Source: a virus
Strand: one strand, 5' to 3'
Virus record (IMG/VR): IMGVR_UViG_3300009159_000159
Location: 1 to 36,118 of that record
Length of the DNA: 36,118 nt
Shown here piece by piece: positions 1-36,118 of this stretch (position 1 is its first letter; every line of letters starts with the position of its first letter). The notes beneath the pieces are model-generated. The model saw only the letters and a list, made by a program, of their open reading frames with translations, ran no database searches and was not told the origin of the DNA. A program made the position numbers and the translations under genes.

Positions 1-38
1 CGCGCGCCGGTCGCCCATACAACCTGAATCTCCGTCAT
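1..38 (-). CDS. 5' end of an unidentified gene running off the left edge
   Basis: An ATG at 38 reads leftwards off the window as MTEIQVVWATGA. A GGGAG ribosome binding site lies about 7 bases upstream on the minus strand, and the gene follows the glycosyltransferase gene on the same strand after a 40-base gap, so it is probably the next gene of that transcript. Only 12 codons are visible, too few to assign a function. Confidence 0.5.
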   Translation of the reverse strand, partial: MTEIQVVWATGA

Positions 39-78
39 TTCGTCTCCCTGAGTAGTGGTCGAGGTACGACCTTACCTA

Positions 79-822
79 CTAATCCGTGCCGTTGTCAAGT
101 CGCTTCTGGAACTCGGACTTGATCCCCTGTGAATCGAAGAAGTCGCGGAACTTCAGGAAGTGCGCTTCAGTCACCGCGTACGACTTGATGTGCGGAGACG
201 TGGCTCCAGTGTGGCAGTACATGTTGAACCCGGCATCATGGACCATGTTGCAGAAGTACAGATCCTCGCCGAACCATCCGTCACCATCGGGCAGCGGGTA
301 GTCACGGAACCAGCAGCGGTCGAGGTATTCAGGTCCAGCCTGCTCAGCGATCTTCTCGAACACGGATCGATGCACGAGCATGAATCCCGCGCCCGCACCG
401 TCGATCTGGACTACCGCGTTCTCCGGGTAATGCGTGATCACATGAAAGGAATGCTCTTCGTTCCTCATGTAAATCGTCGGCATCGGCAACGGGTACAACT
501 CGCCAGTGTCGTTGGCAGCAAAGTACAGCCCGGAGATGACAGGCCGCTCCTTGGCGTCCGCCGCACTGATGAGCAAGTCGAACGCTTCGAGGTAAAACCG
601 CTGGTCGGCGTCAAGCATGAACAGCCACTCAGCCGTGCCGCTTGCCAAAAAATTTTTTACCATGCGGTTCCGACCACGAGCGATCAGGTTGTCGCACTCG
701 TTCACGATCCCGGCGAACCGATCCGCTCGGGACGCGCCCATCAGGAACAGGTCATGTGCGAACGGGCCGCGTGTGACTCCGTTGTCGACATATCCGACGA
801 CAACCTTTTCGTTCGGGTTCAT
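79..822 (-). CDS. Glycosyltransferase, GT-A fold (GT2-like)
   Basis: 247 aa. It probably transfers a sugar from a nucleotide-sugar donor, either to virion or host-surface glycans or to DNA; the acceptor is unknown. Residues 66-75 (WLFMLDADQR) match the strand plus DxD metal/nucleotide-binding motif of GT-A enzymes (D71, D73), preceded by an RGRNRMV helix typical of phage members, and a GWFGEDLYF segment near residue 185 matches the catalytic-base ED motif of the GT2 superfamily. There is no signal peptide or membrane segment, so it acts in the cytoplasm. The start has a GGAGG site 8 bases upstream, and its ATG overlaps the stop of the preceding zinc-ribbon gene (ATGA), suggesting translational coupling. 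An AAAAAATTTTTT tract and one copy of the arm-specific octamer lie inside the gene. Family confidence is good; substrate is not inferable. Confidence 0.8.
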   Translation of the reverse strand: MNPNEKVVVGYVDNGVTRGPFAHDLFLMGASRADRFAGIVNECDNLIARGRNRMVKNFLASGTAEWLFMLDADQRFYLEAFDLLISAADAKERPVISGLYFAANDTGELYPLPMPTIYMRNEEHSFHVITHYPENAVVQIDGAGAGFMLVHRSVFEKIAEQAGPEYLDRCWFRDYPLPDGDGWFGEDLYFCNMVHDAGFNMYCHTGATSPHIKSYAVTEAHFLKFRDFFDSQGIKSEFQKRLDNGTD

Positions 823-959
823 AGCGGTACCTCCGCGCTAATGGTTTGGATGCTGCAGACTCTGCAGAACTCTATCTCGGATCGGCTGCTAAACGTGTTA
901 TCGCACAAACGGCAGAAGTGAAACCACCATCGTTCGCGCTCAGACTCCGTCGTCGACAT
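819..959 (-). CDS. Small zinc-ribbon protein
   Basis: 46 aa, beginning MSTTESERERWWFHF. Two CxxC pairs (CRLC at 16-19 and CRVC at 32-35) separated by 12 residues form a plausible zinc ribbon or treble-clef knuckle. It overlaps the end of the upstream gene (940-1116) by 20 bases, and its TGA overlaps the ATG of the glycosyltransferase, so it fills what would otherwise be a gap. An AGAAG-type ribosome binding site sits upstream of the ATG. Such mini zinc proteins are common in actinophages and may bind nucleic acid or a host protein; no specific role can be given. Confidence 0.7.
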   Translation of the reverse strand: MSTTESERERWWFHFCRLCDNTFSSRSEIEFCRVCSIQTISAEVPL

Positions 960-1116
960 GGCCGTTCTTCTCAGAGTACGAAGACACTGCGGCCTGAAGA
1001 GCGGCCCATGCCTTCATCTCCGCCTCGCGGTTCTCATCCGTGCCGCTTGCCATCAGCGCGGTGGTGGTCTCCATCCACGCCTGCCGTGCCTCCGTCACTT
1101 TCTTGGAATTGCTCAT
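940..1116 (-). CDS. Small hypothetical helical protein
   Basis: 58 aa. The start at 1116 (MSNSKKVTEA) is preferred over the upstream ATG at 1155 because it has a GAGGAAG ribosome binding site and the longer version has none. The sequence is rich in Ala, Glu and Lys with no Cys or membrane segment and is probably one or two helices (TEARQAWMETTTALM, EMKAWAALQAAVSSY). It lies in the minus-strand arm between the membrane protein gene and the zinc-ribbon gene. No family recognised. A copy of the arm octamer lies inside, encoding Ser-Gly-Thr-Asp. Confidence 0.65.
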   Translation of the reverse strand: MSNSKKVTEARQAWMETTTALMASGTDENREAEMKAWAALQAAVSSYSEKNGHVDDGV

Positions 1117-1177
1117 GTCTGCTTCCTCACTTCGGTGGGTGTCATTTCGTTTCATAGTACAGATCTAAATCCGTGTG

Positions 1178-1489
1178 TCAATCCTCCGAGCCGCTAGTCC
1201 ACGTCATGTAGCAGGTCGCTCCGATGACAGCGATAAGTGCCACCACCAGACCGACAGCCAGATAGAGACCGATTGACAGTAGAGCAAAGATGGCTCCGGG
1301 GATCACCGTCACCAAGAGGGCTACCTTTTGAGACATGCCCGCGTGGTAGAGCAGCCGTGCCGGTAGCACTGGCCAAACGAAGATCAGCGCTAAGAAGGCG
1401 AGGAACACGACGGACCCGGCGCTGTCGTCCTCGCCCTTCAGGCGCTCGTTGATCTCCCACGCCTTGCCAAATAGCAGAATAGTGAACAT
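1178..1489 (-). CDS. Small membrane protein with about three hydrophobic segments
   Basis: 103 aa. Hydrophobic stretches at about 27-45 (VVFLAFLALIFVWPVL), 56-75 (VALLVTVIPGAIFALLSIGL) and 77-93 (AVGLVVALIAVIGATC) predict two or three transmembrane helices with a short charged C-terminus. No known family recognised; an accessory lysis or membrane-modifying role is possible but unsupported. There is no convincing Shine-Dalgarno sequence. Instead a TACAAA hexamer lies exactly 6 bases before the ATG, with TTGACC 18 bases further upstream, suggesting a leaderless transcript that starts at the gene. Confidence 0.65.
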   Translation of the reverse strand: MFTILLFGKAWEINERLKGEDDSAGSVVFLAFLALIFVWPVLPARLLYHAGMSQKVALLVTVIPGAIFALLSIGLYLAVGLVVALIAVIGATCYMTWTSGSED

Positions 1490-1495
1490 GGATCA

Positions 1496-1525
1496 TTTGT
1501 ATCATAGAGATCTTACTCAGGTCAA
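1496..1525 (-). promoter_or_regulatory. Candidate leaderless promoter for the gene at 1178-1489
   Basis: On the minus strand TTGACC (1520-1525) is followed after 18 bases by TACAAA (1496-1501), which ends 6 bases before the ATG at 1489. The hexamers and spacing resemble an actinobacterial housekeeping-sigma promoter, and the geometry predicts transcription starting at or next to the ATG. Confidence 0.4.
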
Positions 1526-1822
1526 GTCGTCGTCGACCGTCATCGGTTTCAAGTACGCGGTTTGATCGAAGGCAGAGACGAACTCCGTTCGAGACTTCAA
1601 CTCGTAGAGAGTGTCGTCAAGTCTGACTAAGTCCCGTTCCTGCAGTCCCGAGCCGCCCTCGACTTCAGGCATCGGTGAGACCTTGTCATACAGCGGGCCG
1701 CTGCAGGCAGCGGTCTCCTCGACGAGTCGACTGAGGATCTCGTAATGATCGTGCTCATCGGAGAGCGTAAAGCGGCGGCAGTTATCCGAGCCTGCTCGCA
1801 TCCAGTAGACCGCAACCTTCAC
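1517..1822 (-). CDS. Hypothetical protein
   Basis: 101 aa from a GTG at 1822 that overlaps the preceding stop as GTGA, the usual coupling arrangement; a longer frame open to 1867 would overlap the upstream gene by about 50 bases and is less likely. The N-terminus (VKVAVYWMRAGSDNCRRF) looks like a small beta-strand-led domain and the C-terminus is acidic (TVDDDLT). No catalytic motif or membrane segment was recognised. Confidence 0.6.
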   Translation of the reverse strand: MKVAVYWMRAGSDNCRRFTLSDEHDHYEILSRLVEETAACSGPLYDKVSPMPEVEGGSGLQERDLVRLDDTLYELKSRTEFVSAFDQTAYLKPMTVDDDLT

Positions 1823-2166
1823 TTGCCCACGCCGATCACCCGGTCCGTGAGGATCTCCAAAGACCATCGGATTCCGGGTTCGAGGTGCGAGTACCGCTCG
1901 CTGTCAGCAACCTTTGACATCTCGTCTTTCAATCGGTCGAGGATGTCTTCGAGCAGTCTCATCCGTGTCGCTGCGAGCAGCCGCTCGACATCGCGCTCGA
2001 AGGAGTTTCCCTCGCCGAGGCGAAGTCGGTCGAGCGCATCAATCACGGTCTCGGCATCCTTGCCTGCCCGTTCCACGATTCGGGGTTGGATGTCGGACAA
2101 CGGCATGCCGGGCAGATGAGAGTCCAGCAGCGCGTCCGATCCAACCCGGATCCGTGGATCGTCCAT
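1819..2166 (-). CDS. Hypothetical helical protein
   Basis: 115 aa, strongly helical and charged in the middle (DAETVIDALDRLRLGEGNSF, ERDVERLLAATRMRLLEDI), possibly a coiled-coil pair. It lies immediately downstream of the lipoprotein gene (2 bases between that stop and this ATG) and overlaps the next gene by 4 bases, so it belongs to the same operon. No Shine-Dalgarno sequence is obvious, which fits coupling to the preceding stop. Family not recognised. Confidence 0.6.
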   Translation of the reverse strand: MDDPRIRVGSDALLDSHLPGMPLSDIQPRIVERAGKDAETVIDALDRLRLGEGNSFERDVERLLAATRMRLLEDILDRLKDEMSKVADSERYSHLEPGIRWSLEILTDRVIGVGK

Positions 2167-2168
2167 GA

Positions 2169-2600
2169 CTAGAGGGCATCAATCTGGTACTGGTACTCCG
2201 GGCAGTACGCGGCCACCGCCGCACCGCCGAGGTACGCGGCGAATGTTCGCATCTCCTCGTTGTTCGGGTACTCCTTCACGAAGTACACGGCGTACTCGCG
2301 CACGGTCGTGCCGCTATCGAATACGTCGCACGCCGAGTGTCCGAGTTCGATCAACTTCTCGTCCGTTGCAGAGTCGACGTACGAGTTGCCCTTACTGCGA
2401 AGAAGCGCGATGTACGCGGCATCCTTGACCGAGCCGCTGTCTACCGTCTCCGCTGGTGCGGGTGCAGGAGCGGGTGCGGGTGCTGCAGCGGTCGCTGTTA
2501 CCGTCACGGTCGAGGCCGTGCCGCTTCCCGACCCGCAGGCCGTAAGCACGAGTGCTGCAGCGGCTAGGCCCACGGCCATGCCGATCTTGGTCTTGTACAT
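2169..2600 (-). CDS. DUF732-like lipoprotein
   Basis: 143 aa from the ATG at 2600, chosen because GGAGG lies 5 bases upstream; the longer frame to 2642 would put unrelated residues before the signal sequence. The N-terminus is a lipoprotein signal peptide (KTK, hydrophobic core, lipobox LTAC with C22), followed by an Ala-Pro repeat linker of about residues 40-53 and a domain resembling the mycobacterial DUF732 family (YIALLRSKG, KLIELGHSACDVFDSG, and a late Cys in VAAYCPEY that could disulfide-bond with the Cys of SACD). It should be exported, lipidated and anchored on the outer face of the host membrane. Phage lipoproteins of this kind can act in superinfection exclusion; that is inference here. 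It has its own upstream region, with TGTTCA and TATGGT 17 bases apart on the minus strand (about 2650-2675) preceded by an A/T tract. Confidence 0.8.
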   Translation of the reverse strand: MYKTKIGMAVGLAAAALVLTACGSGSGTASTVTVTATAAAPAPAPAPAPAETVDSGSVKDAAYIALLRSKGNSYVDSATDEKLIELGHSACDVFDSGTTVREYAVYFVKEYPNNEEMRTFAAYLGGAAVAAYCPEYQYQIDAL

Positions 2601-2685
2601 CGTTTCCTCCGTTGTGTATTTGAAGTGCTCTAAGGCACTCACTTACACCATAGCGTGATGCACTCGATATGAACAGCCCGTGCCG

Positions 2686-2859
2686 CTAAAAATTTTTTTT
2701 GGCTTCCTCTGCAGCATGCACGTTTTCCTTGTGATGAATTGTGCTTGCCAAATGAAAGTACCGATATTCACTCACGGCAATCGACGTAATCATCACCACG
2801 CACAGCGTGGATTGAACGACTGTCATTAGGACTAGAACTGAAATAAATAGATCAGGCAT
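2686..2859 (-). CDS. Small single-span membrane protein
   Basis: 57 aa, beginning MPDLFISVLVLMTVVQSTL. Residues 4-28 form one transmembrane helix, followed by a charged tail with several His and Lys residues. GGAGG lies 6 bases before the ATG, which is good evidence that it is translated. The gene ends at the A/T tract and octamer copy upstream of the lipoprotein promoter. Its position just before the lipoprotein gene suggests a membrane-associated pair, but no function can be assigned. Confidence 0.65.
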   Translation of the reverse strand: MPDLFISVLVLMTVVQSTLCVVMITSIAVSEYRYFHLASTIHHKENVHAAEEAKKNF

Positions 2860-2963
2860 CTCATGCCTCCGGTCCCCCCGCGCCTCAGCGTAGGCATTGC
2901 GTTGTCGCTTGCCGTCAATTCGAGTGTAACCCCGATTAGAAAAAGGGCTTAGGTCCCAAGTAC

Positions 2964-3014
2964 GGTTGTTTCTTTGATCTGATGCATAGCATGCATCATA
3001 TCAAAGAAACAACC
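2964..3014. other. 24-bp near-perfect inverted repeat with a 3-base loop
   Basis: Bases 2964-2987 and 2991-3014 are reverse complements except for one mismatch (C2979 against T2999), with loop AGC. The stem is AT-rich (GTTGTTTCTTTGAT outside, TGATGCAT inside). It begins 6 bases downstream of the stop of the gene at 3020-3190, where a terminator could sit, but no T tract follows directly on either strand. It could be a Rho-independent-like terminator without a U tract, an RNase processing site, a protein-binding palindrome, or an origin or resolution structure. Confidence 0.8.
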
Positions 3015-3019
3015 TACAG

Positions 3020-3190
3020 TCAAATCCGCGAGGCCGCTAGGTCGAGAAGGCGCACAAGATTGGTCGCAGCGTTCGTCCGTGCCGTCATCCGAATATGCTC
3101 TTCTCTTGTCTTGCACAACTCGATGTCGGACTGAAGTTCCTCAACGAGCACGGCTGCCAAGTTCGCGATCTCTTCGATTTCTTCACGCAT
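3020..3190 (-). CDS. Small hypothetical helical protein
   Basis: 56 aa from the ATG at 3190, which has AAGGAG 6 bases upstream and overlaps the 3' end of the preceding gene by 8 bases. The sequence (MREEIEEIANLAAVLVEELQ and then a second helix ending LVRLLDLAASRI) is helical and amphipathic, consistent with a helical hairpin. It is the last gene before the large hairpin at 2964-3014. No family recognised. Confidence 0.6.
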   Translation of the reverse strand: MREEIEEIANLAAVLVEELQSDIELCKTREEHIRMTARTNAATNLVRLLDLAASRI

Positions 3191-4094
3191 CGAGTTCTCC
3201 TTCTTCGATCTCAACGACCTCGGCATCGATCACTTCGTCCTGATTGTCCGTTTTGTGCTGGGCAGCCTCGACGGTCACGGCTCCTGCAGCAAGACGGGCC
3301 AGCCGTTCGGCAACGACCTGAGCGGCAGGCCGCGCATCCGTCACCTCGACGCCCATGTCAATCTCCATGCCGCCTCGAACTCCGGCACGGTCGAGGATCT
3401 CCGTTGCAGCCTTGAGCCGAACCGGCTCAGATACAGCGGTTTCCATCATCTCTTCGAGGACATCCACCGCGTACGGTGCGGCTTGGATGATCTTCTTCCG
3501 TGCCCGCTCGATGTCCTCGCCCGGTTTACGGGCAGACCGTAGATGGACTCGGCACATGCCGTCATCCTGATGACGACCCGATGCCCACAGCATGCAGCGG
3601 ATACCGTCTGACTTGATCACGCGGCATCGGGTCGGGAGCACCTTCGGCGCACGCCGCTCACTCGACGGTCCGCCTGCCAGTTGCTCGGCTTGCCACCCCT
3701 TGGTCGCACCGACCACCCACGGTGGCGCGATACGGCATGCCGCCTCGTCGACCAGTAGGTCGAGCCCGGTGACATAATCCGAGTTCATGTCTTTCGGGTC
3801 GACGAGCAGCGGTCGCTTCTCGGCGAGCGACTGGATCCGTCGCTCCTTCATCGCCTCCGGGGACCGTGCCGCGATCAGTCCGGTCGGGTTACCAAAACTA
3901 TCATAGACCGGCTGCCATTGCAACTTCGCTCGACGAAGGGCAGCACGGTTCTCGTAGGTGTCCTCGCACACCCCTCGCTCGATCTCGGGCAGGCCGATGG
4001 CTGCCAGATCGGGTCGAGTGTCGATTGGCTCCTCGACGACGGGCTCGCCTGCTCCCTCTTCGACGGGCTCGCCGCCGTACACCAGTTCAGACAT
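3183..4094 (-). CDS. Putative small terminase-like protein with a zinc motif
   Basis: 303 aa. The N-terminal 30 residues are acidic and Pro/Gly-rich. Near residues 157-185 there is a Cys/His motif, CRVIKSDGIRC then CRVH, which looks like a zinc-binding module. After it comes a helical segment (AAPYAVDVLEEMMETAVSEP, then VRLKAATEILDRAGVRGG) that resembles the C-terminal part of small terminase subunits and related actinophage DNA-binding proteins. The tail is acidic (EVIDAEVVEIEEGELDA). The large terminase is 19 kb away on the other strand, and the HTH gene next to it (22398) is a rival candidate, so the role is tentative. The start lacks a Shine-Dalgarno sequence but has TACATT exactly 6 bases upstream, suggesting a leaderless message. 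Confidence 0.6.
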   Translation of the reverse strand: MSELVYGGEPVEEGAGEPVVEEPIDTRPDLAAIGLPEIERGVCEDTYENRAALRRAKLQWQPVYDSFGNPTGLIAARSPEAMKERRIQSLAEKRPLLVDPKDMNSDYVTGLDLLVDEAACRIAPPWVVGATKGWQAEQLAGGPSSERRAPKVLPTRCRVIKSDGIRCMLWASGRHQDDGMCRVHLRSARKPGEDIERARKKIIQAAPYAVDVLEEMMETAVSEPVRLKAATEILDRAGVRGGMEIDMGVEVTDARPAAQVVAERLARLAAGAVTVEAAQHKTDNQDEVIDAEVVEIEEGELDA

Positions 4095-4100
4095 GGGTCA

Positions 4101-4106
4101 AATGTA
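4101..4106 (-). promoter_or_regulatory. Candidate leaderless -10 box (TACATT) for the gene at 3183-4094
   Basis: TACATT on the minus strand ends 6 bases before the ATG at 4094, inside an A/T-rich stretch, and there is no ribosome binding site. The -35 region is weak (TTGTCG lies 21 bases upstream). The placement directly after the strong hairpin at 4143-4180 fits a new transcription unit starting here. Confidence 0.4.
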
Positions 4107-4142
4107 CCAATCAATAAAAATTTTGCCCGACAAAACTGAAGC

Positions 4143-4180
4143 GACCGGGCCGTGGGGAGTTTTTCCCGCACGACCCGGTC
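4143..4180 (-). terminator. GC-rich hairpin terminator after the lysis genes
   Basis: GACCGGG-C-CGTGGGGA pairs with TCCCGCACG-A-CCCGGTC apart from one mismatch and one bulge, with a short T-rich loop. On the minus strand the stem is followed by GCTTCAGTTTTG, a weak U-rich tail. It lies between the end of the holin gene and the next minus-strand start, as expected for the terminator of the lysis unit. The U tract is imperfect, so it may be an intrinsic terminator of the actinobacterial, U-poor type. Confidence 0.6.
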
Positions 4181-4236
4181 CAACTTCTCGATGGCGTCGT
4201 AAAGATTTTTTCCTACTCGCCAGTAACTTACGGTTT

Positions 4237-4536
4237 TCAGCCTCCGGCGGGGAGGTCATCGACGTTCTCCGTCGACGGACCGATCTGGTCAGGAAGCGGG
4301 TTGCCCGAGCCAGCCGTGCCGTTTGACACCGAGCCGTTGCCGTACATGATGTAGCCGGGGTTCATCCAGTTGACGATCACGGGCAGGATGGACAGGATCG
4401 CTGCCCACAGCACCGCGAGCCACTGATCACTTGACAGATCCCACGGGGGAGACTGGAGAGCGAGGAACGCGGTGATCGCGGATACCACGAACACCCGTGC
4501 CCACGTCCCGATCATTGCCTTGACTTGGTCTGGCAT
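4237..4536 (-). CDS. Holin
   Basis: 99 aa with two predicted transmembrane helices (about 10-27, ARVFVVSAITAFLALQSP, and about 38-56, QWLAVLWAAILSILPVIVNW) and a Gly/Asn/Ser-rich hydrophilic C-terminus. This size and topology match class II-type holins, which permeabilise the host membrane at a set time and release endolysin. It lies directly downstream of the endolysin gene; the endolysin stop TAG abuts this ATG (TAGATG). Holin after endolysin on the same strand is a usual actinophage order. A second small membrane protein at 27472 could be an alternative holin. Confidence 0.75.
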   Translation of the reverse strand: MPDQVKAMIGTWARVFVVSAITAFLALQSPPWDLSSDQWLAVLWAAILSILPVIVNWMNPGYIMYGNGSVSNGTAGSGNPLPDQIGPSTENVDDLPAGG

Positions 4537-5457
4537 CTACAGCACCACCTTGAATAGTTTGGACTTCGAGCCTAGTGTCGAGAGACTGGTCATGCCGGGG
4601 ATGCCGTCAGCGTCCGTGCCGGTGTACCCGAGCCTCCGCTGCCACAAAGCATACCCTACTCGAACGGATTCGTCAAAAACATCCTGAACCCGGATACCAC
4701 GGGTGATACCAACGGCTCGAAGGCCCTTGGTCACCAGCAGCACATCCACGTCCTTGCCCTTTCGCCGTGCCGCCCGCTGAATGTTCGACAGGTCGACGAC
4801 CGAGTCGGGCTTGGGTACAGGCTTCGGAGGTACTGGCGGTTTAGGTGCAGGGGCATGCTTGGTCTCCCACATCTTCTGAGCGTTGGTCCGAAACACCGAG
4901 ATGTCGTAGAGGGTGTCGTTCTTCCGGCCTCGGGTCGGGTGGTAGTAGGACAGGCCCATCTCCGGGCCACCGTCAGTCCAGCCCTTGTGGTTGATCAGAT
5001 GGTTGAAGTTCTCCCAGTTCGAGACCTGACGCAGGGCACTGTCCATTCGTGCCGTCGAGTCGAACATCTCGTCGGTGAAGTCCTGCTTGGTCCCCCACGA
5101 CTCGTGCTCACGGCCCCAGAGCATCAGGTGGCCAAGATCCTTCGGCACGCCGTAAGCAGGCCACGGTCCACCCTTGCCAGAGTGCCAGCAGGACAAAGCG
5201 GACATAATAATCACCGAGCCGTCACGACGGACGACCTCGTTGCAGCACGGGTAGTTGTAGCCCTCGGAGCGACCGTCGCACCACTCGACCGCGCCGTCTC
5301 CGACACCTGAGATGTGATGCTCGACCGCGCCGCGAAGTCCGTACTCCCACGGACGACCACGGGTGTTCCACTCCCGATCAAAGGATACCTTATTGGCGGG
5401 CATCCAGTCAAGGATGGCCTCGCGGATCTGTGCCGGTGTCGGCTTGTTGATGGTCAC
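4537..5457 (-). CDS. Endolysin: N-acetylmuramoyl-L-alanine amidase with a C-terminal wall-binding domain
   Basis: 306 aa from a GTG at 5457, with GAGGAGG upstream and overlap with the stop of the small acidic gene before it. Residues about 40-175 look like a type 2 (PGRP-like) zinc amidase: VEHHISG (H47, H48), a GREHESWG segment, and a late HLINHKGWTDGG segment with further potential zinc and catalytic residues (H153, H157). These enzymes cut the bond between N-acetylmuramic acid and L-alanine. A Pro/Lys linker (about 202-217) follows. The C-terminus ends in a module with YALWQRRLGYTGTDADGIPG and SLSTLG that is also found at the end of the GH18 protein at 20885-22180, so it is probably the peptidoglycan-binding part. 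There is no signal peptide, so export depends on the holin next door. Confidence 0.85.
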   Translation of the reverse strand: MTINKPTPAQIREAILDWMPANKVSFDREWNTRGRPWEYGLRGAVEHHISGVGDGAVEWCDGRSEGYNYPCCNEVVRRDGSVIIMSALSCWHSGKGGPWPAYGVPKDLGHLMLWGREHESWGTKQDFTDEMFDSTARMDSALRQVSNWENFNHLINHKGWTDGGPEMGLSYYHPTRGRKNDTLYDISVFRTNAQKMWETKHAPAPKPPVPPKPVPKPDSVVDLSNIQRAARRKGKDVDVLLVTKGLRAVGITRGIRVQDVFDESVRVGYALWQRRLGYTGTDADGIPGMTSLSTLGSKSKLFKVVL

Positions 5458-5558
5458 ATTTCCTCCTCGAAGTGCGGGTGCGCGTCGGCCTCGGGAGCCT
5501 CAGCGCTTGCCGCGTCCTCAAGGGAGATCTCGGGGAAGTCCTGCTCGTCGTCGCCCAT
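5454..5558 (-). CDS. Very acidic 34-residue protein upstream of the endolysin
   Basis: 34 aa (MGDDEQDFPEISLEDAASAE then an Ala/Glu/Asp/His tail). It is strongly acidic and probably disordered. AGGAG lies 4 bases before the ATG, and its TGA overlaps the GTG of the endolysin, so the two are translationally coupled. It may exist mainly to couple or time endolysin translation, or may bind the basic endolysin; both are inference. Confidence 0.6.
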   Translation of the reverse strand: MGDDEQDFPEISLEDAASAEAPEADAHPHFEEEM

Positions 5559-5820
5559 ACCGCTCCTCAACTTGACAAAAAATATTTTTTGTGCTTACCC
5601 TTGTCGGGCTTGACATCTATTATTTTTTCTGCTAGAGCCAAGGGTACAGGATTTTTTCGCGACGAATTTTTTGCTCGCGCGGAGAAAGTGCGCCGCCTTT
5701 TCAGGCCCTTCTATAAACAACTCTATAGTATAACGATCCGTTCCACGCTCAAACCATATGTCAGATGTCAAGACTTGACAAATCTACATACTTCAATACA
5801 GCAGCCGCACAACTGCTCGA
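5559..5820. promoter_or_regulatory. AT-rich intergenic region with two palindromes upstream of the lysis genes
   Basis: No gene is supported here. It holds a perfect 18-base palindrome ACAAAAAATATTTTTTGT (5575-5592), a perfect 15-base palindrome TGTCAAGACTTGACA (5766-5780) that contains TTGACA on both strands, several T6 tracts (about 5624, 5652, 5667) and, on the minus strand, TTTGAG followed after 17 bases by TACTAT (about 5724-5752). It separates the WhiB gene (ends 5821) from the acidic gene/endolysin/holin unit, so it is the likely promoter and operator for the lysis unit. The 5766 palindrome is operator-like. Confidence 0.5.
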
Positions 5821-6150
5821 TCATCCTCGCACGACCCGTCTCAGCCTCAGCATCCTTCGACGGTCGTCCTCACTCACACCACCCCATGTGCCGTACGGCT
5901 CTTGGACTTTCATCGACCAGTCAAGGCATTCGCTGACGACTGGGCATACCTTGCAGATCGAGATCGCGACATTGGCTCGAATCCGTCTCTGCGCCAGAGG
6001 CTCATCCCACGGATGAAAGAACAACTCGGGGTCAATCCCCTCGTCACGGCAGGCTCCTCGCAACTGCCACTCCCAGTACTCAGCCGTCGTGCTGGGAAGA
6101 TCTATCCCTCCGTCGATATCCCTCTGTCGGCTCATCAGCCGCCCCGGCAT
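5821..6150 (-). CDS. whiB: WhiB-family iron-sulfur transcription regulator
   Basis: 109 aa. Four cysteines in the WhiB pattern (C34, then C66-x2-C69-x5-C75) bind a [4Fe-4S] cluster, followed by the beta-turn GTWGG (87-91) and a basic C-terminus (RRRMLRLRRVVRG) that contacts DNA. Wbl proteins are known only from actinobacteria and their phages, where they bind the sigma factor and alter host transcription; phage copies (WhiBTM4 type) have been linked to septation inhibition and superinfection exclusion. The gene overlaps the end of the frame at 6135-6437 by 16 bases. Two ATGs (6150 and 6135) are possible starts; neither has a strong ribosome binding site. Complete by length and motifs. Confidence 0.92.
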   Translation of the reverse strand: MPGRLMSRQRDIDGGIDLPSTTAEYWEWQLRGACRDEGIDPELFFHPWDEPLAQRRIRANVAISICKVCPVVSECLDWSMKVQEPYGTWGGVSEDDRRRMLRLRRVVRG

Positions 6151-6437
6151 TCTCGGCAGAGTAAAGCATCATACCCAGTCGGCTCTGACACCAGCACCCC
6201 GCCCTGAGTCACCGCCGCAGGGACCACACCGTCTCCGGACCCGCACCTGTCACAGACCAGATCCACGATCCACTCAGCCGACCGACCCGACACCGACAGC
6301 GCCGCCAGTCCTCGGATCAGCGCGTGCATCGTCCCAGACCCAGCAGTCTTCCGCAGGAACGGCCTGACATCCTCAGCCGTCAGGACCGGCCTCAACTTCT
6401 TGCACGGGCACTCCATCCGGGCAGGCTTGCACAGCAC
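6135..6437 (-). CDS. Distal half of a split Cys-rich actinophage protein
   Basis: 100 aa if read from a GTG at 6437; there is no ribosome binding site before this GTG or before the next ATG (MECPCKKL). The sequence has CPCKKLRPV near the start, a helical DVRPFLRKTAGSGTMHALIR segment, and two late CxxC pairs (CDRC and CREC), so it is a zinc-binding protein. I recall similar actinobacterial and phage proteins being longer, starting with a short helical domain and a CxCGH...H motif, which is exactly what the neighbouring frame at 6442-6591 encodes. The two frames differ by one base and meet at an in-frame TAA (6442-6444). See findings for the split-gene interpretation. Function unknown; it sits directly upstream of whiB. 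Confidence 0.6.
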   Translation of the reverse strand: MLCKPARMECPCKKLRPVLTAEDVRPFLRKTAGSGTMHALIRGLAALSVSGRSAEWIVDLVCDRCGSGDGVVPAAVTQGGVLVSEPTGYDALLCRECRGG

Positions 6438-6441
6438 GATT

Positions 6442-6591
6442 TTATGTCACCGTGTGCCGACCAGCCCCATGACCACACAGGCAGACCCGACCGTCCCGGC
6501 CTCCCGGCCTCTCCCGCAGCATCGCATCCGTGGCCACGGCTTCCTCGGGGTCCAGACCAAGAGCCCGAAGCGCATCATCGGCTCCGCTCAT
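6442..6591 (-). CDS. Proximal half of the split Cys-rich protein
   Basis: 49 aa: a helical start (MSGADDALRALGLDPEEAVA) followed by VCLCGHGAGRH, a Cys/His motif, then TAA. The ATG at 6591 overlaps the preceding stop (ATGA). A +1 shift at the end of this frame would continue into LCKPARMECPCKKL of the next one. Either an intact short protein, a real frameshift mutation, a sequencing error or a recoding site is possible. Confidence 0.55.
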   Translation of the reverse strand: MSGADDALRALGLDPEEAVATDAMLRERPGGRDGRVCLCGHGAGRHTVT

Positions 6592-6740
6592 GGTCTCGTC
6601 CTCCACAGGTCATCCCTCCACGGATCATGCATATGATCCCATCTGTCAAGCATCCTCTCGGCCAGCCAGTTCCCGATCCAAGCCCTGACTGCCAGAGCCG
6701 ACACGACCAGACCTGCCTTGGCCACTCTCGAACGGTACAT
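6588..6740 (-). CDS. Small protein, first gene of the WhiB transcript
   Basis: 50 aa from the ATG at 6740, which has a near-ideal site (AGGAGG, 5-base spacer). The N-terminal part (about 8-22, AKAGLVVSALAVRAW) is hydrophobic and the rest is Trp/Asp/Arg-rich (DRWDHMHDPWRDDLWRTRP). An in-frame upstream ATG at 6830 would add a 30-residue hydrophobic segment and make it a two-span membrane protein, but its ribosome binding site is poor. It is the promoter-proximal gene of the minus-strand run that leads to whiB. Function unknown. Confidence 0.55.
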   Translation of the reverse strand: MYRSRVAKAGLVVSALAVRAWIGNWLAERMLDRWDHMHDPWRDDLWRTRP

Positions 6741-6795
6741 CGAAACCTCCTGAGCATCACCCGCGACACGCGGAAACACGAACCACTTTCCCAAG

Positions 6796-6879
6796 AACCA
6801 TACAACCAAACTCAACCATACCGCAACCATATCCCCGACTAAAACATAAAACTGCTTAAAACTGCAAAACTGAACCATA
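6796..6879 (-). repeat. Four direct copies of TATGGTT
   Basis: AACCATA on the plus strand (TATGGTT on the minus strand) occurs at 6796-6802, 6814-6820, 6825-6831 and 6873-6879. Two intervals (18 and 11 bases) are short enough for adjacent protein binding. The first three lie just upstream of the chosen start of the gene at 6588-6740. Confidence 0.5.
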
Positions 6880-6937
6880 TTTCCCTGCCACACGCACGCG
6901 CGCGCCTACGCGCGTCAGGGAAAAATAGTTCAGTTTT
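6866..6937. repeat. Long inverted repeat with a GC-rich inner stem
   Basis: Outer arms 6866-6887 and 6916-6937 are 22 bases each and pair at 20 positions (AAAACTGAAC, AT and TTTCCCTG blocks match). Inside, ACGCGCG (6896-6902) pairs with CGCGCGT (6909-6915) around a 6-base loop, leaving an 8-base bulge on one side. No T tract follows on either strand, so a simple terminator is unlikely; it could be an operator, a cruciform or an origin element. Confidence 0.7.
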
Positions 6938-6963
6938 ATGTTTGCTGTTTAGTTGTTTAGTTA

Positions 6964-7056
6964 CACTTACACCAAAGTCCCCCACAAAGTATTCGTAAGT
7001 GTCGTCATTTTTGCACTTACGCGATTCGCAAAAAAACTTCCACTTCGCCGTAAGTG
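6964..7056. promoter_or_regulatory. Four alternating CACTTAC/GTAAGTG sites, candidate operator
   Basis: CACTTAC lies at 6964-6970 and 7014-7020, and its reverse complement GTAAGTG at 6995-7001 and 7050-7056. The inverted copies share a 10-base core CGTAAGTGTC at 6994-7003 and 7049-7058, exactly 55 bases apart, close to a whole number of helical turns, which suits cooperative binding on one face. A phage regulator or WhiB-sigma complex could act here. Confidence 0.6.
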
Positions 7057-7166
7057 TCATGAATACACCAATCAACCTACCGACACAGTCACACCAACGC
7101 ACCAATGCAACCAAACAGAACAGAAACATAAAACTCCGCCTCCCCGTCACACACCCCCACCGCCGG

Positions 7167-7172
7167 TAACAT
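7167..7172 (+). promoter_or_regulatory. Candidate leaderless -10 box (TAACAT) for the gene at 7179
   Basis: TAACAT ends 6 bases before the ATG and there is no Shine-Dalgarno sequence. A weak -35-like CCGTCA lies 17 bases upstream (7144-7149). This is the start of the plus-strand metabolism block. Confidence 0.4.
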
Positions 7173-7178
7173 CTAGAC

Positions 7179-7517
7179 ATGTCTCCAGACCCCTCCGCCC
7201 CCTTGACGGCGCATGACCGCTGCGACCACCGCGACTGCTCCGCGCAGGCGTACGTCCGGTTCACGCTGCGCTCCGGAGGCGACCTCATCTTCTGCGCGCA
7301 TCACGCGAACAGCCACAGGGATGCCATCGTTCCCCGCACATCCCACATCCTCGACCAGAGCGATGACCTGCTACCAGAGTCCAAGCGACAGGCTCCCGAG
7401 CCCTCCGCAGAGAAAGAGGTACGCAGACTCAGGGAGCGCGCTGGAGGGTCTGTCCACCCGTCTGACGTAGAAGATGATGACGACGATGAGGACAGCGACG
7501 GGCTCGTTCCAGACTAG
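7179..7517 (+). CDS. DUF7455-like zinc protein with acidic tail
   Basis: 112 aa. Residues about 9-50 (LTAHDRCDHRDCSAQAYVRF, SGGDLIFCAHHANSH) match the small actinobacterial DUF7455-type domain with a CDHRDC pair and a later CAHH, probably one zinc site. The C-terminal half is charged, ending in an Asp/Glu stretch (EDDDDDEDSD) that is likely disordered. Function of the family is not known to me; it is often a stand-alone cytoplasmic protein. First gene of the rightward block, with a candidate leaderless start. Confidence 0.7.
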   Translation: MSPDPSAPLTAHDRCDHRDCSAQAYVRFTLRSGGDLIFCAHHANSHRDAIVPRTSHILDQSDDLLPESKRQAPEPSAEKEVRRLRERAGGSVHPSDVEDDDDDEDSDGLVPD

Positions 7518-7582
7518 AGAGACGGAGCACTTGCTCCACACCAAGACCGCAGGACAGCCCGGAGAAAACCTCTCGTGGCGGG

Positions 7583-7611
7583 TTGTCAGCACGCTACCCC
7601 GCATATAGAGT
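7583..7611 (+). promoter_or_regulatory. Promoter for the ribonucleotide reductase gene
   Basis: TTGTCA (7583-7588) and TAGAGT (7606-7611) are 17 bases apart, with an overlapping TATAGA at 7604. It lies in the 134-base gap before the reductase, 40 bases from its ATG. The same -10 hexamer TAGAGT with 17-base spacing recurs at 22335. Confidence 0.5.
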
Positions 7612-7651
7612 TTCCTGATCCCCACCAACTCAAAGACAGAGGTGTCACTAG

Positions 7652-9712
7652 ATGTTCTCCTTCCGCCTGACTGAAGACTTCGTCAACTCCTACCGCGACA
7701 TCACCCCTCCGTTCGGGTATCGCGACGCAGGCGGCAACTCAATCGGGGAGATCACGTTCCTCCGCACCTACAGCCGTCTAAAGTCTGATGGCTCCGGCAA
7801 GGAAACGTGGGTGGACGTGTGCGAGCGGGTCATCAACGGGATGTTCAGCATCCAGAAGGACTACTGCAAGACCAGTCGTCTGCCGTGGAACAACGCCAAG
7901 GCGCAGTCCAGCGCACAGGACGCCTTCGACCGTCTCTTCCACCTGAAGTGGTCACCGCCCGGTCGCGGGCTCTGGGTCATGGGAACCCCCATCGTCAACA
8001 TCCAGCGCAACTCAGCGGCTCTGCAGAACTGCTCGTTCGTCACGACCAAGGGCATGAGCAAGAACGATCCGGCTGCACCGTTCCGCTTCCTGATGGAAGC
8101 CTCGATGCTGGGAGTCGGCGTTGGCTTCGACACCAAGGGCGCGGAGAAGGGCTTCACCATCCACCGCCCCAGCGCCACAGAGACCGTCACCTACGAGATT
8201 CCAGACACCCGTGAGGGCTGGGTCGAGAGCATGGCCCTGCTGCTGAACTCGTACCTGCGTCCAGATCAGCCCACCTACCAGTTCGACTACTCTCTTGTCC
8301 GTCCGGAGGGTGCCCCCATCGCGACCTTCGGCGGCACTGCTGCCGGTCCCGGTCCGCTGATCCGTCTGCATGATCACATCCGGCGAATCTTTGACGGCAG
8401 AGAAGGCGAAGCCCTTTCTACGGTTGACATCGCTGACATCGGAAACACCATCGGAGTCTGCGTCGTCTCGGGCAACGTCCGTCGCAGCGCCGAACTCCTG
8501 ATGGGTTCCATTGACGATGACGACTTCCTGAACCTGAAGAACGCCGAGCGCTTCCCTGTCCGCAACTCCTACGACTCCGACAGCCCCGGCTGGGCATGGA
8601 TGTCGAACAACTCCGTCGATGTCTCGGTTGGCGATGACCTGTCAAAGGTTGTTCCCGGCATCGCGCTGAACGGTGAGCCCGGCGTCATCTGGATGGACGT
8701 GACTCGTCAGTACGGTCGGCTTGCGGATCCTGTCAACAACAAGGATTGGCGCGCATCTGGTTATAACCCCTGCGCTGAACAGCCCCTCGAAGGCGGCGTC
8801 AACGGTCAGGGCGAGATGTGTACTCTCGTCGAGACGTACCTCAACCGTCACGAATCTCTTGAGGACTACAAGAAGACGCTCAAGGTTGCCTATCTCTACG
8901 GCAAGACCGTCACCCTCCTCCCGACGCACTGGGAGGAGACGAACGCGATCATGCAGCGCAACCGCCGCATCGGTACCAGCATGTCCGGCATCGCCAACTT
9001 CGCTGATATTCACGGCCTCCCGACACTTCGCCAGTGGATGGACGAGGGCTACCAGACGATCCAGCGCTACGACACTGTCTACAGCGAGTGGCTGGGTGTC
9101 CGTGAGTCCATCAAGACGACGACCGTGAAGCCCTCCGGCACCGTCTCTATATTGGCAGGCGAGTCTCCCGGCGTTCACTGGACTCCCGGCGGCAAGTATT
9201 TCCTGCGCGCAATCAGATTCTCTAATGGAGATTCGATGCTTCCGCTGTTCCGCATGGCCGGATACACCGTTGATCCCGCGTCCGAGTCTCCTGATACAAC
9301 GTCCGTGGTGTTCTTCCCGATCAAGTCCGATGCCGAGCGCGCTGAGCGCGACGTGACGATCTTCGAGAAGGTCGCACTCGCGGCCACCGCTCAGCGTTAC
9401 TGGTCCGACAACTCAGTTTCCGTCACCATCTCATTCGACCCGGAGACCGAGAGCAAGCACGTCGGGACCGTCCTGCACATGTACGACGGTCAACTCAAGA
9501 CCGTCTCCTTCTTACCCTCCGGCAACTTCACTTACCCGCAGATGCCCTACACCCAGATCACCGAGGAGGAGTACAACGCCTACACGTTCCAACTCCTCCC
9601 CGTTCCGCTGGAGCCCGTCTATGAGGGCATGACTGCCGACGCCATCGGAGAGTCGTTCTGTACGACTGACGCATGCATCGTCAAGTTGGAGACTAAAACT
9701 CAACTAGCATGA
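7652..9712 (+). CDS. nrdJ: Class II adenosylcobalamin-dependent ribonucleoside-triphosphate reductase
   Basis: 686 aa. Reduces ribonucleotides (most likely triphosphates) to deoxyribonucleotides using a thiyl radical generated from adenosylcobalamin, so it works with or without oxygen but needs B12. Features of the monomeric Lactobacillus-type enzyme are visible: first redox Cys in LQNCSFV (C127), the SGNVRRSAEL segment, the radical-site motif NPCAEQ (C374, E376), its partner in GEMC (C390), and a C-terminal CxxxxC pair (C670, C675) with the spacing of the thioredoxin-accepting cysteines of L. leichmannii RTPR. Length is slightly shorter than that enzyme (about 740 aa). It has its own promoter; the next gene follows after 12 bases. 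With ThyX and dCMP deaminase it supplies DNA precursors for phage replication. Confidence 0.93.
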   Translation: MFSFRLTEDFVNSYRDITPPFGYRDAGGNSIGEITFLRTYSRLKSDGSGKETWVDVCERVINGMFSIQKDYCKTSRLPWNNAKAQSSAQDAFDRLFHLKWSPPGRGLWVMGTPIVNIQRNSAALQNCSFVTTKGMSKNDPAAPFRFLMEASMLGVGVGFDTKGAEKGFTIHRPSATETVTYEIPDTREGWVESMALLLNSYLRPDQPTYQFDYSLVRPEGAPIATFGGTAAGPGPLIRLHDHIRRIFDGREGEALSTVDIADIGNTIGVCVVSGNVRRSAELLMGSIDDDDFLNLKNAERFPVRNSYDSDSPGWAWMSNNSVDVSVGDDLSKVVPGIALNGEPGVIWMDVTRQYGRLADPVNNKDWRASGYNPCAEQPLEGGVNGQGEMCTLVETYLNRHESLEDYKKTLKVAYLYGKTVTLLPTHWEETNAIMQRNRRIGTSMSGIANFADIHGLPTLRQWMDEGYQTIQRYDTVYSEWLGVRESIKTTTVKPSGTVSILAGESPGVHWTPGGKYFLRAIRFSNGDSMLPLFRMAGYTVDPASESPDTTSVVFFPIKSDAERAERDVTIFEKVALAATAQRYWSDNSVSVTISFDPETESKHVGTVLHMYDGQLKTVSFLPSGNFTYPQMPYTQITEEEYNAYTFQLLPVPLEPVYEGMTADAIGESFCTTDACIVKLETKTQLA

Positions 9713-9724
9713 GGAACGAGAAAA

Positions 9725-9904
9725 ATGCCAACGTACGAGTACAAGTGCCCCAACGGTCATCCCTACACAGAGACTCGCTCAGTTCATGAAACTCTGGAGC
9801 GCACGACCTGTCCGAAGCCCGGCTGCGGTCTACGTCTGGAGCGCGTCTTCTCGTCCACCCCCGTCCACTTCAAGGGCAGGGGCTTCTACTCGACCGGAGG
9901 GTAG
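9725..9904 (+). CDS. FmdB-like zinc ribbon protein
   Basis: 59 aa. MPTYEYKCPNGHPYTE followed by a second pair CPKPGC gives the two-knuckle zinc ribbon of FmdB-type proteins, and the ending FKGRGFYSTGG is typical of the family. An AGGAA site precedes the ATG, and the gene lies 12 bases after the reductase stop. FmdB was named as a putative regulator but has no settled biochemical role; next to the reductase it might be a small nucleic-acid or redox partner, which is inference. Confidence 0.8.
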   Translation: MPTYEYKCPNGHPYTETRSVHETLERTTCPKPGCGLRLERVFSSTPVHFKGRGFYSTGG

Positions 9905-9910
9905 TCACCC

Positions 9911-10048
9911 ATGTACGACTGCATGGTTGTATGTCCATCAGGGCATGCACGAGTCATACGTCTTCCCACCCCCACCCCACCAAAATTGTGCTCCGCCAAG
10001 GGATGTAAGAACTCTACGATCATCACCGCCACGATCTCGCACACATGA
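9911..10048 (+). CDS. Small Cys/His protein, possible zinc ribbon
   Basis: 45 aa (MYDCMVVCPSGHARVIRLPT, then CSAKGCKN). The CPSGH and CxxxxC pairs recall the preceding FmdB-like gene (CPNGH), so it may be a degenerate relative. GGAGGG lies 9 bases before the ATG, overlapping the end of the previous gene. Pro/Thr-rich middle. No function known. Confidence 0.6.
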   Translation: MYDCMVVCPSGHARVIRLPTPTPPKLCSAKGCKNSTIITATISHT

Positions 10049-10049
10049 C

Positions 10050-10079
10050 TGGACATTACATAGAGACAAGTGATATCAA
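10050..10079 (+). promoter_or_regulatory. Candidate leaderless promoter for the polynucleotide kinase gene
   Basis: TGGACA (10050-10055) and TATCAA (10074-10079) are 18 bases apart, and the second hexamer ends 6 bases before the ATG at 10086. No ribosome binding site is present. Confidence 0.4.
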
Positions 10080-10085
10080 TAGTCC

Positions 10086-11006
10086 ATGCGTACTGATGAG
10101 ACCAAGACAGTAGTTGCCGTCCGAGGTATCCCCGGTTCCGGCAAGTCCCACTGGAGCAAGCAGCAGTTCGCCACGGCACCCTCCGGTGCTGTTGCGCGAA
10201 TCAATAACGACGACCTGTCAATGATGCTGTTCGGCTCCTCCTACATTGACGGTGGACAGGACACGGCCAACCTTCTGGCGTCCCTGAGAGCCAAGACTCT
10301 CTCCACTCTCCTCACCGCACCGTCTATACAGGCGATCATCATCGACAACACGAACCTGTCCGTGAAGTCTTTGCGTGCGCTGGAAAACATCACCAACCAG
10401 CACGGTGCTAACTTCTACGTTCACGACGAGTTTCTCACTACCCCGCTCGAACTCTGCCTCAGCCGCAACGCGGCCAGAGAGATCCCAGTTCCAGAGTCCG
10501 TCATCGTTGACATGCACAGGACGGCTCAGACGCTAAAGCCGTGGGCCTACGCGATCACTCCCAAGATCACTCCTCATGAATACAACTCATCACTGCCACC
10601 CGTCATCATCTTTGACATTGATGGCACCCTCGCGCACAAGCATCCCGACAGAGACATCTACGACGGATCACTCGCGCATCTGGATCATCCAGACCCGACG
10701 CTCATCCCTCTTGCGAATCTGCTGTCGATCAGTTACGGAATCATCGTGATGACTGGTAGGTCCGAGGAGCATCGCGATGTTACGCAGACATGGCTCGATA
10801 CTCACATTCAGCCGGGGTTGCCTTTGTTGATGCGTAGGTCCGGCGACTTTCGTTCGGACTGGATTGTGAAGTACGAGTTGTTCGATGAGCACATCCGAGA
10901 CAGGTACCATGTCATGGCAGTATTCGATGACCGCGATCAGGTAGTGAACCTGTGGCGCAACCGGCTCGGTATCCCGACGTATCAAGTAGCAGAAGGAAAC
11001 TTCTAA
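10086..11006 (+). CDS. pnk: Bifunctional polynucleotide kinase / 3'-phosphatase (T4 Pnk type)
   Basis: 306 aa, close to the 301 aa of T4 PseT and with the same order. N-terminal kinase: P-loop GIPGSGKS (14-21) and a following INNDDL (D42, D43) where T4 Pnk has its catalytic Asp. C-terminal HAD-type phosphatase: FDIDGTLAHK (nucleophile D177, D179), IVMTGRSEEHR, a basic segment RSGDFRSDWIVKYE and the late FDDRDQ acid pair. It would phosphorylate 5'-OH ends and remove 3' or 2',3'-cyclic phosphates, healing RNA or DNA breaks; in T4 it works with an RNA ligase against tRNA-cleaving defences. No ligase is visible in this window. No Shine-Dalgarno sequence; candidate leaderless start. The TAA overlaps the next ATG (TAATG). 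Confidence 0.9.
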   Translation: MRTDETKTVVAVRGIPGSGKSHWSKQQFATAPSGAVARINNDDLSMMLFGSSYIDGGQDTANLLASLRAKTLSTLLTAPSIQAIIIDNTNLSVKSLRALENITNQHGANFYVHDEFLTTPLELCLSRNAAREIPVPESVIVDMHRTAQTLKPWAYAITPKITPHEYNSSLPPVIIFDIDGTLAHKHPDRDIYDGSLAHLDHPDPTLIPLANLLSISYGIIVMTGRSEEHRDVTQTWLDTHIQPGLPLLMRRSGDFRSDWIVKYELFDEHIRDRYHVMAVFDDRDQVVNLWRNRLGIPTYQVAEGNF

Positions 11007-11365
11007 TGGACCCGAACCTAGAAGACGCCGAGAGGGAGAGGAAAGCAATGTCTGAATACGCCGACACTGATGCGAATATCAGCGAACGCCGACACGACCC
11101 ACTGTGCTATTACCGCGAAGATGAGTGGATTGCCGCCCAAGACTGCGCCGAATGCACAATGATCGCCCATGTTCGTGCTGATGAGCGAGACAACCCACTC
11201 AACGCAATCCCTCGCGCTATCTGCAACTCGGAGCCTTTCATGTGGCTCATTACCGGATCTAATCATCTAGAAATGCAACTGGACGCTCTACGCCCAGCGT
11301 GGGCTGCCTACCGCGATGCAGGCGGCGGCTGGGGAGCCAACCCTAATCAAGAGGAGAAAAAATGA
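11006..11365 (+). CDS. HDPLC-type small Cys protein (1)
   Basis: 119 aa. It contains RRHDPLC near residue 30 and CAECTMIAHVRADER, the pattern of a large family of small actinophage proteins (HDPLC...CxxC...VRxDER) presumed to bind zinc. The C-terminus is unremarkable (QLDALRPAWAAYRDAGGGWG). Start at 11006 is coupled to the kinase stop (TAATG); an alternative ATG at 11048 has a better purine-rich site. It overlaps the next gene by 4 bases. Function unknown. Confidence 0.65.
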   Translation: MDPNLEDAERERKAMSEYADTDANISERRHDPLCYYREDEWIAAQDCAECTMIAHVRADERDNPLNAIPRAICNSEPFMWLITGSNHLEMQLDALRPAWAAYRDAGGGWGANPNQEEKK

Positions 11366-11592
11366 CTCACGACCCGCTGTGCCCAGCGCAGGACTGCGAC
11401 CATAGCGAGCACTGCTCCTGCTTCATCGACTTTGGTATCTGCCTCTGCCAGTGCAGCACCCTCATCGCCAAGGTCGAGCAGATTATGTCGGTTGTTGATG
11501 GAACCTCAGGTGTAGGCCACAGCATCATTTGGTCAGAGGCTATGGGAGAGGATACGGCGAGTCCCCTTACTTCACCTACTGACAGTTTGTAG
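11362..11592 (+). CDS. HDPLC-type small Cys protein (2)
   Basis: 76 aa beginning MTHDPLCPAQDCDHSEHCSC, then FIDFGICLCQCSTLIAKVEQ: nine Cys in the first 35 residues, compatible with one or two zinc sites. GAGGAG upstream and ATGA overlap with the previous stop. It is a paralogue in style of the preceding gene and of 14979-15251. Function unknown. Confidence 0.65.
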   Translation: MTHDPLCPAQDCDHSEHCSCFIDFGICLCQCSTLIAKVEQIMSVVDGTSGVGHSIIWSEAMGEDTASPLTSPTDSL

Positions 11593-11595
11593 GAT
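11590..11595 (+). promoter_or_regulatory. Candidate leaderless -10 box (TAGGAT) for thyX
   Basis: TAGGAT overlaps the stop of the preceding gene and ends 6 bases before the thyX ATG at 11602. The GGA inside it is too close to be a normal ribosome binding site alternative with certainty. Confidence 0.35.
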
Positions 11596-11601
11596 TCCTA
11601 C

Positions 11602-12309
11602 ATGGACATCACTTTTAGAAGCGACATGAAAGTCGAACTCGTCAAGCACTCAGCGAACGACTCAGATGTGATCGCAGCCGCCAGAGTGTCAACATTTGGT
11701 GAGCGTCTGAAAGAGACGACCTCACCGAGTGAGGCTCGCGGCCTGATCAACTTCCTGATGCGGGAACGTCACGGATCGCCGTTCGAGCACTCGTACTTCA
11801 CGTTCTATGTCGAGGCCCCGATCTTCGTATGGCGCGAGCACATGCGCCATCGCATCGCGTCCTACAACGAGGAGTCGGCTCGATACCGTGAACTGGCTCC
11901 AGTCTTCTACGTTCCTGCTGTCGGTCGAAAGTTGACTCAGACAGGCAAGCCCGGAAACTACGTCTTCGAAGAGGGCACAGAGGAGCAGCAACTCGCTGCA
12001 GAGTCTGGCATCAAGACTGCCGCAAAGACTGCTTATTTTGAGTACCAGATGATGCTTCGTGCTGGAATCGCACGCGAGGTTGCTCGTATGAGCCTTCCGG
12101 TCAGCATCTACTCAAGTGCGTACGTCACGATGAACGCCCGAGCGATGATGAACTTCCTCAGCCTGCGACGCAATACACCTGACAACAAGGTGCCGTCGTA
12201 TCCTCAGCGCGAGATTGAGATGGTGGCCGAACAGTACGAGACATACTTCGCCTCGACGATGTCGCTCACGCACTCAGCATTCATCGCTAATGGTCGAGTT
12301 GCGCCCTAG
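11602..12309 (+). CDS. thyX: Flavin-dependent thymidylate synthase
   Basis: 235 aa, the usual family length. Methylates dUMP to dTMP using methylene-tetrahydrofolate and FADH2. The signature RHR-x7-S is present at 82-92 (RHR, then S92) within REHMRHRIASYNEESARY, and the flanking HGSPFEHSYFTFYVEAP segment is typical. Later motifs (GIAREVARMSLP, MNARAMMNFLSLR) match the dUMP and FAD-binding C-terminal part. Cytoplasmic tetramer in known members. It ends the rightward metabolism block and overlaps the convergent gene at 12287 by 23 bases. Together with dCMP deaminase (18564), which makes dUMP, it forms the thymidylate route. Confidence 0.95.
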   Translation: MDITFRSDMKVELVKHSANDSDVIAAARVSTFGERLKETTSPSEARGLINFLMRERHGSPFEHSYFTFYVEAPIFVWREHMRHRIASYNEESARYRELAPVFYVPAVGRKLTQTGKPGNYVFEEGTEEQQLAAESGIKTAAKTAYFEYQMMLRAGIAREVARMSLPVSIYSSAYVTMNARAMMNFLSLRRNTPDNKVPSYPQREIEMVAEQYETYFASTMSLTHSAFIANGRVAP

Positions 12310-12484
12310 CATTCTTAAGCGTACCGATAGAAGTCTTGAGGGTGTCGCAGACGTAATTAGCACCTGATGGATTAACATCTCCGGCTACTGCCATCACCAT
12401 GCTGACCGAATCATTCAGATGACTGATGTACTCGTCAATCTGGATGTACCGCAGTCCGTCTACCTCGATAACGTCAAATCCCAT
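12287..12484 (-). CDS. Small hypothetical protein
   Basis: 65 aa (MGFDVIEVDGLRYIQIDEYI start, then a helix ending TSIGTLKNARAQLDH). A GAGGA site is very close to the ATG. It converges with thyX and overlaps its end by 23 bases. The C-terminal helix could be an oligomerisation element. No family recognised. Confidence 0.55.
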   Translation of the reverse strand: MGFDVIEVDGLRYIQIDEYISHLNDSVSMVMAVAGDVNPSGANYVCDTLKTSIGTLKNARAQLDH

Positions 12485-12516
12485 TCCTCATTTTTAGCAT
12501 AAGGATGAGTAAAACG

Positions 12517-12663
12517 CTACATGCCCCGCGAGAAAATTGCGTCAATCTCGTTTCGCTCCGAGGGGGTGATGGCCCGCGAACGGAGCAGGTCCCAATCCCT
12601 CTGCTTCTTCTCGTTGTCCGTCAATTCCACTTTGCTCTTCAGCAGTAAAAACAGGCGCTTCAC
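12517..12663 (-). CDS. Small charged protein ending in an AITPSERNEIDAIF motif
   Basis: 48 aa from a GTG at 12663. The sequence (KSKVELTDNEKKQRDWDLLR then SRAITPSERNEIDAIFSRGM) reads as two charged helices and is a convincing protein despite having no clear ribosome binding site; an internal GTG 13 codons later is an alternative start. Function unknown. Confidence 0.5.
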   Translation of the reverse strand: MKRLFLLLKSKVELTDNEKKQRDWDLLRSRAITPSERNEIDAIFSRGM

Positions 12664-12707
12664 AGCGTCTCAACTCACTTCTCTACTCGTCGGCCACTTG
12701 TGTTCTC

Positions 12708-12812
12708 TTATTCGGCTAGGTGCTTGTCTTCACAGAATCTGGCAAGAGACGGGACGACGTACTTCTTCCCGCAGATCTCGCACTGCCAAGGATCGTTTCG
12801 ACTGCCAGACAA
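12708..12812 (-). CDS. 34-residue zinc-finger-like protein
   Basis: From a TTG at 12812: MSGSRNDPWQCEICGKKYVV then PSLARFCEDKHLAE. The C-x2-C followed by a C-x4-H pair (C11, C14, C27 and H31 or nearby) makes a single small zinc finger. AGGAGG lies 10 bases before the TTG, immediately after the stop of the beta-propeller gene. Too short for a function call. Confidence 0.5.
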   Translation of the reverse strand: MSGSRNDPWQCEICGKKYVVPSLARFCEDKHLAE

Positions 12813-12831
12813 CTGCAGTCGACCTCCTCAA

Positions 12832-13755
12832 TCAGACACGCTTCAGAAGACTCAGCACCTTCCGCTCACTGATTCTACCAAGCATCGAGGACACGTCATT
12901 CCGTCCCCATGTGAGCACAAACTCGTAGCCATCGTGCGCCAGTCCGGTCATCTTCTCGACGCCACCTGTCTCCAATACGAACGGCGCGGTCATCTCAATA
13001 ATCAGACCGTTGCCATCCATCCTGATAAACCTGTGCCAGTAGTTCCTGCTGTTGCCGTCCACCCACGACAGCCGCGAGGGGGACCACACTCTGACTCCCT
13101 CTCTGGTTCCCATTCGCACAGTACCGAGGAATGTACCGTCATCGAGAGGCACCACAGGAGGCCCCATACGGGCTCTCTCAAGGCCGAGAGGAGCAGATGC
13201 CAAGGTGACGACCTTCAGGCCACGGAGAACCTTGTTAGGCCCCACAATCATGTCGAACTCGTCTGACCCTCCATAGGCCACAGGCACCCAGTCTCTAGAA
13301 CTGGAGTCAGAACTGCCCAGAACTGGAGTCTCTGCACTGGAGTCGATCCGGCCAGCAGCAATCCCCACTCCGACGACTCGACCCGTGTAGTGCCAACCAT
13401 CAGGACGCCAGAAGATCCGTAGGTCTCGAATGCCTCGACCTGTACCAATTGTCCCGGTTTTGGTCTTGATTCCAACTGGCTCGAACTGCTGAATATGACA
13501 AGGTTGGTTGACAAACTTCTTGACAGACTCTTCATGTTGACTCAGGAATGTCTTCCACACTGGATACTCGCCCTGCGTGAGCATGAACGTTCCGTCTGTC
13601 AGCAGGTAGTGATTCGATGACATGTATCCGATCAGATAACCCTCATTAGGGGACCATCCGATGCAGGGATCGAAGAGAGACCATCTTGTCTCATCCGGAA
13701 CGGCGTACCTACCGATCTGCCAGATCCGACATCCGAAGTCAGACAGTGATGTCAC
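12832..13755 (-). CDS. Five-bladed beta-propeller protein, glycoside hydrolase/phosphorylase-like (1)
   Basis: 307 aa from a GTG coupled to the preceding stop (GTGA). Repeated strand-turn-strand elements such as FDPCIGWSPNEGYLIGYMSS, RGIRDLRIFWRPDGWHYTG and FVLTWGRNDVSS resemble the five-bladed propellers of GH43/GH130-type sugar enzymes. It is clearly related to the product of 19892-20842 (same blade motifs in order, same ending of the type R-x3-KVLSLLK), but it has lost the ED of that copy's RGVEDPKLFW (here RGIRDLRIFW), so this copy may be inactive or differently specific. Like its paralogue it sits near a class I methyltransferase gene. Soluble, no signal peptide. Confidence 0.6.
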   Translation of the reverse strand: MTSLSDFGCRIWQIGRYAVPDETRWSLFDPCIGWSPNEGYLIGYMSSNHYLLTDGTFMLTQGEYPVWKTFLSQHEESVKKFVNQPCHIQQFEPVGIKTKTGTIGTGRGIRDLRIFWRPDGWHYTGRVVGVGIAAGRIDSSAETPVLGSSDSSSRDWVPVAYGGSDEFDMIVGPNKVLRGLKVVTLASAPLGLERARMGPPVVPLDDGTFLGTVRMGTREGVRVWSPSRLSWVDGNSRNYWHRFIRMDGNGLIIEMTAPFVLETGGVEKMTGLAHDGYEFVLTWGRNDVSSMLGRISERKVLSLLKRV

Positions 13756-14018
13756 GGTGGGGAGCAGCACCCATCACAGCCGTGTACATCAGCCCCCGGA
13801 GCCGCGTTCATCAGGGTGTAGTCATCGGGATCAGGATGCCCGACCCCATGCGGGCAGGTTCGCTCCATGAGGTAGCGGTCGGCTCTCCAGTTCTGGGGCC
13901 ACTTTCGCATGTGGTGCTCAGTCCTGCTATGCAGAGAGCACACCTCGTCCCAGCACTCGACCGAATCATGACAGATGATTTGAGTGTCTGTGTTCTCAAG
14001 AAAAACTGAGTCGGCCAT
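13752..14018 (-). CDS. HGCDGCC-type Cys/His protein
   Basis: 88 aa. The second half has TCPHGVGHPDPDD and ends VHGCDGCCSPP, a recurrent pattern in actinobacterial and actinophage small proteins that I take to be a zinc-binding module. The first half has CH, C and HSRTEHHMRKW residues. An AGGATAGGT site precedes the ATG, which abuts the methyltransferase stop (TAGATG). Function unknown. Confidence 0.65.
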   Translation of the reverse strand: MADSVFLENTDTQIICHDSVECWDEVCSLHSRTEHHMRKWPQNWRADRYLMERTCPHGVGHPDPDDYTLMNAAPGADVHGCDGCCSPP

Positions 14019-14576
14019 CTACCTATCCTTCCTGATCCAGACTTGGTAGCCCTTCATCAGTATTGAATACCGATCCTGCACCGCGTGCAGGACAGCGTCA
14101 ATACCGTCCTTCGGCATGTCAATTCGATCCATCCACGATGCACCCCAGTGATAGTCGTCGAATGCAAGAATTCCGCCGACCTCCAGCGACCTCCATGCAT
14201 TAAGACCATCAAGAGCAGTCTGCGGGGCTGTATGGTCACCGTCGATGTAGATGAAATTGAAGGTCAGGTCATTGGAGACGAAGAACAGGTCACTGGTTGT
14301 CTTATGCTTGACAACTCGGCTCTCTGACACCATTCGTGCGTCATAGATGCGCTCTACCTTGGAGAAGTCGATGTCCATGTCAGCATGATCTGGACCGCCA
14401 TCCCAAGTGTCGACATCATCAATCCGCTCGACATCCCTATTGTCGAGTAGCCACCGGGTTGCATCACCGGAGAAGACACCGATCTGAAGAGCACGAACAG
14501 GAGCATCAGAGATGAATGTGGAGAAGAACGGCTCGGCACCCCCGAACCAGTATGGAATCTCAGTCCCTGTCGTCAT
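14019..14576 (-). CDS. Class I SAM-dependent methyltransferase (Methyltransf_24-like)
   Basis: 185 aa from the ATG at 14576, which has AGGAG 5-7 bases upstream; the open frame continues to 14681 but that part belongs to another gene in a different phase. Motif I is LQIGVFSGDATRWLL (about 30-44), motif IV FIYIDGDHTAPQTALDGLNA, and LEVGGILAFDDYHWG follows, the layout of small-molecule or sugar methyltransferases acting on O or N atoms. It lies one gene upstream of a beta-propeller gene; a similar methyltransferase/propeller pair exists at 19123-20842. Substrate unknown; a glycan is a reasonable guess. Confidence 0.75.
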   Translation of the reverse strand: MTTGTEIPYWFGGAEPFFSTFISDAPVRALQIGVFSGDATRWLLDNRDVERIDDVDTWDGGPDHADMDIDFSKVERIYDARMVSESRVVKHKTTSDLFFVSNDLTFNFIYIDGDHTAPQTALDGLNAWRSLEVGGILAFDDYHWGASWMDRIDMPKDGIDAVLHAVQDRYSILMKGYQVWIRKDR

Positions 14577-14697
14577 TTTCTCTCCTGTTCTCATTCTTCC
14601 CGAACCAGTGAACTGCATCATCCCAAGCGTCTGCCAGACCACAACCGCAGACTGAACAGGTCTCGTACTCATCAATGGCAAACCTGTGTCTACTCAT
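14560..14697 (-). CDS. 45-residue zinc-knuckle protein
   Basis: MSRHRFAIDEYETCSVCGCG then a helical, charged C-terminus with one His. It contains C-x2-C-x-C. The ATG overlaps the previous stop (TAATG) and the 3' end overlaps the methyltransferase start by 17 bases. AAGGA upstream. It explains the apparent N-terminal extension of the methyltransferase frame as a separate gene. Confidence 0.6.
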   Translation of the reverse strand: MSRHRFAIDEYETCSVCGCGLADAWDDAVHWFGKNENRRENDDRD

Positions 14698-14978
14698 TAT
14701 GTCCTTACCTCAAGAGCCTTGGCCACTCGGCGCACCGTGTCGCATGGCCAGATGTCCTGACAGAGCATGCAATAGTCCTTCTTGCCACGCATCGGCAATG
14801 GAAGTTTATGATGAATTGTCATCACTTCCCCGATTGCAGCGACCGCCAGAGTTGCCAGCATGTGCAGTTCAAGATCGCTGCTGCTCTCGTCCTCCAGAAT
14901 CTCCTCGGCATCGGACAGCCAACCACTCACCGTGTGTCGCATCTGAACCACCAAGCATCCGGGTGCAGGACACGGCAA
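14697..14978 (-). CDS. Small Cys protein
   Basis: 93 aa from a TTG (MPCPAPGCLVVQMRHTVSGW). It has CPAPGC at the start and CMLCQDIWPC near the end, flanking an acidic and hydrophobic helical middle (EEILEDESSSDLELHMLATL). The paired Cys groups could form one zinc site across the chain. AGGGCAGG lies upstream of the TTG and the previous stop is 1 base away. Related in style to the HDPLC proteins. Confidence 0.55.
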   Translation of the reverse strand: MPCPAPGCLVVQMRHTVSGWLSDAEEILEDESSSDLELHMLATLAVAAIGEVMTIHHKLPLPMRGKKDYCMLCQDIWPCDTVRRVAKALEVRT

Positions 14979-15251
14979 TCATATCCTGCCCTTCGCTGCG
15001 TCTTCCGCAGTGTGCTTGTAGATCACCTCGACCATACCGAATGCTCGGTCTCCGCAGAGCGGCTCTTCCCAGCCCTGAAGACTGCTGATTCGCTCGGCCA
15101 CTGCCGCTCGACCCTTTCGGTACCCCTCTTCCCGAGCAGACCTAAGGATTCCGCAGCAGCACGGTGGCCCATTGCCACCATCTACTACCGGGCACAGGCT
15201 GTCATGGGTTACGACTGGCTCCGGATCTTCGGGCTTGAACTTCCAGATCAA
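14979..15251 (-). CDS. HDSLC-type small Cys protein (3)
   Basis: 90 aa from a TTG that overlaps the previous stop (TTGA). THDSLCPVVDGGNGPPCCCG then ILRSAREEGYRKGRAAVAER is the HDPLC pattern (Asp/Ser variant) with a following helix, similar to the genes at 11006 and 11362. Function unknown. Confidence 0.6.
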   Translation of the reverse strand: MIWKFKPEDPEPVVTHDSLCPVVDGGNGPPCCCGILRSAREEGYRKGRAAVAERISSLQGWEEPLCGDRAFGMVEVIYKHTAEDAAKGRI

Positions 15252-15712
15252 CGCTGAAATCCGAGATGCTCATAGCCAGCAGCAACAGTGGTCTTCGCGT
15301 CTTCGACAGCGATCTCGTACTCACCGTTGTACGCATTCTTGCGCTTCAGGTCATCAACCGTCTGACCGCCGAACCAGTCCTCAAAGAGAGCGTCAGCAAT
15401 AGCGATCACGAGCGGATCGTCGGATTCACCGTAGGAGCACTCACCATGCCAGTTCTCTCCGCACTTAGGACAGAAGTGCGTAGTAGGCACAGACATCGTC
15501 GCCCTCACATTGACGTATGGCTGAGTAGGCTTCTCTGGTTCCGGATCTGGCTCATCAAATGCACCAGAGACCAGCAGACTGTCGTAGACCTCATTAGGAC
15601 AATAATGAATGTCATGCTGATACTTGTTGCCGCAGTCTCCGCACTCCCACATCGTGCTTCGGTACGCATTGATGAGAGTGTTGATCTTCTCTCTACCGTC
15701 CGTCATCTTCAT
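15248..15712 (-). CDS. Protein with two zinc ribbons
   Basis: 154 aa. The first CxxC set is WECGDCGNKYQHDIHYC (about 22-38) and the second HFCPKCGENWHGEC (about 79-92), separated by an acidic Pro-rich linker (FDEPDPEPEKPTQP). The C-terminal 50 residues are helical (IAIADALFEDWFGGQTVDDL). Two zinc ribbons suggest nucleic-acid or protein binding. The preceding gene's 3' end overlaps this start by 20 bases. An alternative ATG two codons in is possible. Confidence 0.65.
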   Translation of the reverse strand: MKMTDGREKINTLINAYRSTMWECGDCGNKYQHDIHYCPNEVYDSLLVSGAFDEPDPEPEKPTQPYVNVRATMSVPTTHFCPKCGENWHGECSYGESDDPLVIAIADALFEDWFGGQTVDDLKRKNAYNGEYEIAVEDAKTTVAAGYEHLGFQR

Positions 15713-15827
15713 ATCTGCTCTGCTTTCTCTTCATTTCTTCTAGTTCTTTGAAGTACTCGTCCTCAGCCTCTAGCACTTTGTCACGAAGCATAAGTCCATC
15801 AAGCCATTCACGTCTCTGAGAGTCCAT
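15693..15827 (-). CDS. Small charged helical protein
   Basis: 44 aa from the ATG at 15827 (MDSQRREWLDGLMLRDKVLE, then AEDEYFKELEEMKRKQSRYE). AGGGG lies 7 bases upstream, so this start is preferred over the longer open frame that begins at 15980 with unrelated Cys-rich residues. It is a single long charged helix, possibly coiled coil. Function unknown. Confidence 0.55.
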   Translation of the reverse strand: MDSQRREWLDGLMLRDKVLEAEDEYFKELEEMKRKQSRYEDDGR

Positions 15828-15886
15828 GCTCATTCCCCTAGCCAGACCGGCTAAAAAGCATAAACACTCTTCACCATCAGGACAGG

Positions 15887-16078
15887 TCACGAAGAAATCC
15901 TTGAAACAAAGAGTGTAAGTAACGCAACTACCATAACAATCCCTGCCGAAATAACTGACGCAGCGCCGAATGACGCCCAACGTTGCTTGTTCTCTTTATT
16001 GGAAGACAGTGCATGTGCGAACACAGACAAAACTAGTAGTCCGAGACAGCAATACAGAGCAATGAGTAGGTATGTCAT
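15887..16078 (-). CDS. Small two-span membrane protein
   Basis: 63 aa with hydrophobic helices at about 2-21 (TYLLIALYCCLGLLVLSVFA) and about 39-58 (AASVISAGIVMVVALLTLFV) and a basic loop between (SSNKENKQRWAS). The purine-rich AGAGAAAAG lies upstream. It could be a holin-like or membrane-targeted host-takeover protein; nothing specific supports either. Confidence 0.6.
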   Translation of the reverse strand: MTYLLIALYCCLGLLVLSVFAHALSSNKENKQRWASFGAASVISAGIVMVVALLTLFVSRISS

Positions 16079-16093
16079 ATAAGTATCTTTTCT

Positions 16094-16369
16094 CTAGTCA
16101 TCTTCAGGATATTGAGGTGTAGGTGGTCCTGAAGATTCAACAATACGAAAGTACATCACTTTGTCGTCTTCAACCATAGAAGAGACTTTGCTGTACCCAA
16201 CCCAATCATGACCAATGATCCACCAGCCCTGATACCTGACAGCAGAGTTAGCATTTTTAAAGACCATCTCAGTTCTGTCTTTGAGCACTACCCACAGAGA
16301 AATGGACACGTCTTCTGGGTAGTCATCGACATTTAGGGGCAACTCTGCATAGTCATTGACCCGACTCAT
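16094..16369 (-). CDS. Hypothetical protein
   Basis: 91 aa from the ATG at 16369 (overlapping the preceding TGA as TGATG, with GAGGG 6 bases upstream). Alternating hydrophobic strands with Trp residues (ISLWVVLKDRTEMVFKNANS, RYQGWWIIGHDWVGYSKVSS) suggest a small beta fold such as an SH3-like barrel. The C-terminus is Pro-rich and acidic. No family recognised. Confidence 0.55.
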   Translation of the reverse strand: MSRVNDYAELPLNVDDYPEDVSISLWVVLKDRTEMVFKNANSAVRYQGWWIIGHDWVGYSKVSSMVEDDKVMYFRIVESSGPPTPQYPEDD

Positions 16370-16554
16370 CACTGACCCTCTTCCATCTCTCTGACAGCCC
16401 GAATGACAAGGTTAGTCAATTCCGGAAGCAGGGGCTCGACATTGCCGTCAAGAATGATCGTCACCCTCCCCGGAGAGTCACTCATGTTGTACGCAGTTAC
16501 CGTCAGCGTATGCGCGGCCTGAACCTGAACGACCATCTCTTGGTCTTCCATCAT
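16369..16554 (-). CDS. Hypothetical protein
   Basis: 61 aa (MMEDQEMVVQVQAAHTLTVT, later VTIILDGNVEPLLPELTNLV). Two ATGs in tandem; AAGAGGA precedes. It looks like a small beta-alpha domain. It overlaps the start of the next gene by one base and lies 9 bases after the previous one, so it is part of the same operon. Confidence 0.5.
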   Translation of the reverse strand: MMEDQEMVVQVQAAHTLTVTAYNMSDSPGRVTIILDGNVEPLLPELTNLVIRAVREMEEGQ

Positions 16555-16563
16555 TCCTCTTCC

Positions 16564-16905
16564 TTAGATCACATATCGACCGGAGCGTGACTTATACAGT
16601 GCAGAGAACCCTTGAATTAGAATCTCATTCACAGCGTCAATCTGGATTCCGATGTCCTCTGGGTGCCATTTTTGCGACGGATTAGTCCCAACTGAGTAGA
16701 CCTCTTTCGCTGCCTGACGCAGCATTAGGAAGTACTCATCAGCAGTGACCATCAGCGACGCGACCGGACTCTCCTGCTTCTTTTCACACGAGCAGGGAGT
16801 AGGGCTGGCATCTCCGCTAACGGCTTCTCGATGATCTGCCATTGCCGCTGCGTACGCCTCCCAGTCCTCTTCACTCGCGCCACTCCGAGACTTTTTGCGA
16901 CCCAT
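16564..16905 (-). CDS. Hypothetical protein with basic start and helical C-terminus
   Basis: 113 aa from the ATG at 16905, with AAGGA 6-7 bases upstream. Basic N-terminus (MGRKKSRSGASEEDWEAYAA), a CSC pair in the middle, then a helical C-terminus (MVTADEYFLMLRQAAKEVYS) and IQIDAVNEILIQGFSALYKS. The 5' third overlaps the 3' end of the frame at 16752-17069 by 154 bases, which is unusually long. Function unknown. Confidence 0.55.
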   Translation of the reverse strand: MGRKKSRSGASEEDWEAYAAAMADHREAVSGDASPTPCSCEKKQESPVASLMVTADEYFLMLRQAAKEVYSVGTNPSQKWHPEDIGIQIDAVNEILIQGFSALYKSRSGRYVI

Positions 16906-17069
16906 GCCAGATCCTTCCTCGACTGTGAAATAATGACAATCCCTAATGCAGTGACATGAAACGAGTGCTCCCACTCTAGGTACGGAGCCATTGCCAGAAG
17001 GTTTTCTCTCATGACCGTGACATCAGACATAAGACCCTCTAGATCCGTGTCTAGTTCATCCTGATCCAC
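16752..17069 (-). CDS. Hypothetical protein with a long overlap
   Basis: 105 aa from a GTG at 17069 with GGAG 5 bases upstream. The first 60 residues (VDQDELDTDLEGLMSDVTVM, then ENLLAMAPYLEWEHSFHVTA) look like a real protein; the last 50 are very basic and coincide with the start of the gene at 16564-16905 in another frame. Either both frames are used or this gene has lost its natural stop by a frame change near 16900. Confidence 0.4.
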   Translation of the reverse strand: MDQDELDTDLEGLMSDVTVMRENLLAMAPYLEWEHSFHVTALGIVIISQSRKDLAWVAKSLGVARVKRTGRRTQRQWQIIEKPLAEMPALLPARVKRSRRVRSRR

Positions 17070-17082
17070 AAACACTCCAAAG

Positions 17083-17119
17083 AAAAACGGGTGGCATAGG
17101 ACAAAGCCTACGCCACCCG
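17083..17119 (-). terminator. Rho-independent terminator after the lysozyme-domain gene
   Basis: CGGGTGGC-x-TAGG (17088-17100) pairs with CCTA-x-GCCACCCG (17107-17119), a 12-bp stem with one mismatch and a 6-base loop, and on the minus strand is followed directly by TTTTT (17087-17083). It begins 15 bases after the stop of the gene at 17135, so it closes the unit 18432 to 17135. Confidence 0.85.
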
Positions 17120-17134
17120 CCTCTCTAATTGCTA

Positions 17135-18136
17135 CTAGTACCAGCCATAACTTCCGCTACCCGCTCGGTCCTGCCAGCGAGACCAAGCGCGGCACACAGA
17201 TCCGTACGAGGACTTGATGTACTTGAGCCCCCACTTGATCTGAGTTGACACGTTCGTATGCCAGTCAGGGCCAGCAGTTCTCATCTTCGTCCCCGGATAG
17301 GACTGAGGCACACCCCAAGTCCGACCGTTGTCTCCGTTGTCAGAGTTCCAGCGCCAGCCAGACTCCTTGTTCCAGAGTTGAACTAGACACTGCCACTGCT
17401 CTCCAGTGTTCCAGCCGTACTTCTTGCTGAGGTATTTGGCTTCTGCCTTCGCCTGCGCGGGAGTGCCACGGTACAGATCACGATGGCGCACAGGAACAGC
17501 CTTGATCCGAGTGCCGTATCCGAAGTCAAGTGGAACCTGAGCCCCACGCTTACCGACTCCTGCTGTCATGGTTCGAGCAAGGGCTGTCTTGCACGGAAAC
17601 TGGCTGTAGTACTTGCGGTAGGGCTTGGTGATCCAGTTGTCAATCTGCCACTGGGACCACATGTCGTACATGGCCGGATCAGTCTGACCAGTCCCAGTCA
17701 GACCCCAATGACGCCAGTCACGTCCACCCTTGGACATCTTGTACGCAATCCGAGCGTTGTATGACCCGGTTAGCATCTTTGATGTCACCCACCATGAAGA
17801 GTTTCCCCAACTGGGTCGGTTGAACTGGAAGAGTCCAAAATCACTTCCATTAGTAATTTGACGCTCATCTCCGCCGGACTCGCGCATTGAAATTGCCCAA
17901 GCCTCACGGACATTAGTGCCTCGAAAACCAGCCTTCCAGATTGTCTGAGCCAGTCGGTTCTTGCAATTGAAAACCACTGGCTTCGCTGTGCTTGTTGATG
18001 TAGTTCCGTAATTTGTCTCTCGGATAGGCATACCCACCGCTGCGGACACCCCTACCCCCACAACTAGCGACACTGTCAGCAGTGACACCAGCACAAGGAC
18101 GAGAACGGACTTGGTCGACTTGTCATGTAACTTCAC
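17135..18136 (-). CDS. Secreted or membrane-anchored cell-wall hydrolase with two lysozyme-like domains
   Basis: 333 aa. Basic start then a hydrophobic segment at about 11-33 (SVLVLVLVSLLTVSLVVGVG), a signal anchor or signal peptide. Domain 1 (about 60-160) has AISMRESGGDERQITNGSDF, FGLFQFNRPSW and YKMSKGGRDWRHWG; domain 2 (about 240-325) has QLWNKESGWRWNSDNGDN, RTWGVPQSYPG and WGLKYIKSSYGSVCRAW. Both follow the lysozyme/soluble transglycosylase plan of a catalytic Glu in an ES/KESG motif followed by a G-(L/V)-(F/P)-Q turn and a later W-G-x-x-Y element. It would cleave peptidoglycan glycan strands outside the membrane, unlike the cytoplasmic endolysin. The start overlaps the preceding gene by 4 bases. 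Two such domains in one chain is uncommon. Confidence 0.75.
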   Translation of the reverse strand: MKLHDKSTKSVLVLVLVSLLTVSLVVGVGVSAAVGMPIRETNYGTTSTSTAKPVVFNCKNRLAQTIWKAGFRGTNVREAWAISMRESGGDERQITNGSDFGLFQFNRPSWGNSSWWVTSKMLTGSYNARIAYKMSKGGRDWRHWGLTGTGQTDPAMYDMWSQWQIDNWITKPYRKYYSQFPCKTALARTMTAGVGKRGAQVPLDFGYGTRIKAVPVRHRDLYRGTPAQAKAEAKYLSKKYGWNTGEQWQCLVQLWNKESGWRWNSDNGDNGRTWGVPQSYPGTKMRTAGPDWHTNVSTQIKWGLKYIKSSYGSVCRAWSRWQDRAGSGSYGWY

Positions 18137-18432
18137 GACTTTCCTTTCGTCGGCCTGATCCTTGAAAGACGGTGGACTGTCTTAACGGCTTCCGGACGAA
18201 ACGAGCGGAACTTCTGCGCGTTTGCCGGGCCTCCGACCACGTCTACCCATTCGCACTTGGGTGTCTTGACGTGCTTGACGAACCGGAACCTTCCCGACTC
18301 GCCCTTGATCGACACCTCAGTGCCGACCTCCACATGCCTTCCATTGATGGTCATCTCTTGGGAGATAACCCAGTCGGGGTGGACATCGGTGACGACTACG
18401 TTCTTGCTCTTTTTCGTCTTCCTCTGGCCCAT
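18133..18432 (-). CDS. Small basic protein, possible SH3-like fold
   Basis: 99 aa with AGGAGG 6 bases before the ATG. Basic N-terminus (MGQRKTKKSKNVVVTDVHPD), then strands HVEVGTEVSIKGESGRFRFV and CEWVDVVGGPANAQKFRSF, ending PEAVKTVHRLSRIRPTKGKS. I recall this EVGTEVxIxGExGRFRFVxHV...EWVDVVGGP pattern from other actinophage proteins of unknown function. It is the first gene of the unit with the double-lysozyme protein. Confidence 0.65.
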   Translation of the reverse strand: MGQRKTKKSKNVVVTDVHPDWVISQEMTINGRHVEVGTEVSIKGESGRFRFVKHVKTPKCEWVDVVGGPANAQKFRSFRPEAVKTVHRLSRIRPTKGKS

Positions 18433-18563
18433 GCGACCCCTCCTCGAATCAGGAACGGAATCACCTACGCTAGCATCATGCTTCGGGGATTCCTACTCTC
18501 TCCCTGAGAGTTCCTCAATAATAGATCATGCTTGAAATAATGTCAAATGAGCAAGGAGACCTC

Positions 18564-18959
18564 GTGGCTGAAACTGCTTCAGATAGGCCCGACTGGGATG
18601 ACTACTACCTAGGAATAGCAAGAGCAGTGGCTGCTCGCGCAGACTGCGTGAGAGCGAAGCACGGGGCAGTCGTGGTCAAGGACCACAAGATCGTCTCGAC
18701 CGGATACAACGGCACACCAGCAGGAGATCCTCGATCTTGCGGAGCCACCGGCCAGTGCCCGAGGGCACTTGACGCTAGCGCTCGTCATGGACACGGAGAC
18801 TACGATCTTTGCTGGGCGACACACGCTGAGTCGAACGCACTTCTACGAGCCTCATGGGATGATCTTCGTGGGGCAACCATGTACATCACAGGAGCGCCCT
18901 GTCCCGGTTGTGCAAAACTCATCAAGTCCGCCGGGATTGACAGAGTCCACCACGGCTGA
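18564..18959 (+). CDS. dCMP/cytidine deaminase-family protein, short C-terminus
   Basis: 131 aa from a GTG at 18564, chosen because AAGGAG lies 5 bases upstream; the ATGs at 18528 and 18546 have no site. Zinc deaminase motifs are present: HAES (H88, E90) and PCPGC (C113, C116), with the family's NGTPAGDPRSCG and GHGDYDLCWA segments. Converts dCMP to dUMP, the substrate of ThyX. The chain stops at DRVHHG, about 10-20 residues earlier than usual members, which normally continue with another strand and helix; it may be slightly truncated but all catalytic residues are kept. It diverges from the gene at 18432 across a 131-base gap. Confidence 0.88.
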   Translation: MAETASDRPDWDDYYLGIARAVAARADCVRAKHGAVVVKDHKIVSTGYNGTPAGDPRSCGATGQCPRALDASARHGHGDYDLCWATHAESNALLRASWDDLRGATMYITGAPCPGCAKLIKSAGIDRVHHG

Positions 18960-18972
18960 GAAAGAGACACAC

Positions 18973-19119
18973 ATGGGCAAGCACCACGACAAGATCCAGA
19001 AGGCTCTTGAGAAGCGCATCTCTTCGATGCCATCCGGTAAGAGTGGATACCGGACTCCGGGGTCAATGAACAAGAAGAAGACCGGGTACATGGGCGTGCG
19101 AGCAGACGGACCGAAGTAG
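18973..19119 (+). CDS. 48-residue basic protein
   Basis: MGKHHDKIQKALEKRISSMP then SGKSGYRTPGSMNKKKTGYM and a short tail. Very basic, Gly/Ser-rich, no hydrophobic core, so likely disordered and possibly nucleic-acid binding. AAAGAGAC lies upstream of the ATG, 13 bases after the deaminase stop. Function unknown. Confidence 0.6.
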   Translation: MGKHHDKIQKALEKRISSMPSGKSGYRTPGSMNKKKTGYMGVRADGPK

Positions 19120-19122
19120 TAG

Positions 19123-19899
19123 ATGTTCACGCATCCGTTTTCCGGCATCCCTGAGGATCAGCGCGAAACGCTGCAGGCCCTCATCAAGGCAGACGATTCA
19201 TATCATGTAATACATCGTCGTCGCTTTGCCAGAACGATCCAGACTCTGCTGGAGGAGAACCCCAAAGGTCGTCTGCTGGAGATCGGCACAAGTGGAGTAA
19301 TTCCTGATGCCCTAAGCATTCTTGCTCCGGAGGTCTCGGTAACGGTGACTAACTTCGACAAGATGCAGCCAGTCACTCACGAGTACGTTTCTCAGACGGG
19401 GGATGTGTACCCGGCCTACCGGATCGATCTGGAGAACGACAAGTTTCCTTGCCCTGATGAGACATTCGACTGGGTGCTGTGCTGCGAGGTTCTTGAGCAC
19501 ATGGAGATCGATCCGATGTTCATGCTCGCTGAGGTCAATCGCGTCCTCAAGCCCGGAGGAAGGATGCTGCTGACGACACCAAACGTCGTCAGTTCACGAG
19601 GACTGCACAAGATGCTGCAGGGCTACGAACCGCATTTCTACATGCACTACCACCGGACTCGCGAATACCACCGACACAACTACGAGTACTCGATTCACAC
19701 TCTCTACTCAGTACTTAAAGCAGCAGGATTCTTAGGGACCATTTGGACTGAGGACACCTTTGAAGATGGGCTTCCTTCCACGATAGATCGACTCAATAAA
19801 GCAGGGTTCAACATTCAGCACACCGGAGACAACATCATGGCTCTATGCATCAAGGGCGGTCCGGTGGTGGATAGACATCCGAAAAAAATCTATGTCTAG
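19123..19899 (+). CDS. Class I SAM-dependent methyltransferase (Methyltransf_11/25-like)
   Basis: 258 aa. Motif I LLEIGTSGVIPDALSILAPE (about 47-66), acidic FDK after strand 2, motif IV DETFDWVLCCEVLEHMEIDP and post-motif VNRVLKPGGRMLLTTPNVVS are all clear. The C-terminal 90 residues (HFYMHYHRTREYHRHNYEYS) are aromatic and His-rich, perhaps substrate binding. The stop of this gene overlaps the start of the beta-propeller gene by 8 bases, so the two are co-translated and likely work on the same, probably sugar, substrate. Not closely similar to the methyltransferase at 14019. Confidence 0.8.
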   Translation: MFTHPFSGIPEDQRETLQALIKADDSYHVIHRRRFARTIQTLLEENPKGRLLEIGTSGVIPDALSILAPEVSVTVTNFDKMQPVTHEYVSQTGDVYPAYRIDLENDKFPCPDETFDWVLCCEVLEHMEIDPMFMLAEVNRVLKPGGRMLLTTPNVVSSRGLHKMLQGYEPHFYMHYHRTREYHRHNYEYSIHTLYSVLKAAGFLGTIWTEDTFEDGLPSTIDRLNKAGFNIQHTGDNIMALCIKGGPVVDRHPKKIYV

Positions 19900-20842
19900 G
19901 CGTATTGAGATCCCAGAACGGCTTCCTCTGCTAGGGACCAAGAACATCGGACTTCGTCGGTTCATGATCGAGGGTGACCGTACTTGGTCGGCGTTTAATC
20001 CATCCATCGCATGGAACCCTGATACTGGATACGCCATCGCCTTCCGGTCTTCCAACTACGTCATCCTTGAGACCGGGGAACTGCATGTCACCGAGGGTGG
20101 AAAGATTCGCAATCAGGTCTGGTTTACCGAGACAAATGAAAATCTCGATCTCCTGAACCTTCGACGTATAACGATTCCTAACAGCATCGTCTCTACGTCA
20201 CGCGGAGTCGAGGATCCTAAACTCTTCTGGCGTGATGGGCACTGGCACTTCACTGCGACGATGCTTGAGACACATACTCCGGTTGCACGATTGAGCGTGT
20301 GCAAGATGGATGAGACAGCCAGTACCGTGATCGACGTAGTGACACACGGTGGAGTCGATGCAAAGAAGCCAGAGAAGAACTGGATGGTTCCGGACCTAAA
20401 ACCTAATCCGAACTTTGACTTTATCTATGGACCTAACTCCGTGGTTCGAGGAAGTCAGGTCATTCATACAATGCCTGACGCAGATGATTTCCTTTCCGGT
20501 CTTCGTGGCGGTGGTCATATGCTTGAGCAGCCTGATGGATCATACATAACAGTCATGCACAAGTTATGGACCAAGAAGACTAGGAACTACGTCCCAACGA
20601 GACTGGCAAACATTGAGGGATTCGACAAGAACTACGGGCACTATTTCGTCAGATTTGACAGTAGAGGCCGTGTAGTAGAAATGTCACACGGATTTCAGTT
20701 TATCAAGAGAGGAATCGAGTTCTGCTCAGGACTCACCTCGATGAAGAACGATTTCATCGTAACGTTCGGTAGGGAGGACGTGGCAGCGTACGCCACACGC
20801 ATTCCGAAGCAGCAGGTATTTCAGATGCTGAAGCCTGTCTAG
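19892..20842 (+). CDS. Five-bladed beta-propeller protein, glycoside hydrolase/phosphorylase-like (2)
   Basis: 316 aa. Blade motifs FNPSIAWNPDTGYAIAFRSS, RGVEDPKLFWRDGHWHFTAT, NSVVRGSQVI and FIVTFGREDVAAYATRIP point to the GH43/GH130-like five-bladed propeller clan; the ED in RGVEDPKLFW corresponds to a conserved acidic position in that clan. Paralogue of 12832-13755 on the opposite strand. No signal peptide, so it acts inside the cell or in the virion. Coupled to the methyltransferase before it. Enzyme activity and substrate are not established. Confidence 0.65.
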   Translation: MSRRIEIPERLPLLGTKNIGLRRFMIEGDRTWSAFNPSIAWNPDTGYAIAFRSSNYVILETGELHVTEGGKIRNQVWFTETNENLDLLNLRRITIPNSIVSTSRGVEDPKLFWRDGHWHFTATMLETHTPVARLSVCKMDETASTVIDVVTHGGVDAKKPEKNWMVPDLKPNPNFDFIYGPNSVVRGSQVIHTMPDADDFLSGLRGGGHMLEQPDGSYITVMHKLWTKKTRNYVPTRLANIEGFDKNYGHYFVRFDSRGRVVEMSHGFQFIKRGIEFCSGLTSMKNDFIVTFGREDVAAYATRIPKQQVFQMLKPV

Positions 20843-20884
20843 CGCTGGTACTCTGGAATTGCTGGGAGACACTTCGAGAGGAAT

Positions 20885-22180
20885 ATGATGTCGTTCAAGA
20901 TCAGTGCATGGGTTCCCTACTGGCAGCATGATGCAGCCATCACCACTGCGGAACAGAACAAGGACATCGTCGGCGATCTGTTGCTGTTCAACTGGGAGTG
21001 CCACTCTGACTGCTCGGTCAAGTCTCTCTGGTACGACCCGGTTCCGGTAGACCGCCTCAAGAAGGGCGGCTTCTCCTACTGGGTGACGTTCGTATCCGCC
21101 ATGAACGGTGCTGCTGCTGCAGACATCTTCGGCAACACAACCAAGTCGAAGACCCTGATCAAGAACATGATCTCTGTCGCCAAGCAGACTGGCGCTATCG
21201 GCCTCGACCTCGACTTCGAGTCAATCAACTTTGGACATTCTGGTGACTCGCACGCTCGGCTCACAGTCAACTACCCGAAGTTTGTCGCTCTGCTCAAGCA
21301 GACAGCCGGAACGCTCAAGGTCTCTGTCACAGTTCCCGCTCGCATCTCCGACTCGATTCCTGACTGGTCTTGCTACGACTACAAGGAACTAGGCGCAGCC
21401 TGCGACCTAATCCGGATCATGGCATACGACGATCACTGGTCTGGTGGCCCTGCTGGTCCCGTTGCCGACATTCGCTGGGGTCGCAAGGTCATGCTCTACT
21501 CCAAGAGCAAGGTGCCTGCTGGTAAGACATCATTCGGCATCCCTGCCTACGGATACGACTGGCCTCTAGTAGGAAATGGCAAGACCATTGCAGCCCGTCA
21601 GGCTGACGCACTTGCTGCCAAGAACGGTACTAAGGTCTCTTATCAGTCTCTGACCACATGTGAAGGAACGTTCTCATACAGCGGTCGCACCGTGTGGGTT
21701 GCCACTTCTGCCGGTATGGCGAAGCGCGCATCAGAAGCCAAGGCTCAAGGATTCGAGAGCATCTGCATCTGGTCCCTCGGAGACCAGCCCGGAGACGCCT
21801 TCGCTCAGATTCGGAAGGCAATTGGAACCTCGGCTCCCAGTCCGACGCCAACACCAACCCCAACCCCAACTCCTAAGCCTCCGACACCTACCCCCATCCC
21901 AACCCCAACTCCTAAGCCTCCGCTGAAGCCTGCGGCGTCTCTGGCTGCTGCTCAGCCGGGCAAGAAGAACAACTCCGTTCTTCTGGTCCAGAAGGCTTTG
22001 CATCAAGCAGTTGGCCTTGACTACTCTTCCGGTCCGGGTACGTTCGGCCCGAAGACGAAGGCTGCATACGCTCAGTGGCAGAAGTCGCTCGGGTATAAGG
22101 GATCAGCCGCCGATGGAATCCCCGGTCAGGTTTCCCTCAAGGCGCTCGGTGACAAGTACGGATTCAGAGTCATCAAGTGA
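20885..22180 (+). CDS. GH18-family glycosidase with Pro/Thr linker and wall-binding domain
   Basis: 431 aa (the second ATG at 20888 is better placed after AGAGG). Residues about 5-320 form a GH18 TIM barrel of the YaaH type: strand 4 is IGLDLDFES with the DxDxE motif (D108, D110, acid E112), followed by IRIMAYDDHWSGGPAGPV (substrate-binding Tyr/Asp) and the C-terminal SICIWSLGDQ Trp. Members cleave chitin or peptidoglycan-type beta-1,4-linked GlcNAc. A Pro-Thr linker (about 322-350) leads to a C-terminal module with AYAQWQKSLGYKGSAADGIPG and SLKALG, shared with the endolysin. No signal peptide, so it is either released by the holin as a second lysin or carried on the virion. Confidence 0.8.
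   Translation: MMSFKISAWVPYWQHDAAITTAEQNKDIVGDLLLFNWECHSDCSVKSLWYDPVPVDRLKKGGFSYWVTFVSAMNGAAAADIFGNTTKSKTLIKNMISVAKQTGAIGLDLDFESINFGHSGDSHARLTVNYPKFVALLKQTAGTLKVSVTVPARISDSIPDWSCYDYKELGAACDLIRIMAYDDHWSGGPAGPVADIRWGRKVMLYSKSKVPAGKTSFGIPAYGYDWPLVGNGKTIAARQADALAAKNGTKVSYQSLTTCEGTFSYSGRTVWVATSAGMAKRASEAKAQGFESICIWSLGDQPGDAFAQIRKAIGTSAPSPTPTPTPTPTPKPPTPTPIPTPTPKPPLKPAASLAAAQPGKKNNSVLLVQKALHQAVGLDYSSGPGTFGPKTKAAYAQWQKSLGYKGSAADGIPGQVSLKALGDKYGFRVIK
21860..21922 (+). repeat. 24-base direct repeat in the GH18 linker
   Basis: The 24 bases at 21860-21883 are repeated exactly at 21899-21922, 39 bases apart, within the Pro/Thr-coding linker. It encodes repeated PTPTPKPP units and probably arose by slippage, allowing linker length to vary. 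Confidence 0.7.
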
Positions 22181-22397
22181 ACTTCACCTTCTGGTGCTTG
22201 ATCAAGACTTCAGATGGTTATCGTTCTGCACCATATTTGACAATTTATCCAGAAATGTCTGTACTTCACAAGTACAAAATTGGCTCGTCTAAGGACTCCA
22301 AATAGCCCGCGTTGCTTCCATATTGATAATGGTCTAGAGTGGATCTCAGGTCGCTGCATATGCGATCTATCGACCTAGAGATGAGGAAGGACCAATA
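22181..22397 (+). promoter_or_regulatory. Promoter region and structured leader before the packaging genes
   Basis: 217 bases without a gene. Two good promoter candidates lie in it: TTGACA (22237-22242) with TGTACT after 17 bases (22260-22265), and TTGCTT (22312-22317) with TAGAGT after 17 bases (22335-22340). The leader after the second contains an imperfect inverted repeat (22343-22353 with 22371-22382, ATCTC-AGGTCG / CGACCTAGAGAT) whose right arm ends directly before the GAGGAAGG ribosome binding site, and a GCATATGC palindrome in its loop. Confidence 0.55.
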
Positions 22398-22928
22398 ATG
22401 AGTACCACGTCAACGGACGACCTGACGCTGGAGTACGCGAATCGAATCCGTCCGTTGCTGCCTGCAGCCAAGCGAGCCTACGGATCACGGACACAGACAA
22501 CACCCGCACATGAGGCAAGCAGGGAGTACACGCTTCTTCTTGTCGAGTTCCACGAACGTGGTGGCAGTCTGACTGATCTAGCCCGTGAGTTGGGTGTTGC
22601 GTATGCAGGACTTCGCCGCCGAGTAGTGATGCGGAATGTCGAAGTCTCGTCAGTTCGACCCAAGGCTCGGGGCAGTCTTGAAGGAGTACCCGACGCTGCA
22701 GTCAGGATCCTCGCTGCCAAGACCATCAGCGTTGACGCCTATCATGATCAATTGGCTCAGGAGTATCGAGCAGGTATCAGCCTTGCAGGGATCGCCCGAG
22801 AGTTGGGATTGTCTTCGTCTGCTCCGCTGTACTACGGAGTTCAGCGCAGTCTTCAGAGGCACGGCATTACGTCTGAGACTGCAATTGATCCAAAGCCTGA
22901 GGCATCAGTAGTACCGCTAGACTCCTGA
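22398..22928 (+). CDS. Helix-turn-helix protein next to terminase, possible small terminase
   Basis: 176 aa with GAGGAAGG upstream. Two HTH-like units: SLTDLARELGVAYAGLRRRV (about 55-74) and SLAGIARELGLSSSAPLYYG (about 128-147), each in the order SL-x3-ARELG. Such tandem HTH proteins directly upstream of the large terminase often bind pac or cos DNA as the small subunit. It is separated from the large terminase by a strong hairpin, so it has its own transcript. The rival for the small terminase role is the protein at 3183-4094. Confidence 0.65.
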   Translation: MSTTSTDDLTLEYANRIRPLLPAAKRAYGSRTQTTPAHEASREYTLLLVEFHERGGSLTDLARELGVAYAGLRRRVVMRNVEVSSVRPKARGSLEGVPDAAVRILAAKTISVDAYHDQLAQEYRAGISLAGIARELGLSSSAPLYYGVQRSLQRHGITSETAIDPKPEASVVPLDS

Positions 22929-22949
22929 TTGACTCCTCGCGTGTGCGTG

Positions 22950-22976
22950 AAGGGCCGGGTATTTCACCCGGCCCTT
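22950..22976 (+). terminator. Strong hairpin terminator between the HTH gene and terL
   Basis: AAGGGCCGGGT pairs perfectly with ACCCGGCCCTT (11 bp, 5-base loop ATTTC), followed by TCGCATTACTTT. The U tract is short and interrupted, as is common in actinobacteria. It begins 21 bases after the stop of the HTH gene. Confidence 0.75.
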
Positions 22977-22987
22977 TCGCATTACTT

Positions 22988-22993
22988 TATAGT
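22988..22993 (+). promoter_or_regulatory. Candidate leaderless -10 box (TATAGT) for terL
   Basis: TATAGT ends 6 bases before the terL ATG at 23000 and lies just after the terminator hairpin. No ribosome binding site is present. The -35 region is not recognisable because the terminator occupies it. Confidence 0.4.
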
Positions 22994-22999
22994 AGTGTC

Positions 23000-24418
23000 A
23001 TGGGCAAGAGCATCATGGAGCAACTGGCACTGCTTCCGCCAGAGGAGCAGCATGCTGTCCTGAGGGACATCGACCCGGAACTTTTAGTCTGGGACTGGAA
23101 GTTGTGGGCACGACCAGAACAACTCCCACCTGACGATGACTCGTGGAACATCTTCCTGTTCCTCGCTGGTCGCGGTGCTGGAAAGACTCGCTCTGCAGCC
23201 GAGTGGGTTCGGGACATGGCAAAGAGAACCAACGAGGGCCAGTTGCGATTCGCGCTGGTTGCTCGTACTGCCGCTGACGTACGAGATGTCATCGTTGAAG
23301 GCGAGAGCGGAATCATCAACGTCACACCTCCAAGCGAGCGTCCTCTCTATGAGCCGTCAAAACGACGCCTCACATGGCCAAACGGAAATATGGCAACCTG
23401 CTTCACCGCTGATGAGCCAGACTCACTTCGTGGTATTCAGGCTCACTACTCATGGGCAGACGAGTTGGCAGCATGGAGGCAGACTCCAGATGCTGCAGGA
23501 ATGACATCGTGGGACAACCTTCGAGTCGCTACCCGTCTAGGAACTGACCCGCAGATTCTGGCCACCACTACTCCCAAGCGCGTGAAGATCCTTTACGACC
23601 TCATTGAAGAAGCAAAGAGAACTGGAAAGGTTGTCATCACGCGAGGCTCAACAATGGACAACGCGGGCAACCTGTCAGGCGCATACATCGAAGCAATTAC
23701 CGGAGTGTACGGCGGAACTCGACTCGCAGCACAAGAACTCTACGGAGAGATGCTGACAGATGTTGAAGGTGCCCTGTGGACACTGGAGATGATCGAGGAA
23801 GGGCGACAGGGTGCGCTTCCTGTTGGCACTCCACTTCGATGTATTGGTGTGGACCCATCTGTGGCAGAGAATCCACGAGACGAGTGCGGAATCATTGTCT
23901 GTGCCTCCACTGCTGAGAGTGACATGTACAAGAGGCACGCTTGGATCCTTGAAGATGCATCAATTCATGGCTCGCCAGAAGTATGGGCGAACAAGGTTGT
24001 AGAGATGGCGAGGAAGTGGGCATGTCCGGTCATTGCTGAGGTGAACCAAGGCGGTGCGCTTGTTCGAAATGCCATTAACTCCATTGACCCGAATATCAAG
24101 GTGCTAGAGGTTCACTCGAAGCACGGCAAGGCACTTCGAGCAGAGCCTGTAGTGCTGTCATACGAGCAGCATCGTGTTCATCACGTTGGGATTCTCGGTG
24201 ACCTTGAGACGCAGATGACTCAGTGGATTCCCGGCGAAGGCAAGTCACCAGACCGAGTCGATGCTCTTGTGCATGCACTGACTGCTCTGATGATCAAGCC
24301 TCCGCCCGGATTCGTCGGAGGGCGTCTGAAAGCCAAGTCTTACTCAGACCGTAGGCTTCCGATTGATCGTGGAGGAGCAAGGGGTGGTGGCGGGGGAGGA
24401 AAGGTGTTCTTCCGATAG
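23000..24418 (+). CDS. terL: Terminase large subunit
   Basis: 472 aa. The packaging motor: an N-terminal ATPase and a C-terminal nuclease that cuts concatemeric DNA. Walker A is AGRGAGKTRS (about 56-65), Walker B with the catalytic Glu is SWADEL (about 154), and a coupling motif of the TTTPK type (LATTTPKRVK) follows. The nuclease part has IGVDPSVAENPRDE (metal Asp), VIAEVNQGG and a late DRVDALVHALTAL (metal Asp). The start at 23000 is preferred to the longer frame at 22943 because the extension is the terminator region. The C-terminus is Gly-rich (RGGARGGGGGG). It converges with the helicase gene, leaving 10 bases between stops. Confidence 0.93.
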   Translation: MGKSIMEQLALLPPEEQHAVLRDIDPELLVWDWKLWARPEQLPPDDDSWNIFLFLAGRGAGKTRSAAEWVRDMAKRTNEGQLRFALVARTAADVRDVIVEGESGIINVTPPSERPLYEPSKRRLTWPNGNMATCFTADEPDSLRGIQAHYSWADELAAWRQTPDAAGMTSWDNLRVATRLGTDPQILATTTPKRVKILYDLIEEAKRTGKVVITRGSTMDNAGNLSGAYIEAITGVYGGTRLAAQELYGEMLTDVEGALWTLEMIEEGRQGALPVGTPLRCIGVDPSVAENPRDECGIIVCASTAESDMYKRHAWILEDASIHGSPEVWANKVVEMARKWACPVIAEVNQGGALVRNAINSIDPNIKVLEVHSKHGKALRAEPVVLSYEQHRVHHVGILGDLETQMTQWIPGEGKSPDRVDALVHALTALMIKPPPGFVGGRLKAKSYSDRRLPIDRGGARGGGGGGKVFFR

Positions 24419-24428
24419 GAAGCGCATT

Positions 24429-27059
24429 CTACCTAGCAAACCTAGAAGCCATTCCCCAGTCAATCTCTGTGGTCGGTACAACCCTCGGGGCCAATGAGCG
24501 TCCCTTGACGACTGCACGAGACCCCATTCCAATGACCTCGGTGTTGCGCTCAGACAGTTTGCGATGGAATGCAATCTGAGTCATCGGCCTCTCGCCACGT
24601 TCCTCGGACCAGACTCGATAGACCGTGTAGAGAGACTTGACCGGAGTCTCTGATCCCTCAGCCTCATTGGTCTCCTCCGACAGGAACAGTCCGATTCGAT
24701 CCTCGTTCTTCCGGTAGATCTCTGCAGCCTCAGACACAGCAGTACACCAGCCAAGACCATCACGGTTACCAGATCCAAGAACCTTGATCGCACCTTCTAC
24801 TGCCCATGCAAGCACTGCAGGAAGCGCGCCCTCTGGGTCGAAGATGTACTCCTTGAGATCAGGATCTGGATTCTCAGGGATACGAGTCAGCGGGATTGGA
24901 CGGATACGTCGCCACATCGCGTCATCGGAGATGATCGGTCGGTGATTTGTGGTCACCCACAACTTGGCCTGCGACTGGAATGTGAAAGGCTTCTCGCCGG
25001 GAGAACGTGCTGAGATCTCAGACGACCCGGTCAACTTCTTTACCGAGTTCTCCTTGAGCCGCTCGTTGTCCGGCAACTCATCAACCCAGACGACACGTCG
25101 GCCACGCAACTCAGCCCAGTGGTAGAGGTCAGTACTGTTCGCATGACCGTCTCCCTGCGCGAGAATAGACGAATCCATCGGCCATGCGTACTGCTGAGTT
25201 CCTAGGCACTTCACCAATGCCTCGACCATCGTGTTCTTGCCAGAGCCGGGAGGACCGTAGACGAGGAACATCACGTCATACTTGCTCGATCCGGTCAGTG
25301 AGTAGCCTGCCGCGCGCTGTAGCCAGTCCTGCAGTTCTTTGTCACCGCCTGTGGCGAAGTCTATGAACTGATCCCACCGAACGTTGCGCTGCCCCGGCGT
25401 GTACGCGACAGGCGCACGTCGGGTGATGTAGAGATCAGGACGACCACGAAGCAGTTCCCCTGTACGGAGGTCGATGACACCGTTGGCCACGCCAAGAAGA
25501 TTCTCGTCTGAGTCCCAGTTGTCCACCCCAACAATGATTCGAGGGTCAGAGTTTGAGTTCTCAATCGCAGACTTGAGACGAGAGTTTGACTTCGACATCT
25601 GAGCCCACTTGATGACCTCGTTCTGCTTGTCTGTATCGTCATACTTGACGACCTCAGACGCAATGATCGGAGCCAGTTTCTTGGCCAGTTCCATGATCTC
25701 AAGAGACTCAGCGTCAGGCTTCCAGTAGCCGTTGTTCCAGTGGAACCAACCAAGTCCCGGTGTGTACCTGACAGCAGCACCAAATGAGTCGATCAGCCGT
25801 CGACCATTTCCAGTGTCAGACAGCGTACGCTTGCCAGACTCACCGCCGTCTTCCTCGCGGAGCGCATCGGGATCTTTCGGGACATCGATGTTCGACAGAG
25901 AAGATGCGTCATCGAAGGAGTCACCATCATCGAGTGCAGCACTGATCTGGCCACCGATGGTGCCCGGAAGCCCGAACTTGTCCATCATTGATGGGCTGGG
26001 GCCGATTACACCTGTGAGTGGAGTAGTGGTGGTTCGGGTAGAGGTAGACGTACGAGCCTCGTCTTGCGACTTGTTCGCCCACTCCTGAAGTCCCGGCCAG
26101 ATCGTCTCGGTCTTCGGGTTGGTCTGCACGAACTCAATGGCACGACGGACGTGCATGAGCAGACCGCCTTGACCCTCCAACTCAAGCGGAGGACGGACCT
26201 TCTCCGCGTTGAAGCGGATCATCATCGTCTCAACCGCGAGTCGTCCGGCTTCAGTCTGTACAGGAAACTTGTTCGCCAGAGCACAGGCCATCTTGTAGAT
26301 GTCGACGGCTCGGGAGCCTTCATCGATGCCCTCTTCGAGCATCTTTTCAATGTCTACACGTTCCCCGCCAAACTCCATCCCATCAAGCCATCCCCAGTCA
26401 GCCTCACCTAGAGAACTGCTTGATCCACGACGAGCACGCTTGCGAAGGACAGATAGCAGTTCCTCAGGGGCCTCAGCAATCTCCATCTCCCACGGCGCGT
26501 GTCCCGACACCCACTCGTAGCAGTTGCCGGAGAAGTGACGGGAGGGTGCGATCAGGACGTACCCGTTGTGCTTGATGTCGATGCCCTTGAGCCCTGCGGC
26601 TTTCAGGTTGCCGACAAGCGACTCAGCCTCATCGCAGCGGTAGAAGATGTGACGGCCCCGGATGACCCGACCGCCGACGTTGTACTCCCCGGTAATGGCC
26701 TCGACGGTCGGAGGCAGCGCGCCCTCGACCAGTTGCTCGAACTTCTCGAAGGACTCAGGTCCGCCAGAGCGAGGGTCAATGTCGATGACGAGGAATCCAG
26801 AGGGTCGGCAGTAGACGCCGATGTTCGACTCCGGAGCATCTTCCCACCATCTGCCCACCGTGGTCATATCAGACGTAGCCTGCACGTTCCACTCAGAGAG
26901 CCTTGGGTGCTTCCCTGAGTCCTTGGGCTCAGCATGCGGACTGCCACAGGTGCATCGCCCTCCAACAATCCCGTAGCAGGGAAGGATGGACCAGCCTTGA
27001 GCGGCATACCACGCGGCAGCAGAAGCAAGACGCCCCGCTGCGTCGTCCCAAGTGCTCAT
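24429..27059 (-). CDS. Primase-polymerase/helicase fusion (prim-pol plus D5-like SF3 helicase)
   Basis: 876 aa. The N-terminal 200 residues match a bifunctional primase/polymerase domain: WYAAQGWSILPCYG, GRCTCGSPHAEPKDSGKHPR (Cys/His), the catalytic VIDIDPRSGG and RHIFYR. The C-terminal half has a D5_N-like region and an SF3 helicase with Walker A GPPGSGKNT (about residue 600), Walker B in RVVWVDELPD and KLWVTTNHRPI (sensor 1). It would synthesise primers and unwind the phage origin. A Ser/Asp-rich linker separates the halves. The start overlaps the upstream HTH gene by 4 bases. It is the only replication enzyme in the window; no separate DNA polymerase was seen. Confidence 0.9.
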   Translation of the reverse strand: MSTWDDAAGRLASAAAWYAAQGWSILPCYGIVGGRCTCGSPHAEPKDSGKHPRLSEWNVQATSDMTTVGRWWEDAPESNIGVYCRPSGFLVIDIDPRSGGPESFEKFEQLVEGALPPTVEAITGEYNVGGRVIRGRHIFYRCDEAESLVGNLKAAGLKGIDIKHNGYVLIAPSRHFSGNCYEWVSGHAPWEMEIAEAPEELLSVLRKRARRGSSSSLGEADWGWLDGMEFGGERVDIEKMLEEGIDEGSRAVDIYKMACALANKFPVQTEAGRLAVETMMIRFNAEKVRPPLELEGQGGLLMHVRRAIEFVQTNPKTETIWPGLQEWANKSQDEARTSTSTRTTTTPLTGVIGPSPSMMDKFGLPGTIGGQISAALDDGDSFDDASSLSNIDVPKDPDALREEDGGESGKRTLSDTGNGRRLIDSFGAAVRYTPGLGWFHWNNGYWKPDAESLEIMELAKKLAPIIASEVVKYDDTDKQNEVIKWAQMSKSNSRLKSAIENSNSDPRIIVGVDNWDSDENLLGVANGVIDLRTGELLRGRPDLYITRRAPVAYTPGQRNVRWDQFIDFATGGDKELQDWLQRAAGYSLTGSSKYDVMFLVYGPPGSGKNTMVEALVKCLGTQQYAWPMDSSILAQGDGHANSTDLYHWAELRGRRVVWVDELPDNERLKENSVKKLTGSSEISARSPGEKPFTFQSQAKLWVTTNHRPIISDDAMWRRIRPIPLTRIPENPDPDLKEYIFDPEGALPAVLAWAVEGAIKVLGSGNRDGLGWCTAVSEAAEIYRKNEDRIGLFLSEETNEAEGSETPVKSLYTVYRVWSEERGERPMTQIAFHRKLSERNTEVIGMGSRAVVKGRSLAPRVVPTTEIDWGMASRFAR

Positions 27060-27283
27060 TCGCTACCGCCGAAAGAAGAAGACCCGACACTGCTGGTGGT
27101 GAGGAGACCTCGGAACCAGTGGTCCGCATCTTCTGGGGAGATATATGCCCTCTCCCGGCCAGTGTCTGTGGGCACGACTACCGCTGGGAGATCCCCAGAG
27201 GCCACCGACCTCGACACCACCTTAGGAGGTAAACCATACCTCATGGCCACGGCCCTGATGCTGAGTCGTCTCTCGGCTGTCAT
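27056..27283 (-). CDS. Excisionase/MerR-like winged-helix DNA-binding protein
   Basis: 75 aa from the ATG at 27283 (GAGGAG 7 bases upstream). LSIRAVAMRYGLPPKVVSRS is the helix-turn-helix, followed by GDLPAVVVPTDTGRERAYIS (wing) and EDADHWFRGL, the layout of helix_turn_helix_17/excisionase proteins. Coupled to the primase-helicase gene by ATGA, so it may regulate or recruit that enzyme or serve as an origin-binding protein. No integrase is present to support an excisionase role. Confidence 0.75.
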   Translation of the reverse strand: MTAERRLSIRAVAMRYGLPPKVVSRSVASGDLPAVVVPTDTGRERAYISPEDADHWFRGLLTTSSVGSSSFGGSE

Positions 27284-27471
27284 CACGTCTCTCCTCTTGT
27301 CGGTAGAGAGAACGTACCAGAGGGTTCGTAGTTTGGGAAGGATGGTTTTAGTTCGGTTTTTGATGAGTTTGGTCTCAATCTGCCACACTTCATGTGAACG
27401 CTCGTGAACATGATGGTTTGCTGCATTAAAATAGTGAATCTAGGCCGTTCTAGTAGTCAAGGAGACCTCAA

Positions 27472-27795
27472 ATGACCCCACCACTAACCGAGTGGTTGTC
27501 ATTCTCACTATTGATCCTGACAGTTTTTACAGCGGCTACGGCCATCGCATATCGCGTTTATAAGGTGGCGAAGCGAATGGAAGACACTATCGGCATTGAT
27601 GAGCAGGGACGCACACTTTCAGAGCGCATGAGCCGAGTCGAACATCAGTTGTGGCCGAACGGGGGCGACTCTCTCGCCGATCAGGTTGACAAAATTGAAA
27701 TAAGCAGTAGGGAGACTGCGGTAGAGGTACGGCTTATTCGAGACATGATGATCTCAGTAGTAGATGGTCTGGCTGCAAGCAAGAAGTCTGGCTAG
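27472..27795 (+). CDS. Membrane-anchored coiled-coil protein, DUF2746-like
   Basis: 107 aa. One N-terminal transmembrane helix (about 8-28, LSFSLLILTVFTAATAIAYR) then a coiled-coil region (SERMSRVEHQLWPNGGDSLA, DQVDKIEISSRETAVEVRLI). The VEHQLWPNGGDSLADQV stretch matches my memory of the DUF2746 family found in actinophages. An AAGGAGACCTC element precedes the ATG. Could act as a holin, a spanin-like or a virion-associated membrane protein; none is proven. Confidence 0.65.
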   Translation: MTPPLTEWLSFSLLILTVFTAATAIAYRVYKVAKRMEDTIGIDEQGRTLSERMSRVEHQLWPNGGDSLADQVDKIEISSRETAVEVRLIRDMMISVVDGLAASKKSG

Positions 27796-27970
27796 AGACA
27801 GATAGAAAATTTGCTCGATTATGGAGCAGTTTTACACAAGTTAGGTTGATCCACCCTGTGTGCAGACGACTTTTTGGTGGACTTCTTAACGGACACCTGT
27901 GGATATTGCTGTTACCCTTCTGAGTAGTCACGGAGCGTGAGCCCTGTGCGTACCTGAAGGAGACCTACCT

Positions 27971-28255
27971 ATGGCTCTTGCTGAGAAGTTTCTGGAAGTC
28001 CATCCCACGACCTTTGGCCTGCCATGCGGAATCGCCAAGGTATCTGATCAGATGTCAGCAGATGACTACGATGCACTTATTCAAGTGATGGATGTTCCAT
28101 CGGGCAACCCTCGGCGTCTATCAAATCGTAAGATCCACGAGATCTTGATCTCTGAGGGTCACAGCGTTTCATTCTCCTCGATCTCGCTGCACCGTCGCAA
28201 GGTGTGCCGTTGTTTCACTGGAAAGAACGTAGCAGACACGGCCAAGAAGAAATGA
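27971..28255 (+). CDS. HTH DNA-binding protein upstream of the metallophosphoesterase
   Basis: 94 aa. FGLPCGIAKVSDQMSADDYD then PRRLSNRKIHEILISEGHSV, and FSSISLHRRKVCRCF: a helix-turn-helix of the type used to choose between DNA sites (RLSNRKIHEIL, SISLHRRKV), with a CRC pair. AAGGAGACCT lies 4 bases upstream of the ATG. Its TGA overlaps the ATG of the next gene (ATGA), so the two are expressed together, probably in DNA metabolism. The 175 bases before it hold no gene. Confidence 0.65.
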   Translation: MALAEKFLEVHPTTFGLPCGIAKVSDQMSADDYDALIQVMDVPSGNPRRLSNRKIHEILISEGHSVSFSSISLHRRKVCRCFTGKNVADTAKKK

Positions 28256-30513
28256 GCATCTCTGAGCGGGTAGAAGAACTCCTTGCATCGACTCCTAGCA
28301 GTGGGACTCGCGGAACTAGGATTCGTCCCTCTCATCCGACCGGATGGGAGCCGGGCATCAAATGGGATGGCCGGGACGAAGCCACGATTACCACAGACCT
28401 ATGTCCAAAGATGTCTAGTGAGGATGACTGGCGACAGGCTGTTGAGGACATCGGACTGACACTTCCTCCCGGCTGGGTGATCTATCCAGTAGAGGCTCGG
28501 TACGACGAGGCTGCATGGACTCGTGAGAACGAGGGAGAGGATGCAGTCACTCGTCCAGTATGGCGATACAAGTTCCGTATCCAACAGGCCGCTGGCTCCC
28601 GAGTCGACGTTGAGGAATTGATCGCTGTCATAGCGAAGCACAAGGCTCGGAAAAAGAATGACGAGCAGCAAGTAGTAGACCATACATGGGTACTTGCCAC
28701 AGGTGATTGGCAATTAGGCAAAGCCTTGAGCGATGACACTCCCGTGCTGACTACTGATGGATGGAAAGCCCACGGTGATATCGAACCGGGAGACTATGTC
28801 TTTGGCCCAGATGGCCAGCCCAAGAAAGTTCTTGCAGTCACAGGGTCCACGATGCAGGACTGCTATCGAGTCGAGTTTGATAAAGACATCTCGATTGTGG
28901 CAAGTAAGGATCATCTATGGTCGGGGTACCGTCGCGAGAAGATTCGCACTGGAAAGCGTGGGTACGCGGGTTATCACCGTGTACCAACAATGCTCACTAC
29001 CGAAGAACTTGCAGCAATCAAGACTGCTGCGTACCGCCGACCAGAAACTAAGCCGACTCAACTACAAGGCTTTCATGTTGATGTAGCAAACACGCTCTCT
29101 TTACCCATACAGGAAGACCTTGCCGTAGACCCTTATACGTTAGGACTATGGCTCGGCGATGGATCGTCTGCGACAGGTCTCATCACCGGACATCGAGATG
29201 ACATGGAGCACTATTCTGACCTAGGCCATATTTTACCCAAGGCATCATCAGCAAACACGTTGCTTCTCAGAGTACCTAGGCTCACTACAGCACTGAAGGC
29301 AGCAGGACTTCTACACAACAAGCATGTCCCTGATGAGTATTTATATTCGTCAGTAGACCAGCGGCTTGCGTTACTGCAGGGTTTAATGGATACGGATGGG
29401 ACTGTCTCTAAAACTGGTGGTCTTTGCTCGTTCACGAACACTAGAGAGTCAATTGCTCAGGCGGTGTACTGGTTGGCTACTAGTCTTGGTCTTAAGCCTT
29501 CTGTGCATCGTCGAACAACGGCTCTGTATGGCGTACGCAAAAAAGATGCATGGGTCGTAAACTTCACTGCTACAAAAGCCGACCGAGTATTCCGTCTACC
29601 ACGCAAGATTGAGAGGCTTCCTGAAAGTCGTACTCGTCAGGATGCTTGCTACCGTTACGTTCAGAACGTAGTTCCGATTGGTCCAGTCAGTGCCCAGTGC
29701 CTAACAGTTGAAGGTCATCTATATTTGGCCGGAAGCGATCTTGTTGTGACACACAACTGCGACGGAGACGGATCAGAGGGCACAGTACAGAGGATTCTTG
29801 AGTCCACTGATCGAGCGGTAGATCGTATTCGTGAGATGAAGCGGCTCAAGCGTTGGCCCGGAGCAGCCTGTCTTGCTCTTACTGGAGACTGCGTAGAAGG
29901 ATTCGTTTCGCAGGGTGGTGCCAATATCTGGCGTACCAACTTGACGATGACCGAGCAGGTTCGTCTGTACCGTCGTCTAGTCATGCAAATGACCACGACG
30001 CTAGCCAAAGAGGTCGACTCTCTTCTCGTTACTGCGGTTCCGGGCAACCACGGAGAAACAGTTCGAATCGGTGGAAAGATGGCGACTCGTATTGATGACT
30101 CATGGGATCTTGACTCAGTTGCTGCAGTAGCAGAGGCTCTTTTGATGAATCCTGATGCGTACGGTCACGTTGGGTTCCATTTACCGCAGGCAGATGAAGG
30201 TGAAGTTGTTCTCGATCTCCACGGCACAGTCACTGCTATTGCTCACGGTCATCAGGTTCCTCGTGGAGATGTTTCCAAGTGGGTTGCTGAACACGCGAGG
30301 AACATGACTGCAGTAGGGGATGCACGGCTGATCATCACTGGACATCATCATCACTTGGTGATCAAGGCTATGGGTCCACGATCTTGGATTCAGGTTCCAG
30401 CGATGGAGTCCGAGTCCACATGGTGGAAGCACCGCACCGGAGAAATCTCAGCCCCCGGAATGGTGAGCCTGCTGACAGGTGACGGACACTGGTCCGATCT
30501 TGCTGTCCTTTGA
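28252..30513 (+). CDS. Calcineurin-like metallophosphoesterase precursor interrupted by an intein
   Basis: 753 aa precursor; 408 aa after splicing. The mature protein has a phosphoesterase plan: GDWQLGK directly before the intein joins CDGDG after it to give the first metal motif (GDxQxGKxDG), then LTGDCVEGF, VPGNHGE, AHGHQVPRG and GHHHHL, the usual D-x-H, GD, GNH-E, H and GHxH set with Gln in place of His in motif 1. Phage members hydrolyse phosphodiesters in nucleic acids or nucleotides. Start at 28252 is coupled to the preceding HTH gene (ATGA). Without splicing the active site would be split, so expression requires the intein to work. The C-terminal part (WIQVPAMESESTWWKH) is conserved-looking. 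The specific substrate is unknown. Confidence 0.85.
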   Translation: MSISERVEELLASTPSSGTRGTRIRPSHPTGWEPGIKWDGRDEATITTDLCPKMSSEDDWRQAVEDIGLTLPPGWVIYPVEARYDEAAWTRENEGEDAVTRPVWRYKFRIQQAAGSRVDVEELIAVIAKHKARKKNDEQQVVDHTWVLATGDWQLGKALSDDTPVLTTDGWKAHGDIEPGDYVFGPDGQPKKVLAVTGSTMQDCYRVEFDKDISIVASKDHLWSGYRREKIRTGKRGYAGYHRVPTMLTTEELAAIKTAAYRRPETKPTQLQGFHVDVANTLSLPIQEDLAVDPYTLGLWLGDGSSATGLITGHRDDMEHYSDLGHILPKASSANTLLLRVPRLTTALKAAGLLHNKHVPDEYLYSSVDQRLALLQGLMDTDGTVSKTGGLCSFTNTRESIAQAVYWLATSLGLKPSVHRRTTALYGVRKKDAWVVNFTATKADRVFRLPRKIERLPESRTRQDACYRYVQNVVPIGPVSAQCLTVEGHLYLAGSDLVVTHNCDGDGSEGTVQRILESTDRAVDRIREMKRLKRWPGAACLALTGDCVEGFVSQGGANIWRTNLTMTEQVRLYRRLVMQMTTTLAKEVDSLLVTAVPGNHGETVRIGGKMATRIDDSWDLDSVAAVAEALLMNPDAYGHVGFHLPQADEGEVVLDLHGTVTAIAHGHQVPRGDVSKWVAEHARNMTAVGDARLIITGHHHHLVIKAMGPRSWIQVPAMESESTWWKHRTGEISAPGMVSLLTGDGHWSDLAVL
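28723..29757 (+). other. Intein (class 3-like) with LAGLIDADG homing endonuclease
   Basis: Codons 158-502 of the metallophosphoesterase, 345 aa. The N-terminal splice block starts with Ala, not Cys/Ser/Thr (ALSDDTPVLTTDGWKAHGDI), and the C-terminal block is VVTHN followed by Cys. Block B is VASKDHLW with W66, block F is AQCLTVEGHLYLAG with C326, and block G has T343 before HN: this Trp/Cys/Thr set is the hallmark of class 3 inteins, which use the internal Cys instead of residue 1. Two dodecapeptide motifs, LGLWLGDG (about 141) and LLQGLMDTDG (about 213), show a DOD homing endonuclease. Bases are visibly AT-richer than the flanking exteins, consistent with transfer. It lies in the metal-binding site, a typical intein position. 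Confidence 0.9.
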
Positions 30514-30528
30514 GGTTGATAATATAGA
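30500..30528 (+). promoter_or_regulatory. Promoter for the tail/adhesin gene block
   Basis: TTGCTG (30500-30505) and TATAGA (30523-30528) are 17 bases apart, overlapping the last codons of the metallophosphoesterase. Transcription would begin near 30535, at or just before the minicistron ATG at 30536. Confidence 0.5.
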
Positions 30529-30535
30529 GGTACCT

Positions 30536-30559
30536 ATGATGATCTTGGAGAGCGCCTGA
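30536..30559 (+). CDS. Seven-residue minicistron overlapping the first tail gene
   Basis: ATGATGATC...GCCTGA encodes MMILESA and its TGA overlaps the ATG of the tail gene (TGATG). AGAGG lies 5 bases upstream, but the predicted transcription start leaves little or no leader. It may couple translation to the tail gene. Could equally be chance. Confidence 0.3.
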   Translation: MMILESA

Positions 30560-31401
30560 TGCCACCTCGCAACATCACTGACTCTGTCCAAGTTGCAGAT
30601 GCCCTTACCTACATTTTTACTCGTGGACGCCGTGTATCCGACTCCATCAGATTTATAAATACTGTCAGCACCTCGGCTGTCTACTACTCGCCAGACGCTG
30701 TTACCCGAACGGTGTATGGGCAGTACCTTCAGTCGAATGGGGCTCCTGCGGTTGGTACTGTAACAATTACACCGTCTTCGCAGGTTCGTGACGTTAACGA
30801 CTCAATTATCTTGGCTCAGGCGATCATTATTCCTTTGGATCTCAATGGTAAGTTTACGGTAGACATCCCTTGCACGGACAATACGAACCTCTATCCGGTC
30901 AACTGGTACTACACCCTTCGAACACGGACATCTGGTGCCGCCCCAACAACTTTTAAGTTCTACCTTCCTGAAGGTGACTTATCCGCTGTCGATATCAGCA
31001 CACTTGACAAATCAAATAAATATGCTCCTCCAATTCCTGCTGGAAGTCTACCGACCAGAGCAGTTGAGGTCTACACATTCACCTTTACTGGGCCTCTACG
31101 GGTATACACGGGAACTGGGCGGCTATACCTAGAAGGTCCATACTCAGTCAGCAACATCAGATACACCATTGGAGAACTTGCTGATAGGGATATCACTGTA
31201 GACCTCAGGAAGAATGGCACGTCCATCTACTCCACCAAGCCAAGAATCACTGCTGGTCAATACACGACAATCGCAAATGATGGCCTGACATCTCACGTTT
31301 TTGCTGCCGGTGACTACCTCACTCTTGATATTCTTCAGGTTGGTACATCACAAATAGGCAGAGATCTCACTGCTACAATCAGACTCAAGCGACTTTCATA
31401 G
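30559..31401 (+). CDS. Minor tail protein with Ser-Asp motifs
   Basis: 280 aa. The N-terminus PRNITDSVQVADAL and GRRVSDSIRF share the (I/V)-(T/S)-D-S motif found repeatedly in the giant gene at 33260. The middle (GTVTITPSSQ, IPLDLNGKFTVDIPCTDNTN, VNWYYTLRTR) resembles the beta-sandwich domain of actinophage minor tail/baseplate proteins. The C-terminal 90 residues (FTFTGPLRVYTGTGRLYLEG) look like another strand-rich domain. First gene of a tail operon; GGAG 8 bases upstream. Probably at the tail tip. Confidence 0.65.
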   Translation: MPPRNITDSVQVADALTYIFTRGRRVSDSIRFINTVSTSAVYYSPDAVTRTVYGQYLQSNGAPAVGTVTITPSSQVRDVNDSIILAQAIIIPLDLNGKFTVDIPCTDNTNLYPVNWYYTLRTRTSGAAPTTFKFYLPEGDLSAVDISTLDKSNKYAPPIPAGSLPTRAVEVYTFTFTGPLRVYTGTGRLYLEGPYSVSNIRYTIGELADRDITVDLRKNGTSIYSTKPRITAGQYTTIANDGLTSHVFAAGDYLTLDILQVGTSQIGRDLTATIRLKRLS

Positions 31402-31411
31402 GAGAGAAATA

Positions 31412-31672
31412 ATGATTGCTCAGTTCGGTAACAGCGCACCTCTGCACGACGTTGACCCCAATGACCCTGCAGAGCATGTCACTTTCGTGGAGTTTCCCGA
31501 CGAAATCAGCGTTGATGAGGCGTTCATCACCGTGACTGACCCCTCCGGCATGTGGGTTGCTCAGTCTGCTTCTGCTCCTTCATGGATTGCATGTTCAGAT
31601 GAAGACCTTGAGGCGCGACTTTGCGCTCATTACAACTCTCCTTCGGCTCCTGTAGTCGGAGTCAACGCCTAA
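31412..31672 (+). CDS. Small tail-block protein
   Basis: 86 aa, AGGAG upstream, 10 bases after the tail gene. Acidic, beta-rich (HVTFVEFPDEISVDEAFITV, DPSGMWVAQSASAPSWIACS) with no membrane segment. Probably a structural or chaperone protein for the neighbouring tail genes. No family recognised. Confidence 0.6.
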   Translation: MIAQFGNSAPLHDVDPNDPAEHVTFVEFPDEISVDEAFITVTDPSGMWVAQSASAPSWIACSDEDLEARLCAHYNSPSAPVVGVNA

Positions 31673-31707
31673 TATCCAGCAATAAACGCCTAAGGAGATA
31701 AATCAGA

Positions 31708-32103
31708 ATGATTACTAACGCTGGCAAGGACCACGTCGCCAAGCAGGTTGCTGGCGTTGCCTCAGCAACCACTATTGCAAAGTACGTTGCTCTGACCGCC
31801 AACACATCTGCTGCTGCTGCGGGTGACACCACCCTCACCGGGGAGATCACCACCGCTGGCGGTGGCCTTCTTCGCGCAACTGGGACGTATGCCCACACAA
31901 ACGGCACTTCCACATATACCATTACAAACACATTCACCACGAATGGCTCGGACTCGCTGCCGGTAACCATTGCTAAGGTCGGAATCTTCGACACAGCCAC
32001 CTCTGGTGGAGCACTTGTGTTCGAGACGCTCCTCGGCACCACGGCGACTCTCTCAGCCTCGGGTGACACGCTGACCATCACCCAGACCGTCACGCTCTCG
32101 TAA
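31708..32103 (+). CDS. Tail fibre/appendage-like beta protein
   Basis: 131 aa. MITNAGKDHVAKQVAGVASA followed by TTIAKYVALTANTSAAAAGD, ITTAGGGLLRATGTYAHTNG and KVGIFDTATSGGALVFETLL: I recall this Thr/Gly-rich pattern from small tail-fibre-associated proteins of many phages. AAGGAG precedes the ATG. The stop overlaps the next ATG (TAATG). Confidence 0.65.
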   Translation: MITNAGKDHVAKQVAGVASATTIAKYVALTANTSAAAAGDTTLTGEITTAGGGLLRATGTYAHTNGTSTYTITNTFTTNGSDSLPVTIAKVGIFDTATSGGALVFETLLGTTATLSASGDTLTITQTVTLS

Positions 32104-32564
32104 TGGCTAAGGCAGGCTATTCCGCTGCTACTGGCGCTGCGGTGGCGCTCGCTGCGGCGACGGCCAAGACGATCCTGTCAGTGACCGCGCCAGCACAGTT
32201 CGGTGTGGACTTGCAGAAGGTCCGTCTTGCGTTTGATGGTGTGACGGCGAGTGCTGTTCCTGTGCTGGTGGAGATTTGCTACTCAACTTTCGCTACTGCG
32301 GGTACGACAACTGCTGGAACGGTCAATCAGGTGTATGGGCGTACGGTGACTGCTGGTTTCACGACGGCCTACAACTACACCGCTGAACCGACTGCCCTGA
32401 CGGTGATCGAGTCGTTCCTCGTCACTCCTGCTGGCGGCACAGTCCTGTATGACTGGCCTCTGGGTACCACTCCTGACACAGCGGTCAGCAACGGCTTCTG
32501 TCTTCGTCTGACTGCTCCTGCGGTGGTGAACGCACGCGCAACATTCCTGTTTGAGCGCACCTGA
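32103..32564 (+). CDS. Structural beta-sandwich protein, likely virion-associated
   Basis: 153 aa, coupled on both sides (TAATG before, TGATG after). An Ala-rich start (AKAGYSAATGAAVALAAATA) then strands LQKVRLAFDGVTASAVPVLV, SFLVTPAGGTVLYDWPLGTT and FCLRLTAPAVVNARATFLFE. This pattern occurs in small phage structural proteins encoded near tail fibres. Precise role unknown. Confidence 0.6.
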   Translation: MAKAGYSAATGAAVALAAATAKTILSVTAPAQFGVDLQKVRLAFDGVTASAVPVLVEICYSTFATAGTTTAGTVNQVYGRTVTAGFTTAYNYTAEPTALTVIESFLVTPAGGTVLYDWPLGTTPDTAVSNGFCLRLTAPAVVNARATFLFERT

Positions 32565-33253
32565 TGCCAATTTCCGCTGTCCAATTCAATGCTAGTAGCG
32601 GGGCGTCTGGAAGTGTCAGTGCTCCCTTAGGTTCCAACATTAGGGCTGGCGGAACCGTCATACTTTTTGTTATGGCTACTGGATCAGGAACAACGGCAGG
32701 CTCGTGGTCGGCAGTCTCTGGTTTAACCGATCTGGGTAGTGGAACGGTAACAGCGGCCTCAACATGGTTGTCTTGGAGAATTTACTGGGCGTACTACGCC
32801 ACAACTACTGGGGGTCCGACATTTAGTCCAACTTGGAGTTCGACACTGACGAGGCAAGCGTGGTATGTAGTTGAATATGCAGGACTTTCATCCTCACCGT
32901 TCGTAACTTTGAATTCAACCTCAATTAATACTAGTGGCACAACTATCGGCGCACCGACCCAATTTTTGGGTAACGCTTCGGCCCTTATTTCTTTTGCTGG
33001 TGCTGCTGGGTCGTCTATCGGGGGAGTTGTAATCCCGTCAGGAATGACCTCCTCAGCCGTCTATTCAGGGAATACGACTGTTGGAGGCGGAATAGCGCAT
33101 CAGACTGGGCTAACTGGAAGCACTGGGGTAAAAACATGGACTGGTCTCAATTATACGGTCGCCGCCGGTATGTCTATTGAAGCGTATGAAGCACCCGAAA
33201 GGCGACAAATTATCACGCGATCAGGGGCTATTACTCGCTCCTCAAACTGGTAG
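32564..33253 (+). CDS. Tail/adhesin beta-rich protein
   Basis: 229 aa, Ser/Thr/Gly-rich, with lectin-like strands (SAPLGSNIRAGGTVILFVMA, WRIYWAYYATTTGGPTFSPT, WYVVEYAGLSSSPFVTLNST). It resembles the FVT..A...Y.....G domain that also appears as a domain inside the next gene (about residues 290-410 there: AGDLLVAFVTVTDRN, WTERI, YTATATGTSSDDVTF). The C-terminus (RRQIITRSGAITRSSNW) is basic. Probably a surface-exposed tail protein. Confidence 0.6.
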   Translation: MPISAVQFNASSGASGSVSAPLGSNIRAGGTVILFVMATGSGTTAGSWSAVSGLTDLGSGTVTAASTWLSWRIYWAYYATTTGGPTFSPTWSSTLTRQAWYVVEYAGLSSSPFVTLNSTSINTSGTTIGAPTQFLGNASALISFAGAAGSSIGGVVIPSGMTSSAVYSGNTTVGGGIAHQTGLTGSTGVKTWTGLNYTVAAGMSIEAYEAPERRQIITRSGAITRSSNW

Positions 33254-33259
33254 CCCGCA

Positions 33260-36118
33260 ATGGCTCTCCTAGGCCGCTCTCAGCCGAACAGGCAAATTGT
33301 CGTACGCGCCAAAGGAGCGTCCAATGTTGCGCTAGGCCGTTCGCTCTCAGACTCGCTTAGTGTCAACGATCAGCAGACGACGACGACTTCAATCATCGCT
33401 CTCACCAGTGATAGTCGTCTGACTTCTCAGGACTTCACAACCAGTGGGGGCTACGCTGCCATTGAAGGCAGCGAGTCGGTCACGGCCAGTTTTAGCGACG
33501 CCGAAGCAAACCTGACTATCGGAACTAGTGCGGTTGGTCCGAGCGGCGAAGCCAACGGTCCCGGCAACTACGACCGCTACGCATACGAGGCATTCTTAGC
33601 CTTTGACGTATCGGCGCTTCCGGCGGGCACAGTGCAGTCTGCGACACTTACCGTTAACGCGGCAAGCATTCAGGGAGCCACGCTCACGGCGAGAGCCTAC
33701 AACTGGGGCAGCGCCGTCGATGCCTCTGACTGGCGTAGCAGCAGTGCCTTGAATAGTGCGACCACCTACGCTTCGCTGGTCACCGCTGCAAGTGGTTTTC
33801 AGAGCCTGCAAACTATGACATCTGCTTCTGGGTTGTCGTCTGATGTTGCATCACGCGGCACTGTCAGGATGGTGCTTGCTACTAGCGACATGCTGACCGG
33901 CGCGTTCGCGAACTCAACTGGTAACAACACTGTCACCATTAGCAGTGCCAACGAGACGACTGCTTCGCTGCGTCCAACGCTAACGGTGACCACTGTTGTT
34001 TCAGGTATCACGGCCAGCAGTCCGTCCACCTCACCTCCCCCACAGGTACGCAGCCAAGTAGCGACCGCAGATAATGACATCTCATCCTCAGTAGTGCGTG
34101 CAAACTACTCAACTGCGCCTGTCGCCGGTGATCTACTTGTTGCTTTCGTTACTGTCACAGATAGAAACTTTAGTTTTGATAACGGTGGGCCGTACATCTG
34201 GAATGTGACGAGCGGTATCTCTTGGACAGAACGCATCCCCGGTGTTGACCTCACTCCTGATTCTTCGCAAAAGTATTTTCTCTACACTGCAACTGCGACG
34301 GGCACATCATCTGATGATGTGACTTTTGAAGGAAAAGGACAAGGCAATCCATGTCAGGTCTACCTCACTACTGTGGTTATATCCGGCGCTGGAACTTCAT
34401 ACCCCTCTGACGGAACAACTAGCGTTGGAGCAGCAGGGTATCTGTTTGTAGGTGGCTATTCCTACAACTCAGTACAAACAGGGCCTACAGCAATCACGGC
34501 GCAGACTTATCCATTTCTAAGTGTTGCTCCCTCAGGTGTCGTTGTTGGGCGAGTTCGCGGCCCATCCGACTCTCTGACTCTTTCAGATGCTGTCACTGCC
34601 AGCGTAGGAACAAGCAATGTTGCTCTTAGCCGCAACATCACCGATGCTTTCAGTGCTAGTGATTCTGGCAGCGCTGTTACCACCAAGGCTAGGGCTGCAT
34701 CGGACACACTTGCAGCATCTGATGTACTGACCAGTCCTCGCGTTCAGAACCGTGATGTTTCTGATTCGCTCACTACATCTGACAGTCTCTCTAGATCACA
34801 AACACTGAGTAGACCTGCGACGGACGGCAGTGGCGCTCAAGACTCTCGCGTCAATCTGATCACTAACCCGTCGTTTGAGGTGGATACCACTGGCTGGAGT
34901 GCCGGTAACAGCAGCACTCTTGCCCGTTCAACCGCTGACTCGTACTTAGGCACCGCATCAATACTGCATACAAGCACCACCACTTCGGCGTTCACCTACA
35001 TTGGGACGAGCAGTTCCAATCGATTTCCCGTAGATCAGGACGCTATCTACACCGGCTCCGCTTATGTGAAGTCAGCGACTGGTCTGCGTAGTTATCAGAT
35101 CCGCTTGTACTGGTACAACGCGGCGGGAACGCAAATCAGTAACACTGCTGGATCGGCATTTGTGACAAGCACAACTGCGTGGACTCGCGTCTCGCTCACG
35201 ACAATGCCACCGGCTGGGGCCGTGTCGTGTTATGTGACGGTGATGACCATCACTACGGGCGCAATCGGGGATTCTGCGTACATCGACGCGATCATGTTTG
35301 AGCGCGGCAATGGCGGCGCATACTTCGACGGTTCCACCGTCGGATGCTCATGGACCGGCACCGCTCACGCCTCAACCAGCATTGGACCGCTCGCCCCCGC
35401 GACTCGCGCCAACCTCGTCTTGAACCCTACCTTTGAGTCTGGAAATACGACGGGCTGGTTCACTTATAACTCCACTATCTCCGTGTCGACGGCGCAAGCG
35501 TACTCGGGCACTCGCTCGCTCTACACGGTTGCTACGGGCGCTAGCCAGAATAATGGCATCAACATACCCAGCAGTAACTACCCGATTATTCGGGCTGGAA
35601 CGACCTACACGATGAGCGCGTGGGTTCGCAATGACATCGGTACACGGCAATGGGGCTTCTACTACACCCAAACAAACGAAGCCAGAACTGTTGTTCAGAC
35701 GTTGCTAACGAGTGCCCTGTTCACCGCCAGCAGTAGTGCGTGGACGCGAATTAGTCACACTTTCACAGCCGCCGCTGGGGCTACAAGAGTGTTGCTTTAT
35801 ATCTTCCAGAACGCTGGCGGCGCTGTCGGTGATGCCGGATACATCGATGGGATCATGCTGGAAGAAGCCCCCAGCGCAGGCACCTACTTTGATGGATACA
35901 CGACCGGAGCAGTATGGGGTGGCGCTCCTGATTGTTCGGTCAGTATTCTGCCAACCACGTCAGCCAGACAGGTATCACTACCAAGATCAATAGCCGACTC
36001 ACTCACTGCGTCTGATGCACTCAGCACACCAAATGTAAACAGGCCACGATCAATAAGTGACAGCATCACCTCGTCTGATGCGTTAACTAGATCATCTTCT
36101 AAGCCACGCGCACTTGCA
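33260..36118 (+). CDS. Large multidomain tail adhesin with Ser-Asp repeats and two CBM-like domains (partial, 3' end missing)
   Basis: 953 codons are open to the window end. Order: residues about 20-35 a Ser-Asp motif (RSLSDSLSVND); about 40-260 a beta-sandwich with FLAFDVSALPAG and ATLTVNAA, like DNRLRE-type domains; about 290-425 a domain related to the preceding gene; about 430-525 five Ser-Asp motifs (SDSLTLSD, ITDAFSASD, SDTLAASD, VSDSLTTSD and a decayed one); then two carbohydrate-binding-module-like domains starting NLITNPSFE (about 532) and NLVLNPTFE (about 717), each ending YFDGxT; and two more motifs (IADSLTASDAL, ISDSITSSDAL) at about 911 and 931. It probably binds cell-wall or capsule sugar at the tail tip. 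No strong ribosome binding site; 6 bases after the previous stop. Confidence 0.75.
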   Translation, partial: MALLGRSQPNRQIVVRAKGASNVALGRSLSDSLSVNDQQTTTTSIIALTSDSRLTSQDFTTSGGYAAIEGSESVTASFSDAEANLTIGTSAVGPSGEANGPGNYDRYAYEAFLAFDVSALPAGTVQSATLTVNAASIQGATLTARAYNWGSAVDASDWRSSSALNSATTYASLVTAASGFQSLQTMTSASGLSSDVASRGTVRMVLATSDMLTGAFANSTGNNTVTISSANETTASLRPTLTVTTVVSGITASSPSTSPPPQVRSQVATADNDISSSVVRANYSTAPVAGDLLVAFVTVTDRNFSFDNGGPYIWNVTSGISWTERIPGVDLTPDSSQKYFLYTATATGTSSDDVTFEGKGQGNPCQVYLTTVVISGAGTSYPSDGTTSVGAAGYLFVGGYSYNSVQTGPTAITAQTYPFLSVAPSGVVVGRVRGPSDSLTLSDAVTASVGTSNVALSRNITDAFSASDSGSAVTTKARAASDTLAASDVLTSPRVQNRDVSDSLTTSDSLSRSQTLSRPATDGSGAQDSRVNLITNPSFEVDTTGWSAGNSSTLARSTADSYLGTASILHTSTTTSAFTYIGTSSSNRFPVDQDAIYTGSAYVKSATGLRSYQIRLYWYNAAGTQISNTAGSAFVTSTTAWTRVSLTTMPPAGAVSCYVTVMTITTGAIGDSAYIDAIMFERGNGGAYFDGSTVGCSWTGTAHASTSIGPLAPATRANLVLNPTFESGNTTGWFTYNSTISVSTAQAYSGTRSLYTVATGASQNNGINIPSSNYPIIRAGTTYTMSAWVRNDIGTRQWGFYYTQTNEARTVVQTLLTSALFTASSSAWTRISHTFTAAAGATRVLLYIFQNAGGAVGDAGYIDGIMLEEAPSAGTYFDGYTTGAVWGGAPDCSVSILPTTSARQVSLPRSIADSLTASDALSTPNVNRPRSISDSITSSDALTRSSSKPRALA

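Follow-up and report, generated by a model that had tools for sequence, protein, structure and literature searches.

A class 3-type intein with a predicted LAGLIDADG homing endonuclease at motif I of an MRE11-like phosphoesterase in an uncultivated actinophage

Inteins of mycobacteriophage TerL have been found to splice, and they also cut alleles that lack the intein (Kelley et al., 2016; PMC5050341). The inteins of LittleE TerL and ScoobyDoobyDoo gp195, a RecB-like exonuclease (PMC5050341), are 35-37% identical to the intein reported here and resemble it in length, in the layout of a HINT domain with a LAGLIDADG endonuclease, in an Ala at position 1, in the Trp-Cys-Thr set and in the THN end, while the proteins that harbour them are P-loop ATPases or RecB-like nucleases; Thr stands at +1 in each of the five phage inteins that were read, as against Cys here. 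The DnaB class 3 intein of Brevibacterium phage Rousseau, the strongest full-length match by E-value from a cultured phage among the matches listed (2e-50), has the same GK| N-terminal flank, but it occupies the Walker A site of a DnaB helicase and is followed by Thr+1. The closest tested precedent for Cys+1 is the Bvi IcmO intein, a class 3 intein and published exception to Ser/Thr+1, in which Cys F:4 is essential (Tori and Perler, 2016; PMC5222942); unlike ours, it is a mini-intein of 142 aa without endonuclease, in a plasmid IcmO protein. In the mycobacteriophage recombination directionality factor (RDF) Bethlehem gp51, too, an intein lies next to a conserved motif of a calcineurin-like metallophosphoesterase domain (PMC5050341), a likeness at the level of the motif; that intein is of class 1, with a penultimate Gly. 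The extein family of our intein is PHROG 284, 'MRE11 double-strand break endo/exonuclease', of Streptomyces, Mycobacterium, Cutibacterium and Gordonia phages, which has the metal motifs in common with it, including DxQ in motif I; in contrast to our gene, no same-site intein was found in the PHROG 284 proteins of cultured phages.

The window, that is, the whole stretch of DNA analysed here, is a viral record of 36,118 bases, in which the start of the precursor gene overlaps the stop of a small upstream ORF (27971-28255). Codons 158-502 of the precursor form a block of 345 residues that starts with ALSDDTPVL, ends with VVTHN and is followed by Cys (Table 1). The first-pass annotation had proposed an in-frame insertion of this length, beginning with Ala, ending in HN|C and parting GDWQLGK from CDGDG, and translation reproduces it to the residue; W66, C326 and T343 also lie where they had been placed, and H64 and the two LAGLIDADG motifs with both catalytic Asp residues are present. 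Conservation of W66, C326 and T343 in relatives had been named as a check, and all three, as well as H64 and N345, show no variation across 45 aligned sequences of related inteins. A point against is that in block B, S61 takes the place of the commonest residue, Asp; Ser or Thr stands there in 15 of 89 inteins.

Pfam matches within the block are to LAGLIDADG_3 and Hom_end. A tblastn search of the 345 residues against 50,697 phage records gave 755 matching records, 719 of which were covered to at least 80%, all at less than 60% identity; the best were class 3 inteins of TerL, DnaB and RecB-like proteins, at about 35% identity. Related inteins in viral contigs are up to about 43% identical; no close kin was found in viral contigs with the exact intein sequence, and no relative in a scan of genome contigs with the same-site alignment. 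The intein alignments extend over the full length (1-345) and stop exactly at the predicted junctions. One match, to ScoobyDoobyDoo gp195, reached into the N-extein and was taken as chance; near the junction only K is common, and the protein is RecB-like. Among solved structures, the mycobacterial DnaB intein 6bs8, of class 3, gives the best match by sequence (E 7e-15). The AlphaFold2 model of the intein (mean pLDDT 93.2, pTM 0.91) has a HINT fold and matches PI-SceI (E 5e-21), the class 3 DnaB inteins 6bs8 and 6rix/6riy, and 1ef0. As judged from homology and from the model, the insert is an intein with the class 3 signature and an intact predicted LAGLIDADG homing endonuclease, lying, as the first-pass annotation had held, in the metal site (motif I) of a calcineurin-like phosphoesterase.

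Table 1. Coordinates of the precursor gene, its exteins and the predicted functional residues of the intein in the window.
Feature	Position	Strand	Basis
Whole precursor gene, 753 aa, MRE11-like calcineurin phosphoesterase with intein	28252..30513	+	phrog_284, E 2.3e-61
N-extein, 157 aa, C-terminal end is motif I GDWQLGK	28252..28722	+	aligns with intein-free homologues up to GK
Motif I GDWQLGK, metal-ligand D152, also of GxxxxGK form	28702..28722	+	alignment
Class 3 intein, 345 aa, HINT splicing domain and LAGLIDADG endonuclease (predicted)	28723..29757	+	homology, alignment, model
Intein residue 1, Ala, no first-residue nucleophile	28723..28725	+	translation
Block B H64-L65-W66 (His B:10, Trp B:12)	28912..28920	+	H64, W66 invariant
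LAGLIDADG motif 1 YTLGLWLGDG, catalytic D146	29134..29163	+	sequence
LAGLIDADG motif 2 LLQGLMDTDG, catalytic D225	29371..29400	+	LAGLIDADG_3 (PF14528), E 5e-8
C326, block F:4, predicted initiating nucleophile	29698..29700	+	invariant
T343-H344-N345, end of block G (Thr G:5)	29749..29757	+	T343, N345 invariant; H344 nearly so
Cys+1, first C-extein residue, predicted second nucleophile, unusual for class 3	29758..29760	+	alignment
C-extein, 251 aa	29758..30510	+	72-74% identical to syntenic intein-free copies
Motif II GDCVE	29884..29898	+	G200, D201, E204 invariant
Motif III GNH	30043..30051	+	N254, H255 invariant
HGH metal motif	30244..30252	+	H320, G321, H322 invariant
GHxH metal motif	30340..30351	+	H353, H355 invariant

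Removal of the intein leaves joined exteins of 408 aa, which match PHROG 284 'exonuclease' (E 1.9e-65), annotated in actinophages as an MRE11-type endo/exonuclease, and which contain all the phosphoesterase motifs (D-x-[HQ], GDxxE, GNH, HGH and GHxH). In motif I, the usual His is replaced by Q154, and D152 and Q154 are both invariant across the family. By its motifs and fold the host protein is an MRE11-like calcineurin phosphoesterase and a predicted nuclease, the nuclease function being deduced from the PHROG 284 annotation and the fold. The structure model of an intein-free relative (L018; mean pLDDT 75) matches PolD DP1 and Mre11, and the insertion point falls in its loop between the strand entering motif I and the next helix.

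Because the syntenic phosphoesterase of Actinomycetia phage DSL-LC01 is only about 25% identical, L017-L025 were chosen for the empty-site comparison. The gene is present without intein in the phages of L018, L021 and L023; synteny was checked in L018 and G005 (the L023 contig), where a primase, an HTH gene and a downstream tail-like gene flank the phosphoesterase as in the window. The joined exteins align straight through GDWQLGK|C with intein-free homologues, including syntenic copies that are 60-65% identical, and the junction in intein-free homologues reads, for example, GDWQLGK|IDGDG, GDTQFGK|TDGDG or SDWQIGK|ADGDG. The predicted sequence across the extein joint of the spliced product is GDWQLGKCDGDG. 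Since D152 is on the N-extein and all the other ligand motifs are on the C-extein, it is likely that the phosphoesterase would be active only after splicing.

We consider it very probable that this class 3 intein is a selfish element with its own homing endonuclease, placed in the beta1-alpha1 loop at the active site of an MRE11-like phage exonuclease, and that it splices, homes and has reached at least three phages. The layout of the element, its homology, the precise point of insertion, the conserved catalytic residues, the same-site sisters and the conflict between intein and extein trees were computed, and from these we infer splicing, the order of its steps, endonuclease activity and homing. 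After translation, C326, activated by H64 and T343 and packed by W66, would attack the K157-A1 bond and take the N-extein as a branched thioester; the N-extein would then be transferred to Cys+1, cyclization of N345 would release the intein, and an S-to-N shift would yield the 408-aa enzyme, in which motif I is whole (...GDWQLGK-CDGDG...). In the DNA, alleles free of the intein would be cut by the endonuclease at the same site, repair would copy the intein in, and homing of this kind may have brought one intein lineage to at least three phages whose copies of the gene are divergent.

Same-site carriers were sought in viral contigs with a DNA pattern for THN[nucleophile]DGDG. Four of the six matches were chance hits in short or unrelated frames; the other matches led to two further carriers, both uncultivated and distantly related phages. 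The intein of L179 (331 aa, Ser+1) has both LAGLIDADG acids, while that of L182/L185 (339 aa, Ser+1) has lost both and kept all the splicing residues, as would be expected if splicing is needed and homing dispensable. No same-site intein was found in the 50,697 cultured phage records; the 'exonuclease' Frankenweenie gp79, considered as a possible case, was rejected, as it is annotated as a Cas4 exonuclease.

In a tree of 89 inteins, the three same-site inteins form one clade (support 100/98), whose nearest larger group is joined to it with weak support (67/92). In the 77-row extein tree, in contrast, the carriers stand apart, with at least three changes forced by well-supported branches, and the window and L179 adjoin close intein-free genes. 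Because the inteins form one clade while the exteins do not, the intein would most likely have moved between phages, though not recently. The recent transfer that the first-pass annotation had read from an AT-richer base composition did not hold up: the GC content of the intein is 0.500 (6th percentile of the window) as against 0.546 and 0.538 in the exteins, the difference at third positions (-0.059) is not significant (codon permutation p = 0.11), and the three inteins are mutually only 38-46% identical, on long branches.

An intein ancestral to the gene family, inherited vertically and lost many times instead of spreading between phages, would also leave three carriers scattered across the extein tree and inteins as old and diverged as these. 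We regard this as improbable, considering that three carriers among hundreds of homologues would require very many precise losses, and that the inteins of the window and L179 are more alike than their exteins (45.5% as against 35.2% identity), which vertical descent does not predict. Movement between phages remains the preferred reading, although not for every pair: transfer between L179 and L185 is not indicated, because identity is lower between their inteins (37.6%) than between their exteins (43.8%).

The phosphoesterase of L185 (IMGVR_UViG_3300020233_000057) contains a second intein, at 5162-6025, of class 1 type (Cys1 ... Gly-Asn|Cys) and sited in motif II (GDLVEQ|C), so that two metal motifs of one enzyme are split by inteins of different classes; the second intein can be aligned over its whole length, at 22-24%, with ribonucleotide reductase genes of three phages. 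In the helicase-like protein on the contig of L185 (L287), a class 3 intein follows GLGK, another intein of Cys1 type follows VDE, and there is an apparent start of a third.

Position +1, a point on which the first-pass annotation was silent, is occupied by a nucleophile in all three carriers (Ser in the two sisters, Cys in the window). In 130 non-redundant intein-free homologues, the same position holds Gly (55), Arg (16), Ala (15), Ser (10), Ile (9), Val (8), Pro (6), Leu (5), Thr (3), Glu (2) or Lys (1), that is, Ser or Thr in 13 and Cys in none. If the carriers were independent, a nucleophile in all three would be expected by chance with a probability of about 0.001, a figure to be taken as a guide, since they are not fully so. 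The pattern is what selection for splicing would be predicted to leave. The frequency of Cys+1 in class 3 was taken from an enlarged sample of 151 inteins, in which +1 is Ser in 81, Thr in 67, Cys in 2 and Ala in 1; the intein of the window thus departs from the usual, though not obligatory, Ser/Thr+1 (148 of 151), and the second Cys+1 case is the terminase intein L323.

The rarity of Cys+1 in class 3, combined with Ala1, would fit class 2-like splicing, in which the N-terminal nucleophile is missing and the +1 residue attacks the N-terminal junction directly (PMC5222942), so that C326 would be dispensable. We give this very little credence: the full Trp-Cys-Thr set is specific to class 3 and invariant in relatives, and the sister inteins carry Ser+1. 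Equally improbable is a dead or cleavage-only intein, leaving a broken gene or a retained domain: the intein is known here from an uncultivated contig, and one class 3 intein is a known pseudogene (PMC3196547), but the open frame is unbroken, none of the splicing residues and neither of the endonuclease acids is missing, the metal motifs of the phosphoesterase are all conserved, which would be unexpected for a useless product, and a nucleophile is the rule at +1 only in genes that have the intein. In no homologue does the segment occur as an ordinary domain, whereas such an occurrence would, by the criterion of the first-pass annotation, have refuted the intein.

A terminase intein in another viral contig (L340, IMGVR_UViG_2740892466_000001) combines the Trp-Cys-Thr set with an apparent Cys at residue 1 and Ala+1 (PPFH|CAEV...THN|AKSA); its removal would restore PPFHAKSA, yet Ala is unable to serve as second nucleophile.

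As to the origin of a class 3 intein at this site, Gly-Lys precedes the intein in 107 of 148 cases sampled, many of which are terminases, and this is consistent with insertion at the P-loop of an ATPase. GDWQLGK is not a P-loop, though it has the GxxxxGK form of one, and the joined protein contains only two GK pairs; an intein may plausibly have jumped from a P-loop gene to this look-alike. It may be tentatively suggested, as a scenario that we hold to be possible but on balance doubtful, that a class 3 lineage specialized for P-loops (GxxxxGK|S/T) jumped to the Walker A-like motif I and went on from phage to phage as a site-specific family, and that in the phage of the window the second nucleophile was switched from Ser to Cys. 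If so, the switch would be a natural test of the tolerance of class 3 for Cys+1 and of its border with class 2. The contig of the L179 phage (33 kb; L285, L286) carries three class 3 inteins, all after GK, in the phosphoesterase, in a DnaB-like helicase (GTGK|..HN|S) and in a RecA-like protein (QAGK|..HN|T).

A literature search returned no earlier report of a class 3 intein in an MRE11-like phage phosphoesterase. The intein type is known, and the splicing mechanism is not new; the host protein and the insertion site look new within the collections searched, which are large but not exhaustive. The suggestion of a new insertion point in the first-pass annotation agrees with the absence of same-site inteins from the cultured phage records, while its description of class 3 inteins as rare needs correction, 1701 having been counted in 2020 (PMC7891396). 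MRE11-like phage nucleases and one insertion point are thereby added to the hosts of class 3 inteins. Three carriers, many intein-free alleles and one decayed endonuclease make up a compact system for the study of the homing cycle and of transfer across phages, and Ser, Ser and Cys at +1 within one site-specific clade are natural variants that bear on why class 3 avoids Cys+1.

The assignment of the window to an actinophage was borne out by its TerL and primase, which are 77% and 75% identical to those of DSL-LC01, and the host is probably to be sought among freshwater actinobacteria. The kin of the phage are the lake actinophage DSL-LC01 and large Microbacterium phages. Among the other genes of the window, 7652-9712 codes for a B12-dependent ribonucleotide reductase, 10086-11006 for a polynucleotide kinase and 20885-22180 for a glycosyl hydrolase 18/endolysin-like protein. 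Its TerL (22943-24418) is a single uninterrupted frame; the TerL relatives of Microbacterium phages align to it in two pieces across about 2.2 kb, which suggests that the TerL genes of those phages may hold inserts.
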